Assembly: GCA_018970145.1 (NCBI GenBank)
Contig: JAGWWY010000006.1
Location: forward strand, 1-64,000
DNA from: Gammaproteobacteria bacterium
Lineage (GTDB): Bacteria > Pseudomonadota > Gammaproteobacteria > Steroidobacterales > Steroidobacteraceae
Reading direction: 5' to 3'
DNA length: 64,000 bases
The notes beneath the pieces are model-generated. The model searched no databases, was not told the DNA's origin, and saw nothing but the letters and a program-made list of their open reading frames with translations. Shown here one piece after another: positions 1-64,000 of the stretch. How positions within the stretch are numbered: the first letter of the stretch is position 1; each line of letters opens with the position of its first letter. Made by a program: the position numbers and the translations under genes.

Positions 1-506
1 CCGCCGTGCGATTCGATCTCGCCCTGCAGCGCGAGCATATAGCCGTGACTGTCCATCACACCGCTCTCGCGCGAGAGTATGGCTGCATCGCAACGTAACG
101 CCGGTTCGAGGGCGATGGCGGCTTCACCGGATAGCGATTCGATACCTTCAACGCCGTTGATCTCGGCCTGTGCGTAGACCTTTCGCAAGGCGGCGATCTC
201 GGCTTCGCCGTTGGCAACGACGAGTTTGCCGCAGCGGCGGTAGTTCACCCCGTGCTTATCGAGAAAAGGGTAGAGCGCGCGACGACCCTCGACGCAAAGC
301 CGTGCTTTTAATGACCCCGTTGGATAGTAGAGCCCGGCGTGGATGACCTCGGAGTTGCGCGCGGAAACACCCTCGCCAATCCGAAAGCCGGCTTCGATGA
401 CGATCACGCGTAGGCCATGACTCGCGAGCGCGTAGCCACAGGCAAGTCCAACGGCGCCCGCGCCGACGATCAGCGCGTCGGTGTCTTTGGAGGGGTCGAG
501 TGTCAT
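1..506 (-). CDS. NAD(P)/FAD-dependent oxidoreductase, N-terminal part (runs off the window)
   Basis: The reading frame starts at ATG 506-504 and is still open at base 1, so only about 168 N-terminal residues are visible. They hold a Rossmann FAD-binding start (ALIVGAGAVGLACGYAL, about residues 12-28) closed by an acidic strand end (VIVIEAG). Then comes a conserved ARNSEVIHAGLYYP segment typical of the L-2-hydroxyglutarate dehydrogenase / glycine-oxidase-like family (COG0579). By family, such enzymes oxidise a 2-hydroxy acid or amine with bound FAD. The substrate cannot be told from this fragment, and LhgO-like is only the closest resemblance. The gene lies immediately downstream of the broken toxin-antitoxin locus on the same strand. 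Confidence 0.8.
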   Translation of the reverse strand, partial: MTLDPSKDTDALIVGAGAVGLACGYALASHGLRVIVIEAGFRIGEGVSARNSEVIHAGLYYPTGSLKARLCVEGRRALYPFLDKHGVNYRRCGKLVVANGEAEIAALRKVYAQAEINGVEGIESLSGEAAIALEPALRCDAAILSRESGVMDSHGYMLALQGEIESHG

Positions 507-529
507 TTGCGTCAGCGGGCTACTAAGCG

Positions 530-823
530 TCACGGAGTTCGCAGCGCCTCGAGAGTGACTTCGGGTCGTAGCTCAAGAATTTTCAGTAGTGCTTTGGCTG
601 GACCCGAGGGTTGCCGTCGATCCTGTTCCCAGTTCTGAAGGGTACGTACGCTGACATTGAGTAGCGTCGCTAGCTGCGACTGGGATAAGCCTGCTCGCTC
701 GCGAATCTCTTGTAGGCGCGTCGTCACCGTCACACGAGCTCCGCGTTTCAGCTTCCTGTTGCGATCGTGTTCGCCCGCTTCCTAAATGCTGGCGAGTAGG
801 GCGTTGAATAGTTGTCGTTTCAT
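530..823 (-). pseudogene. Broken XRE/HigA-type antitoxin gene (amber codon at position 14)
   Basis: Read from ATG 823-821 the frame gives MKRQLFNALLASI, then TAG at 784-782, then continues without interruption as EAGEHDRNRKLKRGARV and a complete helix-turn-helix domain to the TGA at 532-530. The start and the rest resemble NadS/HigA-type antitoxins, in which a short N-terminal arm (MKR-LF--LL-SI-EAG) precedes an XRE domain with the hallmark GLSQSQLATLLNVSVRTLQNWEQ. A single AAG-to-TAG change would explain the stop. A 67-residue remainder could be made from GTG 733-731, keeping the DNA-binding domain but losing the arm. The adjoining toxin gene is also wrecked, so I read the locus as decaying. 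Family assignment is from recall of sequence patterns. Confidence 0.7.
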
Positions 824-991
824 GTATTAAGTGCTCTTCAACATACGCGCGTAACTGACGGAGTTGAGATCGTGTTAGATCGCTCGTGTCGCTCTTCCGA
901 TACGCAAGCAGAAAGTAGCAAGTACGGGGCCTGCGTCGGTCAATATGACTTTGGTCTGTCGCGTGAAGACGCTGGTTTCAACAAAAAGCAT
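822..991 (-). pseudogene. Remnant of RelE/HigB-type toxin gene (internal deletion and frame change)
   Basis: ATG 991-989 opens a frame beginning MLFVETSVFTRQ, which matches the usual first residues of HigB2/RelE-like toxins placed just upstream of NadS/HigA antitoxins. It degenerates and stops at TAA 877-875 after 38 codons. In another frame, from 881 downwards, DLTRSQLRQLRAYVEEHL matches the typical toxin C-terminus. The middle of the protein (the RNase core with its basic residues, perhaps 50-65 codons) is missing. Toxin-first order and spacing to the antitoxin start at 823 fit this class. The toxin cannot be functional as written. Confidence 0.65.
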
Positions 992-1092
992 GGCCATGGT
1001 ATACGCCACTGGCGTAGAATTCCATAGCGCGATAATTAGTTGATATTTGGTTGTATGGGGCTTGCTCGCGAGTGAGAGAGACCGGCGCTAAC
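992..1092. other. Intergenic stretch upstream of the toxin remnant
   Basis: About 100 bases hold no coding frame. It is more AT-rich than its surroundings and probably contained the toxin-antitoxin promoter and operator. The palindromes GTATAC and GGCCATGG lie just upstream of the toxin start. Confidence 0.3.
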
Positions 1093-2613
1093 TCAACGCC
1101 CCCCGTCCACCGCGATTCTCTCCACCGGTCCATCGACCATCGCCGCGAGATAAGTCGCGACTGCGAACACGGCCGTCGATTGCTTTAGGTGCAGAGGGTC
1201 CACCTGATCGAGGGTGTCGTTGACGGTGTGGTGGATATCGAAATAGGTCGTGGCATCGAGAAGCGGAGCGAGCACCGGCACGCCGCGACGACGCAGCGGA
1301 CCGATATCGGCGCCACCCGCGGCGGTGTTGTCACCGAGCTCAACGCCTAAAGGCTTCACGAGGCGATGCATCTCATTGACCATCGACCAATAACGCGGCG
1401 GCACGCGCGCGGAGAGCTTCCACACGGGGCCATCGCCTAAGTCGGCTTCCATCGCGAAGGCGTGCTTGGCCACGCTTTCATCGCCCTCGTCAGCCGGATA
1501 ATAGTTCGCGCCGGATAAGCCAAACTCCTCGTTCGCAAACAGCACGACCCGAATCGTGCGACGGGGCTTCGGACTCATCGAGGCCGCGAGTTTCGCCGCC
1601 GAGATCGCAATCGCCACACCCGCGCCGTCATCCTGCGCGCCGACCGAAGGGTCCCAGGAGTCGAGGTGAGCCCCGACGAGCACGACTTCATCGGCAAGAT
1701 CAGTGCCCGGAATCTCTGCGATCACGTTCGCGGAGCGTGTCTGCGGCAGATCGCGCGAGGTGACCCGCACGTTCATCACGACCGGCTCACCCGCTCGTTT
1801 GCCGCCGGCTGCGGTGAGCTTGAAGTGCCGCTCGAGGTTGTCGGCATCGGGATTCGAGATCGCCACCGCCGGGATGCGCGGTGCCGAGACGTTGTAGGAG
1901 AGCGTGCCGCTGTGCGCGATGCGGTTCTTGCTCGTGCCCACCGAGCGCAGCACGACGCCCGCTGCACCGAGGGCACCGGCAATACTCGGGCCTTCGGTGC
2001 GCGCACGGACAGCCTTGCCGTAGCCGCTGCCGTCACGTGTGCGCTCCATGCGACCGTTGAAGAACACGAGCTTGCCCTTGACCGCGCCCGCGGGAAGCGA
2101 CTGCAGTTCCGGGATATCTTTGACGATCACGACCGGCGCCGTGATGCCTTCGTCCGAGGTGCCGATGCTGCCGCCGATGGCGAGCGTCACGAACTGCTGA
2201 GGGTAGGGCGAGACGGTTTGCGCACTCGCTTCGCCGCGGATCCAGCGCGGCACGATCACCTCGGGCGTACGAACATTGACAAAGCCGAGCGACTGCAACG
2301 TCTCGCGCGACCAGTTCACACCGGCAAGATCACCCGCCGTGCCCGCAAAGCGCGGGCCGACTTCGGTAGTCAGCGACTCGAGCAGTTGATAAGCCTCATC
2401 CGAGGCGAGTGCCGTGTCGCGAAGTTGTGCGGCCGTCTTGATTACTTCGCGTGGCAGCGAGACGGCAGGCGCCGCCGCGGTGCTCGGCGTGTTGCCCGTT
2501 TCCGCCGCTAACGACCACGGTGTCGTAGCGAGGGTTGCGGTAAAGCTTCCGGCGACACCGGCCAAGGCCGCGACGCCGATCCCCAAAAAGCGACCGGCGA
2601 CGCGGCGGTTCAT
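1093..2613 (-). CDS. M28 family zinc metallopeptidase (carboxypeptidase Q / aminopeptidase type), exported
   Basis: The 506-residue protein starts with a signal sequence (basic MNRRVAGR, then a hydrophobic alanine-rich run to about residue 37), so it is periplasmic or secreted. A PA-like insert (about 130-290) precedes the M28 catalytic part. The zinc-binding and catalytic residues are visible in order: GAHLDSWD (His and Asp), AQDDGAGVA (bridging Asp), FANEEFGL (general-base Glu), MEADLGDG (Asp) and DIHHTVNDT (His). By family it cleaves dipeptides or N-terminal residues from peptides, giving a nutritional role. Its ATG overlaps the pckG stop by one base (TGATG), so the two are cotranscribed and probably translationally coupled. 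A functional link between them is not evident. Confidence 0.88.
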   Translation of the reverse strand: MNRRVAGRFLGIGVAALAGVAGSFTATLATTPWSLAAETGNTPSTAAAPAVSLPREVIKTAAQLRDTALASDEAYQLLESLTTEVGPRFAGTAGDLAGVNWSRETLQSLGFVNVRTPEVIVPRWIRGEASAQTVSPYPQQFVTLAIGGSIGTSDEGITAPVVIVKDIPELQSLPAGAVKGKLVFFNGRMERTRDGSGYGKAVRARTEGPSIAGALGAAGVVLRSVGTSKNRIAHSGTLSYNVSAPRIPAVAISNPDADNLERHFKLTAAGGKRAGEPVVMNVRVTSRDLPQTRSANVIAEIPGTDLADEVVLVGAHLDSWDPSVGAQDDGAGVAIAISAAKLAASMSPKPRRTIRVVLFANEEFGLSGANYYPADEGDESVAKHAFAMEADLGDGPVWKLSARVPPRYWSMVNEMHRLVKPLGVELGDNTAAGGADIGPLRRRGVPVLAPLLDATTYFDIHHTVNDTLDQVDPLHLKQSTAVFAVATYLAAMVDGPVERIAVDGGR

Positions 2614-4385
2614 CAGCTGAGCCTCGTGCGCAGCGCAGCGACCTCGGCCCGCAACTGGACGGGCGTACGATCGCCGAATTCATTGAGGTACTGATCCATG
2701 TCAGCGGCCTCTGCGCGCCACTCTTCGGTATTGACCGAGAGCAGCTGGTCGAGCGCGCTCTGCTCGATCTTGAGCCCCTCGAGGTTAAGATCACTCGAGC
2801 GCGGCAGATTGCCGATCGGCGTTTCCTGCGCTTCGGCTTTGCCGGTACAGCGGTTGAGAACCCAAGCGAGCACGCGCAGGTTGTCACCGAAGCCCGGCCA
2901 CAGGAACTTGCCATCGGCATCGCGACGGAACCAGTTCACGTGATAGATCTTGGGCGGGTGCTTGAGTTTCTTGCCCATGTCGAACCAGTGCGCCCAGTAG
3001 TCGCCGTAGTTGTAGCCCGCGAAGGGCTTCATCGCCATCGGGTCGCGACGCAACACGCCGGCTTGACCGATCGCGGCCGCCGTCGTCTCCGAAGCCACCG
3101 ACGCCCCGACGAGCACGCCGTGATTCCAATCGCGAGCTTCATAAACGAGCGGCGCAACGCCGCGACGACGACCACCAAAGATAATGGCCGAGATCGGCAC
3201 GCCCTTTGCGCTATCGGCTTGCGGCGAGTAGCAAGGGTTCTGTTTCGCCGAGACCGTGAAGCGCGAGTTCGGCTGCGCGGCGGGACCATTGGCCGCCTCG
3301 TAGGGGCGGCCCTGCCAGTCGGTGACCGGCGTGCCGCTCTCGAGGCCTTCCCACCACGGCTGGTTGTCGGCCGTGAGCGCCACGTTCGTGAAGAGCGTGT
3401 TGCGCTGGATCATCTCGAAGGCATTGCGATTGGTTTTCGCATTGGTGCCCGGCACCACACCGAAATAACCCGCCTCCGGGTTGATCGCATATAAACGACC
3501 ATCGGGGCCCGGATGCAACCAGGCGATGTCATCGCCCACGGTCGTGACTTTCCAGCCGGGCATCGTCTCGGGCGGAATGAGCATCGCGAGATTCGTCTTG
3601 CCGCAAGCGGAGGGGAAGGCAGCCGCGACGTAGTGCGTTTCGCCTTGCGGGCTCGTGAGACCCACGATGAGCATGTGCTCGGCAAGCCAGCCTTCGTTGC
3701 GCGCCTGATAGCTCGCGATGCGAAGCGCATGGCACTTCTTGCCAAGCAGTGCGTTGCCACCATAGCCACTGCCGAAGCTCATGATCGAGAGCTCTTCCGG
3801 GAAGTGCATGATGAAACGGCGGTTGGGGTCGAGTTCGCCGGTCGAATGCAGGCCCTTCACGAAACTGCCTTCGCGACCGATGCGCTCGAGTGCCGGACGA
3901 CCCGCGCGCGTCATCAGCATCATGTTGATGACAACGTAGGCGCTGTCGGTGATCTCGACGCCACAACGGGAATAAGGTGAGTCGATCGGGCCCATGCAGT
4001 AGGGCACCACATAGAGCGTGCGACCCTTCATGCAATCTTTGAAGAGCGACTCCATCTTCGCCTTCGCTTCGCCGGGCGCCATCCAGTTGTTATTCGGGCC
4101 GGCATCATCTTTGTGCCTGGTGCAAACGAAGGTGAGATGCTCGACGCGAGCAACGTCCGACGGATGCGAGCGCGCGAGAAAACAATTGGGGTAGTGCTCT
4201 TCGTTGAGCTTCATGAGTTCGCCGCTCGCTTGCAGTTCGCTCATGAGTTGTTGGTATTCGGCATCCGAACCATCGCACCAGTGGACGCGTTCGGGTTGGG
4301 TGAGCTCGCGAACCGAAGCAACCCAGTCGGCGACGGGTTTGGAAATGTCCGACAGGGGTTTCGCGGTCTCAGCAACTGTGGCCAT
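2613..4385 (-). CDS. pckG: Phosphoenolpyruvate carboxykinase, GTP-dependent
   Basis: PEPCK catalyses oxaloacetate + GTP to PEP + CO2 + GDP, the entry step of gluconeogenesis in the cytoplasm. The length (590 residues) fits the GTP-type family. Visible family motifs are the kinase-1a P-loop FPSACGKTNLAML with the reactive cysteine, the kinase-2 motif GDDIAWL, and the RFIMHFPEEL / GSGYGGNALLGKKCHALRIA segment. Two ATG codons stand in tandem (4388 and 4385). The AGGAG ribosome site is only 2 bases from the first but 5 from the second, so I chose 4385. GTP-type PEPCK is less usual than the ATP enzyme in gammaproteobacteria. The following gene is the overlapping M28 peptidase. Confidence 0.95.
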   Translation of the reverse strand: MATVAETAKPLSDISKPVADWVASVRELTQPERVHWCDGSDAEYQQLMSELQASGELMKLNEEHYPNCFLARSHPSDVARVEHLTFVCTRHKDDAGPNNNWMAPGEAKAKMESLFKDCMKGRTLYVVPYCMGPIDSPYSRCGVEITDSAYVVINMMLMTRAGRPALERIGREGSFVKGLHSTGELDPNRRFIMHFPEELSIMSFGSGYGGNALLGKKCHALRIASYQARNEGWLAEHMLIVGLTSPQGETHYVAAAFPSACGKTNLAMLIPPETMPGWKVTTVGDDIAWLHPGPDGRLYAINPEAGYFGVVPGTNAKTNRNAFEMIQRNTLFTNVALTADNQPWWEGLESGTPVTDWQGRPYEAANGPAAQPNSRFTVSAKQNPCYSPQADSAKGVPISAIIFGGRRRGVAPLVYEARDWNHGVLVGASVASETTAAAIGQAGVLRRDPMAMKPFAGYNYGDYWAHWFDMGKKLKHPPKIYHVNWFRRDADGKFLWPGFGDNLRVLAWVLNRCTGKAEAQETPIGNLPRSSDLNLEGLKIEQSALDQLLSVNTEEWRAEAADMDQYLNEFGDRTPVQLRAEVAALRTRLS

Positions 4386-4550
4386 CATGGCTCCTTTCGA
4401 ATGACGAGAAATAGCGCTCGGAAAGAATGGGTCTAAACCCGGCCTTCCGCCCGGGAGCCGGTAAGTATAACGTCCGGCCCCCCAATCGCGGAAATACGAG
4501 CAAAATCAATGCTCGACACGCGGTGATTCGCACGGTAGCGTGCCGCCCGC

Positions 4551-6482
4551 ATGCTGGATATCGATGACATTTTGGGCGCCGCCGGCCCCTTTGCTCGCCA
4601 TCTCGCGGGCTTTCGACCTCGCAAGGCGCAACTACGCATGGCGTCCGCGGTTGCGCAGAGCCTTGCCGCGCGCGAGCCGCTGATCGTCGAAGCCGGCACC
4701 GGCACGGGGAAGACTTTCGCTTATCTCGTACCAGCCTTGCTTGCGGGGCTGCGCGTGCTGATCTCGACGGGCACGCGCACGCTGCAAGATCAGCTCTTCG
4801 CCAAAGACGTCCCGTTGGTCGCGAGCGCAATCGGTACACCCGCGAGGGTTGCCTTGTTGAAGGGCCGATCGAATTATCTCTGCGTGTATCGCCTCAAGCG
4901 CGAAGTGGCGCAGGGCGCGCTCGAGGGCATCTCGCGGCCCGATCCGCTGTTGGCCAAACTCGAGTCGTGGTCGGCCGTGACACGTACGGGCGATCTCGCC
5001 GAGGTGCCGGGCATCAACGATGCGCACCCGCTGTGGCCGCGCGTGACCTCGACCCGCGATAACTGCCTCGGGCAGCGCTGCAGCGATTACGCGAATTGTC
5101 ACGTCGTGAATGCGCGGCGCGAAGCACAAGCGGCGGATCTCGTGATCGTGAACCACCATCTGCTGCTCGCCGACCTTGCACTCAAAGAGGATGGCTTTGG
5201 CGATATCTTGGGCACTGCCGATGCAGTGATTCTCGATGAGGCCCATCAGATACCGGATCTCGCCACCCAATTCTTTGGTGCCTCGGTGTCGAGTCGCCAG
5301 ATCGAGCACGTCTTGTTGGAAGGGCGCGCAGCGCTGCTACGAGCCGGTGGATCGTTGGGCGACATTGGTGAGGTTGCGCGAGTCGTCGAAGCCGCCGTCT
5401 CATCGGTGCTGGCTGCGCTGCCGCGGCAAGCCATGCGACTGCGTTGGGAAGAGGCCTCGGTCGATCTGGAGTCGGCGAATCTCGCGGTGGTCTCGGCGCT
5501 TCGCGACTATGGCGCCGCCTTGGGCGATGTCTCGCGCGAGCCTGCCGTTGAGGCGATCGTGAGTCGCACGACGGAACTCGCCGCCTCACTCGAGCGCATC
5601 ACCCTCTGTGGCGATGATGAAGGCGCGCGCACCGTCGAAACGACCGGTCGCGGCTTCACGCTCGGTTTGCTGCCGTTTGATATCTCTGCGCGTTTTCAGT
5701 CGATGATGTCGGCGCGACCTGCCGCGTGGATCTTTACCTCGGCCACGCTCTCAGTGCCTTCGTCGGCGGGCGATGACTTCTCTCACTTCGCGAATCGTCT
5801 TGGTTTGCAGGATGCGCGAAGTTTGCGCATCGCGAGTCCCTTCGATTACGAGACTCAAGCGATGCTGTATTTGCCGCAAGGCACGCCTGAGCCTTCGAGC
5901 CCGGGGTATGTCGAAGCGGTGATCGAGGCGAGCGTGCCGCTGCTCGAGGCCGCAGGCGGCGGTGCCTTTTTGCTCTTCACCTCGCATCGCGCTCTGGCAC
6001 AAGGTGCTGCGCTGTTACGCGCGCGTTGGGATGGTGCGGCCGAGGTGCCGATCCTCGTGCAGGGCGAGGGGCCGCGCGAGCGACTGCTGCGGGATTTTCG
6101 CGAACACGGCAACGCGGTGTTGCTCGGTACCGCGAGTTTTTGGGAAGGGGTCGATGTGAAGGGCGAGGCGCTGCGTCTTGTCATCATCGAAAAGCTCCCC
6201 TTTGCCTCACCGGATGATCCTCTGACCAAAGCGCGCATCGAGTATCTGCAGCGACGCGGCGACAATGCCTTTCGCGATTATCAACTCCCGGAAGCCGTGC
6301 TCGCCTTGAAGCAGGGCGTCGGTCGTTTGATTCGCAGCGAGACCGATCATGGCTTGATCGTGATCTGCGATCCGAGATTGCTCGGTAAAGGCTACGGACG
6401 GGTGTTTCGCGCGAGCTTGCCCGAGATGCCCGCGACGCAGTCTCGCGAGGACGCGCTGCGATTTTTGCGTAAGCTACGCTGA
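4551..6482 (+). CDS. yoaA: ATP-dependent DNA helicase, YoaA/DinG (XPD-like) family
   Basis: This 643-residue superfamily 2 helicase has a Walker A motif (EAGTGTGKTFAYL, about residue 45). Four cysteines in the iron-sulphur-cluster positions (NYLCVYR, then DNCLGQRCSDYANC) follow, then the DEAH box (VILDEAHQIPD) and motif VI (QGVGRLIRSETDHG). Family members unwind DNA 5'-3' and in E. coli YoaA helps repair replication forks with HolC. The length and lack of an exonuclease domain favour YoaA over long DinG forms. The stop is directly followed by the ATG of tsaB (TGAATG), so the two form an operon. The yoaA/tsaB (yeaZ) pairing is common in gammaproteobacteria. Confidence 0.92.
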   Translation: MLDIDDILGAAGPFARHLAGFRPRKAQLRMASAVAQSLAAREPLIVEAGTGTGKTFAYLVPALLAGLRVLISTGTRTLQDQLFAKDVPLVASAIGTPARVALLKGRSNYLCVYRLKREVAQGALEGISRPDPLLAKLESWSAVTRTGDLAEVPGINDAHPLWPRVTSTRDNCLGQRCSDYANCHVVNARREAQAADLVIVNHHLLLADLALKEDGFGDILGTADAVILDEAHQIPDLATQFFGASVSSRQIEHVLLEGRAALLRAGGSLGDIGEVARVVEAAVSSVLAALPRQAMRLRWEEASVDLESANLAVVSALRDYGAALGDVSREPAVEAIVSRTTELAASLERITLCGDDEGARTVETTGRGFTLGLLPFDISARFQSMMSARPAAWIFTSATLSVPSSAGDDFSHFANRLGLQDARSLRIASPFDYETQAMLYLPQGTPEPSSPGYVEAVIEASVPLLEAAGGGAFLLFTSHRALAQGAALLRARWDGAAEVPILVQGEGPRERLLRDFREHGNAVLLGTASFWEGVDVKGEALRLVIIEKLPFASPDDPLTKARIEYLQRRGDNAFRDYQLPEAVLALKQGVGRLIRSETDHGLIVICDPRLLGKGYGRVFRASLPEMPATQSREDALRFLRKLR

Positions 6483-7250
6483 ATGAACGTGCTCGCGCTC
6501 GATACCTCGACCGAAGCCTGCTCCGCGGCGCTCAGCGTGGCGGGGCAGCTCAGCGTGCGCGAAGTCGAAGCGCCGCGCGGGCACGCCGACTTGTTGCTAC
6601 CCATGATCGATGAACTTTTGGACGAAGCGGGTCTCGCGCTGTCGAATCTGCAGGCCATCGCGTTCGCGCGGGGTCCTGGTAGTTTCACGGGCGTAAGACT
6701 TGCCGCGAGTGTCGTGCAAGGTTTGGCCTTCGGCGCGGGGTTACCCGTGGTCCCCGTGTCGACGTTAGCCGCGGTGGCGCTGCGCGCGCTCGAGACGGCG
6801 CGCAACGACGGACTTGAGCCAAACGAGATTTGGGTCTGTAACGATGCTCGGATGGGTGAGGTTTATCACGCCGTGTTCGCCGTGAGCGATCTTGCGCAGG
6901 CGGCCACGCACTCGGGCGGTGTGGCCGAGTCGGTGAGTTCGCCGCGGGTCGTCACCGAGCGATGGGCTGAGCAGACCGTTGCTTCGACGACGGCGGGTGT
7001 GATTGCGCAGCCGCGTCTCGTCATTGGCGCCGGTCATGGGTACAGGGCTCATCCGGAACTCGCGGCATTGCCCGGCCTCACCAAGGTCTACCCCGACTTG
7101 CTGCCGCGCGCGCGCGAGGTGCTGGCACTGGCAGTGCCGGCAGTTGAGGCGGGCTTGGGCATTGATCCGACACAGGCTGTGCCAATCTATGTGCGCGACC
7201 AGGTCGCAAAGATTCCCGAGTGTCACAGCCCTGCAACACGAGTCGTTTGA
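6483..7250 (+). CDS. tsaB: tRNA threonylcarbamoyladenosine biosynthesis protein TsaB
   Basis: TsaB is the catalytically inactive ASKHA-fold partner of TsaD in the TsaB-TsaD-TsaE complex that installs t6A37 on ANN-decoding tRNAs. The N-terminus MNVLALDTSTEACSAAL and the ARGPGSFTGVRLAASVVQGL motif (about residues 60-82) are diagnostic. At 255 residues it is slightly longer than the E. coli protein (231). It starts on the base after the yoaA stop and is followed closely by phoB. Confidence 0.93.
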   Translation: MNVLALDTSTEACSAALSVAGQLSVREVEAPRGHADLLLPMIDELLDEAGLALSNLQAIAFARGPGSFTGVRLAASVVQGLAFGAGLPVVPVSTLAAVALRALETARNDGLEPNEIWVCNDARMGEVYHAVFAVSDLAQAATHSGGVAESVSSPRVVTERWAEQTVASTTAGVIAQPRLVIGAGHGYRAHPELAALPGLTKVYPDLLPRAREVLALAVPAVEAGLGIDPTQAVPIYVRDQVAKIPECHSPATRVV

Positions 7251-7286
7251 AATATGTCTGAAACGAGGACAACACGACTTCCCCTG

Positions 7287-7982
7287 ATGGCAGCAAAACA
7301 GATTCTGGTCGTAGAGGACGAGAAGCCGATACGCGACATGATTGGCTTTGGTCTGCGTCGTGCGGGCTTCGAGGTTCGTGAGGCCGCCGATACCCAAGCC
7401 GCACGCGCTCAGCTGGCCGATAAGCGTCCGGATTTGATGCTCGTCGATTGGATGTTGCCGGACATGAGCGGGCTCGAATTCACGCGACAGGTCAAGCGAG
7501 ACGCAAATTTCCGCGATTTGCCAGTGATCATGCTCACGGCGCGCGCGGAAGAATCCGACAAGGTTGCAGGGCTTGAAGGCGGCGCCGATGATTACATCAC
7601 CAAACCGTTTTCACCGCGCGAACTTGTCGCGCGCATCAACGCGGTGCTGCGCCGCTCCGACCCGAAGGTTGAGGGCGAGGTCATCGACTTCGAAGGTTTG
7701 AAGCTGGATCCAGTCGCGCATCGGGTCATGGCAGGTGACAAACCTGTGACACTCGGTCCCACCGAGTACCGCATGCTGGAATTCTTCATGACACATCCCG
7801 ATCGGGTCTATTCGCGCGAGCAGTTGCTCGATCGGATCTGGGGTGGCAACGTGTATGTGGAAGAGCGCACCATCGATGTGCATATCCGCCGCCTGCGCAA
7901 AGCACTCGAGGAATTCGGGTACGATCGCATGGTGCAAACGGTGCGCGGAGCGGGATACCGATTCTCTCCCCGCGCGGAGTGA
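7287..7982 (+). CDS. phoB: Phosphate regulon response regulator PhoB
   Basis: An OmpR-type response regulator. The receiver domain (about residues 1-120) has the acidic pair in VVEDEKP, the phospho-acceptor Asp in [11 protein letters not shown], and the Lys in [16 protein letters not shown]. It is followed by a winged-helix DNA-binding domain ending [14 protein letters not shown]. PhoB binds 11-bp direct repeats (Pho boxes) and recruits sigma-70. I chose ATG 7287 (231 residues, as in E. coli). ATG 7254 would add 11 residues with unlike codon use, and neither start has a good ribosome site. The neighbours phoR and phoU and the nearby pst operon fix the identity as PhoB rather than another OmpR-family regulator. 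Confidence 0.95.
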
Positions 7983-7988
7983 ATTCAG

Positions 7989-9341
7989 CTGAACAACGGT
8001 TTCCAGGATTGGGCGTTCGCGCTCGGCCGTCTCGCGCTCGTCGTCGGGCTCGGAATCGCGGTCGGTTTTGTTGTGGGTCATCCGTGGTGGGGTATTGCGG
8101 GCGCCCTCGCAGTCGAGCTCGTCCGCAACCTCGTCAACCTGCACCAGTTCGATCATTGGCTGCGTAATCGCAATCGCCGCGATCCACCGGATGCGGGCGG
8201 CCTCTGGGGCGATCTGGTCTCGCAAGTGTCGCGGCTACATCGTCGCAAGCAGTTCCACAAGAAGCGCCTGCTGAGCCTGTTCCGTGAGCTGCGTCGTTCG
8301 ACAGCTTCCATGCCTGACGGTGTCGTCGCGCTCAATGCGGCCAAAGAAATCGTCTGGTTCAATCGTAAGGCGGCCGAACTGCTCGGGCTCAAGCGCAAGA
8401 CGGACTTTGGCATTCAGATTGCCGGGTTGCTGCGGGTGCCGGAGTTCTCGCGTTATTTGAGCAGCGGCGACTACAGCACGAGTCTGCGTGTGCCGCCGCG
8501 CGTGGGTGATGCGACCACGCTGGAATTTCAAGGTGTGCCGTATGGCGAGGGGCAGGTGTTCTTGTTGGTGCGCGATGTCACGAGGCAGTCGCAGCTCGAA
8601 ACGATGCGCAAAGATTTCGTCGCGAACGCCTCGCATGAACTACGCTCGCCGTTGACCGTCATTTCGGGCTATCTCGAGACACTCGCACTCGATGACACCT
8701 TACCTGACGATCTGCGTGGGCCGATCGGTGAGATGCGACGACAGTCTGAGCGGATGACGACGATCATTTCGGATCTGCTCGAACTCTCGCGCCTCGAGGC
8801 GACCGATGAACAGGTCGTTGGAACTCCGATCGATGTGGCGGGTCTACTGACGCTGCTGCGCAAGGATTTGGCGGCGCGCGATGCAAAGGTGCACGCCGTG
8901 GAGCTACGGATCGAGTCCCCGGATGGTTTGATGGGCGATCAGGGTCTCATGCACTCGGCGTTCTGGAATCTGGTCGACAATGCGGCCAAGTACTCGCCGC
9001 CCGGCGGGATGATCACGCTGCGCTGGTGGACCGACGACGATGGCGGTCATTTTTCTGTCACGGACACGGGGCCCGGCATTGCTGCTGAACACTTGCCGAG
9101 GTTGACCGAGCGGTTTTACCGCGTCGACCCAGGCCGAGCGCGTGACAAGGGTGGTTCGGGCCTCGGCTTGGCGATCGTGCGTCACGTGCTGCAGAAGCAC
9201 GGTGGCGAGTTGAAGATCGAGAGCGTCGAAGGGCGCGGGAGCACCTTCAGCTGCCACTTCGCCCCGACGCGACTCGTACGCGAGTCTGTCGCCAAGGCGA
9301 CCGACAGTCGCTATTCTGCAGGTCTCGATTCGAACGGGTGA
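7989..9341 (+). CDS. phoR: Phosphate regulon sensor histidine kinase PhoR
   Basis: PhoR phosphorylates PhoB when phosphate is low. In order: an N-terminal hydrophobic region with two membrane passes, a PAS-like part (SMPDGVVALNAAKEIVWFN), the H-box FVANASHELRSPLTVISGYL with the autophosphorylated His, an N-box (NLVDNAAKYSPPGG), the DTGPGI box and a glycine-rich GGSGLGLAIVRH. The first membrane segment (FALGRLALVVGLGIAVGFVV) lies upstream of the first conventional start in frame (GTG 8073), and no ATG, GTG or TTG lies between the in-frame stop at 7980 and that GTG. I therefore place the start at CTG 7989, nine bases after GGAG 7976-7979 (450 residues). ATT 7983 is another possibility. It lies directly downstream of phoB. 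Confidence 0.92.
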   Translation: MNNGFQDWAFALGRLALVVGLGIAVGFVVGHPWWGIAGALAVELVRNLVNLHQFDHWLRNRNRRDPPDAGGLWGDLVSQVSRLHRRKQFHKKRLLSLFRELRRSTASMPDGVVALNAAKEIVWFNRKAAELLGLKRKTDFGIQIAGLLRVPEFSRYLSSGDYSTSLRVPPRVGDATTLEFQGVPYGEGQVFLLVRDVTRQSQLETMRKDFVANASHELRSPLTVISGYLETLALDDTLPDDLRGPIGEMRRQSERMTTIISDLLELSRLEATDEQVVGTPIDVAGLLTLLRKDLAARDAKVHAVELRIESPDGLMGDQGLMHSAFWNLVDNAAKYSPPGGMITLRWWTDDDGGHFSVTDTGPGIAAEHLPRLTERFYRVDPGRARDKGGSGLGLAIVRHVLQKHGGELKIESVEGRGSTFSCHFAPTRLVRESVAKATDSRYSAGLDSNG

Positions 9342-9394
9342 TCTGATACCCGGTGAGCTGTCGTTGAGTCGTTCCACGCATTGGGGGTGTCGTC

Positions 9395-10138
9395 ATGGAA
9401 ACGTCTGATCTCTCGCATCACATCTCGCGCCGCTTCAACGAAGAGTTAGAGCGCGTTCGCGGTCAGGTGCTCACGATGGGTGGATTCGTCGAGCAGCAGC
9501 TCGCCAAAGCAGTCTCGGCGATGGTCGAGGGTGACAGCCTCTTGGGTGAGACCGTGGCGCGGGACGACTTCGAAGTCAACAAGATGGAAGTCTCGATCGA
9601 TGAGGAGTGCTCGCGTATCCTCGCCACCCGCAATCCGACGGCAGGCGACCTACGGCTGATCGTCGCCATCATCAAAGCGATCACCGACCTCGAGCGCATG
9701 GGTGACGAGTGCGAAAAGATTGGCTACATCGCCGCGCGGCTCGCCAGTCAAGAACGCCCCGTTGATAAGTATCGCGAGATCAAGCACCTCGGTCGGGTCG
9801 TGCAGAACATGGTGCACGATGCGCTTGATGCGTTCGCGCGCATGGATCCGCAGGCGGCGCTGCGTGTCGCCCGTCAGGATCGGCTCGTCGACGAGGAGTA
9901 CGAGGCGATCCAGCGTCAGTCGATTACCTTCATGATGGAAGACCCGCGCGCGATTCGGCGTGTGATCGATGTCATGTGGGTGGTGCGCGCGCTGGAGCGA
10001 ATCGGCGATCACGCTAAGAATATTTGCGAGTATGTAGTGTTCATGGTGCACGGCAAAGACATTCGGCACGTGCGGATTGAAGACGTCGAACGCGAGCTCA
10101 AGCAGCGGGAACAAAAGCAGCGCGAGGGTGAGGGTTGA
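9395..10138 (+). CDS. phoU: Phosphate signalling complex protein PhoU
   Basis: A 247-residue all-helical protein made of two PhoU repeats. Conserved acidic metal-binding stretches are visible, such as ITDLERMGDECEKIG in the first and VRALERIGDHAKNICEYV in the second. By family, PhoU relays the state of the Pst transporter to PhoR and keeps the regulon off in high phosphate. A GGGGGTG ribosome site lies six bases before ATG 9395. Here phoU sits after phoR rather than at the end of pst. Its end overlaps the next gene by four bases (TTGA). Confidence 0.95.
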   Translation: METSDLSHHISRRFNEELERVRGQVLTMGGFVEQQLAKAVSAMVEGDSLLGETVARDDFEVNKMEVSIDEECSRILATRNPTAGDLRLIVAIIKAITDLERMGDECEKIGYIAARLASQERPVDKYREIKHLGRVVQNMVHDALDAFARMDPQAALRVARQDRLVDEEYEAIQRQSITFMMEDPRAIRRVIDVMWVVRALERIGDHAKNICEYVVFMVHGKDIRHVRIEDVERELKQREQKQREGEG

Positions 10139-10629
10139 ACCTCGATCGACGCTTCGTAAACTCGGCGGGCTCCTTGTCCTGCGCCGCGATGATGGGCTAC
10201 GCGCTGTATGCCGAGCGCGTGCTCGGTTTCGAGCCTTGTCCGCTTTGCATGTTTCAGCGAGTGGGGGTCGTGATCCTCGGAGCGGTATTTCTGATGGCCG
10301 CCCTACACAACCCGCGCGACGTCGCGGGCGCTCGTATCTACGCGGCCTTGCTGGCGCTCGCCGCAGCTTTTCCGTTGTATGTCGCCGGACGCCACGTTTA
10401 TATCCAAAGCCTGCCCTTGGGTAGCGTGCCTTCCTGCGGCGCAAGCTTTGACTACATGATGGATGTGTTTCCGCTCATGACGGTAGTGCAGAAGGTGCTC
10501 ACCGGTGCGGGCGAATGCCAAAAAATTGATTGGAGTCTGCTCGGGCTGTCGATGCCCGCGTGGGTATTCATCAGCGTGTTTGCCATCGCCGTCGTCGGTG
10601 TGTGGTCGAACGCGCGCTCGTCTCAATGA
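10135..10629 (+). CDS. dsbB: Disulfide bond formation protein B
   Basis: DsbB is an inner-membrane quinone reductase that reoxidises periplasmic DsbA. The 164-residue protein has four hydrophobic segments. The first catalytic pair is CPLC (in EPCPLCMFQRVG, about residues 38-41), and a second pair lies in the other periplasmic loop (PSCGASF and AGECQKI). These are the DsbB hallmarks. The start is TTG 10135, overlapping the phoU stop in a TTGA four-base overlap, so it is read as part of the phoBRU transcript. Why it travels with phosphate genes is not clear from sequence. Confidence 0.9.
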   Translation: MNLDRRFVNSAGSLSCAAMMGYALYAERVLGFEPCPLCMFQRVGVVILGAVFLMAALHNPRDVAGARIYAALLALAAAFPLYVAGRHVYIQSLPLGSVPSCGASFDYMMDVFPLMTVVQKVLTGAGECQKIDWSLLGLSMPAWVFISVFAIAVVGVWSNARSSQ

Positions 10630-10642
10630 TTTCGTCTTAATA

Positions 10643-10671
10643 AATTCATCGAGTCGTCATCCCGCCGTCAT
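10643..10671 (+). promoter_or_regulatory. Candidate Pho box upstream of the PlcP-like gene
   Basis: Three half-sites ending in TTCAT, GTCAT and GTCAT start their last five bases at 10645, 10656 and 10667, exactly 11 bp apart. This is the spacing of PhoB-binding half-sites (consensus CTGTCAT). The third (CCGTCAT) matches six of seven positions and the second (TCGTCAT) five. The array lies in the 90-base gap after dsbB, about 50 bases before the next gene, and phoB is encoded 3 kb upstream. Binding is inferred, not shown. Confidence 0.6.
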
Positions 10672-10719
10672 CGAAGGGGCGCAACCTCCGCGCAACTTCG
10701 GACACGCAGGGATTTGCCA

Positions 10720-11526
10720 TTGAGCCCCGCCAACGCGCCTCGTCATTGGGTCCGCAGCGTCTTCATCTCCGACATCCACTTAGGTAATCGCGGTTGCAAC
10801 GCCGCCGCGCTACTCGACTTCCTCCGCGATGTTCATACCGATACTTTGTACCTCGTCGGTGACGTGATCGACTTATGGAGCCTGCGGAAGAGTTTCTACT
10901 GGCCGCAGGAACACAACAACGTCGTTCGCACCATTCTGGGTAAAGCCAAGCACGGCACCCGTGTGGTCTACGTTCCCGGCAATCACGATGAGGACTTGCG
11001 TGAGTTTGCGGGCACGGTCTTTGGCAACCTCGAAATCGTCCGGGACTGCGTGCACACCACGGCGCGCGGTGAGCGCTTGCTCGTGCTGCACGGTGATGAG
11101 TTCGACAGCGTCGTCAAGTGCAGCCCGTGGTTGGCCGCGCTCGGTTCGCGCGCCTACGACTTCTCGATCGACATGAATCGTCACTTCAATCGGGTTCGTC
11201 GCGCCTTTGGTTACGACTATTGGTCGCTCGCGAACTATCTCAAGCACAAGGTCAAAAATGCGGTCAACTACATCTCGAGCTTCGAACAAGCGGTGGCGCA
11301 TGAAGTGAAGCGTCGTGGTCTCGATGGTGCGATTTGCGGGCATATCCATCGCGCCGAGATCACCCAGCTCGAGGGCGTGCTTTACTGCAATGACGGCGAT
11401 TGGGTCGAGAGTTGCTCGGCACTGGTCGAAGATCGTAACGGCCGCCTCGGCGTGTGGAACTGGCTCGAGATGAGCGAAGGCCTGCGTCTCGCTCGCGAGG
11501 TTCAAGCGGCGCGCGAAGTCGCTTAA
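10720..11526 (+). CDS. Metallophosphoesterase of the LpxH/PlcP family (COG2908), probable phosphate-starvation phospholipase
   Basis: A calcineurin-type phosphoesterase of 268 residues with the complete dimetal set: SDIHLG (D18, H20), GDVID (D48), GNHDED (N88, H89), HGDEFD (H124) and GHIHRAEI near residue 207. The family includes lipid A LpxH and the PlcP proteins of alphaproteobacteria, which are often annotated as UDP-2,3-diacylglucosamine hydrolase. PlcP cleaves phospholipids to diacylglycerol under phosphate limitation. The SLANYLKHKVKNAV segment and the SFEQAVAHE region resemble the PlcP-like branch as I recall it. The Pho-box-like array upstream and the glycosyltransferase and PAP2 genes downstream favour a PlcP role. 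TTG 10714 is also possible, but GGGA 10709-10712 is better spaced for TTG 10720. Confidence 0.75.
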   Translation: MSPANAPRHWVRSVFISDIHLGNRGCNAAALLDFLRDVHTDTLYLVGDVIDLWSLRKSFYWPQEHNNVVRTILGKAKHGTRVVYVPGNHDEDLREFAGTVFGNLEIVRDCVHTTARGERLLVLHGDEFDSVVKCSPWLAALGSRAYDFSIDMNRHFNRVRRAFGYDYWSLANYLKHKVKNAVNYISSFEQAVAHEVKRRGLDGAICGHIHRAEITQLEGVLYCNDGDWVESCSALVEDRNGRLGVWNWLEMSEGLRLAREVQAAREVA

Positions 11527-11530
11527 GTCC

Positions 11531-12265
11531 ATGCGCCGCGCGATGATCTCACTGGCGCTCTGTCTGACTTTTGTCGCGGCTGCAGCGCGTACGGAAGAGG
11601 CCACCTTGAATGGCGAGGCGGAGGTCACGGGCAAGACGGATCGCGGCGCGCGCTTCGAGTTCGGTGGCGGACGATGCGGGGCCTTCGGTTATAGCGAGTG
11701 GCGGGATGGCGCCGGTGTGCCCATTGCGCGCGAGGAGTTGATCTACGACGGAGCGGCTTGGCAGCGCTACCGATTGCAGCGGATACCCGTCAGTCAGGAT
11801 GTCGAAGCCACTCGCGAGGGCGATGTCATCACGCTCGATATTCGCGATGGGGATCGTCGCCGCAAGGTCCGTCTCGCGGTAGAGGGAGAGGTGCTTGCGG
11901 GGCCCACGCTGATCACGAATCTGCAAGGCCAGTTGCGTGAACTGCGCCGCGGCCGATCTGTCGAGTTGCAGTATCTAGTTGCGGAGCAGGCGATGGTGCT
12001 CGGCTTACGCGCGACGACCACCGCCTACGGCGCGGACGGCCTCACCAACGTGCGACTCGAAGCCTCGTCCGCATTGTTGCGGCCGTTCGTGCCGACCACG
12101 TTGATCACTTTTGATAAGGAAGGACGTTTCGTCGGGATGCAGGGGCGACTTCTGCCGCAAAAGCAGCGCGGCGTGTCGTTGGATGGTGTCATCAGAGTGA
12201 CATATCCGGGTGGGATGCGGATCGCGTCAATGAAATCAAGTTGTAATAAGTCGACCTTATCTTAG
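11531..12265 (+). CDS. Exported protein of unknown function in the PlcP-GT4-PAP2 cluster
   Basis: I do not recognise this 244-residue protein. It begins with a signal peptide (MRRAMISLALCLTFVAAAART), so the rest (about 220 residues) should be periplasmic. What follows looks all-beta, with alternating charged and hydrophobic residues, a single internal Cys (GGGRCGAFGY) and one near the end (SSCNKS). No lipobox, transmembrane segment or catalytic motif is evident. It lies 4 bases after the PlcP-like gene and 4 bases before the glycosyltransferase, so it is almost certainly in the same operon. An accessory role in lipid or envelope remodelling is a guess from position only. ATG 11543 is an alternative start. 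Confidence 0.75.
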   Translation: MRRAMISLALCLTFVAAAARTEEATLNGEAEVTGKTDRGARFEFGGGRCGAFGYSEWRDGAGVPIAREELIYDGAAWQRYRLQRIPVSQDVEATREGDVITLDIRDGDRRRKVRLAVEGEVLAGPTLITNLQGQLRELRRGRSVELQYLVAEQAMVLGLRATTTAYGADGLTNVRLEASSALLRPFVPTTLITFDKEGRFVGMQGRLLPQKQRGVSLDGVIRVTYPGGMRIASMKSSCNKSTLS

Positions 12266-12269
12266 ATCG

Positions 12270-13454
12270 ATGAGAATTCTCATGGTCTCGGACGTTTATT
12301 TCCCCAGGGTCAATGGGGTGTCGACGTCGATCCAAACCTTTCGGCAGGACTTGTTAGGCCTCGGGCATGCCTGCACTTTGATCGCGCCGCAGTACCCGCA
12401 AGCCCCGCATATCGCCGATGACGCCGATATCGTCCGGATCCCGTCGTGGCAGGTGCCGCGTGATCCAGAGGATCGGGCCTTCAACTGGAACGAGTTCATG
12501 CGCCACACCTCGCGGCTGCGCCCTGAGGATGTCGACGTGGTGCACATCCAGACGCCGTTTTTGGCGCACTACGCGGGCGTTCGCGTCGCGCGGCGCTTGG
12601 GCGCACCGATCGTCGAGACCTACCACACTTATTTTGAACACTATCTGCATCATTACGTGCCCGCCTTGCCGGCCTCGTGGATGAAGGCGCTGGCGCGTCG
12701 CTTCACTGTTTCTCAATGTCACGACGTGCAGACGGTGATTTCGCCGTCCCGTCAAATGGCCGAAGCATTGCGTGCCTACGGCGTCGAGACGCCGATCGAG
12801 GTGTTGCCGACCGGTTTGCCGGCGGGGTGCTTCGCACCCGGGCACGGCGCCAACTTCCGCGCCGCGCACGGGATCGACCCGCAGCGCCCGGTTGCACTCT
12901 TCGTCGGTCGAGTCGCGCACGAGAAGAACATCGATTTTCTGGTGCGCATGCTCGCGCGGCTGCGCAGCAAGGTGCCCGATGTACTTTTGATCATCGCGGG
13001 TGAGGGGCCGGCCGAGTCGCATATTCGTCAGCTCGTGAGCTCACTCGGGCTTGATGCGCACGTGCTTTTCAAGGGTTATATGGATCGTACGACTACCTTG
13101 CTCGATTGCTACAACGCCGCCGATGCCTTTGTCTTTGCCTCGCGCACCGAGACGCAGGGGCTTGTGCTGCTCGAGGCGATGGCGCAGGGCACCCCGGTCG
13201 TCTCAACGGCAGTGATGGGTACTGCCGATGTGCTGGCGGGCGTGAAGGGTGCGGTGGTCGTACCGGAGGACATTGAGGCGTTCTCTGACGGGGTCGCCTC
13301 GGTGCTGCGCGATCCGGCCAAGCGCATGCTGCTCGCGGAGTTTGCCCGTGAGGATGCACAGCGCTGGACCTCGCGCAGCATGGCTGAGCGTCTCTCTCGG
13401 CTCTACGAGAACGTCATCGAGGCCGATGTGTTGCGGAGCGTGGTGACCTCATGA
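12270..13454 (+). CDS. Glycosyltransferase family 4, likely lipid (diacylglycerol) glycosyltransferase
   Basis: A 394-residue GT-B enzyme. The N-terminal acceptor domain starts MRILMVSDVYFPRVNGVSTS, a beginning shared with diacylglycerol glucosyltransferases and SqdX-like enzymes. The C-terminal nucleotide-sugar domain carries VALFVGRVAHEKNIDFLV and the retaining-family E-X7-E motif (TETQGLVLLEAM, about 293-302). There are no membrane segments, so it would act at the cytoplasmic face of the inner membrane. Together with an upstream phosphoesterase able to make diacylglycerol and a downstream PAP2 phosphatase, a sugar-to-diacylglycerol transfer is the most economical reading. Mannosyl transfer to another lipid acceptor is the main alternative. 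It overlaps the next gene by four bases (ATGA). Confidence 0.82.
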   Translation: MRILMVSDVYFPRVNGVSTSIQTFRQDLLGLGHACTLIAPQYPQAPHIADDADIVRIPSWQVPRDPEDRAFNWNEFMRHTSRLRPEDVDVVHIQTPFLAHYAGVRVARRLGAPIVETYHTYFEHYLHHYVPALPASWMKALARRFTVSQCHDVQTVISPSRQMAEALRAYGVETPIEVLPTGLPAGCFAPGHGANFRAAHGIDPQRPVALFVGRVAHEKNIDFLVRMLARLRSKVPDVLLIIAGEGPAESHIRQLVSSLGLDAHVLFKGYMDRTTTLLDCYNAADAFVFASRTETQGLVLLEAMAQGTPVVSTAVMGTADVLAGVKGAVVVPEDIEAFSDGVASVLRDPAKRMLLAEFAREDAQRWTSRSMAERLSRLYENVIEADVLRSVVTS

Positions 13455-13993
13455 GTGCGTTCTTCGTTCGAGTCGATCGCGCCGAACGAAGAATTTGTCT
13501 GTTGGCGAACGCGGCGTGTCGTCGCCGCTTGATTCGGAACACCTTTCGGATCTGTTCGCGTCTGGGCGACGGCGTATTTTGGTACGCGCTCATGGCTGCG
13601 ATGCCACTCATTGTTTGGGCGAGCGGCCGGACGATCGCGCAGGGCCTGTGGATTTCGCTCGAAATGCTCGCCGCCGGCGCCTTCGGTTTGCTGGTCTACA
13701 AGGCGCTCAAGAAGAAGCTGGTGCGTGAACGTCCCTACATCGGCCTAATTGGTATCGAGTGCGCCATGCCGCCGCTTGATCGTTACAGCTTTCCGTCGGG
13801 TCACACTTTGCATGCCGTGATGTTTACGGCGATCGCGATATCGCATGTGCCGGCGCTTGCGGTGTTGCTGGTGCCGTTCGCCTTGATGGTGGCTGCATCG
13901 CGTGTGGTGCTCGGCTTGCACTACCCAACCGACGTGCTCGCTGGTGCTTTGCTCGGTGCACTGATCGCGCAAGGATCGAACTGGTTGTTTTAA
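13451..13993 (+). CDS. PAP2 family membrane phosphatase
   Basis: A 180-residue integral membrane protein with the three phosphatase motifs in order: KLVRERPYI (K-x6-RP type), PSGHT (about residues 115-119, with the catalytic-pair His) and [12 protein letters not shown] (SR-x5-H). Family substrates are phosphatidic acid, phosphatidylglycerol phosphate or undecaprenyl pyrophosphate. With a PlcP-like enzyme and a glycosyltransferase upstream, phosphatidate to diacylglycerol is attractive, but undecaprenyl pyrophosphate phosphatase cannot be excluded. The start overlaps the GT4 stop (ATGA). The stop overlaps that of the convergent dapE within the palindrome TTAA. Confidence 0.85.
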
Positions 13994-15126
13994 CTGTTTG
14001 CGGCGATGAGCCGATCGAGCATCCCGCGGTACATACGGTGCAGTTGATCGATGTCCGCGATACAGACGCTTTCGTTGACTTTGTGAATCGTTGCGTTGAT
14101 GACGCCGAGTTCGACGACCTGCGCGCCCATCGGGGCGATGAAGCGCCCGTCCGAAGTGCCACCGCCCGTCGAGAGTTTCGGCTTTTTGCCGGTGACCGCC
14201 TCAATGGCCGCGACTGCGGCATCCGATAGCGGACCGGGTTGCGTATAAAACGGTTCGCCCGAGACGTACCATTCGAGCGTGTAACGCACCCCATGCTTGT
14301 TCAGAATCCCTTCGACCGTTTCTTTGAGCGTATCGATGCTCTGCACGGGTGAATAGCGCAGATTGAAGCGCGCTTTCAGTTCGCCGGGGATTACGTTCGG
14401 CGCGCCCGTACCGGCGTTCAGGTTCGAAATCTGAAAGGTCGTCGGCTGGAAGTGCGCATTGCCGTGATCCCAGATGCGTGAAGTGAGCTCGAACAGCGCC
14501 GGGGCGAGGGTGTGTACGGGGTTCTCGGCCACTTGCGGATAGGCTACGTGTCCTTGCACACCATGCACCGTCAAACGCCCGGACAACGAGCCGCGCCGAC
14601 CGATCTTGATCGTATCGCCGATCGACGCTTCGCTCGAGGGCTCGCCCACGATGCAATAGTCGATGCGTTCGCCACGCTCTCGCAGCGTCTCGACAACGCG
14701 CTTGGTGCCATCGACCGAGGGGCCCTCCTCGTCGCTGGTGATGAGAAAAGCGATGCGTCCGCCATGCTTCGGATGGAGACGGACGAACTCTTCCGTCGCC
14801 GTGATCATAGCGGCCAAGCCACTTTTCATATCCGCTGCGCCGCGTCCGAACAGCATGCCGTCCCGGATCACCGGCTTGAAGGGGTCGCTTCGCCACTCCT
14901 CGAGAGGGCCCGTTGGGACCACGTCGGTGTGCCCCGCGAAGCAGACCGTCGGCGTGCCGGTACCGCGTGTTGCCCAGAGGTTTTCGACATTACCGTAGCG
15001 CAGCGACTCGACTTGGAAGCCCACCGCGGTGAGCCGATCACCCATGACTTGCTGGCAACCGGCATCCACTGGTGTGACGGAGTTGCGGCCGATGAGATCT
15101 TGCGTGAGTTCGAGCGTGGTGGACAT
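13990..15126 (-). CDS. dapE: Succinyl-diaminopimelate desuccinylase
   Basis: DapE hydrolyses N-succinyl-LL-diaminopimelate, a late step of lysine and peptidoglycan precursor synthesis. The protein of 378 residues has the M20 metallopeptidase ligands [12 protein letters not shown] (His, Asp), [11 protein letters not shown] (bridging Asp), ITSDEEGPS (Glu pair) and a C-terminal [19 protein letters not shown] block. ATG 15126 is preferred over an upstream start at 15162 because AGGGG precedes it at good spacing. It sits alone and opposite to the phosphate genes. The other dap genes of the window are at 26684-28749. Confidence 0.94.
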
Positions 15127-15200
15127 GGCGCCCCTTATAGGGAGGGGGGGCGGAGAGTGCAAGCCCTTGTGCGACTTGAGTTAAATTAGATGAAACAAAT

Positions 15201-15226
15201 CTGCCATATTCGACCTCCATCATTTC
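15201..15226 (+). promoter_or_regulatory. Conserved upstream element of pstS (candidate Pho-controlled promoter)
   Basis: The bases CTGCCAT ATTC followed by CTCCATCATT match, with 20 of 24 identical, the element at 22266-22289 that ends the Pho-box array in front of the lipoprotein gene. The first seven bases fit a Pho half-site at six of seven positions. CATCAT further on could serve as a -10. Other half-sites at this locus are degenerate (ATGAAAC 11 bases upstream), so this is weaker than the two clear arrays. Confidence 0.45.
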
Positions 15227-15255
15227 TGTAACTCGCCAACACAGAGGTGCCGATC

Positions 15256-16308
15256 GTGTTTCAGAAACCCTTGATCTCGCTCACTTTCGCCGTCGCCTTG
15301 GCAGCGGGCTCGATCAGCGCCTCTGCACAAGCTGCTCGTGATTTCATCAACGTAGTCGGTTCCTCGACGGTCTATCCGTTCACGACGGCGGTTGCCGAGC
15401 AGCTCGGTCGTCAAGGTCGCTTCAAGACGCCGAAGGTCGAGAGCACGGGCACCGGCGGTGGTATCAAACTGTTTTGCAACGGCGTCGGTCCGCAGCATCC
15501 CGATGTCGCCAACGCTTCGCGTCGCATGAATGCCAACGAGTTTGCGACCTGCCAGAAAAATGGGGTGAAGGACGTTCTCGAGGTTCGTGTCGGCTATGAC
15601 GGTTTGACGATCTCGGAAAGCAAGCGTGGTCCGACGATGACCCTCACGCCGAAGATGGTGTATCTCGCGCTTGCCAAGCAGATTCCGGATCCGGCGAATC
15701 CGTCCGCCTTGATTTCGAACCCGTACAAGAACTGGCGCGATATTGACAAGTCGTTGCCCAACATCAAGATCGAAGTGCTCGGCCCGCCGCCGACTTCGGG
15801 TACGCGCGACTCGTTCCACGAGCTGTACATGGAGACGGGCTGCCGCACCTATCCTTGGATCGACAACCTGCGCAAGATGGACGAAAAGCGCTTCAAGCGC
15901 ATCTGCCACACGCTGCGTGAGGATGGCGCCTACGTCGAAGCCGGCGAGAATGACAACCTCATCGTGCAGAAACTCGAAGCGAATCCGAATGCGGTCGGCA
16001 TCTTCGGTTTCAGTTTTCTCGAGGAGAACCTCGATAAGTTACGCGGCCTGAAGATCAATGGCGTCGAGCCCACATTCGAGACGATCTCGTCGGGCAAGTT
16101 TCCGGCCTCGCGCCCGCTTTTCATCTACGTCAAGAAGGCGCATATCGGCGTGATCCCGGGCTTGCAGGATTTCGTCAATGAATACGTCAGTGAAAAGGCG
16201 TTGGGCGAAGAGGGTTATCTCGCCGATCGCGGTCTTGTGCCGCAGCCGAAGGGCGATCTCGCGAAGACGCGTGCGGATGTAAAGGCACTGAAGAACTTCG
16301 CGCCCTGA
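15256..16308 (+). CDS. pstS: Phosphate ABC transporter substrate-binding protein PstS
   Basis: A periplasmic phosphate-binding protein. The signal peptide MFQKPLISLTFAVALAAGS ends near ASAQA. The mature part begins with the family strand VVGSSTVYPFT and the TGTGGGIKLFC loop, and later carries GPPPTSGTRDSF, the second phosphate-binding loop. At 350 residues it fits the PstS/SphX type. Two GTG codons are in frame. AGAGG at 15243-15247 overlaps the first (15247) but is eight bases from the second (15256), so I chose the second. The stop overlaps the start of the following porin by one base. Confidence 0.93.
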   Translation: MFQKPLISLTFAVALAAGSISASAQAARDFINVVGSSTVYPFTTAVAEQLGRQGRFKTPKVESTGTGGGIKLFCNGVGPQHPDVANASRRMNANEFATCQKNGVKDVLEVRVGYDGLTISESKRGPTMTLTPKMVYLALAKQIPDPANPSALISNPYKNWRDIDKSLPNIKIEVLGPPPTSGTRDSFHELYMETGCRTYPWIDNLRKMDEKRFKRICHTLREDGAYVEAGENDNLIVQKLEANPNAVGIFGFSFLEENLDKLRGLKINGVEPTFETISSGKFPASRPLFIYVKKAHIGVIPGLQDFVNEYVSEKALGEEGYLADRGLVPQPKGDLAKTRADVKALKNFAP

Positions 16309-17630
16309 TGAGCTCCCAGCGCAACACGGCAGCGATCATCGCTGTCTCGTTGGCGTTAGCCGCTGGCAGCGCACACGCGCAAGTCTCCGCTGACGAGCTC
16401 GCTGCACTGCGTGCGCAATTGGCGGCTCTGCAGGAGCGGCTCGCGGCGCTAGAGGCGGCGCAGCAGAGCCAAGCGAGTCAGCTCGAAGAAGTCACGACGG
16501 CGAACGCCGATCAGCAGGAGTCGATCGATCAAGGCGCCGATAACCTCGCCCGCGCGCTGGGCGAGAGTGCGAGCTCGGGTTGGCTCGCGCGCTGGCAGTG
16601 GCGCGGTGATCTGCGTTATCGCAACGAGAACATCAATGCCGAGGGGGCGGTTGCGCGCAATCGAGATCGTATTCGCGGTCGTTTCGGTGCGCTCGCGCGC
16701 GTCAATGACACGGTTCGAGTCGAGTGGCAGCTGAGCACGGCCGAGAACGCGGACGCGCGTTCGACCAACATCACGCTGAGCGATGCCAACTCGCGCAAGT
16801 CGGTGTACGTCGACCTGGCCTATGGCGAGTGGACGCCGAACGAACAATGGCGTCTGACGGCGGGCAAGCTGAAGATGCCTTGGACGCGTGTCGGTAGCTA
16901 CTTCTACGACGGCGATATCAACCCGGAGGGCTTCTCGGCTCATTGGCAACAGGGTTCGACCGGTTGGTTTGCAAGCAGTTTTGTCACGCGGCTCGCCGAG
17001 CGCAGCGCACTCGTCGACTCGGAGATGCTCGGAGTTCAACTCGGGTTTCGCGATTCGACCGCCTCGGGTGATCGCTACCTCATGGCCTTGAGCTATCTTG
17101 ATCATCGCGCCGTCGAAGGGCACGCGATCGTGCAAGCGGGCAGTGTGGGTGGTTTCTTCGGCAACACGACTAAGGCAACCGATTGTCGAAGCAACTTCGG
17201 TGGCGTGTGTCTTGCGAGCGACTACGACGTGCTCGAGTGGCAGGGCGAGTGGCAGACGCGTCTGGCGGATCGACCGCTGACACTGTTCGCCAACTACGCG
17301 CTGAACACGGCGGCGAGTGGGGCCAAGCCGCTCGATACCGCCTATTCGTTCGGTTTTGCGTACGGACAAGCGATGACGGCGGTCCCGTCCAGTTGGGAGT
17401 TGGGTTTGTTGTACCAACTGATTGAAAGGGACGCGATGTTCGCCCAGTGGGTCGACTCGGACTTCGCAGGCGGTGCAACCGATGCCTCGGGATATGCATT
17501 GCGTGGTGCTTATCAGCTGCACCCCAACCTGCGCCTCGGGTGGGTCTGGATGATCAATGAACTGCAGGTCGATTCGCCGGCTCGGAAGGATTACGAACGA
17601 ATCATGATTGACCTTAGTTGGATGTTTTAA
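16308..17630 (+). CDS. Putative outer-membrane porin of the pst operon
   Basis: A 440-residue protein with a signal peptide (to AHAQ, about residue 24), then a short coiled-coil (ALRAQLAALQERLAALEAAQ) and a QQESI region, followed by about 380 residues of alternating beta-barrel-like sequence ending in the aromatic LSWMF. A signal-peptide, coiled-coil and barrel layout with a terminal Phe is typical of trimeric porins (the OprO/OprP and Porin_5-like groups). Its start overlaps the pstS stop (TGATG) and it precedes pstC. The most likely job is passage of phosphate or small phosphorylated compounds across the outer membrane under starvation. Selectivity is inferred from position, not residues. 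Confidence 0.78.
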   Translation: MSSQRNTAAIIAVSLALAAGSAHAQVSADELAALRAQLAALQERLAALEAAQQSQASQLEEVTTANADQQESIDQGADNLARALGESASSGWLARWQWRGDLRYRNENINAEGAVARNRDRIRGRFGALARVNDTVRVEWQLSTAENADARSTNITLSDANSRKSVYVDLAYGEWTPNEQWRLTAGKLKMPWTRVGSYFYDGDINPEGFSAHWQQGSTGWFASSFVTRLAERSALVDSEMLGVQLGFRDSTASGDRYLMALSYLDHRAVEGHAIVQAGSVGGFFGNTTKATDCRSNFGGVCLASDYDVLEWQGEWQTRLADRPLTLFANYALNTAASGAKPLDTAYSFGFAYGQAMTAVPSSWELGLLYQLIERDAMFAQWVDSDFAGGATDASGYALRGAYQLHPNLRLGWVWMINELQVDSPARKDYERIMIDLSWMF

Positions 17631-17651
17631 TTGATGGAAACACTCCGCCTA

Positions 17652-17670
17652 GCGTCCGGAGACTGGACGC
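17652..17670 (+). other. Small hairpin between the porin gene and pstC
   Basis: GCGTCC and GGACGC form a six-base stem around a seven-base loop in the 150-base gap after the porin. No T-run follows. It may protect the pstS-porin message or lower read-through into pstC. The rest of the gap holds an imperfect inverted repeat (CAATCA 17691-17696, TGATTG 17707-17712) and no gene. Confidence 0.4.
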
Positions 17671-17780
17671 CAAGTATGTCGCTTTTATGCCAATCAGATG
17701 AAATTTTGATTGCACAAGGCGACCGCGGTGGCGCAAGTCGATAAAATACGGCTCCCTGACCTCGGTCTGCCTGGATCCCC

Positions 17781-19169
17781 ATGACACCATCGCTGCTGAT
17801 CGTCGCCTTGGCGCTGTTGTCTTTCATCGCGTTCCAGATTGGTAAGGCACGGGCGCTCTCGGTTGCGGGCGGTGCACGCGGTATCCGCGATCTGCATTCT
17901 CTACCGGGCCATTACGGAATGCTCGCGGCCCTGTGGGCGGGCTTGCCGGCGCTGCTGCTCGTTATCTTGTGGGTGAGTTTGCAAGATCGTGTTTTGATCG
18001 CGATCGTCACTTCGCACTTGCCCGCTTCGGTAATGGCGCTTGGTCAAGATGGCTTTACGTTGTTCCTCAACGACGTGCGTAACGTCATTGCGGGCAATAT
18101 CCCAGCCTCGCAGGTATCGGCCGAGGCCGCGGTGGCGGCGACTCAATACGTTCGCTTGCAGGGCTATTCGCGTATGGCGCTGACCGCGCTCGCGTTTGCG
18201 GTGGCGGTGCTCGGGCTCTTCATCACGCGCTCGCGGATCACACCCGAGCTGCGCGCACGCAACTCGGTTGAGCGCGTCTTCGAAGGCTTGCTGTTCCTGT
18301 GCTCGCTCGTGGCGGTGCTCACGACACTTGGCATCGTGCTCTCGGTGGCCTTCGAAGCAACGCGCTTTTTCAACATAGTCCCGGCATCGGATTTTTTGTT
18401 CGGGACTCGTTGGTCGCCGCAGATGGCGATCCGGGCCGATCAAGTGGGCTCCTCGGGCGCGTTCGGCGCGATTCCGCTGTTCGCGGGCACGCTGCTGATT
18501 TCGTTCATTGCAATGATCGTCGCGGTACCGATCGGCCTGTTCTCGGCGATTTATTTGGCCGAATATGCACCCTCGCAGGTACGCAAAGTGGTCAAGCCCT
18601 TGCTCGAGGTGCTCGCCGGCGTACCGACCGTCGTGTATGGATTTTTTGCGGTGACCACCGTCGGACCGATTCTGCGCGTGTGGGGTGAATCGGTCGGGCT
18701 CGACGTCGCAGGCGAAAGCGCACTCGCGGCGGGCCTGGTGATGGGCATCATGATCATCCCGTTCGTGTCATCGCTCGCCGACGACATGATCACCGCGGTG
18801 CCGCAGAGCTTGCGGGATGGCGCTTATGCGCTGGGCGCGACACGCTCGGAAACCATCAAACAAGTGGTGCTGCGTGCGGCGCTGCCCGGCATCGTGGGTG
18901 GCGTTCTGCTCGCGATCTCGCGTGCGATTGGTGAGACCATGATCGTCGTGATGGCGGCGGGACTTGCAGCCAACCTCACAGCCAACCCTCTCGAAGCGGT
19001 GACGACTGTAACCGTACAGATCGTGACACTGCTGGTGGGTGATCAAGAATTCGACAGCCCCAAAACGCTCGCGGCGTTTGCGTTGGGTCTGATGCTGTTC
19101 ATCGTGACCTTGGTGCTCAATGTCATCGCGCTCTACGTCGTGAGGAAGTACCGTGAGCAGTACGAATAA
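17781..19169 (+). CDS. pstC: Phosphate ABC transporter permease PstC
   Basis: An inner-membrane subunit of the PstSCAB phosphate importer. At 462 residues it is longer than E. coli PstC (319). An N-terminal extension holds a membrane segment, a soluble loop and another membrane segment before the family core. The core has the permease EAA-like loop DGAYALGATRSETIKQVVLRAALPGI and, before it, the conserved EVLAGVPTVVYGFFA. Long PstC forms are usual outside the enterics. The gene overlaps pstA by 17 bases. Confidence 0.94.
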   Translation: MTPSLLIVALALLSFIAFQIGKARALSVAGGARGIRDLHSLPGHYGMLAALWAGLPALLLVILWVSLQDRVLIAIVTSHLPASVMALGQDGFTLFLNDVRNVIAGNIPASQVSAEAAVAATQYVRLQGYSRMALTALAFAVAVLGLFITRSRITPELRARNSVERVFEGLLFLCSLVAVLTTLGIVLSVAFEATRFFNIVPASDFLFGTRWSPQMAIRADQVGSSGAFGAIPLFAGTLLISFIAMIVAVPIGLFSAIYLAEYAPSQVRKVVKPLLEVLAGVPTVVYGFFAVTTVGPILRVWGESVGLDVAGESALAAGLVMGIMIIPFVSSLADDMITAVPQSLRDGAYALGATRSETIKQVVLRAALPGIVGGVLLAISRAIGETMIVVMAAGLAANLTANPLEAVTTVTVQIVTLLVGDQEFDSPKTLAAFALGLMLFIVTLVLNVIALYVVRKYREQYE

Positions 19170-20463
19170 CTCGGCGGTGAAGTCAGCGGCCGAGACGCAG
19201 CAGCAGGTGCGTAACAGCCTTGCGCGTCGCTATCGGGCCGAGCGCCGATTCCGATTCTATGGATTTGCGGCTGTGACAGCCGGTATCGCTTTCGTTGTGT
19301 TCTTGTTCGGGACGATCTTTGCTCAAGGGCTGTCGGTCTTTCAGCAAAGCTATGTAAAGCTCGAAGTATTCTACGATCCCGAGACGATCGACCCGGCTGG
19401 CAATCGCGATCCCGATGATCTCGTCGTCGCGGACTACCAGGCACTCGTGCGTGCAGCGCTACGCGAAGAGTTCCCGCAAGTGGAGGGTCGGCCGAACTTG
19501 CGCGAACTCTACGGCTTGATGAGCAGTGCGGCCTCGATCGAATTACAGCGCGCGGTGACCGCCAATCCGGATCTCATCGGTCAGCGGCAAACGTTGTGGC
19601 TACTTGCCGATGACACTATCGACATGGTGTTGAAGGGTAATGTCAGTCGTCAGGCGCGTGAGGATGAGCGCCGGCTCTCCGATCAGCAAATCGGTTGGCT
19701 GAACGCGCTCGAGCAGCGCGGTGACCTCGACCTGCGCTTCAATCGCTCGTTTTTTTCGAATGGCGATTCGCGTGATCCGGAGCAAGCCGGTGTTCGCGGC
19801 GCTTTGATCGGATCTCTGTTGACGCTGCTGATCACGCTCTTGCTCTCGTTTCCTATCGGCGTGGGCGCGGCGGTGTATCTCGAAGAATTCGCTCCGCGTA
19901 ACCGTCTGACCGACGTCATTGAGGTCAATATCAACAACCTTGCTGCGGTGCCCTCGATCGTGTTCGGTCTGCTCGGGCTCGCGGTGTTCATCGGATTCTT
20001 TGGTATGCCGCGATCGGCGCCACTCGTCGGCGGTTTCGTGCTGACATTGCTCACACTGCCCACCATCATCATCGCCTCGCGCGCCGCGCTGAAGGCCGTG
20101 CCGCCATCGATTCGCGAGGCGGCGCTCGGCATGGGAGCCTCTCGATTACAGATGGTGGGTCATCACGTCTTGCCGCTTGCGCTGCCGGGCATGTTGACCG
20201 GCGCCATCATTGGTATGGCGCGGGCGCTCGGCGAGAGTGCGCCATTACTCATGATCGGCATGGTGGCCTTCATCGTCGAGGTGCCGCAGGGTATCGTCGA
20301 TCCCGCCACGGCACTGCCCGTGCAGGTGTTCCTGTGGTCCGACCTGCCTGAACGTGGTTTTGTCGAGCGAACCTCCGGTGCCATCATCGTGCTGTTGCTG
20401 TTTCTTCTTTTGATGAACGCAACGGCTGTCTGGCTGCGCAACAAGTTTGAAAAACGCTGGTGA
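19153..20463 (+). CDS. pstA: Phosphate ABC transporter permease PstA
   Basis: The second permease subunit, 436 residues against 296 in E. coli. The surplus is a large hydrophilic loop (about residues 65-205) between the first membrane segment and the conserved transport core, probably periplasmic. Core signatures include [16 protein letters not shown] and the ABC-facing loop [20 protein letters not shown]. The start is GTG 19153, inside the pstC end, with GAGGAA upstream at good spacing. It is coupled to both neighbours. Confidence 0.94.
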
Positions 20464-20468
20464 TTTCC

Positions 20469-21302
20469 ATGAGTGATTCTGCCGCTTCCGTCGATTCGCT
20501 GAAGACTAAGGTGCCCGCCAAAACGATCGGCGACATCACGGTGCCGAGCCCGGTGTTCTCGTGCCGAGATGTCGATGTGTTTTACGGCGACAAACACGCA
20601 ATTAAAAAGGTCAACATCGACATCGCCCGCCAGCAGGTGCTCGCGATGATCGGTCCCTCAGGCTGCGGCAAGTCGACTTTCTTGCGTTGTTTGAATCGCA
20701 TGAATGACACCATTGTGGGTGCACGCGTCGAGGGGCAGATCACGCTCGATGGGCAAGATATACACGAGAAGCGCCAAGACGTCGTGCAGCTGCGCGCGCG
20801 GGTCGGCATGGTTTTTCAGAAGCCCAACCCCTTCCCGAAGACAATCTATGAAAACGTGGCGTACGGGCCGCGCATTCACGGCCTCGCGGCCAATCGCGGC
20901 GAGCTCGATGACATCGTCAACCAAAGTTTGCGTCGCGCGGGTCTCTGGGAAGAGGTCAAGGATCGCTTAAACCAACCTGGCACGAGTCTCTCGGGCGGTC
21001 AGCAGCAGCGCCTGTGCATCGCGCGAACGATCGCGGTGAATCCGGAAGTGATTCTGATGGACGAGCCGTGTTCGGCGCTCGATCCGATCGCAACAGCTCG
21101 TATCGAAGATTTGATCGACGAGCTGCGGGAGAGCTACGCGATCTGTATCGTGACGCACTCAATGCAGCAGGCCGCGCGGGTGTCGCAGCGTACGGCTTAC
21201 TTCCACTTGGGCGATCTCGTTGAAGTGGGCGAGACCAACAAGATTTTCACTAACCCCCAAGCGAAGCTCACCGAAGACTACATCACCGGCCGCTTCGGCT
21301 GA
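20469..21302 (+). CDS. pstB: Phosphate ABC transporter ATP-binding protein PstB
   Basis: The ATPase of the Pst importer: Walker [12 protein letters not shown]-loop [18 protein letters not shown], signature [13 protein letters not shown], Walker [14 protein letters not shown] and switch [12 protein letters not shown]. These are very characteristic of PstB. I chose ATG 20469 (277 residues). GTG 20460, overlapping the pstA stop, would add three residues. It ends the pst operon and faces the convergent hydroxylase gene 18 bases away. Confidence 0.96.
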
Positions 21303-21320
21303 CGGCGCTCTGAGCGTGGC

Positions 21321-22208
21321 TTAACGGTGCTCCGCTTCGCGGAGCCACTTCGTAGCGACCCATTTTTCGCCCGCCCGCACGGGCATGCCGCCGTGTCGGC
21401 TGCGGGTCATTGGATGTGGGCGATCGTAGCTGAAATACAGTGCGCAGCCTTTGTGTGCGGCAATCTCGAATCCTGCGTCGGGAAAGTTCGTGCCGCCGCC
21501 GTCCAACGGCGTATTCAAATACATCAAAAGTGACGCAACGCGCTGCCCGCCGCGCGCGAGAAACGGCGCTGCGCCGGGCTGGGCCGGATCGACGTAATCG
21601 TAATGCGGTTTGTATTCCTGCCCGATTTCATAACGCAGGATCTGCAGTGCTTCACCACGCTCGTAAGGCCACTGCAACAGCGCCTCGATACGTCGCTCGA
21701 TGCGCTCTATGAACGGGCTTTCGCCGCGGGTGAAGGCGGTGCCGCTGCTGGTCCGACCGGAGTCGGCGCGGGTGCTGCCAGAATCCATGTCGATCACGTG
21801 CGAGGCCTGCATGCGATCGCGTGAGAGGCGAATGAGTTCGTCGCACTCGGCATCGCTCAAAAAATCTTGAAACAGCACCACGCGCGGGCGATCGAGACTC
21901 AACATCACGTGGATGTCACGATCGAGATTCGCGCGACTCCCGGCCGGAATCACCGACGGCCAGTCGATCGAGAGTGGTTGAGGGACGGCCGTTACCGGAT
22001 CGGGTACGGGAGCGTCGCGGGTCGCCGCTTTTTCCTTGAGCTCCTCGAGGCGGGCCTCGAGCGTGCGCGTCATGAAACGGACGGCGGTTGCTTCGTCGAC
22101 ACCGCGATCGATCAGCGCCTGCAGCAGCGTGTCCGGCGGCTCACCTTTTTCGATGCAGGCGATGACCCAAGTGCGAGTTTCCGGGGTGATAGCGGGGCTG
22201 ACGGTCAC
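21321..22208 (-). CDS. Prolyl 4-hydroxylase-like 2-oxoglutarate/Fe(II) dioxygenase
   Basis: About 295 residues. The C-terminal double-stranded beta-helix oxygenase domain has the iron ligands in YKPHYDYVDP (HxD) and, near the end, SRHGGMPVRAGEKW, where the distal His and the 2-oxoglutarate-binding Lys lie. The N-terminal third is a helical region, as in bacterial P4H-like proteins. Substrates in bacteria are mostly unknown; prolyl hydroxylation of a protein is the default guess. The start is uncertain. ATG 22250 would run the coding region into the Pho-box array, and GTG 22208 gives MTVSPAITPETR, which looks like the natural beginning. Neither has a clear ribosome site. It is divergent from the lipoprotein gene and could share its control region. 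Confidence 0.85.
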   Translation of the reverse strand: MTVSPAITPETRTWVIACIEKGEPPDTLLQALIDRGVDEATAVRFMTRTLEARLEELKEKAATRDAPVPDPVTAVPQPLSIDWPSVIPAGSRANLDRDIHVMLSLDRPRVVLFQDFLSDAECDELIRLSRDRMQASHVIDMDSGSTRADSGRTSSGTAFTRGESPFIERIERRIEALLQWPYERGEALQILRYEIGQEYKPHYDYVDPAQPGAAPFLARGGQRVASLLMYLNTPLDGGGTNFPDAGFEIAAHKGCALYFSYDRPHPMTRSRHGGMPVRAGEKWVATKWLREAEHR

Positions 22209-22243
22209 TCTGAAATCATACACGGCGCGCCGTATGACACGCA

Positions 22244-22272
22244 TTGTCATATGGCGGTCATGCCCTTGTCAT
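22244..22272 (+). promoter_or_regulatory. Candidate Pho box array upstream of the lipoprotein/TonB receptor genes
   Basis: Three direct half-sites, TTGTCAT at 22244, CGGTCAT at 22255 and TTGTCAT at 22266, repeat at exactly 11 bp. Two match the PhoB consensus half-site CTGTCAT at six of seven positions. CATCAT about 12 bases after the last repeat could be the -10. The array lies 72 bases before the lipoprotein ATG and at the 5' end of the divergent hydroxylase gene, so it may serve both. Confidence 0.7.
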
Positions 22273-22343
22273 ATTCCAACTCCATCATTCCGGCCGATCG
22301 AATTTGCGCCCTCGCGTTTGCGCCCCAACGGAGTCTTCCTCAC

Positions 22344-23906
22344 ATGAACAACGCCTCTCAGTCTCGCAATCTTTTGTTCCTCGCCGCCTCCGTGGCGGTG
22401 CTCGCTGCGTGCGGCGCCGAGGAAATATCCTCGCCCGGTAGCGGCGGCAACATCAGCATTACCAACAACACGCCGGCGCCGCCGCCGCCGCCACCGCCGC
22501 CGGTGAGCACGCTGGTCACGCCTGCTGCGGGTTGCCCGACGATTGATGACTCTGCGGGTCTCACCGACCTCGGCACGATCTCCGGCCCGACTGGCACGTA
22601 CCGCAACTGTGGTCTTCCGGCGCGCATTACGCGCAGCAGCAAGCTGACGCGCATCCCCGGCTTGTTGTACTCATTGCCGGGTCGCGTTGATGTCGGCACG
22701 GATTTGGGTGCCTCGGGCGGCACGGGCGTGACGCTCACCATCGACCCGGGTGTCGTGATCTTTGGTTCAACGGGTGTTTCGTGGTTGGCTGTCAACCGCG
22801 GCAATCGTATCAATGCTGTCGGCACGGCCACGCAGCCGATCGTGTTTACGAGCCGTGACAACGTGCTCGGTCTTGTCACCGACGATTCGCAGGGCCAGTG
22901 GGGCGGCGTGGTGCTGCTCGGTCGCGCGCCGATCACCGATTGCACGGTGGCGCCGAACGCGGAGCCGGGCTCGGCGAGCTGCGAACGTCAGACTGAAGGC
23001 GCGACGGACCCGGCCTATTTTGGCGGCGCGACCCCGAACGACAACAGCGGCACCATGAAGTACGTGCAGATCCGCTACTCGGGTTACGTGCTCTCGGGCA
23101 ACAGCGAATTGCAGGCGCTCACCACCGGTGGTGTGGGTAGCGGCACGGTGCTCGAGTACATCCAGTCGCACAACAGCTCGGACGACGGTCTCGAGTTCTT
23201 TGGTGGTACGCATGATCTCAAGCGCCTCGTCGTGACGGGCGCCGACGATGATACTATCGACCTCGACACGGGCTATCGCGGTTTGATCCAGTACGCGATC
23301 GGGGTGCAGAAGACCTCGGGTAACGCTGACTCGATGATCGAGCTCGACTCGACCAATGCGCTCGAGAACAACAAGCCGCGCACGTGGATGCGTATCGCCA
23401 ACTTCACCTTCATTCATCGCAACCCCGCCACGGGCAACGGCGCTGCCATGCGCTTCCGCGGTGGTGCGGACGTGTCGATGGTCAACAGCTTGTTAGTCTC
23501 GCCGATGACCTGCTTGCGTCTCGATGGCGCCAACATGCTCACGACGGACGCCGCGATCGACAAGCTCGGTCCGCCGGTCTTCAAGTCAGTGGCCCTGCAG
23601 TGTGGCACTACGCCGTTCAGCGGTTCGAGCGGCTTGACGGCGGCGCAGGTGGATGCGGTCTTCAATGTGGCTGGCAACAACAACATCTCCACCTTCACCA
23701 ACAGTCTGACGGGCGGCTTCATCAACGGTGCCAACGAGACGGGTCGCACGGCGACGGATCCGAAGACCATCGCGGCCGGCTTCGACACCACGACCTACAT
23801 CGGTGCGGTGAAGGATGCCAACGACACGTGGTACGCCGGCTGGACCTGCAACTCGGCCACCGCGAGCTTCGGTTCCACCAGCAAGTCCTGCACGTCCATC
23901 CCGTAA
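22344..23906 (+). CDS. Proline-linker lipoprotein with beta-helix-like body
   Basis: A 520-residue protein with a lipoprotein signal (LLFLAASVAVLAAC, acyl Cys at residue 23). A low-complexity linker containing eight consecutive prolines (about 45-53) is followed by a Gly/Asn/Thr-rich body of turn-strand repeats such as GTMKYVQIRYSG, GTVLEYIQSHNSSDDGLEFF and MRIANFTFIHRN. This resembles a right-handed parallel beta-helix. Eight or so cysteines outside the signal may form disulfides. ATG 22344 has GGAG ten bases upstream. The frame stays open upstream to 21867, but that part lacks a signal and lies over the opposite gene. It is followed by a TonB receptor, suggesting a surface partner that presents substrate. 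The exact substrate is unknown. Confidence 0.82.
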   Translation: MNNASQSRNLLFLAASVAVLAACGAEEISSPGSGGNISITNNTPAPPPPPPPPVSTLVTPAAGCPTIDDSAGLTDLGTISGPTGTYRNCGLPARITRSSKLTRIPGLLYSLPGRVDVGTDLGASGGTGVTLTIDPGVVIFGSTGVSWLAVNRGNRINAVGTATQPIVFTSRDNVLGLVTDDSQGQWGGVVLLGRAPITDCTVAPNAEPGSASCERQTEGATDPAYFGGATPNDNSGTMKYVQIRYSGYVLSGNSELQALTTGGVGSGTVLEYIQSHNSSDDGLEFFGGTHDLKRLVVTGADDDTIDLDTGYRGLIQYAIGVQKTSGNADSMIELDSTNALENNKPRTWMRIANFTFIHRNPATGNGAAMRFRGGADVSMVNSLLVSPMTCLRLDGANMLTTDAAIDKLGPPVFKSVALQCGTTPFSGSSGLTAAQVDAVFNVAGNNNISTFTNSLTGGFINGANETGRTATDPKTIAAGFDTTTYIGAVKDANDTWYAGWTCNSATASFGSTSKSCTSIP

Positions 23907-23927
23907 GGCACGGATATCAATCCGAAC

Positions 23928-23959
23928 AGTGGGTCGCGGTCATTTGACCGCGGCCCACT
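23928..23959 (+). terminator. Strong intercistronic hairpin between lipoprotein and TonB receptor genes
   Basis: A 15-base arm starting AGTGGGTCGCGGTCA pairs with TGACCGCGGCCCACT across a two-base TT centre (a longer loop in practice), with one U-G pair. No T-run follows, so it looks less like a full terminator than like an RNA-stabilising or attenuating element that would allow more lipoprotein than receptor. Confidence 0.55.
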
Positions 23960-23993
23960 CGGTGGAAGACTGCTGACGAACTTGAGGACGATC

Positions 23994-26654
23994 ATGGACC
24001 ACCTGCTTGCCCGCCCGAAAATGCTGTTGCTCGTCGCAGCGTTCGCCGTTCCCCTCGCTGCCGCCCAAGAGGCGCCTCCGCCAGCTCAGCCGGCCGAGCA
24101 GCCTGCCGCCGAAGAGGCGGTCGAGGAAGTGGTCGATATCGACATCGCGGGCGAGATTGTGATCGTCGGCCGTCGCGGTGACCGCAACATCCAGCAAGCC
24201 ACAACCCAGGTCATCTCGGTGCTCTCGGCCGAGGACATCGCTCGAACGGGCGACGGCGACGTCGCGGGCGCCTTGAGTCGCGTGACGGGCTTGAGCGTGG
24301 CCAGCAACGGTTTTGTCTACGTGCGCGGTCTCGGTGACCGTTACTCGCAAGCCTTTTTAAACGGCTCACCTCTGCCGAGCCCCGAGCCGCTGCGCCGTGC
24401 AGTTCCGCTCGATATTTTTCCGACCGACATCGTAGCCTCTTCGTTGGTACAGAAGAGCTACTCGGCCAACATGCCCGGTGAGTTCGGCGGCGGGTTGATC
24501 AACATCACGACACTCGCGGTGCCCAAAGAGCCTTTCGTCAAGGTCGGTTTCGGAACGAGCGGTGACTCTGAGACCACGGGTCAACTCGGTTATTCACACT
24601 TCGGTAGCAAGTGGGATCCTTCGGGTAAGGACAGCGGCGTACGTGACGTGCCGCCGGCACTGGCCGCATTCTTTGCCAGTGGCGAGCGGATGAGCGCGGG
24701 CAAGGTCAATACCGGCGCCATCGCCAAGCAGCTCGTGAACACGCGCACGGGCCTTGTGCAGCGCCTCGATGAGATGCCGGCGAACTTCTCGGGCAACATC
24801 ACTGGCGGCACTTCGCTTAGCCTCGGTGACGGTGAGTTGGGATTGATCGCCACGGCGGGTTACAGCAACGCTTGGCGTACCAAAGATATCACCGAGCAGA
24901 GCCCGGCGAGCCTCGATCTGTCGCGTCTCGATAAGGACTATCGTAAGGTGGCGAGCGAAAATCGCATCGTCATCAATGGTCTAGCGGGTCTCGGTTACGA
25001 GTATGGCGACGGTCACCGCCTGCGCTGGACGAACCTCATCGTTCGCGACACGTTAAAGCGCACGAGCCTCGCTGAAGGCAAGCAGAACAACCAGCGTCCG
25101 ACCTTCGATTTCCTCGAGCAGGAGACTGGTTGGTACGAGCGTCAGTTGTGGTCGACGCAGTTGAGCGCCGGATTCAATTTCGAACCGCTGAAGATCGATT
25201 CACGAGTGGCGTTGGCCAAGTCAACCCGTGAAGCGCCGTTCGAACTCGGCATGGGTTATTCGAAGTCGAATATCGCGGCGAGCCCTTACGGTAGCTACTT
25301 CATCAACCGGCTCGACAACGGGCAGACCGGCTACGGACGCATCGCGTTCTCGGATCTTGAAGAAGATCTGTTCTCGTACGGACTTGATCTGACGTACAAG
25401 GTTTCGCCTACGACGGTGCTGTCGGGCGGCATTGAATACGGCAAGACCGAACGCGACTCCGAACGACGTGAATTCCTCATGTTGGCACCGTCGAGTTTCC
25501 TCTCTGGGGTCGCCATGTTCCGCCCCGACTATTTGCTGGGCTCGGCGGTGGTCGATTATTTTGGTATCGGTCTGGTCGAATCGACCGAAACGGATCCGGC
25601 GTTCACGGCCTCACTCGAGACTCAGGCGGCCTACGCCCAACTGCAGACCGAGATTGCCGAGGGCCTCGAGCTCAGCCTCGGTGCGCGTTACGAACAAGGC
25701 GAACAGACCGTTGCACCGCTGAAGGTCTTCACGGTCGCCTCGACTTCGGAGGCGGGTACGAACCTCGATAACGATTACACGCTTCCGGCGCTGACCTTGA
25801 CCTACAAGTTTGGCGACAACATGCAGCTGCGCTTGAACGGTTCGAAGACGGTGGCGCGCCCGCAGTTCCGCGAACTCATGTTCCAGGCCTACTTCGACCC
25901 GGAGTCGAACCGCTCCTATCGCGGTAATCCGCTCTTGGTCGACAGCGAGTTCACTAACGCCGAGTTGCGATACGAGTGGTACTTTGCACCGGAGCAACGC
26001 TTCTCGATCGCGGGCTTCTACAAGCAGATCGACAAGCCCATCGAAGCGTTTACGGCGTTCAACGACAACACGCCGGTTACGAGCTTCGCGAATGCGCCGA
26101 AGGCGACACTGCTCGGTGTCGAAGTGGAGTCGCAGAAATACATCGACATGGATCTCGTGTTCGATACGCCGTTCTTTGCTTCACGTCGCGGCGTGCTGAT
26201 CGGCAACTACACCTGGTCGGATTCGAAGATCGACGTGGGTGGTGGTGATACGGTGGATGTGTTCGGGACGGCCACGCAGCCCGCCAAGAACTTCTTCATC
26301 GATGGTTCGCCGCTCACCGGCCAATCGAACCATCTGGTGAACCTCCAGATCGGTCTTGAGGATCGCGAGTCGCTCTCACAACAGACGTTGCTGGTCTCGT
26401 ATGCGAGCGACCGTGCATTCAGCCGCGGTGCGTCCGGGCTGCCGGATGTGGTCGAGTCACCGGGTGTAAACGTGGACTTCGTCGTGCGCCAGGGCGTGAA
26501 CTGGTTTGGGCAGGACCTTGAACTCAAGTTCGAGGCCCGCAACCTGCTCGAGACCGAGTATCAGGAATTCCAGGAGCGCGACGGCAACAAGGTGTTCTTC
26601 AACCGCTATGACAGCGGCGTGAAGTTCTCGGCCTCGATCTCGGCGAGCTTCTAA
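23994..26654 (+). CDS. TonB-dependent outer-membrane receptor
   Basis: An 886-residue receptor with a signal peptide (to AAAQ), an Ala/Pro/Glu-rich spacer, the plug domain (IVIVGRRGDRNIQQATTQV through GEFGGGLINITT) and a C-terminal 22-strand-type barrel ending in SISASF with the terminal Phe. The plug carries the YVRGLGDRYSQAFLNGSPLP and PLDIFPTDIVASSLVQKSYS blocks of a family widespread in Caulobacter-, Sphingomonas- and Shewanella-like genomes. Transport is powered by TonB-ExbBD, which are not in this window. The start ATG 23994 follows GAGGA at six bases. TTG 23982 is an inferior alternative. Its place behind a lipoprotein and a Pho-box array suggests uptake of a phosphorus-containing compound. 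Confidence 0.9.
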   Translation: MDHLLARPKMLLLVAAFAVPLAAAQEAPPPAQPAEQPAAEEAVEEVVDIDIAGEIVIVGRRGDRNIQQATTQVISVLSAEDIARTGDGDVAGALSRVTGLSVASNGFVYVRGLGDRYSQAFLNGSPLPSPEPLRRAVPLDIFPTDIVASSLVQKSYSANMPGEFGGGLINITTLAVPKEPFVKVGFGTSGDSETTGQLGYSHFGSKWDPSGKDSGVRDVPPALAAFFASGERMSAGKVNTGAIAKQLVNTRTGLVQRLDEMPANFSGNITGGTSLSLGDGELGLIATAGYSNAWRTKDITEQSPASLDLSRLDKDYRKVASENRIVINGLAGLGYEYGDGHRLRWTNLIVRDTLKRTSLAEGKQNNQRPTFDFLEQETGWYERQLWSTQLSAGFNFEPLKIDSRVALAKSTREAPFELGMGYSKSNIAASPYGSYFINRLDNGQTGYGRIAFSDLEEDLFSYGLDLTYKVSPTTVLSGGIEYGKTERDSERREFLMLAPSSFLSGVAMFRPDYLLGSAVVDYFGIGLVESTETDPAFTASLETQAAYAQLQTEIAEGLELSLGARYEQGEQTVAPLKVFTVASTSEAGTNLDNDYTLPALTLTYKFGDNMQLRLNGSKTVARPQFRELMFQAYFDPESNRSYRGNPLLVDSEFTNAELRYEWYFAPEQRFSIAGFYKQIDKPIEAFTAFNDNTPVTSFANAPKATLLGVEVESQKYIDMDLVFDTPFFASRRGVLIGNYTWSDSKIDVGGGDTVDVFGTATQPAKNFFIDGSPLTGQSNHLVNLQIGLEDRESLSQQTLLVSYASDRAFSRGASGLPDVVESPGVNVDFVVRQGVNWFGQDLELKFEARNLLETEYQEFQERDGNKVFFNRYDSGVKFSASISASF

Positions 26655-26666
26655 GCGGGTTGACTA

Positions 26667-26685
26667 GAGCGGCCGGCGGCCGCTC
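26667..26685. terminator. GC-rich hairpin between convergent TonB receptor and dapD genes
   Basis: GAGCGGCC and GGCCGCTC form a perfect eight-base stem around GGC in the 29-base gap between convergent genes, touching the dapD stop codon. It lacks a T-run but is well placed as a two-way transcription barrier. Confidence 0.5.
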
Positions 26686-27517
26686 AGTCAGTCGAGCGCA
26701 GCAAATCGTTGATGGAGGTCTTCGCGCGTGTTTGCGCGTCGACCTTTTTCACGATGATCGCGGCGTAGAGCGAATGACTGCCGTCCTTCGAAGGCAGACT
26801 ACCCGGTACCACGACGGAGCCCGCCGGTACGCGACCTTGCAGAATCTGGCCCGTCTCCCGGTCGTAGATGCGCGTGCTTTGGCCGATGAAGACGCCCATC
26901 GAGATCACCGAACCTTCTTCGACGATGACGCCTTCGACAACCTCGGAGCGAGCGCCGATGAAGCAGTTATCTTCGATGATCGTGGGTGAGGCTTGCAGCG
27001 GTTCGAGCACACCACCGATCCCGACGCCGCCAGAGAGATGCACGTTCTTGCCGATCTGGGCGCAGGAGCCAACCGTTGCCCACGTGTCGACCATGGTGCC
27101 CGAGTCGACGTAGGCACCGATGTTGACGTACGAGGGCATCAGCACAACATTGGGTCCGATGAAGCTGCCTTTGCGCACCAAGGCGTGGGGCACCACGCGA
27201 TTGCCGCTGGCGCGCAGCGCGTTCTCGTCCCAAGCGGAGTATTTCAGTGGCACTTTGTCGAAGAACCGGGTGTAGCTGCCTTCGATGACGCGGTTGTCGT
27301 TGGCTCGGAAGTAAAGCAGCACGGCTTTCTTCAACCAGTCGTTTACTTCCCAGCGACCGTCGATTTTCTCGGCGACGCGCGCCTTGCCGCTATCGAGTAG
27401 GTCTAGCGCTTCATCAAGGCTGACGCGCAGTTCGCGCGAGACGCTGTTCGGCGTGATCTCGGCGCGGGCTTCGAAAGCGGCCTCGATGAGCGTCTTGAGT
27501 TCGGTGTGGTTGGTCAT
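26684..27517 (-). CDS. dapD: 2,3,4,5-tetrahydropyridine-2,6-dicarboxylate N-succinyltransferase
   Basis: DapD transfers succinyl from succinyl-CoA to tetrahydrodipicolinate, committing lysine/DAP synthesis to the succinylase route. The 277-residue protein has the helical N-terminus, then a left-handed beta-helix of hexapeptide repeats ([39 protein letters not shown]) with the conserved active-site stretch around [10 protein letters not shown]. The start ATG 27517 has AGGGAAGA upstream and overlaps the dapC stop in ATGA. A longer frame to 27583 has no support. Confidence 0.96.
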
Positions 27518-28749
27518 GATGATCTTCCCTGAGAGTGAATTCCTTGGATGAAATCGGCGATGCGTCCTGCTGCCGCGACGCAATCTTCGAGATTCGCAAC
27601 GAGCGAGATGCGCACCCTCCCCACGCCAGGGTTGTGGCCATTCGAATCGCTCAGGCCGTGACGAGTCGGGCGAGCTAGGTATGAACCCGGGACGACGGTG
27701 ACGTTGTGCTTCGCAAAGAGCTCGCGCGTGAAGACGGTGTCATCGCCACCTACATCGGGCCAGAGATAAAAGCCCCCAGCAGGCTGCGCGACTTGGAGAT
27801 GCGGCGCGAGGATTGGCAGCACGCGAGCAAATTTCTCTCGGTAGAGCGCGCGGTTGGCTTTGACATGCTCATCGTCGTGCCATGCTGCGATGCTTGCGAG
27901 CTGCGTCGGCACCGGCATTGCGCAGCCGTGATAGGTGCGATAGAGCAGGAAGTCACGCAACACGGTCGGATCGCCGGCAACGAAGCCAGAGCGTAGTCCG
28001 GGCAGACTTGAGCGCTTGGAGAGACTGTGGAACACCACGCAGCGCTCGAAATTCGAGTGGCCTGCCGCGAGCGCGGCATTCAACAACGATGGTGGCGGAT
28101 TGGCTTCGTCGGTGTAGAGCTCGGCGTAACACTCATCCGAGGCGATGACGAAGTCGTACTTGTCGGCAAGCTCGATCGCGCGCCTGAGTAGATCGATCGA
28201 CGTCACCGCGCCACCTGGGTTACCGGGCGAACACAGATAGAGTAGCTGCACCCGATCCCAAACGGCGGCGGGGATCGCATCAAGGTCTGGCAGAAAGCCG
28301 CGCTCCGTCGGTGTGTCGAAGAAATAGGGAGTGGCACCGGCGAGCAGTGCCGCGCCCTCGTAGATTTGGTAGAAGGGGTTCGGCATCGCAACGAGCGACT
28401 TCGCCGTCGGGTCGATCACAGCTTGGGCAAGAGCAAACAATGCCTCGCGAGTGCCGTTGACCGGCAGCACGGTATCGAGTCCGACGCGCATTGCACCAAG
28501 ACCAAAGCGCCGCTCGAGCCAACTGGCGCAGGCGGCGCGTAACTCCGGAAGCCCCACGGTCGATGGATACTGACCGAGACCCGCCAGTGAGTCGCGCAAA
28601 ACTTGCAGTACGAAATCCGGTGGCGCGTGCTTGGGCTCACCGATCGAAAGCGGGATGTGCGCTAGGTGTGCAGGTGGCGCGATGCCCGCTTTAAGCTTGG
28701 CCAATCTCTCGAACGGATAAGCCTGAAGTTCGGCGAGATGCGGATTCAT
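27514..28749 (-). CDS. dapC: Succinyldiaminopimelate transaminase
   Basis: A class I/II PLP-dependent aminotransferase of 411 residues, beginning [20 protein letters not shown] as in DapC of beta- and gammaproteobacteria. PLP contacts visible are [20 protein letters not shown] and the Schiff-base lysine in [16 protein letters not shown], with the C-terminal Arg in VGRVRISLV. It makes N-succinyl-LL-DAP, feeding DapE. It overlaps glnD and dapD by four bases on either side (ATGA), so map-glnD-dapC-dapD is a single operon. Confidence 0.94.
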
Positions 28750-31391
28750 GCCGCACGGCGCTGATTCAAGGCATCCGTCAGTCGAGCGATCAGACGCGCC
28801 GCCGTGGCGGCGGGTAACGGTCCGTGATCGTGATCACTGACATAGAAGACGTCCTCGGCGCGCTCACCAACAGTCATGATTTTCGCAGCCAGCAGATCAA
28901 TTCGCTCTTCCATCATGACCTTGCCGATGTCGCACAAAAGGCCAGGTCGATCTCCCGCGATGATTTCGAGCACCGAGCGATGGTTGCGTTCATCGACGTT
29001 GACTTGGATTTGGGTCGGCGTATTGAACATACGCACCTGACGTGGTGCGCGGCGTGACACACCCATCGTGGCATCGCGTGGCGCTGCCAGTGATCGACGC
29101 AGCGCGCGCTCGATTTCTTCATGACGCTCGACGTCAGAGATCGGCGTGCCGTCTTCCTCGAGCACGTGATACAGATCGATGCTGTTGCCATCTTGGGTCG
29201 GTGTGATACGCGCATCGATGATATTGAGTCCGAGTTGGTCTAGCACCGCCGTGGTCCGCGCAAAGCCATGAGCGCGGTGCGGTGCATAGGTCATGATCGC
29301 GGTTGTCCCGCGCTCGCTCTCGGCTTGCAGAGAAACCACCGGATCGTCGCCCTCGTGATCCCGCTCAAGCAGCACGCGGGTGTGCCATACGATCTCCTGC
29401 GGCGTATGCCGCAAAAAATAGCTATCAGTGAGGATCATCCACACGCGATCGATATCGGCATCAGCGACTCGCGTGGCAGCGAGCAACTCGCGCGCATCGA
29501 GTTGATTGGCTCGCTTGAGCTCATCTTGATCGATCGGCGTTTCGAGGCCGCGGCGCAGCGCGTGCTTCACGCGATCATGAAACTCGGCGAAGAGCGAGGC
29601 TTTCCAGGAGTTCCACAAGCGCGGATTGGTCGCGCGCACATCCGCGGCGGTGAGCACGTAGAGGTAGTCGAGGTGTGTTTCATCGCCGACGAGCCGCGCG
29701 AATGCATTGATGACATCCGGATCGGAGATGTCTTGCTTTTGCGCTGTGAGCGACAGCAACAGGTGATTGCGCACGAGCCACGCAACCAGGCGCGCATCGT
29801 AACGCGTCAGCCCCTGTTCGAGGCAGAACGCCTCGGCGTCCACGGCGCCAAGATCCGAGTGGTCCCCACCGCGACCTTTGGCGATGTCATGGAAGAGCGC
29901 CGCCAGATAGGCAATCTCGGGGCGCGGTAAGGATTGCATGATGCGCGAGAGGTTCGGCAACTCGTGATCGAATCTCGGCAGGGCGAGACGTCGCAGATTG
30001 CTCACGACGAACAGCGTATGTGCATCGACGGTATAGGCGTGGAAGAGGTCATACTGCATACGACCGACGATGCGTCCAAACGAAGGGATGTAGCGCCCGA
30101 GCACGCCGTAGGTGTTCATGCGGCGCAGTTCGTTCGTGACGCCCGCGGGGGCTCGCAGGATCTCGAGGAAGAGCCGATGGTTCTTCGGGTTTTGCCGGAA
30201 CTCTTCGTCGATTAACCAGAGATTTTTGACAATAGCGCGGATGGTATGGGCGCGCACGCCTTGGATCGCCGGGTTTTGCTGCAGCAAAGCAAACACCTCG
30301 AGCAGCGTCGCGGGCTGGCGTACGAAGATCTCATCATGCAGCGCTTCGAGATAGCCATTGCGCACTTGGAAGCGCGGATTGAGTGGTTCCGGTGCCGAAC
30401 TCTCATCGAGGATGGCTTCGCGAAACAGCTGCAGCAGCAGTTCGTTCAGCAGCGAGACATCCATCACGGTTCGGTAGTAGCGCTGCATGAGTTGCTCGAC
30501 CGCGAGCGTGAAGGAGGCATCTTCGTAGCCGAAGATGCGAGCGAGCTTCATTTGATGATCGAACAGCAGCCGATCTTCGCGCCGACCGGTGATGCTATGC
30601 AGCGCGAAGCGCACCTTCCAAAGAAACGACTGGGCACTTTGCAGGCGGCGTAGTTCGGCGGGCGTGAGAAAGCCGAGATCGACCAAATCATCGAGCGTTT
30701 CGGCGCCGAAGTGGCGCTTGGCAACCCAGGCAATCGTCTGGATATCACGTAATCCGCCCGGACCGGTTTTGACATTGGGCTCGAGGTTGTAGGCGGTATC
30801 GTTCGCCTTGAGGTGACGCTCGTTCTGCTCGCGCACCTTCGCGTTGAAGAACTCGCGCACCGGCCAAATCTCCTCCGGCGCGAGTGCGGAACGCATGCCA
30901 GCCACCAGCGTTTCGGAGCCGGCCAGACGACGCGCTTCGATCAACGTCGTCATGATGCCGACGTCTTTTGCGGCCTCTTCGTGACATTGCTCGATAGTAC
31001 GCACGCTGTGTCCGACCTCGAGACCGATGTCCCAAAGAAAAGCGACGAACTGTTCGAGCGCACGACGCGCCGGCTCATCCGTGGCTGCGGGGACGAGCAC
31101 GAGGATGTCGACGTCGGAGGCGGGATGAAGTTCGCCGCGGCCATAACCGCCGACGGCAACGAGGGCCCAGTCGGCATCATGGGCGCCGAGCTGGCTGCGC
31201 CAGGCTTGAGCGAGAACGGCGTCGATCAGTTTCGCGCGGGCGCGAACCAGCGTCTCGACCGGTTCGTCGGCTTCGAATAATTCTTTGAGTCGTGCTTGCG
31301 CTTCGCGCAGCGTTGCGGCGTAGGCTTCAGCCGTGTCGCCCGCTTCACGCAGGCGGGCGGGCAGGGCATCGAGCAGCGCGGTGAGTGGCAT
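28746..31391 (-). CDS. glnD: Bifunctional uridylyltransferase / uridylyl-removing enzyme GlnD
   Basis: GlnD senses glutamine and controls PII proteins by adding or removing UMP. The 881-residue chain has the nucleotidyltransferase motif VGGYGRGELHPASDVDILVL (about residue 75), a central helical part, the HD hydrolase domain (LFHDIAKGRGGDHSDLGA) and two C-terminal ACT domains (for example EIIAGDRPGLLCDIGKVM). I place the start at ATG 31391, which shares one base with the map stop (TGATG). A frame upstream to 31772 merely shadows map. The neighbour order map-glnD-dapC-dapD is conserved in gammaproteobacteria. Confidence 0.95.
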   Translation of the reverse strand: MPLTALLDALPARLREAGDTAEAYAATLREAQARLKELFEADEPVETLVRARAKLIDAVLAQAWRSQLGAHDADWALVAVGGYGRGELHPASDVDILVLVPAATDEPARRALEQFVAFLWDIGLEVGHSVRTIEQCHEEAAKDVGIMTTLIEARRLAGSETLVAGMRSALAPEEIWPVREFFNAKVREQNERHLKANDTAYNLEPNVKTGPGGLRDIQTIAWVAKRHFGAETLDDLVDLGFLTPAELRRLQSAQSFLWKVRFALHSITGRREDRLLFDHQMKLARIFGYEDASFTLAVEQLMQRYYRTVMDVSLLNELLLQLFREAILDESSAPEPLNPRFQVRNGYLEALHDEIFVRQPATLLEVFALLQQNPAIQGVRAHTIRAIVKNLWLIDEEFRQNPKNHRLFLEILRAPAGVTNELRRMNTYGVLGRYIPSFGRIVGRMQYDLFHAYTVDAHTLFVVSNLRRLALPRFDHELPNLSRIMQSLPRPEIAYLAALFHDIAKGRGGDHSDLGAVDAEAFCLEQGLTRYDARLVAWLVRNHLLLSLTAQKQDISDPDVINAFARLVGDETHLDYLYVLTAADVRATNPRLWNSWKASLFAEFHDRVKHALRRGLETPIDQDELKRANQLDARELLAATRVADADIDRVWMILTDSYFLRHTPQEIVWHTRVLLERDHEGDDPVVSLQAESERGTTAIMTYAPHRAHGFARTTAVLDQLGLNIIDARITPTQDGNSIDLYHVLEEDGTPISDVERHEEIERALRRSLAAPRDATMGVSRRAPRQVRMFNTPTQIQVNVDERNHRSVLEIIAGDRPGLLCDIGKVMMEERIDLLAAKIMTVGERAEDVFYVSDHDHGPLPAATAARLIARLTDALNQRRAA

Positions 31392-32167
31392 CAGGCGGCC
31401 TCGCGGCGCGCCTCGGCACCCTGAGTCAGCACTTCGAAGCCGCTGTCGGTCACGAGGACCGTGTGCTCCCACTGTGCTGAGAGGGAATGATCTTTGGTGA
31501 CGACCGTCCAGCCATCCGGTAGCAGCTTCACGTGGCGCTTGCCCGCGTTGATCATGGGCTCGATGGTGAAGGTCATGCCCGGGCGCAGTTCGAGACCCGT
31601 ACCGGGGTCGCCGTAATGCAGCACCTGCGGGTCTTCGTGGTAAACCCGGCCGATGCCATGACCGCAGTATTCGCGTACGACCGAGAAGCCCTCGCCCTCG
31701 ACGTAGCTCTGGATCGCATACCCGATGTCGCCCAAGCGCTTGCCTGGGGCAACGATGCGGATGCCGCGCCACATGCCCTCGAAACAGGCTTCGACGAGGC
31801 GCTGCGCTTGTACCTGTGGTTTACCGACGAAGTACATGCGGCTGGTGTCGCCGTGGAACCCCTCGCGGATGACGGTGACGTCGATGTTGATGATGTCGCC
31901 GTCTTTCAGGCGCTTATCGCCCGGGATGCCATGGCACACCACGTGGTTGACCGAGGTGCAAATCGTCTTCGGAAAGCCCCGGTAATTGAGGTTTGCGGGC
32001 ACGGCCCGTTGGACCTGCACGATGTGTTCGTGACAGAGACGGTCCAGTTCTGCGGTGGTCACGCCGGGTTTGACGTGTTGACCGATCATGTCGAGCACTT
32101 CGGCTGCCAAACGGCCGGCCTCGCGCATCAAAAGTTGTTCTTCAGGGGATTTTAGGGTCACGGGCAT
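31391..32167 (-). CDS. map: Methionine aminopeptidase, type I
   Basis: Removes the initiator methionine from nascent proteins. The five metal ligands are visible: INIDVTVI (Asp), HGDTSRMYF (Asp), YCGHGIGRVYHEDP (His), FTIEPMIN (Glu) and QWEHTVLV (Glu). The length of 258 residues fits the type Ia enzyme. It leads the operon with glnD-dapC-dapD and is divergent from rpsB, the standard proteobacterial arrangement. Confidence 0.96.
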   Translation of the reverse strand: MPVTLKSPEEQLLMREAGRLAAEVLDMIGQHVKPGVTTAELDRLCHEHIVQVQRAVPANLNYRGFPKTICTSVNHVVCHGIPGDKRLKDGDIINIDVTVIREGFHGDTSRMYFVGKPQVQAQRLVEACFEGMWRGIRIVAPGKRLGDIGYAIQSYVEGEGFSVVREYCGHGIGRVYHEDPQVLHYGDPGTGLELRPGMTFTIEPMINAGKRHVKLLPDGWTVVTKDHSLSAQWEHTVLVTDSGFEVLTQGAEARREAA

Positions 32168-32177
32168 GTTCGGTGGG

Positions 32178-32201
32178 CCCGTAAAGCGTTGTTTTTACGG
32201 G
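32178..32201. repeat. Inverted repeat in the map-rpsB divergent promoter region
   Basis: CCCGTAAA and TTTACGGG form a perfect eight-base inverted repeat with an eight-base spacer. It covers the rpsB -35 box and would lie in the first bases of the map message, so it could be an operator or a 5'-end hairpin. Confidence 0.5.
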
Positions 32202-32217
32202 ACCTGCATGGTATAAA
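32189..32217 (+). promoter_or_regulatory. Promoter of rpsB-tsf
   Basis: TTGTTT (32189-32194) and TATAAA (32212-32217) stand 17 bases apart, a good sigma-70 promoter. It would start transcription near 32224 and give a leader of about 120 bases. Confidence 0.65.
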
Positions 32218-32236
32218 GCGCGGCCTTTTTTGGCAA
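32208..32236 (-). promoter_or_regulatory. Promoter of map-glnD-dapC-dapD
   Basis: On the minus strand TTGCCA (32236-32231) and TACCAT (32213-32208) are 17 bases apart. The -10 boxes of this and the rpsB promoter overlap, so the two polymerases would compete. Confidence 0.5.
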
Positions 32237-32268
32237 CGTAAACCAACCCACACGCGCATCGTTAAATC

Positions 32269-32342
32269 GGTTGCTGGGTGTTCCGCTTCGGCGGGATGGC
32301 AACCGGGGATGTGCGGAGGCCCAACCCGACAAGGAGAGACTG
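32269..32342 (+). promoter_or_regulatory. Structured rpsB leader RNA (probable S2 autoregulation element)
   Basis: The leader folds into GGTTGC (32269-32274) paired with GCAACC (32299-32304), enclosing a UUCG-capped hairpin CCGC-TTCG-GCGG (32283-32294). CCCAACCC follows, ahead of the AAGGAG ribosome site. Gammaproteobacterial rpsB-tsf operons are known to be autoregulated by S2 through a conserved, structured leader. This layout fits, though I cannot align it to the family model. Confidence 0.55.
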
Positions 32343-33344
32343 ATGTCCAGCGTGTCCATGCGACAGATGCTGGAAGCGGGTGTCCACTTCGGACATCAAA
32401 CCCGCTTCTGGAACCCGAAAATGGCGGAATACATTTTCGGAGAACGAAACAAGATTCACATCATCAACCTCGAGAAGACGCAGCCGCTGTTTGCGGAAGC
32501 CGCGCGCTTCATCCAGGGTGTGGCCGCCGATGGCGGCACGGTGCTGTTCGTCGGCACCAAGCGTTCGGCTCGCGAGCCGATCCAAAAAGAAGCCGTTCGT
32601 GCCGGCATGCCCTTTGTCAATCAACGCTGGTTGGGTGGCATGCTCACGAACTTCAAGACCGTGCGTCAATCGATCAAGCGCCTCGCCGATCTCACCGAGA
32701 TGAAGGCAAACGGGTCGCTCGATCGCCGCGGCAAGAAAGAAGGCACGATGCTCCGTCGCGAGATGGACAAGCTCGAGCGCTCACTGGGCGGCATCAAGGA
32801 CATGGAGTCCCTGCCCGATGCAATCTTCGTGGTTGACGTCGGTCACGAGAAAATCGCGATTCACGAGGCCAATAAACTCGGTATTCCGGTCGTCGCGATT
32901 GTCGATACCAACTGCGCGCCCGATGGTGTCGATTACCTCGTCCCGGGTAACGATGACGCCATGCGCGCCATCCAGCTCTACGCCGGTGGCATTGCCGATT
33001 CGATTCTCGAAGGCCGATCGACCGCGCCTGCGCTGACCGTCTCGGGCGATGATGAATTCGTCGAGCTCGACGAAAACGGCAATCCGAAACCGAAGGCCGC
33101 GCGTGGCAAGCCGCGTCGCGAGGCGCCAGGTCGGGGTGCACCGCGTCGTGGCCCTGCTCCACAGGCGGCGCGTCGTCGCCCGGTCGCTGCCGTGGCCGCG
33201 CCGGCTCCCGCTGAAGTGGCGGCGGGTGCCGAAGTCGAACTCGATATTCCCGAGGCCGCCGATGGTGAAGTCGCCCCGGCCGCGAGCGCCTCGGCGCCGC
33301 GCCGCAAGGCCGGTCCCACCGGTGCGCCGCGTCGGAGGGGTTAA
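32343..33344 (+). CDS. rpsB: 30S ribosomal protein S2 with long C-terminal extension
   Basis: The first about 240 residues are a normal S2 ([65 protein letters not shown]). The chain then continues for roughly 90 more residues. These comprise an Arg/Pro/Gly-rich basic part, an Ala-rich stretch with acidic patches and a basic end ([10 protein letters not shown]), giving 333 residues against 241 in E. coli. The codon use of the tail matches the rest of the gene and the frame ends three bases before tsf, so it is not a sequencing run-on. AAGGAG lies six bases before ATG 32343. A frame upstream to 32271 only covers the leader. Confidence 0.95.
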
Positions 33345-33347
33345 GCG

Positions 33348-34235
33348 ATGAGTGTTACTGCAGAAGCCGTCAAACAGCTCCGTGAACGCACGGGTGCCGG
33401 CATGATGGAATGCAAAAAGGCTCTCGTCGAAACCAACGGTGATCTCGACGCGGCCGCTGAGTTGATGCGCAAGCAAGGTCTCGCCAAGGCCGACAAGAAA
33501 GCCGCTCGCGTGGCTGCCGAAGGCGTCGTCGCACTCGAAAAATCGGCTGATGGAAAGTCGGCGGCGATGGTCGAAGTGAACTGCGAAACCGATTTCGTTG
33601 CGCGCGAGGCCGATTTTCAAGGCTTTTCAGCCGATGTCGCGAAGGTCGCGCTCACGGCGGGAGCAGCCAACGTCGATGCATTGATCGCGAACAAACTTGC
33701 CGCTGGCGAAACCATCGACGAGCGTCGTCGCGCGCTGATCGCGAAGATCGGTGAGAACATCACCGTGCGTCGGCACGCCACCTTGAGCTCGACCGGTTTC
33801 TTGGGTGCGTATCGTCACGGCACGCGTATCTGCGCTCTGGTCGCGATCGAGGGCGGCGATGCCGCGCTCGCACACGATCTGGCCATGCATGTGGCCGCCA
33901 GCAACCCTGAGTTTCTCTCGGCGGCCGATGTGCCCGCCGATCTCGTTGCCAAAGAGCGCGAGATCGAAACCGAGAAGGCGCTCGCCGAGGGTAAGCCCGC
34001 GGACATCGTCGCCAAGATGGTCGAAGGTCGTATCCGCAAGACGCTCAACGAGAAGGCTCTCCTGGGTCAACCGTTCGTCAAGGATCCGGATCAGACGATC
34101 GAGAAACTGCTGAAAGCCGCCAAGGCCGAGATCAAGGCCTACCAACGCTTCGAGGTCGGAGCCGGCATCGAGAAGAAACAAGATGACTTCGTGGGCGAAG
34201 TAATGGCCCAGGTGAAGGCCAGCAGCGGAAAATAA
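33348..34235 (+). CDS. tsf: Translation elongation factor Ts
   Basis: EF-Ts exchanges GDP for GTP on EF-Tu. The N-terminal module begins with the conserved block LRERTGAGMMECKKALVET and the core has VEVNCETDFVAREADFQGF. At 295 residues the length is normal. It lies three bases after the rpsB stop, with AGGGG inside the rpsB end as ribosome site, and is followed by a strong terminator. Confidence 0.97.
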   Translation: MSVTAEAVKQLRERTGAGMMECKKALVETNGDLDAAAELMRKQGLAKADKKAARVAAEGVVALEKSADGKSAAMVEVNCETDFVAREADFQGFSADVAKVALTAGAANVDALIANKLAAGETIDERRRALIAKIGENITVRRHATLSSTGFLGAYRHGTRICALVAIEGGDAALAHDLAMHVAASNPEFLSAADVPADLVAKEREIETEKALAEGKPADIVAKMVEGRIRKTLNEKALLGQPFVKDPDQTIEKLLKAAKAEIKAYQRFEVGAGIEKKQDDFVGEVMAQVKASSGK

Positions 34236-34256
34236 CCCGCTCCGGTCGTAACAACG

Positions 34257-34280
34257 AAAACCCCGCCCCGGCGGGGTTTT
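34257..34280 (+). terminator. Rho-independent terminator or attenuator between tsf and pyrH
   Basis: AAAACCCCGCC pairs with GGCGGGGTTTT (11 bases) around CC, ending in four Ts. It closes the rpsB-tsf unit. Partial read-through would feed pyrH, as in E. coli where a terminator lies at the same place. Confidence 0.85.
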
Positions 34281-34299
34281 CTGCAAAAGGAGACGGACG

Positions 34300-35025
34300 A
34301 TGTCGACACAGTCAATCCGTTACAAGCGCGTTCTCGTCAAGCTGTCAGGCGAGGCGTTAATGGGCAGCGGCGAATACGGCATCGATCCCGCGATCATCAA
34401 GCGCATCGCACTCGAGATCCAGGAGATCCAAGCGCTCGGCGTGGAGGTGGCGGTGGTGATCGGGGGTGGCAATATCTTCCGTGGCGCGGGTCTTGCGCGG
34501 GCGGGGATGGATCGCGTCACGGGCGATCACATGGGCATGCTCGCCACCGTGATGAATTGCCTTGCGATGCAGGATGCGCTCGAAGCGATCGGTTCGCATG
34601 CGCGCGTGATGTCGGCGATCCGTATCAATGAAGTTTGCGAGGAATACATCCGTCGCCGTGCCGTGCGCCACCTCGAAAAGGGGCGTGTGGTGTTGTTCGC
34701 CGCCGGCACCGGCAATCCGTTCTTCACTACCGACACCGCCGCCTCGTTGCGGGCGATCGAGATCGGTGCGGAATTACTTGTTAAAGCGACCAAGGTGGAT
34801 GGCATTTACTCGGCCGATCCTGTCAAAGACCCTTCGGCCGTCCGCTACCAAACGCTAACCTTTGACCGCGTGCTCGATGAGCGCTTGAATGTGATGGACG
34901 CCACGGCCATCGTCATGTGTCGCGACAACAACTTGCCGTTGCAGGTGTTCAATCTTGGCAACGCGGGCGATTTGTTGCGCATCGTGCAGGGCGAGAGCAT
35001 TGGTACAGTCGTGCGCAACGCCTAA
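34300..35025 (+). CDS. pyrH: UMP kinase
   Basis: Phosphorylates UMP to UDP in pyrimidine synthesis. It belongs to the amino acid kinase family, with the N-terminal [13 protein letters not shown], the glycine loop [11 protein letters not shown] and [17 protein letters not shown], all typical of bacterial PyrH. 241 residues as in E. coli. AGGAG precedes the ATG. It starts a new segment just after the tsf terminator. Confidence 0.97.
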
Positions 35026-35079
35026 TAACGCTGCGCGCGGTGAGTTGAATCAACACGCTATTTTCAGGAAGGTTCCGTC

Positions 35080-35637
35080 ATGATCGACGATTTCAAGAAA
35101 GATGCCACTACCCGCATGGGCAAGTGCGTGCTGCAGTTCCAAGCCGATCTCAAGAAGCTGCGGACGGGCCGCGCGCATCCGAGCCTCGTCGAGAACTTGC
35201 GGGTCGATTACTACGGTAACGAGAGCCCGCTGCAGCAGCTCGCCAACATCAGCGTCGAGGATGCCCGTACGCTCGTGATCTCGCCGTGGGACAAGGGTGC
35301 TGTGCAAGCCATCGAAAAAGCGATTTACAAGTCCGAGCTCGGGCTCACGCCGAACACCGCGGGCATGGTGATCCGCGTGCCCCTGCCGCCGCTCACCGAG
35401 GAGCGTCGCCGCGACATCACCAAGGTGGTTCGTGGTGATGCGGAGAATGCGCGCGTGGCCGTGCGCAACGTGCGTCGCGACGTATTGCAGGATGTGAAGG
35501 AAGCACTCAAAGAAAAGCTCATCAGCCAGGATGAGGAAAAGAAAGCGCAGGAAGAAATCCAGAAGCTGACCGACAAGCACGTGGCCGAGATCGACCAAGT
35601 GCTCGCGGCCAAAGAAAAGGAAATCATGCAGGTCTGA
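35080..35637 (+). CDS. frr: Ribosome recycling factor
   Basis: RRF splits post-termination ribosomes with EF-G. The 185-residue protein shows the family pattern: an N-terminal helix, [17 protein letters not shown], the beta domain [16 protein letters not shown], and a Glu/Lys-rich C-terminal helix with [19 protein letters not shown] lies before the ATG. pyrH-frr-uppS is the usual order. Confidence 0.97.
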
Positions 35638-35653
35638 GGCAGGAGCCTCCCGC

Positions 35654-36382
35654 ATGTCCGTCCCTGCCCACATTGCGATCGTCATGGACGGCAACGGCCG
35701 TTGGGCCGAAGCCCGTGGCGAGCCGCGCACCGTCGGTCATCGCGCCGGTATCGAACCGGTGCGGGCGACCATTCGGGAGTGCGCCCGCTTGGGTGTGGGC
35801 GCGCTGACCTTGTTTGCTTTCTCGAGCGAGAATTGGCGACGTCCCGAGACGGAGGTCTCGACGCTGATGGGGCTCTTCATGGAAGCCCTCGAGCGAGAAG
35901 TGCAAGAGTTGCACGCGAACCAGGTGCGCTTGCGCATCATCGGCAATCGGCAGCGCCTTGCCGTGGGTTTGCAGCAGCGTATTGCCGAAGCGGAAGCACT
36001 GACCGCGGGTAACACCGGTTTGCAGTTGCAGGTGGCGGTGAGCTACGGCGGTCGTTGGGATGTTATCGAGGCCGCCAAGCGCCTGGCCGCGCAGGCGGCT
36101 AGCGGTGCGCTCAGAGCGGCCGATATTGACGAAGAGCGGTTTGCGCGCGAACTGCAACTCGCCGATCTGCCGGACCCGGATCTCTTCATACGCACGGGTG
36201 GTGACCACCGGATCAGCAATTTTTTGCTTTGGAATATCGCTTACGCCGAGCTGTTTTTCACCGACGCGTTGTGGCCCGATTTCAACGCCGAGATCATGGC
36301 CGAGGCCATCGAAGATTTTCGCGGTCGTGAGCGACGCTTTGGCCTCACGGGCAAGCAACTGCGCGAGGAGCCTCGCGTATGA
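35654..36382 (+). CDS. uppS: Di-trans,poly-cis-undecaprenyl-diphosphate synthase
   Basis: Makes the C55 isoprenoid carrier for peptidoglycan and O-antigen from FPP and IPP. The N-terminal HIAIVMDGNGRWAEARG holds the catalytic Asp and substrate-binding Arg/Gly residues. FAFSSENWRRP, SYGGRWD and DLFIRTGGDHRISNFLLW are the other conserved blocks. Its stop overlaps cdsA (ATGA). Confidence 0.96.
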   Translation: MSVPAHIAIVMDGNGRWAEARGEPRTVGHRAGIEPVRATIRECARLGVGALTLFAFSSENWRRPETEVSTLMGLFMEALEREVQELHANQVRLRIIGNRQRLAVGLQQRIAEAEALTAGNTGLQLQVAVSYGGRWDVIEAAKRLAAQAASGALRAADIDEERFARELQLADLPDPDLFIRTGGDHRISNFLLWNIAYAELFFTDALWPDFNAEIMAEAIEDFRGRERRFGLTGKQLREEPRV

Positions 36383-37224
36383 GTCTCAAGCCGGTCGGTC
36401 TGCAGCAACGCTTGATCACGGCGCTCGTGTTGTTTGCGCTCTTGGTTGCATTGGTATTTCTCGCGCCCGCCTGGGCCACGATCGTCATCGTCGCTATGGC
36501 GATCCTGGGTGGAGCTTGGGAATGGTCGGCCTTTCTGCACCATGATCGTCGTCCCGTCCGAGCGGCCTATGTGTTGCTCATCGCACTCGGCTTGGTCGCG
36601 GCTTGGTCGATCAGCGCGAATGTCGAGTCGTTCTCATGGTTGCTGCTCGGCGCGTGTGCGTGGTGGGTGATCGCCTTGCTTTGGATCATGCTCGCACCGC
36701 AGCGAGGCGGGGCGATCTCGGCGGCCGTCGCCGGCGTGTGTGCCTTGGTGCCTGCGGGTGTGGCATTAGCTCGATTACGACTCGAGCCAAATGGCGCCGC
36801 TTTGTTGGTGTTTGTGTTGCTGATCGTGATGGCCGCTGATGTCGGCGCGTATTTCGCCGGTCACGCCTGGGGCAAGACCAAGCTCGCACCGCAGGTCTCA
36901 CCGGGTAAAACCTGGGAAGGGGTTATCGGCGGGTTCATCGTCTCAGTGCTCGTGGCTTTCGTGGGTTCACGCTGGCTTGGCTGGCCGACTCTCGCGATCA
37001 TGTTGCTCGCGCTTGGCGCAGCGGCGTTCTCGGTAGTCGGCGATCTGATCGAGAGTTTGATGAAGCGCCATTCGGGGCTCAAAGATAGTGGTCGCTTGTT
37101 TCCCGGTCACGGTGGTTTACTCGATCGTCTCGACAGCCTCACCGCTGGTGTGCCGCTGTTGGTGTTGGGTTTGCTGAAAGCCGGCTTGATCGGCGCTGCG
37201 CTCGCACCCGGGTTCAGCGGGTGA
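36379..37224 (+). CDS. cdsA: Phosphatidate cytidylyltransferase
   Basis: An inner-membrane enzyme making CDP-diacylglycerol from CTP and phosphatidic acid, the gateway to all phospholipids. The 281-residue protein has about seven hydrophobic segments. The C-terminal CDP-DAG synthase signature is present as [21 protein letters not shown], then [14 protein letters not shown]. The central [18 protein letters not shown] is also conserved. Four-base overlaps join it to uppS and dxr. Confidence 0.96.
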
Positions 37225-38438
37225 GTTTGCAGCCTGCGATGGGCGCACCGATCGGTGTTACGGTGCTCGGATCAACGGGCACCATTGGTGACAACACGCT
37301 CGATGTGATCGCGCGTCATCCGGATCGATTCCGAGTCGTCGCGCTCGGCGCACATCGCAACGCGACGAAGTTGCTCGCACAGTGTCGGCAGTTCAAACCG
37401 GCCCATGCTGTCTTGGTCGATGCCGAAGCGGCCGCGCAGTTGCAGGCGACGCTTCGTGCAGAGGGTCTGCCGACCGAGGTGCATGCGGGCGGGGCGGCTC
37501 TTGATGCGATCGCGACACTCGCCGAGGCACCCTACGTCATGGCGGGTATTGTCGGTGCCGCGGGGCTCGCCTCATCGCTCGCCGCCGCCCGCGCCGGCAA
37601 GCGCTTGATGATCGCCAACAAAGAGCCGCTCGTGATGGCAGGCTCCCTCTTCGTCGCAGCGGCTAGCCGCTCCGGCGCAACCTTGCTGCCGATCGACAGC
37701 GAGCATAACGCCATTTTTCAGTGTTGGCCGGCGGGCTCTCGCACCGGCGTTGCGCCTGCGGGTGTGCGACGCATTTTGCTCACGGCATCGGGCGGGCCGT
37801 TCGTCGATTGGACCTCGGAGCAGATCGCGGTGGCGACGCCCGAGCAGGCCTGCAAGCACCCGAAATGGGTGATGGGTCGCAAGATCTCGGTCGATTCGGC
37901 CACGCTTATGAACAAGGGACTCGAGGTCATCGAAGCGCGCATTCTCTTCGGTTTGCCGCTCGAGCAGGTCGAGGTGGTCGTGCACCGTCAGAGTCTGGTG
38001 CACTCGATCGTCGAATACATCGACGGCTCGATGCTCGCGCAACTCGGTTCACCGGACATGCGCACCCCCATTGCCTATGCCCTCGGATGGCCGGAGCGCC
38101 TCGACTCCGGTGTACAATTTCTCGACTTGATGAAGGCCGGAAGCCTGCAGTTCGAGGCGCCCGACATGGCGCGCTTCCCCTGTCTGCGCCTCGCTCGCGA
38201 GGCGGCGATGGCGGGGGGGCTCGCGCCCACGGTGTTGAATGCGGCCAACGAGGTGGCCGTGGCCGCGTTCCTCGAGGGCCGGTTGAACTTTGCGGGAATT
38301 GCCCGGGTCATTGAGGCGGTGTTGGCGGCTGCGCCAACTGGTGCCGCCTCCGACCTTGGGGTCGTGCTGGCGGCGGATACCGAAGCGCGCGAGAGCGCTA
38401 TGCGGCAGTTGGGTCGCACGGCGGGGGCGGCGGTCTAG
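37221..38438 (+). CDS. dxr: 1-deoxy-D-xylulose 5-phosphate reductoisomerase
   Basis: The first committed step of the MEP isoprenoid pathway, yielding MEP with NADPH. The NADPH loop [16 protein letters not shown], the metal site [10 protein letters not shown] (Asp, Glu), the loop [23 protein letters not shown] and [12 protein letters not shown] are all visible over 405 residues. Two usually well-kept spots differ: NKEPLVMAG where Ser, Ala or Thr usually follows NKE, and HRQSLVHS where HPQS is expected. The start is GTG 37221, overlapping the cdsA stop. Confidence 0.94.
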
Positions 38439-38457
38439 CACCGCGAGGAGGCGAGCG

Positions 38458-39831
38458 ATGGATTTCATTTGGACGATAGCCGGCTTCGTCGTGGCCGTCA
38501 GCCTGCTCGTGACGATCCACGAGTTCGGTCACTATTGGGTCGCCCGCAAGCTCGGTTTCAAAGTGCTGCGATTCTCGGTCGGTTTCGGTACGCCGCTTTG
38601 GAAGAGGACCGCGGGTGCGGATCGTACGGAATACGTCTTTGCGATGTGGCCTCTGGGCGGCTACGTGAAACTGCTCGATGAGCGCGAAGGGCCGGTGCCA
38701 CCGGAGGACCTCGCGCGCTCGTTCACGCGCAAGAAGCCGTGGGAGCGCATCCTCGTACTGCTCGCAGGTCCCGCCTTCAATATTTTCTTTGCCATCATCG
38801 TGCTGGCCGCGATGCTCTGGGTGTCCGGTTCGCCCGAAGTGCGTCCGGTTGTCGGTCGTATCGTCGCTGATTCGGTCGCGGCGCAAGCAGGATTGCAGAG
38901 TGACGATGTGATCGTCGCCGTCGAAGGCAAAGCCGTCAGCAACCAGACGGATGTGCTCTTCGGTTTGATCGAAGGCATGAGCGAGAGTGGGCCGGTCGAT
39001 CTGCGGGTGCGACGCGGTGATGCCGAGTTGCGCGATCTGCAACTGCGGATTGACGATCCGGAAGTGCGCCGTGCGTTGACCGAGCCCGCGGCGCTGCTGC
39101 CGGGCATCGGCATGCGTTTCTGGTCGCCGCCGATTCCTGCTGTGATCGGCAAGGCCGACGCGGGTGGTCCGGCCGACGCCGCCGGTTTGCGAGCGGGTGA
39201 TCGTATCGTCGCCGTTGATGGCGTCGAGATCACGAATTTCCCGATGCTCGTTGAGGCGATCTCGGTACGTCCCAATCGCGCCTTCTCGGTGACCTACGAG
39301 CGAGCAGGCGTGCAGGGCAGCACGGTGGTGACGACCACCGCCGATCTCGTCGAGGGACGCGAAGTTGGTCGTATCCGAATCCAGACTCCACCGCCGCCAC
39401 CGTGGCCTGCCTCGATGATCGAGGTCGTGCGTTTCGGGCCGCTCGAGGCCGTGGCTGAGGCGAGTGTGCGTGCCTGGGACATGACCGTGCTACAGGCCAA
39501 GATGTTCTGGCGCATGATCTTCGGTCAGGTTTCTTTGAAGAATCTCTCGGGGCCCATCTCCATCGCCGAGTATGCGGGTGATTCCGCTCGCAGCGGTTTG
39601 GCCGAGTTCTTGGGGTTTCTGGTGGTGATTTCGCTCAGTCTCGGTTTTCTGAATCTGCTGCCGATTCCCATTCTCGATGGCGGTCAGATCGTCTATCAGT
39701 TGGCTGAGTGGGTGCGCGGCTCGCCACTGTCGGATCGCTTGCAGGCCATCGGTCAGCAAGTGGGTGTCGCCTTGCTCGTGATGCTCATGGGCATCGCGCT
39801 CTTCAATGATTTCGCTCGGCAGTTCGGCTGA
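38458..39831 (+). CDS. rseP: RseP (site-2 protease) intramembrane zinc metalloprotease
   Basis: Cleaves membrane anti-sigma factor RseA and leftover signal peptides. HEFGHYW is the zinc-binding HExxH in the first membrane segment. Two PDZ domains follow (around AQAGLQSDDVIVAVEG and PADAAGLRAGDRIVAVDG). NLLPIPILDGGQIVYQ is the third zinc-site motif near the C-terminus. 457 residues as expected. ATG 38458 has GAGGAGG upstream. The longer frame from 38290 is the dxr shadow. Confidence 0.96.
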   Translation: MDFIWTIAGFVVAVSLLVTIHEFGHYWVARKLGFKVLRFSVGFGTPLWKRTAGADRTEYVFAMWPLGGYVKLLDEREGPVPPEDLARSFTRKKPWERILVLLAGPAFNIFFAIIVLAAMLWVSGSPEVRPVVGRIVADSVAAQAGLQSDDVIVAVEGKAVSNQTDVLFGLIEGMSESGPVDLRVRRGDAELRDLQLRIDDPEVRRALTEPAALLPGIGMRFWSPPIPAVIGKADAGGPADAAGLRAGDRIVAVDGVEITNFPMLVEAISVRPNRAFSVTYERAGVQGSTVVTTTADLVEGREVGRIRIQTPPPPPWPASMIEVVRFGPLEAVAEASVRAWDMTVLQAKMFWRMIFGQVSLKNLSGPISIAEYAGDSARSGLAEFLGFLVVISLSLGFLNLLPIPILDGGQIVYQLAEWVRGSPLSDRLQAIGQQVGVALLVMLMGIALFNDFARQFG

Positions 39832-39844
39832 CCAGGGGTCTCAC

Positions 39845-42271
39845 TTGTCGCTTTTTCCCAGATTGATCGTTGGTGTGATTTTCTCGATCGTAGCGACCGC
39901 TGCGATGGCTCAAGACCCGCCCACACTGCGGGTCGACAATATCCGCGTCGAGGGCCTGCAACGAGTTTCGGAGGGTACGGTCTACAACTACCTGCCCGTG
40001 AACATCGGTGATCGCATCACGCAGCAGCGTGTGCGCGAGGCGATTCGTGCCCTCTACGACACCGGGTTTTTCCGTGATGTCGAACTGCGCTTCGACGAGG
40101 GCACGTTGATCGTCGCTGTGCTGGAGCGACCCTCGATCGAGAGCTTCGAGCTCAAGGGTAACAAGGACATCAAGACCGAGGATCTGACCAAGAGTCTGCG
40201 CAACGTCGGTCTTGCGACGGGTAAGACCTTCGATCGCTCCGTGCTCGAGGACGTCAAGCAATACCTCACCGATCAGTATTTCAGCCGCGGCAAATACGCG
40301 GTGCGGATTGCGACCGAAGTCGAGGAGCTAGCCGATAACCGCGTTCGCGTGAAGATCGACATCAAGGAAGGCAAGCGTGCGCGCATCCGTCAGATCAACT
40401 TGGTTGGCAACAAGACTTACACCGAGGAAGACGTTCTCGAAGATTTCGAACTCAAGACGCCAAACTGGTTGTCTTGGTATCGTCAGGACGATCGCTATTC
40501 GCGTGAATCTTTGCAGGGTGACCTTGAGAAGCTGCGCTCCTATTACATGGACCGTGGCTATGCGAACTTCGATATCGAATCTACGCAGGTTGCGATCGCG
40601 CCCGAGAAGGACGACATCTTCATCACGGTGAACGTGACCGAGGGTGAGGTCTTCAAGCTCGGTGAGATCAAGCTTGCGGGCACGTTCGTCGTGCCCGAGT
40701 CGGAACTCAAGAATTACTTGCTCGTCAAATCGGGCGAGACCTATTCCAAGAAAGACATCACGAGCACGCAGGAGCTGCTGCAAAACCGACTCGGTCTCGA
40801 GGGCTACGCTTTCGCCAAGGTTGACCCCGTGCCAACGCCGATCGAAGGCAAGAACGAAGTTGGTATCACCTTCTTTGTTGAACCGGGTAATCGTGTTTAC
40901 GTTCGGCACATCGTCTTCAACGGCGTAACCAAGATCAACGACGAGGTGCTGCGTCGCGAGATGCGTCAGCTCGAAGGGGCTTGGCTCTCGAACATGCTCG
41001 TTGAGCGCTCCAAACAGCGTCTGCAGCGCTTGCCCTATATCGAAAAGGTCGAGTCTGAGACAAAGCCCGTGCCGGGGTCCGCCGATCTCGTGGATGTGGA
41101 GTTCGAGATCAAGGAGGGTCCGTCGGCGCAGTTGGGTGGTGGTATCGGCTACTCGGAGTCGCAGTCCTTCATCCTCAACGGTAACTATGCCGACAGTAAC
41201 TTTCTTGGCACGGGTCAGCGTGTCTCGCTCGATTTGAACTCGGGTCGATATTCCAAGGTCTACGGCATCTCGCATACCGATCCGTACACCAATATCGATG
41301 GCGTAGCGCGCACCTTGTCTTTCACGTATCGCGATGTAACGCAGTTCGTGTCGGCTTCGTCAGACTTCTCGTCCGAGTCACTCTCGATCGGCGTCGACTA
41401 CGGCTATCCGATCACCGAGTTCCAGGGTTTGCGTATTGGCTTGTCGGCCCAAAGATCCTCCTTGATCACGGGTGAGGGCAGTGCACAGCAGGCGCGGCAG
41501 TGGGTGCAATCGAACGGTGACTACCGTCAGCAAATCGTTCCCGAGCAGGATTATGGCGAGGGTTTCGTGATTCCGGGCACCACGCTCGATACCACGCAGT
41601 TCGACAGCTATGACCTCGTCATCGGTTGGAGCTACGACAGCCGTAACCGCGCGCTGTTCGCCGATCGAGGGATGCGTCATTCCTTGTCGTTGAGCTATGC
41701 CTTGCCGCTCAGCGACGTGCAGTATGTAACGGCCAACTACGACTACCTTCAGTTCGTACCCATCGTCGGCAGCTGGACCATGGCGTTTGCCGCCGAGGTG
41801 GGCTACAGCCAAGAGCTCGGCGATACCACTGCGCCGCCGCCGTATCGCAACTTCTTTGCGGGCGGTCCGGATACAGTGCGCGGCTTCCGCGAGAGCCGTC
41901 TCGGACCGAAGGACAGTTTCGGCAACCCCTACGGTGGCAACCTGAAGGTGACGGCGCGAGCGGAGCTGTTGATTCCGACACCGGAGAAGTGGCGCGCCTC
42001 AGCCCGTGCTTCGATCTTCTTCGACATCGGCAACGTGTTCTCAACGACGGACTTCTACAAGTTCACGGGTGCCGATGGCGTTACGCCGGTCGAGTACAAG
42101 TTCGGCTATGATAAGTTGCGTCAGTCGACCGGCATTGCCGTTCAGTGGCTGGCGCCGCTCGGTGTCTTCCGCTTCAGTTATGCGTTGCCACTCAACACCT
42201 TCGAAGGGGATGGCGTGCAGTTTGCGGACGAGGAAGAGCGATTCCAGTTCACGATCGGACAAGCGTTTTAA
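39845..42271 (+). CDS. bamA: Outer membrane protein assembly factor BamA
   Basis: The core of the BAM complex, inserting beta-barrels into the outer membrane. After a signal peptide (to AMAQ) come five POTRA domains (RVDNIRVEGLQRVSEGTVYNYL as the first) and a 16-strand barrel with the conserved VRGFRESRLGP loop, ending in FTIGQAF. The start is TTG 39845 with AGGGG at six bases, giving 808 residues. The frame upstream to 39806 lies in rseP. The neighbours rseP and skp are typical. Confidence 0.96.
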   Translation: MSLFPRLIVGVIFSIVATAAMAQDPPTLRVDNIRVEGLQRVSEGTVYNYLPVNIGDRITQQRVREAIRALYDTGFFRDVELRFDEGTLIVAVLERPSIESFELKGNKDIKTEDLTKSLRNVGLATGKTFDRSVLEDVKQYLTDQYFSRGKYAVRIATEVEELADNRVRVKIDIKEGKRARIRQINLVGNKTYTEEDVLEDFELKTPNWLSWYRQDDRYSRESLQGDLEKLRSYYMDRGYANFDIESTQVAIAPEKDDIFITVNVTEGEVFKLGEIKLAGTFVVPESELKNYLLVKSGETYSKKDITSTQELLQNRLGLEGYAFAKVDPVPTPIEGKNEVGITFFVEPGNRVYVRHIVFNGVTKINDEVLRREMRQLEGAWLSNMLVERSKQRLQRLPYIEKVESETKPVPGSADLVDVEFEIKEGPSAQLGGGIGYSESQSFILNGNYADSNFLGTGQRVSLDLNSGRYSKVYGISHTDPYTNIDGVARTLSFTYRDVTQFVSASSDFSSESLSIGVDYGYPITEFQGLRIGLSAQRSSLITGEGSAQQARQWVQSNGDYRQQIVPEQDYGEGFVIPGTTLDTTQFDSYDLVIGWSYDSRNRALFADRGMRHSLSLSYALPLSDVQYVTANYDYLQFVPIVGSWTMAFAAEVGYSQELGDTTAPPPYRNFFAGGPDTVRGFRESRLGPKDSFGNPYGGNLKVTARAELLIPTPEKWRASARASIFFDIGNVFSTTDFYKFTGADGVTPVEYKFGYDKLRQSTGIAVQWLAPLGVFRFSYALPLNTFEGDGVQFADEEERFQFTIGQAF

Positions 42272-42299
42272 TTTTTTCGGATAAGAGGTTCGAAGCGAG

Positions 42300-42848
42300 A
42301 TGCGTGTGAATCTGAAGATGATGGCACCGGCCCTTGTGGTCATGGCAACCCTGTTCACGGCGCCGGCGGCATTGGCTGAGGCAAAGATCGGCGTGCTCGA
42401 CTTTGGTCGACTCATGGACGAGAGTCCGCAAGGCAAGTCGCTCATCGAATCGCTGCGTACCGAGGCGGCGACGAAGCAGCGCGAGCTACAGAGCCAGGCC
42501 GCCTCGTTGCAGACCAAGCGCGATAAACTCGTGAAGGATCGCGCAACGATGACGGCGGATCAGATCTCGCGCGCCGAGAAAGAGCTGCGCGATGGCGAGC
42601 GTGATCTCGCCCGTCGTCAGTCCGAAGTGAACGACGACTTCAACGCGCGTCGAAACGAAGAAATGGGCAAACTGCAGCGCACGCTAATCGAAGAAGCGCG
42701 CAACTACGCGAAGTCGCAGGCCTACGATCTCGTCGTGACCGACGGCGTGATCTACGCGACGCCAGCCCTCGATATCACCTCGGGCGTGCTGCAGAGCTTG
42801 CAGTCGCGCGGTGGTGCGGCAGCTGCTCCGAAACCTGCGACTCGCTGA
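42300..42848 (+). CDS. skp: Periplasmic chaperone Skp (OmpH family)
   Basis: Skp forms a trimeric jellyfish that holds unfolded outer-membrane proteins for BamA. The 182-residue protein has a signal peptide ending ALAE, the family start KIGVLDFGRLMDESPQGKS and a long central coiled-coil (about 60-140) rich in Glu, Arg and Lys, returning to a beta core near YDLVVTDGVIYATPALDIT. The C-terminal tail is Ala/Pro-rich. Confidence 0.93.
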   Translation: MRVNLKMMAPALVVMATLFTAPAALAEAKIGVLDFGRLMDESPQGKSLIESLRTEAATKQRELQSQAASLQTKRDKLVKDRATMTADQISRAEKELRDGERDLARRQSEVNDDFNARRNEEMGKLQRTLIEEARNYAKSQAYDLVVTDGVIYATPALDITSGVLQSLQSRGGAAAAPKPATR

Positions 42849-42868
42849 TTTTTCACCGGCGTAAGCCG

Positions 42869-43900
42869 ATGACGGTCACCCTCGGAGATTTAGCAGTCCG
42901 TTTCGGGCTCGCGCTCCGCGGTGATCCCGATCGCCCCGTTGATCACGTCGGTACCGTCACCGGCGCGGGTCCGCGGGGCATCGCATTTTTGGCCAATGCC
43001 AAGCGTCTCGATGAGTTGGTCGGGGCCAACGCCGCAGCGATCATCGTGTCCGCGAAGCTGGCCGATGAGTCGCCGATCGATTGTTTGATTGCCGAGAATC
43101 CACATGCCGCGTTCGCGCGTATCGCGACCGTACTGCATCCGAAGGCGATGGGTCCGGCTGGGATACACCCCTCGGCCGTGGTCGCTCCCGATGCGCGCGT
43201 CGACTCGAGCGCACACATCGGACCTTTGGTCGTCGTCGGCGCGCGCTCGGTGATCGGCGCACGGGCGTACATTGGCCCCGGCTGTGTTGTTGGCGAAGAT
43301 GTCGAGCTCGCAGCGGATGTGCGCCTAGTGGCGCGCGTGACGGTGCTGGATCGGGTGAGCATCGGTGCGCGCTCGGTGCTCGATGCCGGTGTTGTCGTCG
43401 GGTCTGAGGGTTTCGGTAACGCGCTCGACGAAGGTCGCTGGGTGCACGTGCCGCAAGTGGGAACGGTACGTATCGGTGCCGACGTGGAGATCGGCGCCAA
43501 CAGCGCCATCGATCGCGGCGCGCTTGACGATACGATCATCGGCGATGGTGTTCGCATCGACAACCTCGTGCAGGTAGGTCACAACTGCACGATCGGTGCG
43601 CACTCGGCGCTCGCTGGTTGCGCGGGTCTCGCGGGCAGTTCGCACGTCGGTGCGCGGTGTCGCATCGGTGGCGGTGTGGGTATCGCCGGGCATTTGCGCA
43701 TTTGCGACGATGTGAGCATCACGGGCTATTCGTTCGTGACGGGCGATATACGAGAGCCCGGGGTTTACTCAGGCGGCATTCCCGCCGAGAGTGCGACTGA
43801 TTGGCGGCGTATCGTCGGACGATTGAAGCGCATTGATGGTCTCGCGCGTCGCGTCGGTGAGCTCGAGAAAAATTTGGATTCGACGCAGAGTGAGGAATGA
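42869..43900 (+). CDS. lpxD: UDP-3-O-(3-hydroxyacyl)glucosamine N-acyltransferase
   Basis: The third step of lipid A synthesis. The N-terminal uridine-binding domain is followed by a left-handed beta-helix of hexapeptide repeats ([20 protein letters not shown] and similar). The catalytic His lies in [13 protein letters not shown] (about 240) and a C-terminal helix follows. 343 residues as usual. Confidence 0.95.
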
Positions 43901-43904
43901 CAGC

Positions 43905-44375
43905 GTGAGCGAGAAGGACATCATCAGCTTGGATATCAACGCCATCCTCAAACAGCTACCACACCGGTATCCGTTTTTGTTGGTCGATCGCGTGCTCGAG
44001 TGCCACAAGGGTGATCACATCCGCGCGCTGAAGAATGTCACCTATAACGAGCCGTATTTCCCGGGTCATTTTCCGTACCGTCCCGTCATGCCCGGAGTGA
44101 TCATCATCGAGGCGTTAGCACAAACGGCTGGCATCCTCGCCTTCGTGACAGCCGGCGTCGTACCTGATGCGCAGACGCGCTTTTTCTTCGTCGGCATCGA
44201 CGAGGCGCGCTTTCGGCGTCCGGTGGAGCCCGGTGATCAATTGATCCTTACTGCCAAGCTGACCCGTCAGATGCGCGGCATCTGGAAGTTCTCCGCCGCT
44301 GCCTACGTCGGCGAGGTGGAAGCGGCATCAGCCGAATTGATGGTGGCGCCGGAGACGGGCAAGGGGCAGGGCTGA
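43905..44375 (+). CDS. fabZ: (3R)-hydroxyacyl-ACP dehydratase FabZ
   Basis: Dehydrates hydroxyacyl-ACP in fatty acid elongation. The hot-dog fold active site is [20 protein letters not shown] (catalytic His and Glu), preceded by [16 protein letters not shown] chose GTG 43905 (156 residues) with AGGA upstream. An ATG at 43833 would put 24 unrelated residues in front and overlap lpxD. The stop shares a base with lpxA. Confidence 0.95.
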
Positions 44376-45160
44376 TGGGCGAGTCGACTCGAATCGATCC
44401 GCGCGCGGTCGTCGCGCCGACCGCCAAACTGGGCGAAGGCGTTGAAGTGGGTCCGTTCGCCATTATCGGACCCGATGTCGAAATCGGTGCGGGTACGATC
44501 GTCGGGCCGCATGCGGTCGTCACGGGTTGGACCAAGCTCGGCAGTCACAATCGCATTTTTCAGTTCGCGTCGATCGGCGATGCGCCGCAGGACAAAAAAT
44601 ACGCCGGTGAACCCACGCGTGTGGAGATCGGCGATCGAAACGTGTTTCGCGAATACGTGACGGTCAATCGCGGAACGACGCACGACAAGGGCATCACCCG
44701 TGTCGGTAGCGATAATCTCTTTATGGCGTCGTCGCACGTGGCGCACGATTGCATCGTGGGCAGTCATTGCGTGTTTGCCAACCTCGCGACTTTAGGTGGA
44801 CATGTCGAGGTGGATGATCACGTCATCCTCGCGGGTTTCACCGGGGTACACCAGTTCTGCAAGATCGGCGCGCATGCCTTCATTGCCAATAACACTGCCG
44901 TGACGCGCGATGTGCCGCCGTATGTGATGGCAGTAGGTCATCCGGCTGCGCCCCATTCGATCAACGCCACTGGGCTAACGCGTCGCGGTTTCACGGCCGA
45001 GCAGGTGCGCAACATCAAGAATGCTTACCGCACGCTTTATCGCATGGATCTCCCGCTCGAGGCGGCGATGGAGAAATTACGCGATGCAGCGACGACGCAA
45101 ACGGAGCTCGTGCCCTTCGTCGAGTTCGTGGCGCGCTCAACTCGTAGTCTCATTCGCTGA
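44375..45160 (+). CDS. lpxA: UDP-N-acetylglucosamine acyltransferase
   Basis: The first step of lipid A synthesis. Hexapeptide beta-helix (IDPRAVVAPTAKLGEGVEVG onward), with the catalytic His in SHVAHDCIVG (about residue 125) and a C-terminal helical domain (NIKNAYRTLYR). 261 residues as in E. coli. It starts on the last base of fabZ. Confidence 0.96.
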   Translation: MGESTRIDPRAVVAPTAKLGEGVEVGPFAIIGPDVEIGAGTIVGPHAVVTGWTKLGSHNRIFQFASIGDAPQDKKYAGEPTRVEIGDRNVFREYVTVNRGTTHDKGITRVGSDNLFMASSHVAHDCIVGSHCVFANLATLGGHVEVDDHVILAGFTGVHQFCKIGAHAFIANNTAVTRDVPPYVMAVGHPAAPHSINATGLTRRGFTAEQVRNIKNAYRTLYRMDLPLEAAMEKLRDAATTQTELVPFVEFVARSTRSLIR

Positions 45161-45169
45161 TCCTTATCC

Positions 45170-46324
45170 ATGCTTTCGCAGGCCGCACCGCTGATTGCGA
45201 TCGTGGCCGGAGAGGCCTCCGGGGATAACCTCGGAGCCGCGTTGATTGCAGCGATCCGCAAGCGAGTGCCGAACGCGCGTTTCGTCGGCGTGCCGGGGCC
45301 GCACATGCGCGAGGCCGGCTGCGAGGCGTTGGCTTCGAGCGAGGAGCTCGCAGTCATGGGGCTTATAGAGATTCTGCGTCATCTGCCGAGGCTGTTTTCT
45401 TTGAGACGTCGTCTGCTGCGCGAATTTCGCGAGCGCCGTGTCGATGTTTTCATTGGCATTGATGCACCCGAGTTTAATCTCGGGATGGCGCGCCGACTGA
45501 AAGCGGATGGCATACGCACCGTGCAATACGTGAGCCCACAGGTATGGGCGTGGCGACAGGGTCGCGTCCACGAGATCGGCGCGGCGTGTGATCGTATCTT
45601 GTGCCTGTTGCCGTTTGAGCCCGCGTTTTACGAACGGCACGGCATCGCTGCGCGTTTCGTTGGGCATCCGCTCGCCGACCAATTTCCGATGCACAGCGAT
45701 CGCGCCGCCGCGCGACGGGCACTCGGTTTACCGGAGGTGGGGGAGATCGTGGCAGTGCTACCGGGAAGTCGAGTCGGTGAAGTGACGCGTCTCGCTTCGC
45801 CCTTTGCCGGTGCCGCGGCGTGGCTCGATGCGCGCAGGCCGGGCGTGTACTTCGTCGCGCCGATGGCCAGCACCGCGACGCGCGAGCGCTTCGAGGCCGA
45901 ATGGCAGCGCTGCGCGCCGCAGACGCCCGTCACGGTCGTTGATGGTCGCTCGCGCGAGGTGCTCGCTGCCGCCGATGTTGTTCTTGTCGCCTCGGGAACT
46001 GCGACGCTCGAAACCTTGCTGACGCGACGGCCGATGGTGGTGGCGTATCGCTTGGGTTCGATCACCGCCTTTCTGTTGCAGCGGTTCGGTCTCGTGAAGG
46101 TGCGATTTTTCTCGCAGCCGAATCTGCTCGTGGGTCGTGAAGTGGTGCCCGAGTTTTTCCAAGGACGCGCGAATCCCGAAACGCTTGGAAAAGCACTGCT
46201 CGAGTGGCTCGTGGAGCCGGCGCGGTGGGCCAACCTCGAGCCGGAGTTTGCCGAGGTACATCTGGCGCTGCGTCAGGACGGTGCGGCGCTCGCCGCTGAG
46301 GCGGTCGTTGAGTTGTTGCCGTGA
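45170..46324 (+). CDS. lpxB: Lipid-A-disaccharide synthase
   Basis: Joins UDP-diacylglucosamine and lipid X to the lipid A disaccharide, a peripheral membrane GT19 enzyme. Conserved blocks are AGEASGDNLGAALI at the N-terminus, YVSPQVWAWRQGRV, LPGSRVGEV and the ASGTATLETLL donor site. 384 residues. The stop codon lies in a 17-base tandem duplication. Confidence 0.95.
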   Translation: MLSQAAPLIAIVAGEASGDNLGAALIAAIRKRVPNARFVGVPGPHMREAGCEALASSEELAVMGLIEILRHLPRLFSLRRRLLREFRERRVDVFIGIDAPEFNLGMARRLKADGIRTVQYVSPQVWAWRQGRVHEIGAACDRILCLLPFEPAFYERHGIAARFVGHPLADQFPMHSDRAAARRALGLPEVGEIVAVLPGSRVGEVTRLASPFAGAAAWLDARRPGVYFVAPMASTATRERFEAEWQRCAPQTPVTVVDGRSREVLAAADVVLVASGTATLETLLTRRPMVVAYRLGSITAFLLQRFGLVKVRFFSQPNLLVGREVVPEFFQGRANPETLGKALLEWLVEPARWANLEPEFAEVHLALRQDGAALAAEAVVELLP

Positions 46325-46354
46325 TCGCATGGCTCGCGTGATCGCATGGCTCGC
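46321..46354 (+). repeat. 17-base perfect tandem duplication at the end of lpxB
   Basis: GTGATCGCATGGCTCGC occurs twice head to tail. The first copy holds the lpxB stop TGA (46322-46324) and the second lies in the gap before rnhB. Confidence 0.9.
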
Positions 46355-46371
46355 TTGACGAAGTCGTCCTC

Positions 46372-46977
46372 ATGCGCCGTTTGATCGTCGGCGTCGATGA
46401 GGCGGGGCGTGGGCCGCTGGCTGGGCCAGTCGTTGCCGCAGCAGTCATTCTCGACCCCGCGCAACCCGTCGCCGGGCTCGCAGACTCCAAGGCGTTGAGT
46501 GTGATCGAGCGCGAGCGGCTCGCGTTGCTGCTGCAGGAGCGCGCGCTCGGTTGGTGTGTCGCGATCGCAAGTCCCGCGGAGATCGATGCGGTCAATATCC
46601 TGCAGGCGACGATGCTCGCGATGCGGCGCGCCGTGCTCGGGTTGTTGGGGTCAGCCGCGGGTGGCGCGGCTTTCGGCGCGGTGCGTGTCGAGGTCGATGG
46701 TAACCGACTGCCGTCCCTCGAGGCGGTCGCTGGGATGGCCGAGGCGGTTGCCATTGTGAGGGGCGATGCGACGCAGCCGGCGATCAGTGCGGCTTCAATT
46801 CTCGCCAAGACGGCTCGCGATCACGTGATGGAACAATTGGATACGCGACATCCTGAATATGGATTCGCGGTCCACAAGGGTTATCCGACGCCGGCCCACC
46901 TTGCGGCCCTCAAGGCGCACGGACCGAGTTCAGTCCACCGACGGAGTTTCGGACCGGTAAAATCGGCGGCGCGATGA
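46372..46977 (+). CDS. rnhB: Ribonuclease HII
   Basis: Removes RNA from RNA-DNA hybrids and single misincorporated ribonucleotides. [22 protein letters not shown] carries the DEAG active site. [11 protein letters not shown] and [11 protein letters not shown] follow. 201 residues. Its stop overlaps dnaE (ATGA). Confidence 0.95.
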
Positions 46978-49900
46978 GCGCCTACGTCCACTTGCGTCTG
47001 CATACCGAATACTCGCTGGTCGACAGCGTAGTCCGCATCCCTGAGCTCGTCGCTCGCGTCGCCGAGCTCGGCATGCCAGCGGTCGCCGTCACCGACGAGC
47101 ACAACTTGTTTGCGATGGTGAAGTTCTATCGCGAGGCTCTCGCCAAAGGCGTCAAACCCATCATCGGTGTCGATCTGCAGATCGCTGAGCCCGGCGAGCG
47201 AACGCCGCCGAGTCGGCTCACGCTGCTGTGCATGAACGATGCGGGTTATCGCAGGCTCACCCGCATCGTCTCGCGCGCGTATCTCGAGGGACAGCAGCGT
47301 GGGGCGCCGCGTATCGATCGCGCGTGGCTCACCCCCGCAACGACCGACGGTTTGATCGCGCTCTCTGGCGGGCGCGAGGGCGATGTCGGCCGAGCCTTGC
47401 AGCAGGGCAAGTCGGCTGAGGCGCGAGCCTTGGCCGAGTTCTGGAAGGCGCTGTTCCGAGATCGTTACTACCTCGAAGTGACGCGCACCGGTCGCGACGA
47501 AGAGGAGCCGCTCGTGGCCTCGACTGTGAGGCTTGCGATCGAGGCGGGCCTTCCCATCGTGGCCACCAACGATGTGCGCTTCCTCTCGAGCGATGATTTC
47601 GAGGCGCACGAGGCGAGGGTGTGCATTCAAGAGGGCAGCTTGCTCGCCGATCCCGCGCGACCGCGTCACTACACGCGCGAGCAATATCTGCGCTCGTCCG
47701 AGGAGATGATCGAGCGATTTGCCGATCTGCCCGAGGCGATCGAGAATTCGGTTGAAATCGCCAAGCGCTGCAGTCTCGTTCTGCAACTCGGCGAGAGTCG
47801 ATTGCCGATCTATCCGGTGCCCGAAGGACAAACGACCGATGAGTTTTTGCGCGCTGAGTCAGTGCGTGGTTTGCAGCAGCGGCTCGAGCGCCTCGGTCAT
47901 GTCGATCAGGATGCCTATCGCGCGCGCCTGCAGAGCGAGCTTGAAGTCATTTGCGCGATGGGTTTTGCGGGCTACTTCCTGATCGTTGCGGATTTCATCC
48001 GTTGGGCGCGCGGCAATGGCGTGCCCGTGGGACCGGGGCGTGGCTCGGGCGCGGGTTCTTTGGTCGCGTACTCGCTCGGCATCACCGATATCGACCCGCT
48101 GCAATACGATTTGCTGTTCGAGCGCTTCCTGAATCCCGAACGCGTCTCCATGCCCGACTTCGACGTCGATTTTTGTATGGATGGGCGTGATCGTGTCATC
48201 GAGTATGTTGCGGACAAGTATGGTCGCACGCGCGTCTCGCAGATCATCACCTACGGCACGATGGCGGCGAAGGCGGTGGTGCGCGATGCCGGTCGCGTGC
48301 TCGGACTTGGCTATGGTTATGTCGACAAGATCGCGAAGCTCATTCCGTTTGAGCTCGATATCACGCTCGACTCCGCACTGGAGAAAGAGGCCGAGCTCAA
48401 GCGGCTCTACAAAGAAGACGACGAAGTTCGTAACCTCATCGATCTGGCCAAGTCGCTCGAGGGTTTGACGCGCAACGCCGGTAAACACGCCGGTGGCGTC
48501 GTGATCGCGCCGTCGGTGCTCGAGGACTTCACGCCGCTTTACTGTGAAGACGGTGGCGGCTCGGTCGTTACTCAGTTCGATAAGGACGATGTCGAGGCCG
48601 CAGGCCTCGTGAAGTTCGACTTCCTGGGCTTGCGCACCCTGACAGTGATCGATCACGCCGTGCGCACGATCAATCTCGCTCGCATACAACGCGCTGAAGC
48701 GCCACTCGAGATCGCCGATCTGCCGATGGACGATGCAGCCACGTTCCAATTGCTCAAAAATTGCGAAACGACGGCCGTCTTCCAGCTCGAATCGCGCGGC
48801 ATGAAAGATCTCGTGCGACGTTTGCAACCGGATCACTTCGAAGACGTGGTGGCGTTGGTTGCGCTGTTCCGCCCGGGTCCGCTGCAGTCGGGCATGGTGG
48901 ATGATTTCATCGCCCGCAAGCATGGCCGTATCGATGGCCCGATCGATTATCTGCATCCGCGTCTCGAGCCGGTGCTGCGCCCAACTTACGGGGTGATTCT
49001 GTATCAAGAGCAGGTGATGCAGATCGCGCAGGTGCTCGCGGGCTACACACTCGGTGGCGCGGATATGCTGCGCCGCGCGATGGGTAAGAAGAAGCCCGAG
49101 GAGATGGCGAAGCAGCGCGGTAAGTTCGTCGAAGGTTCCGTCGAGCGCGGTGTTCCCGAGTCGCAGGCCGCCTACATCTTCGATTTGATGGAGAAATTCG
49201 CCGGTTACGGTTTCAACAAATCGCACTCGGCGGCCTATGCTTTGCTCTCCTATCAAACGGGTTGGCTCAAAGCGCACCATCCCGAGGCCTTCATGGCTGC
49301 GGTGCTCTCGGCCGACATGGCGCACACCGACAAGGTTGTCACTCTCAAAGACGAGTGTGATCGGATGGGAATCCGTGTCTTGCCGCCGGATGTGAACTCG
49401 TCGGCTTATGCCTTTGAGGTCGCCGGTGATCGGCAAGTTCGATACGGTCTCGGTGCGATTCGGGGAGTAGGTGAGGCTGCCGTCGAGGCGATCACGAACG
49501 AGCGAGTCGAGCACGGTCCGTATGGTTCGCTCGAAGATTTTTGTCGCAGGCTCGATCTGAATCGAGTGAATCGACGCGTGCTAGAGGCGTTGATTCGCTC
49601 AGGTAGTTTCGATTCCTTGGGCGTGAATCGCGCGACACTGATGGCGCGTCTTCCGGCGGCGATGCAGCTCGGCGAGCAAGCCACGCGCGCGGAGGCCACA
49701 GGTCAAGTCGATCTCTTTGGCTTGAGCGCGCCTTCTGCGTCGGCCAGTTCCTCGGAGGATCACCTCGCGCCGGCGCAGCCGGAGTGGAGTGAGACGGTGC
49801 GTCTTGCCGGCGAGCGTGAGACCTTGGGTTTGTACCTCTCGGGCCATCCGATCAATCGATACGAGAAGGATCTCGCGCGGTTTGTGACCGGTCGTATCGC

Positions 49901-50492
49901 GGATCTCATCAGTGATCGGCCGAGTCAGGGTGCGCCTGAGCGCGGTTGGTTCGGCGGCAGGCAGGCGACGATCGCGGGTTACATCCACGAGGTTCGCAAA
50001 AAGGGTAATCGAACCTCCATCGTGCTTGATGATCGTACTGGGCGCATGGAAGTCACGTTCTTCGACGAGGTGATGCAGCGGTATCGCGAACTCATCGTCA
50101 AGGATGCGTTGGTGCTGATCGAGGGGCAGCTGCGCTTCGACGAGCAGGGCGACACTTGGCGTCTGTCGGCCAAAAAAATCAGCGAGCTCGACCGCATGCG
50201 TGAGCAACAGGCGCTACGCATCGTGCTCTTATGGCCGCGCGCGCAGGGTACTGATCAGAGCCTGATGCTGCAGCGCTTGGCTGACACACTCGCGCCGCAT
50301 CGACCGGGTCTCTGTGCGATCGGTGTGCGTTACCACGGCGTGCAAGCGAGTGTGGCGCTCGAGCTCGGTCCGGAATGGAAAGTGCGCGCAAGCCCGGAGT
50401 TGCTCGAGGCGCTCGAGCAGTTGGTCGGTGCCGAGGGCTTGCGGGTCGTCTACGGCCCGCCGCCCGGCACCGCCAACACCGCTTACGGCTGA
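46974..50492 (+). CDS. dnaE: DNA polymerase III alpha subunit
   Basis: The replicative polymerase. At 1172 residues it has an N-terminal PHP domain ([17 protein letters not shown]), the polymerase core with [19 protein letters not shown] and the catalytic acidic motif [19 protein letters not shown], the [13 protein letters not shown] block and an OB fold. QVDLFGL near residue 907 matches the internal beta-clamp-binding motif. Following accA is the usual neighbour. Confidence 0.97.
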
Positions 50493-50517
50493 TAGCCGTC
50501 GCTGATAAGATCAAGCC

Positions 50518-51480
50518 ATGGCCATCAATTTTCTCGATTTCGAGCAGCCGATTGCGGAACTTGAAGCCAAGATCGAAGAGCTGCGTTACGTCACCAAAGA
50601 TGCCGCGGTGAACGTGCAGGACGAGATCGCGCGTCTGCAGACCAAGAGTGAACAGCTGACCCGGAGCATTTTCGGCAAGCTTTCGCCTTGGCAAATCACG
50701 CAGCTCGCACGCCATCCGCAGCGGCCGTATACGCTCGATTATCTTTCGGCGGCGTTCAGCGAATTCCAAGAGCTACATGGCGATCGGATGTTCGGCGATG
50801 ATCGCGCGTTGATCGGAGGTCTCGCGCGCTTGAACGGTGAGCCCGTGGTGGTCATCGGTCATCAGAAAGGGCGTGACACCAAAGAACGTGTGCGGCGCAA
50901 CTACGGCATGCCGCGACCGGAGGGTTATCGCAAGGCGTTGCGACTGATGCATCTGGCCGAGCGATTCTCACTGCCGCTCATCACCTTTATCGACACCCCG
51001 GGCGCCTATCCGGGTCTCGACTCCGAAGAGCGGGGGCAGAGCGAGGCGATCGCGCGCAATCTTTTCGAGATGGCGAAGTTGCGCGTGCCGATCGTGAGTG
51101 TGGTCATCGGTGAGGGCGGCTCGGGTGGCGCGCTCGCCATCGGTGTCTGTGATCGGCTACTGATGTTGCAGTACAGCACGTATTCGGTCATCTCGCCCGA
51201 GGGCTGTGCATCGATACTCTGGAAGAGCGCCGACAAAAAAGAACTGGCTGCCGATGCGATGGGCCTCACGGCGGATCGCTTGAAATCTTTGGCGTTGGTC
51301 GACGAGGTCATCGCCGAGCCTTTGGGCGGTGCGCATCGAAACCCGGCTGTGATGACGCGCTCGCTGCAGGATGCGGTGGCTCGTCATCTGGCCGTGCTAA
51401 GCGCTAAACCGATCGAAACGCTGCTCGCCGAACGAGCGGCGCGTATCGCAGGTTTCGGTGTGTACTCGGAGGCGGGCTGA
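50518..51480 (+). CDS. accA: Acetyl-CoA carboxylase carboxyltransferase subunit alpha
   Basis: With AccD it transfers the carboxyl group from biotin to acetyl-CoA for fatty acid synthesis. [19 protein letters not shown] opens the chain. The crotonase-like core has [30 protein letters not shown] and [12 protein letters not shown]. 320 residues. The stop TGA is embedded in a CTGA that may be the tilS start. Confidence 0.96.
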
Positions 51481-51566
51481 AGCGCGTCCCTGATGAGGTC
51501 TCTGACGAGCTCCCAGCCGAGTTCGCGGACGAGCTCTCGCTGCGAGTCGCGCAGCGACTGGATGAA

Positions 51567-52928
51567 TTGGCGCAGACAGCGTCCCTAAAGCTGCTCTCAA
51601 AACCTTTCTCAAAATCTCTGCGCCTGTGTTTGGCGCTCAGCGGCGGTCTCGATTCGATCGCATTGCTGCAGCTGCTGGTGCAGTGGCGCGCACGCCAACC
51701 TGCCTCACGTCGCGTCGAACTGCGTGCCATCCACATCGATCATCAATTGCGCCCCGCTTCGGCGATGTGGGCCAAGCACTGCCGTGCCGTCGCACGTGAG
51801 GTGGGCGTCGCCTGTTCGGTCGTCAAAGTCACGGTTCCGAAGCGACGCGGCCAATCGCTCGAGGCGGCGGCGCGTGATGTTCGATATGCCGCGCTCGCTG
51901 CGCGCTTACGCCCGAACGAGTGGCTCGTCACGGCGCACCATCTGGACGATCAGCTCGAGACGCTGCTACTGCAACTGATGCGCGGCGCCGGTGTGGCGGG
52001 TCTCGCTGGCATGCCCGCCGTCACTTGTGAACCGTTGCGTTTATGGCGGCCCTTGCTTGCGATTTCGCGCGTAGAGTTATCGCAATGGTTACAGGCGCGA
52101 GGCAGTCGGTGGATCGAGGATGACAGCAATCTCGATGAGCGGTTCGATCGCAATTACCTTCGGCATCGCGTCGTTCCGCTGCTACAGGCGCGGTGGCCAG
52201 CCGCGTCAAGGACCGCGGCGCGCAGTGCGGCGCATCTCGGTGAGGCGCTTGACTTGCTGCACGCTTTGGCGGAAATCGACGCGGCGCAGGTGATCGAGGC
52301 TGGCGTCGTGTCGATCGCCGCCTTGCAAAAACTCGATGCCGCACGGCAGCGAAATCTGCTACGTCACTGGATCGCGCTGCAAGGTTTGACGATGCCCGAT
52401 GCGGTTCATCTTGATCGCATTCGTGTGGAACTGCCGGCCGCTCGCGCCGATGCCCAGCCCATCGTGCGTTGGGATGGCGGTGAGGTTCGTCGCTTTCGTC
52501 GGTGTCTGTATGCCCTCGTGCCCTTGGCAGCAGAGCGAGAGCAACCCATTCTGCACCGCTGGCGCTGGCGTCGAGAGCCGGTGCTCGAGCTTGGCGCGGG
52601 TCTCGGTCGGTTGCGATGGGTGCCCGATGCGAATGGCCAGATTGCTGCAACGCGCTTACCGGCGGTGTTGCGGGTCGCTACACGGGTCGGCGGCGAGCGC
52701 ATTCGGTTGCGTGCGCAGGGTCCGAATCATGCGGTCAAGGAGTTGCTACGCAAGCGGGCGGTTCTGCCGTGGGAGCGCGATCGGGTTCCGCTTGTTTTTG
52801 TCGAGACGACCCTCGCGATGGTGGCGGATCTTTTCATCGCAGTGCCGTTTCGCGCAAATCCGGCCGACGATCTGCCGGTACAGCGATTGCGCCTCGTGTG
52901 GGAGCGCGGCTCGCATCAACAAGAATAA
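51567..52928 (+). CDS. tilS: tRNA(Ile)-lysidine synthetase TilS
   Basis: Modifies C34 of the AUA-reading tRNA-Ile to lysidine. The ATP-binding PP-loop is CLALSGGLDSIALLQ. HIDHQLRP, AHHLDDQLETLLLQLMRGAG and the NLDERFDRNYLRH block follow, with a C-terminal substrate-binding domain. TTG 51567 is the first conventional start (453 residues) but lacks a ribosome site. The frame is open and has coding-like composition back to CTG 51477, which overlaps the accA stop (CTGA) and has GGAGG four bases upstream. The real start may be there, giving 483 residues. Confidence 0.9.
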   Translation: MAQTASLKLLSKPFSKSLRLCLALSGGLDSIALLQLLVQWRARQPASRRVELRAIHIDHQLRPASAMWAKHCRAVAREVGVACSVVKVTVPKRRGQSLEAAARDVRYAALAARLRPNEWLVTAHHLDDQLETLLLQLMRGAGVAGLAGMPAVTCEPLRLWRPLLAISRVELSQWLQARGSRWIEDDSNLDERFDRNYLRHRVVPLLQARWPAASRTAARSAAHLGEALDLLHALAEIDAAQVIEAGVVSIAALQKLDAARQRNLLRHWIALQGLTMPDAVHLDRIRVELPAARADAQPIVRWDGGEVRRFRRCLYALVPLAAEREQPILHRWRWRREPVLELGAGLGRLRWVPDANGQIAATRLPAVLRVATRVGGERIRLRAQGPNHAVKELLRKRAVLPWERDRVPLVFVETTLAMVADLFIAVPFRANPADDLPVQRLRLVWERGSHQQE

Positions 52929-52942
52929 GGCAGGCCATGGAC

Positions 52943-52970
52943 GCCGGCAGGCGTTGGCCGGCAGGCGTTG
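52943..52970 (+). repeat. 14-base perfect tandem duplication between tilS and pyrG
   Basis: GCCGGCAGGCGTTG occurs twice head to tail in the 122-base gap. The rest of the gap holds no recognised signal. Confidence 0.9.
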
Positions 52971-52993
52971 AGAGAAGAGCCCTTTTTTGCTAG

Positions 52994-56812
<3,819 letters not shown>

Positions 56813-56849
56813 CCTTTGTGCGTATCAAGGTTTAATCTGTAACGCCATC

Positions 56850-57182
56850 ATGATCAGAGTGTTTGCAGGGGGGCTCGTTGCACTAACGGTACTATTGCAG
56901 TACCGCATCTGGCTATCTGCAGACGGTGTCAGTGAAGTGCATCGCCTGAAACTCGCGGTCGCTCAGCAGAGCAGCACGAACAGCGAACTGAAGCGCCGCA
57001 ACGATCAACTCGCCGCCGAAGTGGCCGACCTCAAGGGTGGCCTTGTTGCCATCGAGGAGCGCGCGCGCAGCGAGCTTGGCATGATTGGCCCTAACGAATC
57101 GTTCTATCAAGTCGTGCCCAAGGTCATCACGGCGCCGCCCGCCGATGCGCTGACCGATCGAACTCGCACGGCGCAGCGCTGA
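56850..57182 (+). CDS. ftsB: Cell division protein FtsB
   Basis: A bitopic septal protein that joins FtsL and FtsQ. The 110-residue chain has an N-terminal membrane segment ([19 protein letters not shown]), a coiled-coil (about 30-75, [20 protein letters not shown]) and the conserved [20 protein letters not shown]. Position ahead of ispD is conserved in gammaproteobacteria. Confidence 0.93.
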
Positions 57183-57183
57183 G

Positions 57184-57951
57184 TTGACTGCGCCTGTGAC
57201 GCCGCCGCGCTACTGGCTCGTGATGCCGGCAGCCGGACGCGGCAAGCGTCTCGGTAGCGAGACTCCCAAACAATTTTTGACCGTAGTGGGGCGACCGATG
57301 CTCGCCTGGGCGTTGCAGCCTTTCTTTGATGATCCGCGTTGTGCGGGTGTCATGCTGGCTATCGCGTCTGATGACGCCGATTGGCCTGCCGTGCGCTCTG
57401 CGCTGCCGCGGCCCGTGCTCGAAACGGTAGGCGGTCTCGAAAGGTCGGACTCCGTGCGTTTGGCGTTGCAGTCTTTGCTGGCGCGCGGAGCTCAAGCTAC
57501 CGATTGGGTGCTCGTGCACGATGCGGCGCGACCCTGTGTCTCCAATGCGGAGATCGACGCTCTCGTCGATGCCGTCGTGGCGCATGCCGAGGGCGGCTCG
57601 CCATCGGATGATTTGCCATCTGGTGATGCGAGAGCGGGCGGACTGCTCGCAGTGCCATTAGCCGATACGCTCAAGCGCGGCCGCTCGCGTAGCGAGGCAA
57701 CCGTGCCGCGTGAGGGGCTCTGGCGTGCATTGACCCCACAGATGTTTCGGTTAGGCGCGTTGTTGCAGGCCTTGCAACAAGCTGCGTCCGCCGGGCGCAA
57801 ACCCACCGACGAAGCGCAGGCGATGGAGTGGCAAGGTAGCGAACCGCTGCTCGTCGGCGGCGACTCGACGAATATCAAAGTAACGACCTTCGCCGATTTG
57901 CGGCTCGTGGAAGGCATCTTGCAAGCGCGTAGCCAAGGAGAGTCGCCATGA
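57184..57951 (+). CDS. ispD: 2-C-methyl-D-erythritol 4-phosphate cytidylyltransferase
   Basis: Forms CDP-ME in the MEP pathway. The glycine-rich [19 protein letters not shown], the [10 protein letters not shown] block and the C-terminal [20 protein letters not shown] are diagnostic. 255 residues, with a small loop insert (about 135-150, [15 protein letters not shown]) beyond the E. coli enzyme. The start is TTG 57184, one base after the ftsB stop. Confidence 0.94.
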
Positions 57952-58427
57952 GTATTCGAGTGGGATCGGGCATCGACGTGCACGCCTTCGGGCCCGGTGA
58001 TCACGTGATGTTGGGCGGTGTGCGTATCGCGCACTCGCAGGGTGTGCAGGCGCACTCCGACGGCGATGTGCTCTTGCACGCGTTGTGCGATGCGCTGCTC
58101 GGCGCGGCGGGCCTTGGTGACATCGGACAACATTTTCCTGACACCGATCCGCAGTGGAAGGGCGTGGCGAGCCAGGGCTTCGTGCGTCATTCGTTGCGCT
58201 TGCTCGCCGATCGTGGCTATCGCTTGATCAATATCGATCTCACTCTCTGTTGCGAGGCGCCGCGGCTCGCGCCCCATCGCGATGCCATTCGCGAAACCGT
58301 AGCCCACCTGCTGCAATTGCCCATCGATGCCGTGAACCTTAAGGCGACGACGACCGAGAAACTCGGCTTTTTGGGTCGCGCCGAGGGTCTTGCGGCGTTT
58401 GCCACTGTTCTCATCGAGCGCGAGTAA
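57948..58427 (+). CDS. ispF: 2-C-methyl-D-erythritol 2,4-cyclodiphosphate synthase
   Basis: Cyclises CDP-ME 2-phosphate. The zinc ligands lie in GIDVHAFG and [34 protein letters not shown] and [19 protein letters not shown] follow. 159 residues. Four-base overlap with ispD. Confidence 0.96.
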
Positions 58428-58429
58428 CC

Positions 58430-59479
58430 ATGGAAGAGTTGGCATTGAATCCGCCGCGGGTTGCGGCGCCCTTGAGTCGTGCACGTATCCGCGAGGCACC
58501 GGAAGACTTTATCGTGGACGAAGTGCTTGGTTTCACGGCCTCAGGGCAAGGTGAGCACGCTCTGCTGCGGGTACGTAAGCGCGGTGCTAACACCGGCTGG
58601 GTAGCCAAAGAAATCGCGACTCGTGGGGGTGTTCGTCCGCATGATGTCGGTTACGCGGGCTTGAAGGATCGGCATGCCGTCACCACGCAGTGGTATACGG
58701 TCCCGACGCGGCGTCGACCGACAAGCGACTGGCTCGGCGTGCAGGGAGAAGGTTACGAGGTCATCGAGGCCTATTCGCACTCGCGCAAATTGCCGCGTGG
58801 TGCACTCGAGGCCAATCGGTTTGCGATCACCTTGCGCGGTTACGATGGCGATATCGATGCGTTGCAGGCGCGGGCAGCCGCTGTTGCGCGTACGGGTGTG
58901 CCGAATTATTTTGGTCCGCAGCGTTTTGGGCGAGATCTCGCCAATCTGCGAGCAGGTGATGCCCGCGATGCGATGTTCCGCTGGTCTGCTGCACGCAGTT
59001 TGATCTTCAATGCGGTGCTCGCGGAACGTATCAGCGCCGGCACCTGGAACCGCCTGCACCTCGGTGAGCGCGCTAATCTCGATGGCCGTAATTCGAGTTT
59101 TATCGTCGAGGCGCTCGATGCCGCTCTGCAAGAGCGGCTCGATACGCTCGATATTCACCCGACCGGTCCGATGTGGGGTGAGGGTGGCTGTGGCATCGAG
59201 GGAGAGATCGCGGCTCTCGAGACGAGTATCGCGGCGCGGTATCCCGAGTTTCTGGAATGGCTGCGTGCAGATCGGCTCGCGGCAGCGCGACGACCGCTGC
59301 GGGTGGCGGTGCGCGAAATGTCGGTCAACCTAGGCAGCGACGGAGCACCGGTCTTGAATTTCACCTTGCGCTCGGGCAGTTTCGCCACCACCGTCCTGCG
59401 CGAATTCATCGATATCGCCCCCGGCGAGGGTTCATCCGGTTTCGGTTCATCCGGTTTCAGGGAGTCCGACGATGCTTGA
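58430..59479 (+). CDS. truD: tRNA pseudouridine(13) synthase TruD
   Basis: Converts U13 of tRNA-Glu to pseudouridine. The catalytic Asp is in GYAGLKDRHAVTTQW (about 80). NYFGPQRFGRDLANL is the second hallmark. 349 residues. The C-terminus has GSSGFGSSGF, encoded by a 15-base tandem duplication. It begins two bases after ispF and overlaps the next gene by eight. Confidence 0.95.
   Translation: MEELALNPPRVAAPLSRARIREAPEDFIVDEVLGFTASGQGEHALLRVRKRGANTGWVAKEIATRGGVRPHDVGYAGLKDRHAVTTQWYTVPTRRRPTSDWLGVQGEGYEVIEAYSHSRKLPRGALEANRFAITLRGYDGDIDALQARAAAVARTGVPNYFGPQRFGRDLANLRAGDARDAMFRWSAARSLIFNAVLAERISAGTWNRLHLGERANLDGRNSSFIVEALDAALQERLDTLDIHPTGPMWGEGGCGIEGEIAALETSIAARYPEFLEWLRADRLAAARRPLRVAVREMSVNLGSDGAPVLNFTLRSGSFATTVLREFIDIAPGEGSSGFGSSGFRESDDA
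59431..59460 (+). repeat. 15-base tandem duplication in the truD C-terminus
   Basis: TTCATCCGGTTTCGG is followed by TTCATCCGGTTTCAG (14 of 15 identical). It adds five residues in frame, near the stop. Confidence 0.9.
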
Positions 59480-60221
59480 AATTATCCAACACGGCAGCGT
59501 GCGCGAGCTGCGCCTCGCGCGAGCGCCGGTCAATGCGCTGAACGCCGAGTTGATCAGCGCACTCGATGCGGCGATCACACTCGCCGAGACCGAGGCGGCG
59601 GCAGGTGCTTCGTTGCGGGCGCTCATTATTTCGGGCAATCCCAAGTTGTTCTCCGCGGGCCTTGATCTGCGTGAGATCACAGGATCCATCGAAACGGCTC
59701 GCACGCTGGTGCTCGCGTTCTCGCAACTGCAGTCACGACTCGCGCGCTGCTCCTTGCCTTTGATCGCGGCGATCACGGGTCATAGCCCAGCCGGTGGTGC
59801 GGTGATTGCCATCCTTTGCGACCATCGCGTCATGGCGAAGGGTGCCGCACGTATTGGTCTGAACGAAGTGCAGGTGGGTTTGTATCCGGGCGAGACGATC
59901 TTTCGCTGCTACGAGCGCATTCTCGGTACCGCGAAGGCAGCGAATTTTTTGACTCGTGGCGCGATGCTCACGGCAGATGAGGCCTTGGCCGCGGGGCTCG
60001 TCGATGAATTGGTCGAGCCGGAGCAGGTGATTGCGCGTGCCGTCGCGCTCGGCCAGGAGATTGCAACGCTGCCAGCGGAAACCTACGCCAAGACTCGTGC
60101 GCTCGTGCGTGCGGATCTCGCCCGCATCATCGAGCACCCGAACGAGAGTCTGGCGTCGCTCATGAAAGACGGCTGGATTACGGCGGAGACTCGCGAGCAG
60201 ATGGCGAAGCTGCTGCGCTGA
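59472..60221 (+). CDS. Enoyl-CoA hydratase/isomerase family protein (ECI1-like)
   Basis: A crotonase-fold protein of 249 residues. Oxyanion-hole residues come from FSAGLDLREI and GHSPAGGAVIAILCDHRVMA. The IGLNEVQVGLYPGE block matches mitochondrial delta3,delta2-enoyl-CoA isomerase (IGLNETQLG), where this Glu is catalytic. It therefore more likely shifts double bonds of unsaturated acyl-CoAs in beta-oxidation than hydrates them. It overlaps truD by eight bases, so it is inserted between the usual neighbours truD and surE. Confidence 0.82.
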   Translation: MLEIIQHGSVRELRLARAPVNALNAELISALDAAITLAETEAAAGASLRALIISGNPKLFSAGLDLREITGSIETARTLVLAFSQLQSRLARCSLPLIAAITGHSPAGGAVIAILCDHRVMAKGAARIGLNEVQVGLYPGETIFRCYERILGTAKAANFLTRGAMLTADEALAAGLVDELVEPEQVIARAVALGQEIATLPAETYAKTRALVRADLARIIEHPNESLASLMKDGWITAETREQMAKLLR

Positions 60222-60275
60222 GGATGGCGCGGACGCGTCGGTGTGCCGATATGTCGGGGCTTCGGCGCGAGCGGA

Positions 60276-60809
60276 TCAAGCCTGCAGCAACACGTAGATG
60301 GCGCCGGTACCACCATCGCGCTGGTTGGCAGAGCAAAAGGCGATGACATTCTCGGTGCGGCGCAGAATCACATTCACAGCTTTTTTGAGCACGGGACCGC
60401 GCGGCCCCGAGCCTAAGCCTTTGCCGTGGATGATCCGCACGCAGCGTTGTTGGCGCGCGATGCAACGGGCGAGAAAGTCGCGCAACTCCCGCTTGGCTTC
60501 CGCGACGATAAGGCCATGCAGATCAAGCTCGGCCTCGACGCGGTAATAACCTCGTCGCAGGCGACGCATCACCGCATCTTGCACACCGCCACGTCGATAG
60601 GAGAGATCGTCGCCGAATTCGACATCGAGATCGATCGGTGTGAGGACGAGGCTGTCCTCGAGAACCTCCGCTTCGCCCAAACGACGAAAACGGGCGCGTG
60701 GCGGTGGTGGCTTCGGGCGCTGACGAACACGGGGTTGGTGCCGCAGCGGTTTGGCACCGCGAACCGCCTCACGAAAGGCGCGAACGTCTTCCTCTGGCGG
60801 CTTACGCAT
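60276..60809 (-). CDS. Smr domain protein (SmrA/YdaL-like putative endonuclease)
   Basis: A 177-residue protein with a basic Pro/Arg-rich N-terminal half and a C-terminal Smr domain (about 90-177) shown by VEAELDLHGLIVAEAKREL, RIIHGKGLGSG and NQRDGGTGAIYVLL. Stand-alone Smr proteins are DNA- or RNA-nicking enzymes, and the LDLHG and HGKG loops are the presumed active site. ATG 60809 follows GGAGGT at eight bases, so the upstream ATG 60836 is not used. It lies opposite to and between the isomerase and surE. Confidence 0.87.
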   Translation of the reverse strand: MRKPPEEDVRAFREAVRGAKPLRHQPRVRQRPKPPPPRARFRRLGEAEVLEDSLVLTPIDLDVEFGDDLSYRRGGVQDAVMRRLRRGYYRVEAELDLHGLIVAEAKRELRDFLARCIARQQRCVRIIHGKGLGSGPRGPVLKKAVNVILRRTENVIAFCSANQRDGGTGAIYVLLQA

Positions 60810-60883
60810 CCTGCTGCTACCTCCAACCCTGGGCATTCAGTATATTGGCGAGCTCCACAGGTCTCCAAGAACAAACTCGCCCG

Positions 60884-61654
60884 ATGAAGATTCTCGTCAG
60901 CAACGACGATGGGTACCGGGCGCCGGGCATCCTCGCCCTGCGCAAAGCCCTCACTGGTCTCGCGGAGCTCACGGTCGTCGCTCCCGAGCGCAACCACAGC
61001 GGCGCGAGTAATGCCTTGACGCTCGAATCACCCCTGCGGGTGACGAATTACGAACCGCAGGCCTATTTCGTCTCGGGCACACCGACCGATTGTGTGCATC
61101 TGGCGATTTCCGGGCTATTCGATTTTGAGCACGACATGGTCGTCTCGGGTATCAACAACGGCGAGAACTTGGGCGATGACGTGCTGTATTCGGGTACGGT
61201 GGCCGCCGCCATCGAGGGTCGCTTTCTGGGCTTGCCGACCGTGGCGTTCTCGCTGCGGCGTCCGGCCAGTACCGCCCCGAGCGGCGAGATGGATTACACC
61301 GCCGCAGGGCGCGTTGCACGGCTCGTCGTCGAGCGCTTGCTCACCCAGCCACTAGATCGAAACATGATTCTCAACGTCAACATCCCACATCGGGCTTACT
61401 CGGAGTTGCGAGGTTTCAGAGCGACTCGCTTGGGGCATCGCCATCGCGCCGAGAAGATTACCCGTGCTCTCGATCCGCGCGGCCGTGAGGTGATCTGGGT
61501 GGGTCAAGCGGGCGAGGGGCAAGATGATGGTCCGGGCACGGATTTTCATGCGGTTGCCGAAGGCTACGTCTCGATCACGCCGCTGCAGGTGGATCTGACT
61601 CGCCACGGCGAGATCGCGACGGTGGAGCGTTGGCTGACCGGCATCGGCGAATGA
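60884..61654 (+). CDS. surE: 5'/3'-nucleotidase SurE
   Basis: A metal-dependent nucleotidase and exopolyphosphatase. [10 protein letters not shown] provides the paired Asp metal ligands. [24 protein letters not shown] and [20 protein letters not shown] are conserved. 256 residues from ATG 60884. The longer frame from 60698 covers the smr gene. The stop overlaps pcm (ATGA). surE-pcm is a conserved pair. Confidence 0.95.
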
Positions 61655-62337
61655 ACGAACAACGCTTGAGCGGCATCGGCATGACTTCGGCTCGCACCCG
61701 CGAGCGACTCGTGCAGCGTCTGATCGAGCAGGGTATTCGTGATGCGCAGGTGCTTGAGTGCATTCGCTTGACCCCACGGCATCTTTTTATCGACGAAGCG
61801 TTGGCGAGTCGTGCCTACGAAGATACGGCTTTACCCATCGGTTTTGGGCAGACGATTTCGCAACCCTTTATTGTCGCGAGGATGACCGAGGCTTTGCTCG
61901 AAGTCGGGCCCTTGCACAACGTGCTCGAGGTCGGCACCGGCTGCGGCTATCAAACGGCGATTCTGGCGGCGTTGGTGCCGCGCTTGCATAGCATTGAACG
62001 AATCGAAGCATTGCATTTACGCGCGCAGCAACGTCTGCAGGAACTCGGCGCGAGCCATGTTCGCCTTCGGCACGGGGATGGTTACGAAGGTTGGCGGGCG
62101 AATGCGCCTTACGATGGCATTCTCGTGGCCGCCGCGCCGCCGGAGGTGCCCGAAGCCTTGTTGCGACAACTCACTCCGGGTGGTCGCCTCGTGATGCCGG
62201 TCGGCGATGATCGCAAGCAGGTCTTGCTGCGCGTCACACGGCGCGAGAGTGGTTACGAGCGCGAAATGTTGGGGCCGGTCTCGTTCGTGCCGCTGCAGAG
62301 CGGGCTCGTTAGCGATACGGGAACAGCAGGGCGATGA
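61651..62337 (+). CDS. pcm: Protein-L-isoaspartate O-methyltransferase
   Basis: Repairs isoaspartyl residues with [19 protein letters not shown] is the substrate region and [15 protein letters not shown] the SAM motif [20 protein letters not shown] and [12 protein letters not shown] follow. 228 residues. The 3' end overlaps the convergent Mth938-like gene by 29 bases. Confidence 0.95.
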
Positions 62338-62683
62338 CGCGGCGCTCGTCCTGCAGCAACACGTTGTAGGTGCGACAGGCCGCACCGAGTTCCATCACCT
62401 CGAGGCCGATCCGTCGCTCGAGAAACCAGCTGCGCTGCTGCGCGGGCAGGAAGAGTTGACCGCCGACCCAGCCGATCACGACAAGTTCCGGTGGTGCCGC
62501 GAAAACGGCGCCGAGGTGCTGTTCCTGCAAGTCGAGCGGGTTTTGTACCGGCAGGTTTCCATCGAGCAGCGCGGGACCCACCATCACGGCTCGATCAAAA
62601 TGCTGATCGCCGATGCGTAATACCCCGTCCGCATAACTGCGGATGAGCTGGCCGGCCCCAGTCGAAGTCACGGTGAGTCTCAT
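62309..62683 (-). CDS. Mth938-like (DUF498) domain protein
   Basis: A compact 124-residue protein of the Mth938/NDUFAF3-like fold. [26 protein letters not shown] followed by [31 protein letters not shown] is the typical pattern (a G-x-G turn, GVE-M-T-AC-TYN--------VAA-L). The function in bacteria is not established; the mitochondrial relative assists complex I assembly. It runs convergent to pcm with a 29-base overlap. Confidence 0.8.
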
Positions 62684-62703
62684 GCTTCGATAACATACGC
62701 GAT

Positions 62704-63633
62704 GTGCGTGAACTCGTGCTCTTAGTCCCCGGACTTTTTTTAAGCTCCGATGCCGTCACTGCCTTGGGCACTTGGCGTTTTGCAACGCCGCGTCGCCTCA
62801 AAGGCGGTTGGCGAGCCGCCTTCGCGCGCCGCCTCGGTCGCGACGATCTCGCGCACGCGAATCCGGCGAGTGTCGTGGCGGCAAGCGCAGGGCTGCCAAG
62901 TGATACGTGGCTTGCGACACCGCTGCACCTGATCGCCGGTTTGACGACGTTGCATCTGCCGGCCGAGGGCGTCTTGTGCTTGTCGGCCGAGGAGGCGCGA
63001 GAGCTGGCGGCAGGATTCGCGAGTATCTTCGGCAACGAAGGACTCGTCTTGCATCCGCTCGAGGATGGTTCGTTGCTGCTGTCGGGTTTGCGCGATTGCG
63101 CTGCCGAGACCGTCGATCCGGCTCTGCTGTCAGCGCAGGCGGCATCACAAGGGCTGGCGAGTGCACAGCCGGTCGGAGAGGGCGCTGCGAGCTTGCGCGC
63201 CCTCATGACCGAGATCGAAATGTGGTTACACGACCTGCCGCTCAATCTTGAGCGCGAACGGACGGGTCTGCCGCCGATCCGATCTTTGTGGTTGTGGGGC
63301 GGCGGTGTCAGCGCGGCGCCTGTTGCGCGCGATCGTGACCGAGATTCGGTGTCAAAACTCGAGGGGAAGTCTATTGAAGCTTCCACCGCGCTCTGCGTAT
63401 ACACCCAAGACTCCTGGGCGCGTGCCTGTTGTGGTTTGAGCGGCATCGACTGCAAGCCGATCGATCTGTGTCCGGAATTCTTTGCAGGTATCGCTGCCGA
63501 CTTGCAACGTGGCGAGCTGTCGAAACTCACCCTCGTCAACACTGATTGCGCTGTATCGGTGTGTTCCGGTGATCGTTGGCGCTGGTGGCGGCCGCGACGT
63601 GATGCGCTCTCGGCGTTGACGGCGTCTGTATGA
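62704..63633 (+). CDS. RpfE/COG4255-like conserved protein next to recJ
   Basis: A 309-residue protein resembling the RpfE-type family (COG4255, loosely called cofactor-independent phosphoglycerate mutase-like) that precedes recJ in Xanthomonas and relatives. Segments such as LHLIAGLTTLHLP and LPPIRSLWLWGGG fit what I recall of it. The sequence offers no catalytic motif I can name, so no function is given. It begins at GTG 62704, and its stop overlaps recJ in ATGA, so they are coexpressed. Confidence 0.65.
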   Translation: MRELVLLVPGLFLSSDAVTALGTWRFATPRRLKGGWRAAFARRLGRDDLAHANPASVVAASAGLPSDTWLATPLHLIAGLTTLHLPAEGVLCLSAEEARELAAGFASIFGNEGLVLHPLEDGSLLLSGLRDCAAETVDPALLSAQAASQGLASAQPVGEGAASLRALMTEIEMWLHDLPLNLERERTGLPPIRSLWLWGGGVSAAPVARDRDRDSVSKLEGKSIEASTALCVYTQDSWARACCGLSGIDCKPIDLCPEFFAGIAADLQRGELSKLTLVNTDCAVSVCSGDRWRWWRPRRDALSALTASV

Positions 63634-64000
63634 AACTCACGGTCGTTCGTCGAGCGCCTTCGAGCGCTGCATTGCAGCGCCTCGCACATCTGCCACCGGT
63701 ACTCGCACGCGCGTATGCCGCGCGTGGCATCGAGGATCCCTCGCAGTTGTCAACCGGTCTCGATCGCCTGCTACCGATTGGCACTCTCGAGGGCATCGAG
63801 GCCGCCGTACGTTTGCTGCTGCAGCACCGCGCGCGTCGCAGCCGTGTTCTCATCGTCGGCGACTTCGATGCCGATGGTGCGACGAGTTCCGCGCTGATCG
63901 TGCGTGCCTTGCGCGCCTGGGGTTATCCCGAGGTCGACTTTCTCGTGCCGAACCGCTTCGAGTTCGGGTACGGACTGACACCCGAAATTGTGGCGCTAGC
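63630..64000 (+). CDS. recJ: Single-stranded-DNA exonuclease RecJ, N-terminal part (runs off the window)
   Basis: The first about 123 residues are seen. RVLIVGDFDADGATSSALIV is the DHH-phosphoesterase motif with the catalytic Asp residues, and VDFLVPNRFEFGYGLTPEIV is the next conserved block. RecJ degrades 5' single-stranded DNA in recombination and mismatch repair. Confidence 0.95.
   Translation, partial: MKLTVVRRAPSSAALQRLAHLPPVLARAYAARGIEDPSQLSTGLDRLLPIGTLEGIEAAVRLLLQHRARRSRVLIVGDFDADGATSSALIVRALRAWGYPEVDFLVPNRFEFGYGLTPEIVAL

Follow-up and report, generated by a model that had tools for sequence, protein, structure and literature searches.

The four genes plcP-X-gt4-pap2 of a lake gammaproteobacterium probably form a PhoB-controlled membrane lipid-remodelling operon, predicted to exchange phospholipids for sugar lipids at low phosphate. 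The gene families, clades, linkage and Pho sites behind this reading were all computed from sequence. The core PlcP lipid-swap pathway is already known; what is unusual here is the type of GT4, the extra PAP2, the predicted exported partner and a putative promoter inside a gene. The window is the whole 64,000-nucleotide stretch of DNA analyzed.

Gene order and flanking genes

The genes are separated by 4, 4 and -4 nucleotides, and the order plcP-X-gt4-pap2 is unbroken in 11 of the 15 congener loci that hold plcP. Profile searches assign Metallophos, GT4 and PAP2 families to three of the products; X has no assignment above cut-off. Coordinates, gaps and profiles agree with the first-pass annotation, which described four packed genes downstream of three half-sites. 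It had also placed the cluster between phoBRU and pst. The flanks match, with additional genes on both sides: dsbB separates phoU from the Pho site P1, and a convergent dapE lies between the PAP2 gene and pstS. phoB, phoR, phoU, pstC, pstA, pstB and dapE pass their NCBIfam cut-offs, and PstS is below its own (151.2 bits versus 206.6).

Features of the plcP-X-gt4-pap2 locus and its surroundings (positions in the window)
Feature	Position	Strand	Basis and remarks
Pho-like site just 5' of phoB	7247-7275		Matrix scan
phoB	7287..7982	+	Context; NCBIfam
phoR	8073..9341	+	Context; NCBIfam
phoU	9395..10138	+	Context; NCBIfam
dsbB (DsbB-type disulfide protein)	10135..10629	+	Context; 143 of 168 bits, under NCBIfam cut-off
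P1 Pho box 5' of plcP, three half-sites at 11-bp steps	10643..10671	+	Pattern and matrix scan
Candidate -10, CAACCT, weak, 10 bp past P1 box	10682..10687	+	Sequence; putative
plcP, PlcP-type metallophosphoesterase (phospholipase C-like)	10720..11526	+	Profile, tree, motifs; 10714 alternative start
Gene X, predicted exported protein, EipB-like beta fold predicted	11531..12265	+	Hydropathy, model, alignment
P2, predicted internal Pho-type promoter in 3' end of X	12230..12263	+	Box 12230-12247, 10-bp spacer, -10 TATCTT 12258-12263
GT4 glycosyltransferase, clade apart from Agt	12270..13454	+	Profile, tree, motif
PAP2 phosphatase	13451..13993	+	Pfam; intact KX6RP, PSGH and SRX5HX3D motifs
Pho site 5' of pstS	15179..15207	+	One of the matrix's seven training sites
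pstS	15247..16308	+	Context; under NCBIfam cut-off

The first gene groups with PlcP

The gene caller starts plcP at the TTG at 10714, and the TTG at 10720 aligns with the scripted starts of loci L064 and L068. Phylogenetic reconstruction separates 38 PlcP sequences from 11 LpxH sequences with support of 100/100, and the 10720 product falls among the former, together with the proteins of P. aeruginosa (54.6%) and S. meliloti (45.5%). The tree sampled 19 of the 29 plcP loci of relatives and 15 of 80 named plcP loci; the L088 plcP, frameshifted into two pieces, was excluded from alignments. The product has the metallophosphoesterase motifs DxH, GDxxD, GNHD and GHxH, whose D, H and N residues are invariant across 17 sequences. 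Against the LpxH model TIGR01854 it scores 44 bits, short of the cut-off of 190.35. The earlier PlcP-like reading of this gene is supported by phylogeny.

A Pho box upstream of plcP

The P1 half-sites TTCAT, GTCAT and GTCAT begin at 10645, 10656 and 10667; the exact 11-bp steps reported before were re-found, and the window holds no second copy of the exact pattern. Allowing up to three mismatches gives four matches, one of them an overlapping register of P1, where 1.09 are expected, and at least four occur in 6 of 100 shuffles, so that relaxed matching on its own is weak evidence. The pstS promoters of congeners, with plcP promoters kept out, were used to build a matrix: 11 promoters yielded seven distinct triples, L075 and L063 being duplicates and L067 and L088 having no clear triple. 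With this matrix P1 ranks fourth among all 29-mers on both strands of the window. For the plcP upstream regions of the window and of 14 congeners, no more than one shuffle in 300 reaches the best site in 11 of the 15 cases, and no more than 12 do so in any of them. Regions upstream of dsbB score low in all eight congeners. The candidate -10 hexamer CAACCT also stands 3' of the box in L064-L066. These statistics support Pho control of the operon through a predicted site.

A predicted internal promoter at the 3' end of X

The -10 element of P2 ends 6 nt 5' of the gt4 ATG, and the resulting gt4-pap2 transcript is predicted to be leaderless. In a scoring form that was set after the sequences had been seen, the P2 layout ranks first among 5942 start codons in the window. 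Each of the 15 gt4 promoters inspected has the 18+10+6 layout, with scores of 11.2-24.9; the gt4 start was moved by hand to a conserved ATG for L064-L066 and L088. Mid-operon regions upstream of gt4 had originally been included as sequences expected to lack Pho sites, a negative control. In eight congeners they scored 15.1, 13.7, 17.5 and 10.2, and 7.6, 5.0, 1.5 and -1.3, and the high scores led to the prediction of P2.

X is a predicted exported protein

Among the 60 relatives searched, X was detected only within the genus, and among 80 named plcP loci X-like genes occur only in the congener records L093 and L099. X has no match above cut-off to Pfam, NCBIfam or PDB sequences. No window reached 1.6 in a 19-residue hydropathy scan. 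In a 13-residue scan, 12 of 14 sequences show a stretch of at least 2.1 within the first 60 residues; L067 (1.50) and L069 (1.35) do not. These profiles suggest that X is probably exported. Of 15 congeners with plcP, 14 have X, and of eight without plcP none does (Fisher p 1.8e-5), an association weaker than the p value suggests, because the genes adjoin, the species are related and six of the eight plcP-less genomes are less than 90% complete.

The cysteines Cys49 and Cys238 of X are invariant. EipB has a disulfide. A Foldseek search with a model of X (pLDDT 63.7, three sequences) gave EipB (DUF1849; PF08904, PDB 6NTR) as top match, with E 2.7e-5 and TM 0.45-0.48 over four chains; a poor model of a second orthologue (L093, pLDDT 49.3) also has EipB as top fold match (E 3.2e-4, TM 0.32-0.37). 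Shared features are a periplasmic location, predicted for X, and two invariant cysteines with the second near the C-terminus. The two differ in that X has no significant sequence match: PF08904 matched none of 13 X members, and a profile of X against 13 EipB-like sequences gave a non-significant hhalign E of 0.37, so no more than a tentative likeness of fold is claimed. In a sample of 249 genomes of the phylum, 35 carry PF08904, all of them from other classes, and the host genome has no match. A review deals with the structure and distribution of EipB (PMC10787603).

The glycosyltransferase and the phosphatase

The first-pass comparison implied that the operon GT4 is an Agt homologue, which does not hold. 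GT4 and Agt form two clades with support of 100/100 in a tree subject to long-branch and rough-bootstrap warnings, GT4 matches Agt1 at 36% over Agt1 residues 1-296, and a true Agt is encoded elsewhere in the host genome with a Pho-like site just upstream. Agt promoters differ across eight loci, from top scores of 18.7 and 15.8 to 1.8 in L287 (35 of 300 shuffles). The best of 53 curated models for GT4 is alpha-monoglucosyl-DAG synthase (NF049988), matched over nearly the full length with 142.7 bits, below the cut-off of 400.

Within the class, 40 of 369 genomes sampled carry a GT4 of this clade. The gt4 neighbors in the 39 genomes other than the host include pap2 in 16 and plcP in 14; neither was found within the fetched stretch in 14 loci, where some contigs are short. 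Eleven of the 16 pap2-linked loci have no plcP nearby. A Pho-like box precedes the gt4 unit in 17 of 39 loci versus 19 of 274 control ORFs (200 shuffles per gt4 test gene, 100 per control ORF), a contrast that is generous relative to first-in-unit genes because the control ORFs were chosen mechanically.

The PAP2 product scores 70.2 bits against a Pfam threshold of 27.2 and has the three catalytic motifs. It could supply diacylglycerol from phosphatidate, which is made more plausible by the GT4-PAP2 pairing in loci without a nearby plcP. A literature search did not find PlcP and PAP2 together among the 20 of 25 matching papers listed.

Alternative explanations

The first-pass annotation had tied its reading of the 10720 gene to a separate canonical lpxH in the genome, and would have given it up for a sole copy grouping with true LpxH. 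The gene is formally the only copy in the assembly and the sole LpxH-like match in the host genome, a canonical lpxH is absent from the assembly, and LpxI, as a substitute, was not found in the host although LpxC is present. It could then be the host's LpxH, with the operon serving lipid A or envelope housekeeping. We consider this highly improbable and reject it: beyond the sub-cut-off score and the separate clade, the 100% complete sister genome G006 carries canonical LpxH as well as a PlcP 99% identical to the window copy. The sister contig bearing purF and lpxH had no match in the host assembly, in a search run without a positive control. Since purF, the neighbor of lpxH in the sister, is likewise absent from the host, the missing lpxH is probably an assembly gap. 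Among 60 genomes, 29 have no match to the 10720 gene (E 1e-10), whereas 49 have an LpxH above cut-off.

An envelope-glycan pathway under Pho control, in place of bulk lipid replacement, appears improbable. Here PAP2 would be an undecaprenyl-pyrophosphate or phosphatidylglycerophosphate phosphatase and GT4 would make a surface glycan. The top curated PAP2 model is indeed the undecaprenyl-diphosphatase SepP (56.6 of 250 bits, far below cut-off), and GT4 also matches N-acetylglucosaminyl-PG synthase (125 of 480 bits) and MshA/BshA models. Its top model is nevertheless a diacylglycerol glucosyltransferase, and gt4 is recurrently linked to plcP, as above, and to the true Agt (6 of 39 class-wide loci). 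GT4 has the GRVAxEKN motif described for Agt-type lipid GT4s in the part of PMC8231724 cited here, which decides little because it is a general GT4 feature. As to P2, it is unlikely that the conserved 3' end of X is no promoter and results from a QSSCN tail of the protein and from coupled translation of gt4. The 13 sequences all keep Cys238, including those that have lost the motif, the X stop is 4 bp from the gt4 start in the window, and conservation among related species is not independent. The cited section of PMC10294691, according to which most PhoB sites inside E. coli genes are inert and not conserved (flhD, phoB and pnp partly conserved), also counts against P2. However, in 10 species rare synonymous codons cluster towards the 3' end of X, with mean z of -3.4 to -4.0 versus -0.80 (sd 0.34) deeper in X (L063, a near-copy of the window, and L088, with another layout, were excluded). 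The element is retained in L075, where X is deleted. Both relocated gt4 genes, in L069 and L072, share the 18+10+6 layout while their X genes end without the element; on box score alone these two sites are weak, with 9 and 5 of 300 shuffles scoring as high.

Proposed function

Phylogeny, conserved gene order and the statistics of the Pho sites support the lipid-remodelling role proposed in the first-pass annotation. At low phosphate, phosphorylated PhoB would activate P1 to give a plcP-X-gt4-pap2 transcript, and P2, in the last codons of X, would add a gt4-pap2 mRNA that is probably leaderless. PlcP, judging by its orthologues, would convert phospholipids to diacylglycerol, and PAP2 may provide more of it from phosphatidate. 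GT4 would add a hexose to diacylglycerol, as its sub-cut-off best model suggests, and Agt, encoded elsewhere and preceded by a Pho-like site, might make a second glycolipid. More speculatively, X may act on the envelope side, for example in handling or carrying lipids in the periplasm.

A bolder proposal, which we regard as rather doubtful, is that Gammaproteobacteria have a second, PlcP-independent low-phosphate glycolipid module, in which PAP2 would feed diacylglycerol to a non-Agt GT4 and a separate PhoB promoter would drive the module. Within the genus, this promoter would be leaderless and embedded in the coding sequence of a periplasmic, EipB-like protein that might carry the new glycolipid toward the outer membrane. 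The analysis points to a second glycosyltransferase and a further source of diacylglycerol in bacterial lipid remodelling, often behind Pho-like boxes.

Comparison with known systems

The first-pass annotation proposed that this gammaproteobacterium has its own version of the pathway. The PlcP operon is present, but such a version is not new, as the pairing of PlcP and a glycosyltransferase has been described in P. aeruginosa in the portion of PMC8528852 drawn on here and, by genome comparison, for some gammaproteobacterial methanotrophs in that of PMC9239053. In marine heterotrophs plcP likewise stands beside lipid-synthesis genes with putative Pho boxes; the partners named in the cited part of PMC4796936 are agt, btaBA and other glycosyltransferases, and neither PAP2 nor an exported protein is among them. 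MGDG is reported to persist without plcP-agt in an alphaproteobacterium, for which the relevant section of PMC9239053 suggests a further glycosyltransferase. The operon-type GT4 is only a candidate for such an enzyme by analogy, the organism in PMC9239053 being an alphaproteobacterium.

The P. aeruginosa system (PA3219-PA3218 and PA0842), likewise from a gammaproteobacterium and as outlined in the cited part of PMC8528852, shares an orthologous PlcP (54.6% to the L174 copy), a Pho box, a downstream glycosyltransferase and a second one at another locus. It differs in that here the operon GT4 is not an Agt, Agt is unlinked, and X, PAP2 and a predicted internal Pho-type promoter are added. With the GT4 diacylglycerol alpha-glucosyltransferases (NF049988) the operon GT4 shares its best curated model, and it differs in standing far under their cut-off. 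UgtP, which we take to be the B. subtilis enzyme of the methanotroph comparison, is a GT28 member. Type Ia methanotrophs are also gammaproteobacteria with a putative non-Agt diacylglycerol glycosyltransferase adjoining plcP; in the cited portion of PMC9239053 theirs is likened to the B. subtilis enzyme, whereas the one described here is a GT4.

Organization of the operon

The four consecutive genes of the operon lie on the + strand (see table) between phoBRU and pst, as the first-pass annotation stated, with dsbB and a convergent dapE also in between: phoB-phoR-phoU-dsbB is upstream, and dapE and then pstS-porin-pstC-pstA-pstB are downstream. The window opens contig C22 of the source genome (2.43 Mb, 94.65% completeness), which has a close sister, G006 (100% complete), with identical gene order and 90-100% protein identity across the thirteen genes compared. 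Among congeners, 15 loci carry plcP, and plcP-X-gt4-pap2 is contiguous in 11 of these. In L069 and L072, gt4-pap2 and plcP-X are two separate pairs, distant from pho and pst; locus L075 lacks X; and L087 is a short contig of a genome (G017) whose X was found on a different contig. The plcP of congener G016 is split over two frames (L088, 9931-10754) by a frameshift or assembly error. Two MAG contigs carry questionable public titles: L099, titled Klebsiella pneumoniae, looks mistitled because it belongs to the window's sister lineage, and the title of L104, Asaia bogorensis, is doubtful.

Features of the operon, its surroundings and the separate agt (window positions unless a contig is named)
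Feature	Position	Strand	Remarks
Pho-like box of phoB	7247-7287 (box to phoB start)	+ (presumed)	near-leaderless spacing; composite score 13.9
dsbB	10135-10629		adjoins the operon across the genus
P1, Pho box before plcP	10643..10671		
plcP	10720..11526	+	
X	11531..12265	+	predicted exported protein
P2, predicted internal Pho-type promoter	12230..12263		in 3' end of X
gt4	12270..13454	+	GT4 glycosyltransferase
pap2	13451..13993	+	
Pho-like site before pstC	17676-17704		second-strongest in window, 16.2; distinct from pstS site
Putative prolyl-4-hydroxylase-like gene	21321-22250	-	no NCBIfam match
Pho-like triple	22244-22272		strongest in window, 20.4 bits; at start of the gene in the row above, also within or ahead of an ORF that ends at 23906 and has a lipoprotein-like stretch
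agt	C8:33900-34874		separate contig of the source genome

The first gene encodes a PlcP-type protein

Identification of the 10720 product as LpxH is rejected; it scores 44 bits against the LpxH model, whose cut-off is 190. Phylogenetic reconstruction supported the proposed PlcP identity. The tree had 49 rows: the window, plcP from 19 of the 29 loci of relatives and from 15 of the 80 named loci, three references and 11 LpxH. In it, the product groups with 37 other PlcP-like rows, apart from LpxH, with 100/100 support. The PlcP group includes copies from P. aeruginosa (L174, 54.6% identity) and S. meliloti (L173, 45.5%), which, from species and gene order, we take to be of the PA3219-PA3218 and SMc00171 types, respectively. 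The Sinorhizobium meliloti record of L173 is labelled pSymB, is 3.7 Mb long and resembles a chromosome; the label is probably wrong.

Canonical LpxH is present above the cut-off in 49 of 60 genomes. A separate canonical lpxH was not found in the source genome, an absence read most simply as an assembly gap, since the sister's contig with folC-, cvpA-, purF- and lpxH-like genes (names assigned from translations) has no counterpart there, in a search run without a positive control, and purF is missing too. The sole purF-model match (103 bits, under cut-off) is in a 625-aa frame that is probably glmS.

GT4 is distinct from Agt

The suggestion that the operon's GT4 is a homolog of Agt, the GT4 of the known PlcP pathway, did not hold: it falls in a separate clade with 100/100 support, in a tree flagged for long branches and for bootstrap values that are rough. 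The protein contains the motifs EX7E and GRVAHEKN; among curated models, alpha-monoglucosyl-DAG synthase matches it best, with a score below cut-off. A true Agt, 51% identical to that of P. aeruginosa, is encoded elsewhere in the source genome; upstream of its gene is the best Pho-like site within its 15-kb region. Across eight agt loci of the genus, such sites range from strong to none.

At E 1e-60, a class-wide sample of 369 genomes has the GT4 clade in 40, source genome included. Within the stretches fetched around the 39 other loci, gt4 has pap2 nearby in 16 and plcP in 14 (13 of them no more than 3 kb away); 5 loci have both genes, 25 at least one of the two and 14 neither. True Agt is near in 6, and phoB, phoR or phoU in 8. 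A Pho-like two-half box precedes the leading gene of the gt4/pap2 unit in 17/39 loci versus 19/274 control ORFs at p<=0.025, and in 12/39 versus 7/274 at p<=0.005, though distant sites may be missed because the matrix derives from the window's genus. Controls came from the same loci and were other mechanically defined ORFs, roughly 200 aa or longer. In six loci (L208, L227, L231, L234, L242, L243), five of which have pap2, gt4 has nearby a member of a third clade of glycosyltransferases (383-400 aa, 31-36% to Agt1).

The predicted exported protein X

Sequence searches of 60 relatives found X in the genus alone (the source genome and 14 of 23 congeners). Fourteen of the 15 congeners that carry plcP have X, against none of the 8 that lack plcP, a co-absence that is weak evidence since the genes adjoin and six of those eight are under 90% complete. 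A hydrophobic stretch near the N-terminus of 12 of 14 sequences suggests export; a stricter hydropathy scan of the window's protein found no stretch. Two cysteines, Cys49 and Cys238, show no variation across 13 sequences. The operon's neighbor dsbB also occurs in two loci in which X was not found, L090 and L091.

The modeled core (residues about 51-208) is predicted to be mainly strands with two helices. Its top solved-structure match is EipB/DUF1849 (6NTR, E 2.7e-5), again the top match for a second ortholog (E 3.2e-4, from a poor model); profile comparison did not support homology to EipB. PMC10787603 describes EipB as a protein of envelope integrity located in the periplasm and likens its architecture to that of LolA and LolB. 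A lipid-handling role for X is a guess.

A predicted internal Pho-type promoter

P2 came to light when mid-operon 'controls' scored high for Pho sites in several species. The last codons of X read ATGAAAT-CAAG-TTGTAAT, followed by a 10-bp spacer, TATCTT, 6 nt and the gt4 ATG. Each of the 15 gt4 promoters examined, from the window and 14 congeners, shows the layout of box, 10 bp, TAnnnT, 6-8 nt and start, with scores between 11.2 and 24.9. At 20.6, P2 of the window scores highest among the 5942 start codons of the two strands, followed by 18.0, 15.1, 14.9 and 13.9 (the last at phoB, if on the + strand); the scoring form was picked after the pattern was seen, with a half-site matrix not trained on P2. 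The 10 species tested use unusually rare codons at P2. The element is kept in L075 despite the loss of X. L069 and L072 have a P2-like element in front of the relocated gt4 and none at the end of X.

Most intragenic PhoB sites of E. coli are inert according to PMC10294691, which also cites strict spacing of PhoB box to core promoter; the conserved spacing of P2 is what a working PhoB site would need. Of the 33 predicted PhoB boxes for which S. meliloti has mapped starts, 16 sit 22-25 nt upstream of the start, by the counting in PMC3616915; the end of the gt4 box lies 22-24 nt ahead of the start codon, and the RNA start would accordingly fall at or beside that codon. Given the near-leaderless box of phoB, leaderless Pho promoters may be a habit of the genus.

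Relation to known lipid-remodeling pathways

At low phosphate, PlcP and PAP2 would most likely supply diacylglycerol to GT4 as well as to the separate Agt, all enzyme functions being assigned by analogy with relatives. A Pho-controlled pairing of PlcP and a glycosyltransferase is already published, for gammaproteobacteria as well, in PMC8528852 and, from comparing genomes, in PMC9239053. No earlier description of the GT4-PAP2 module, X or P2 was found in the literature searched, which left most subscription journals outside. These three are the parts in which the operon varies from the published pathway.
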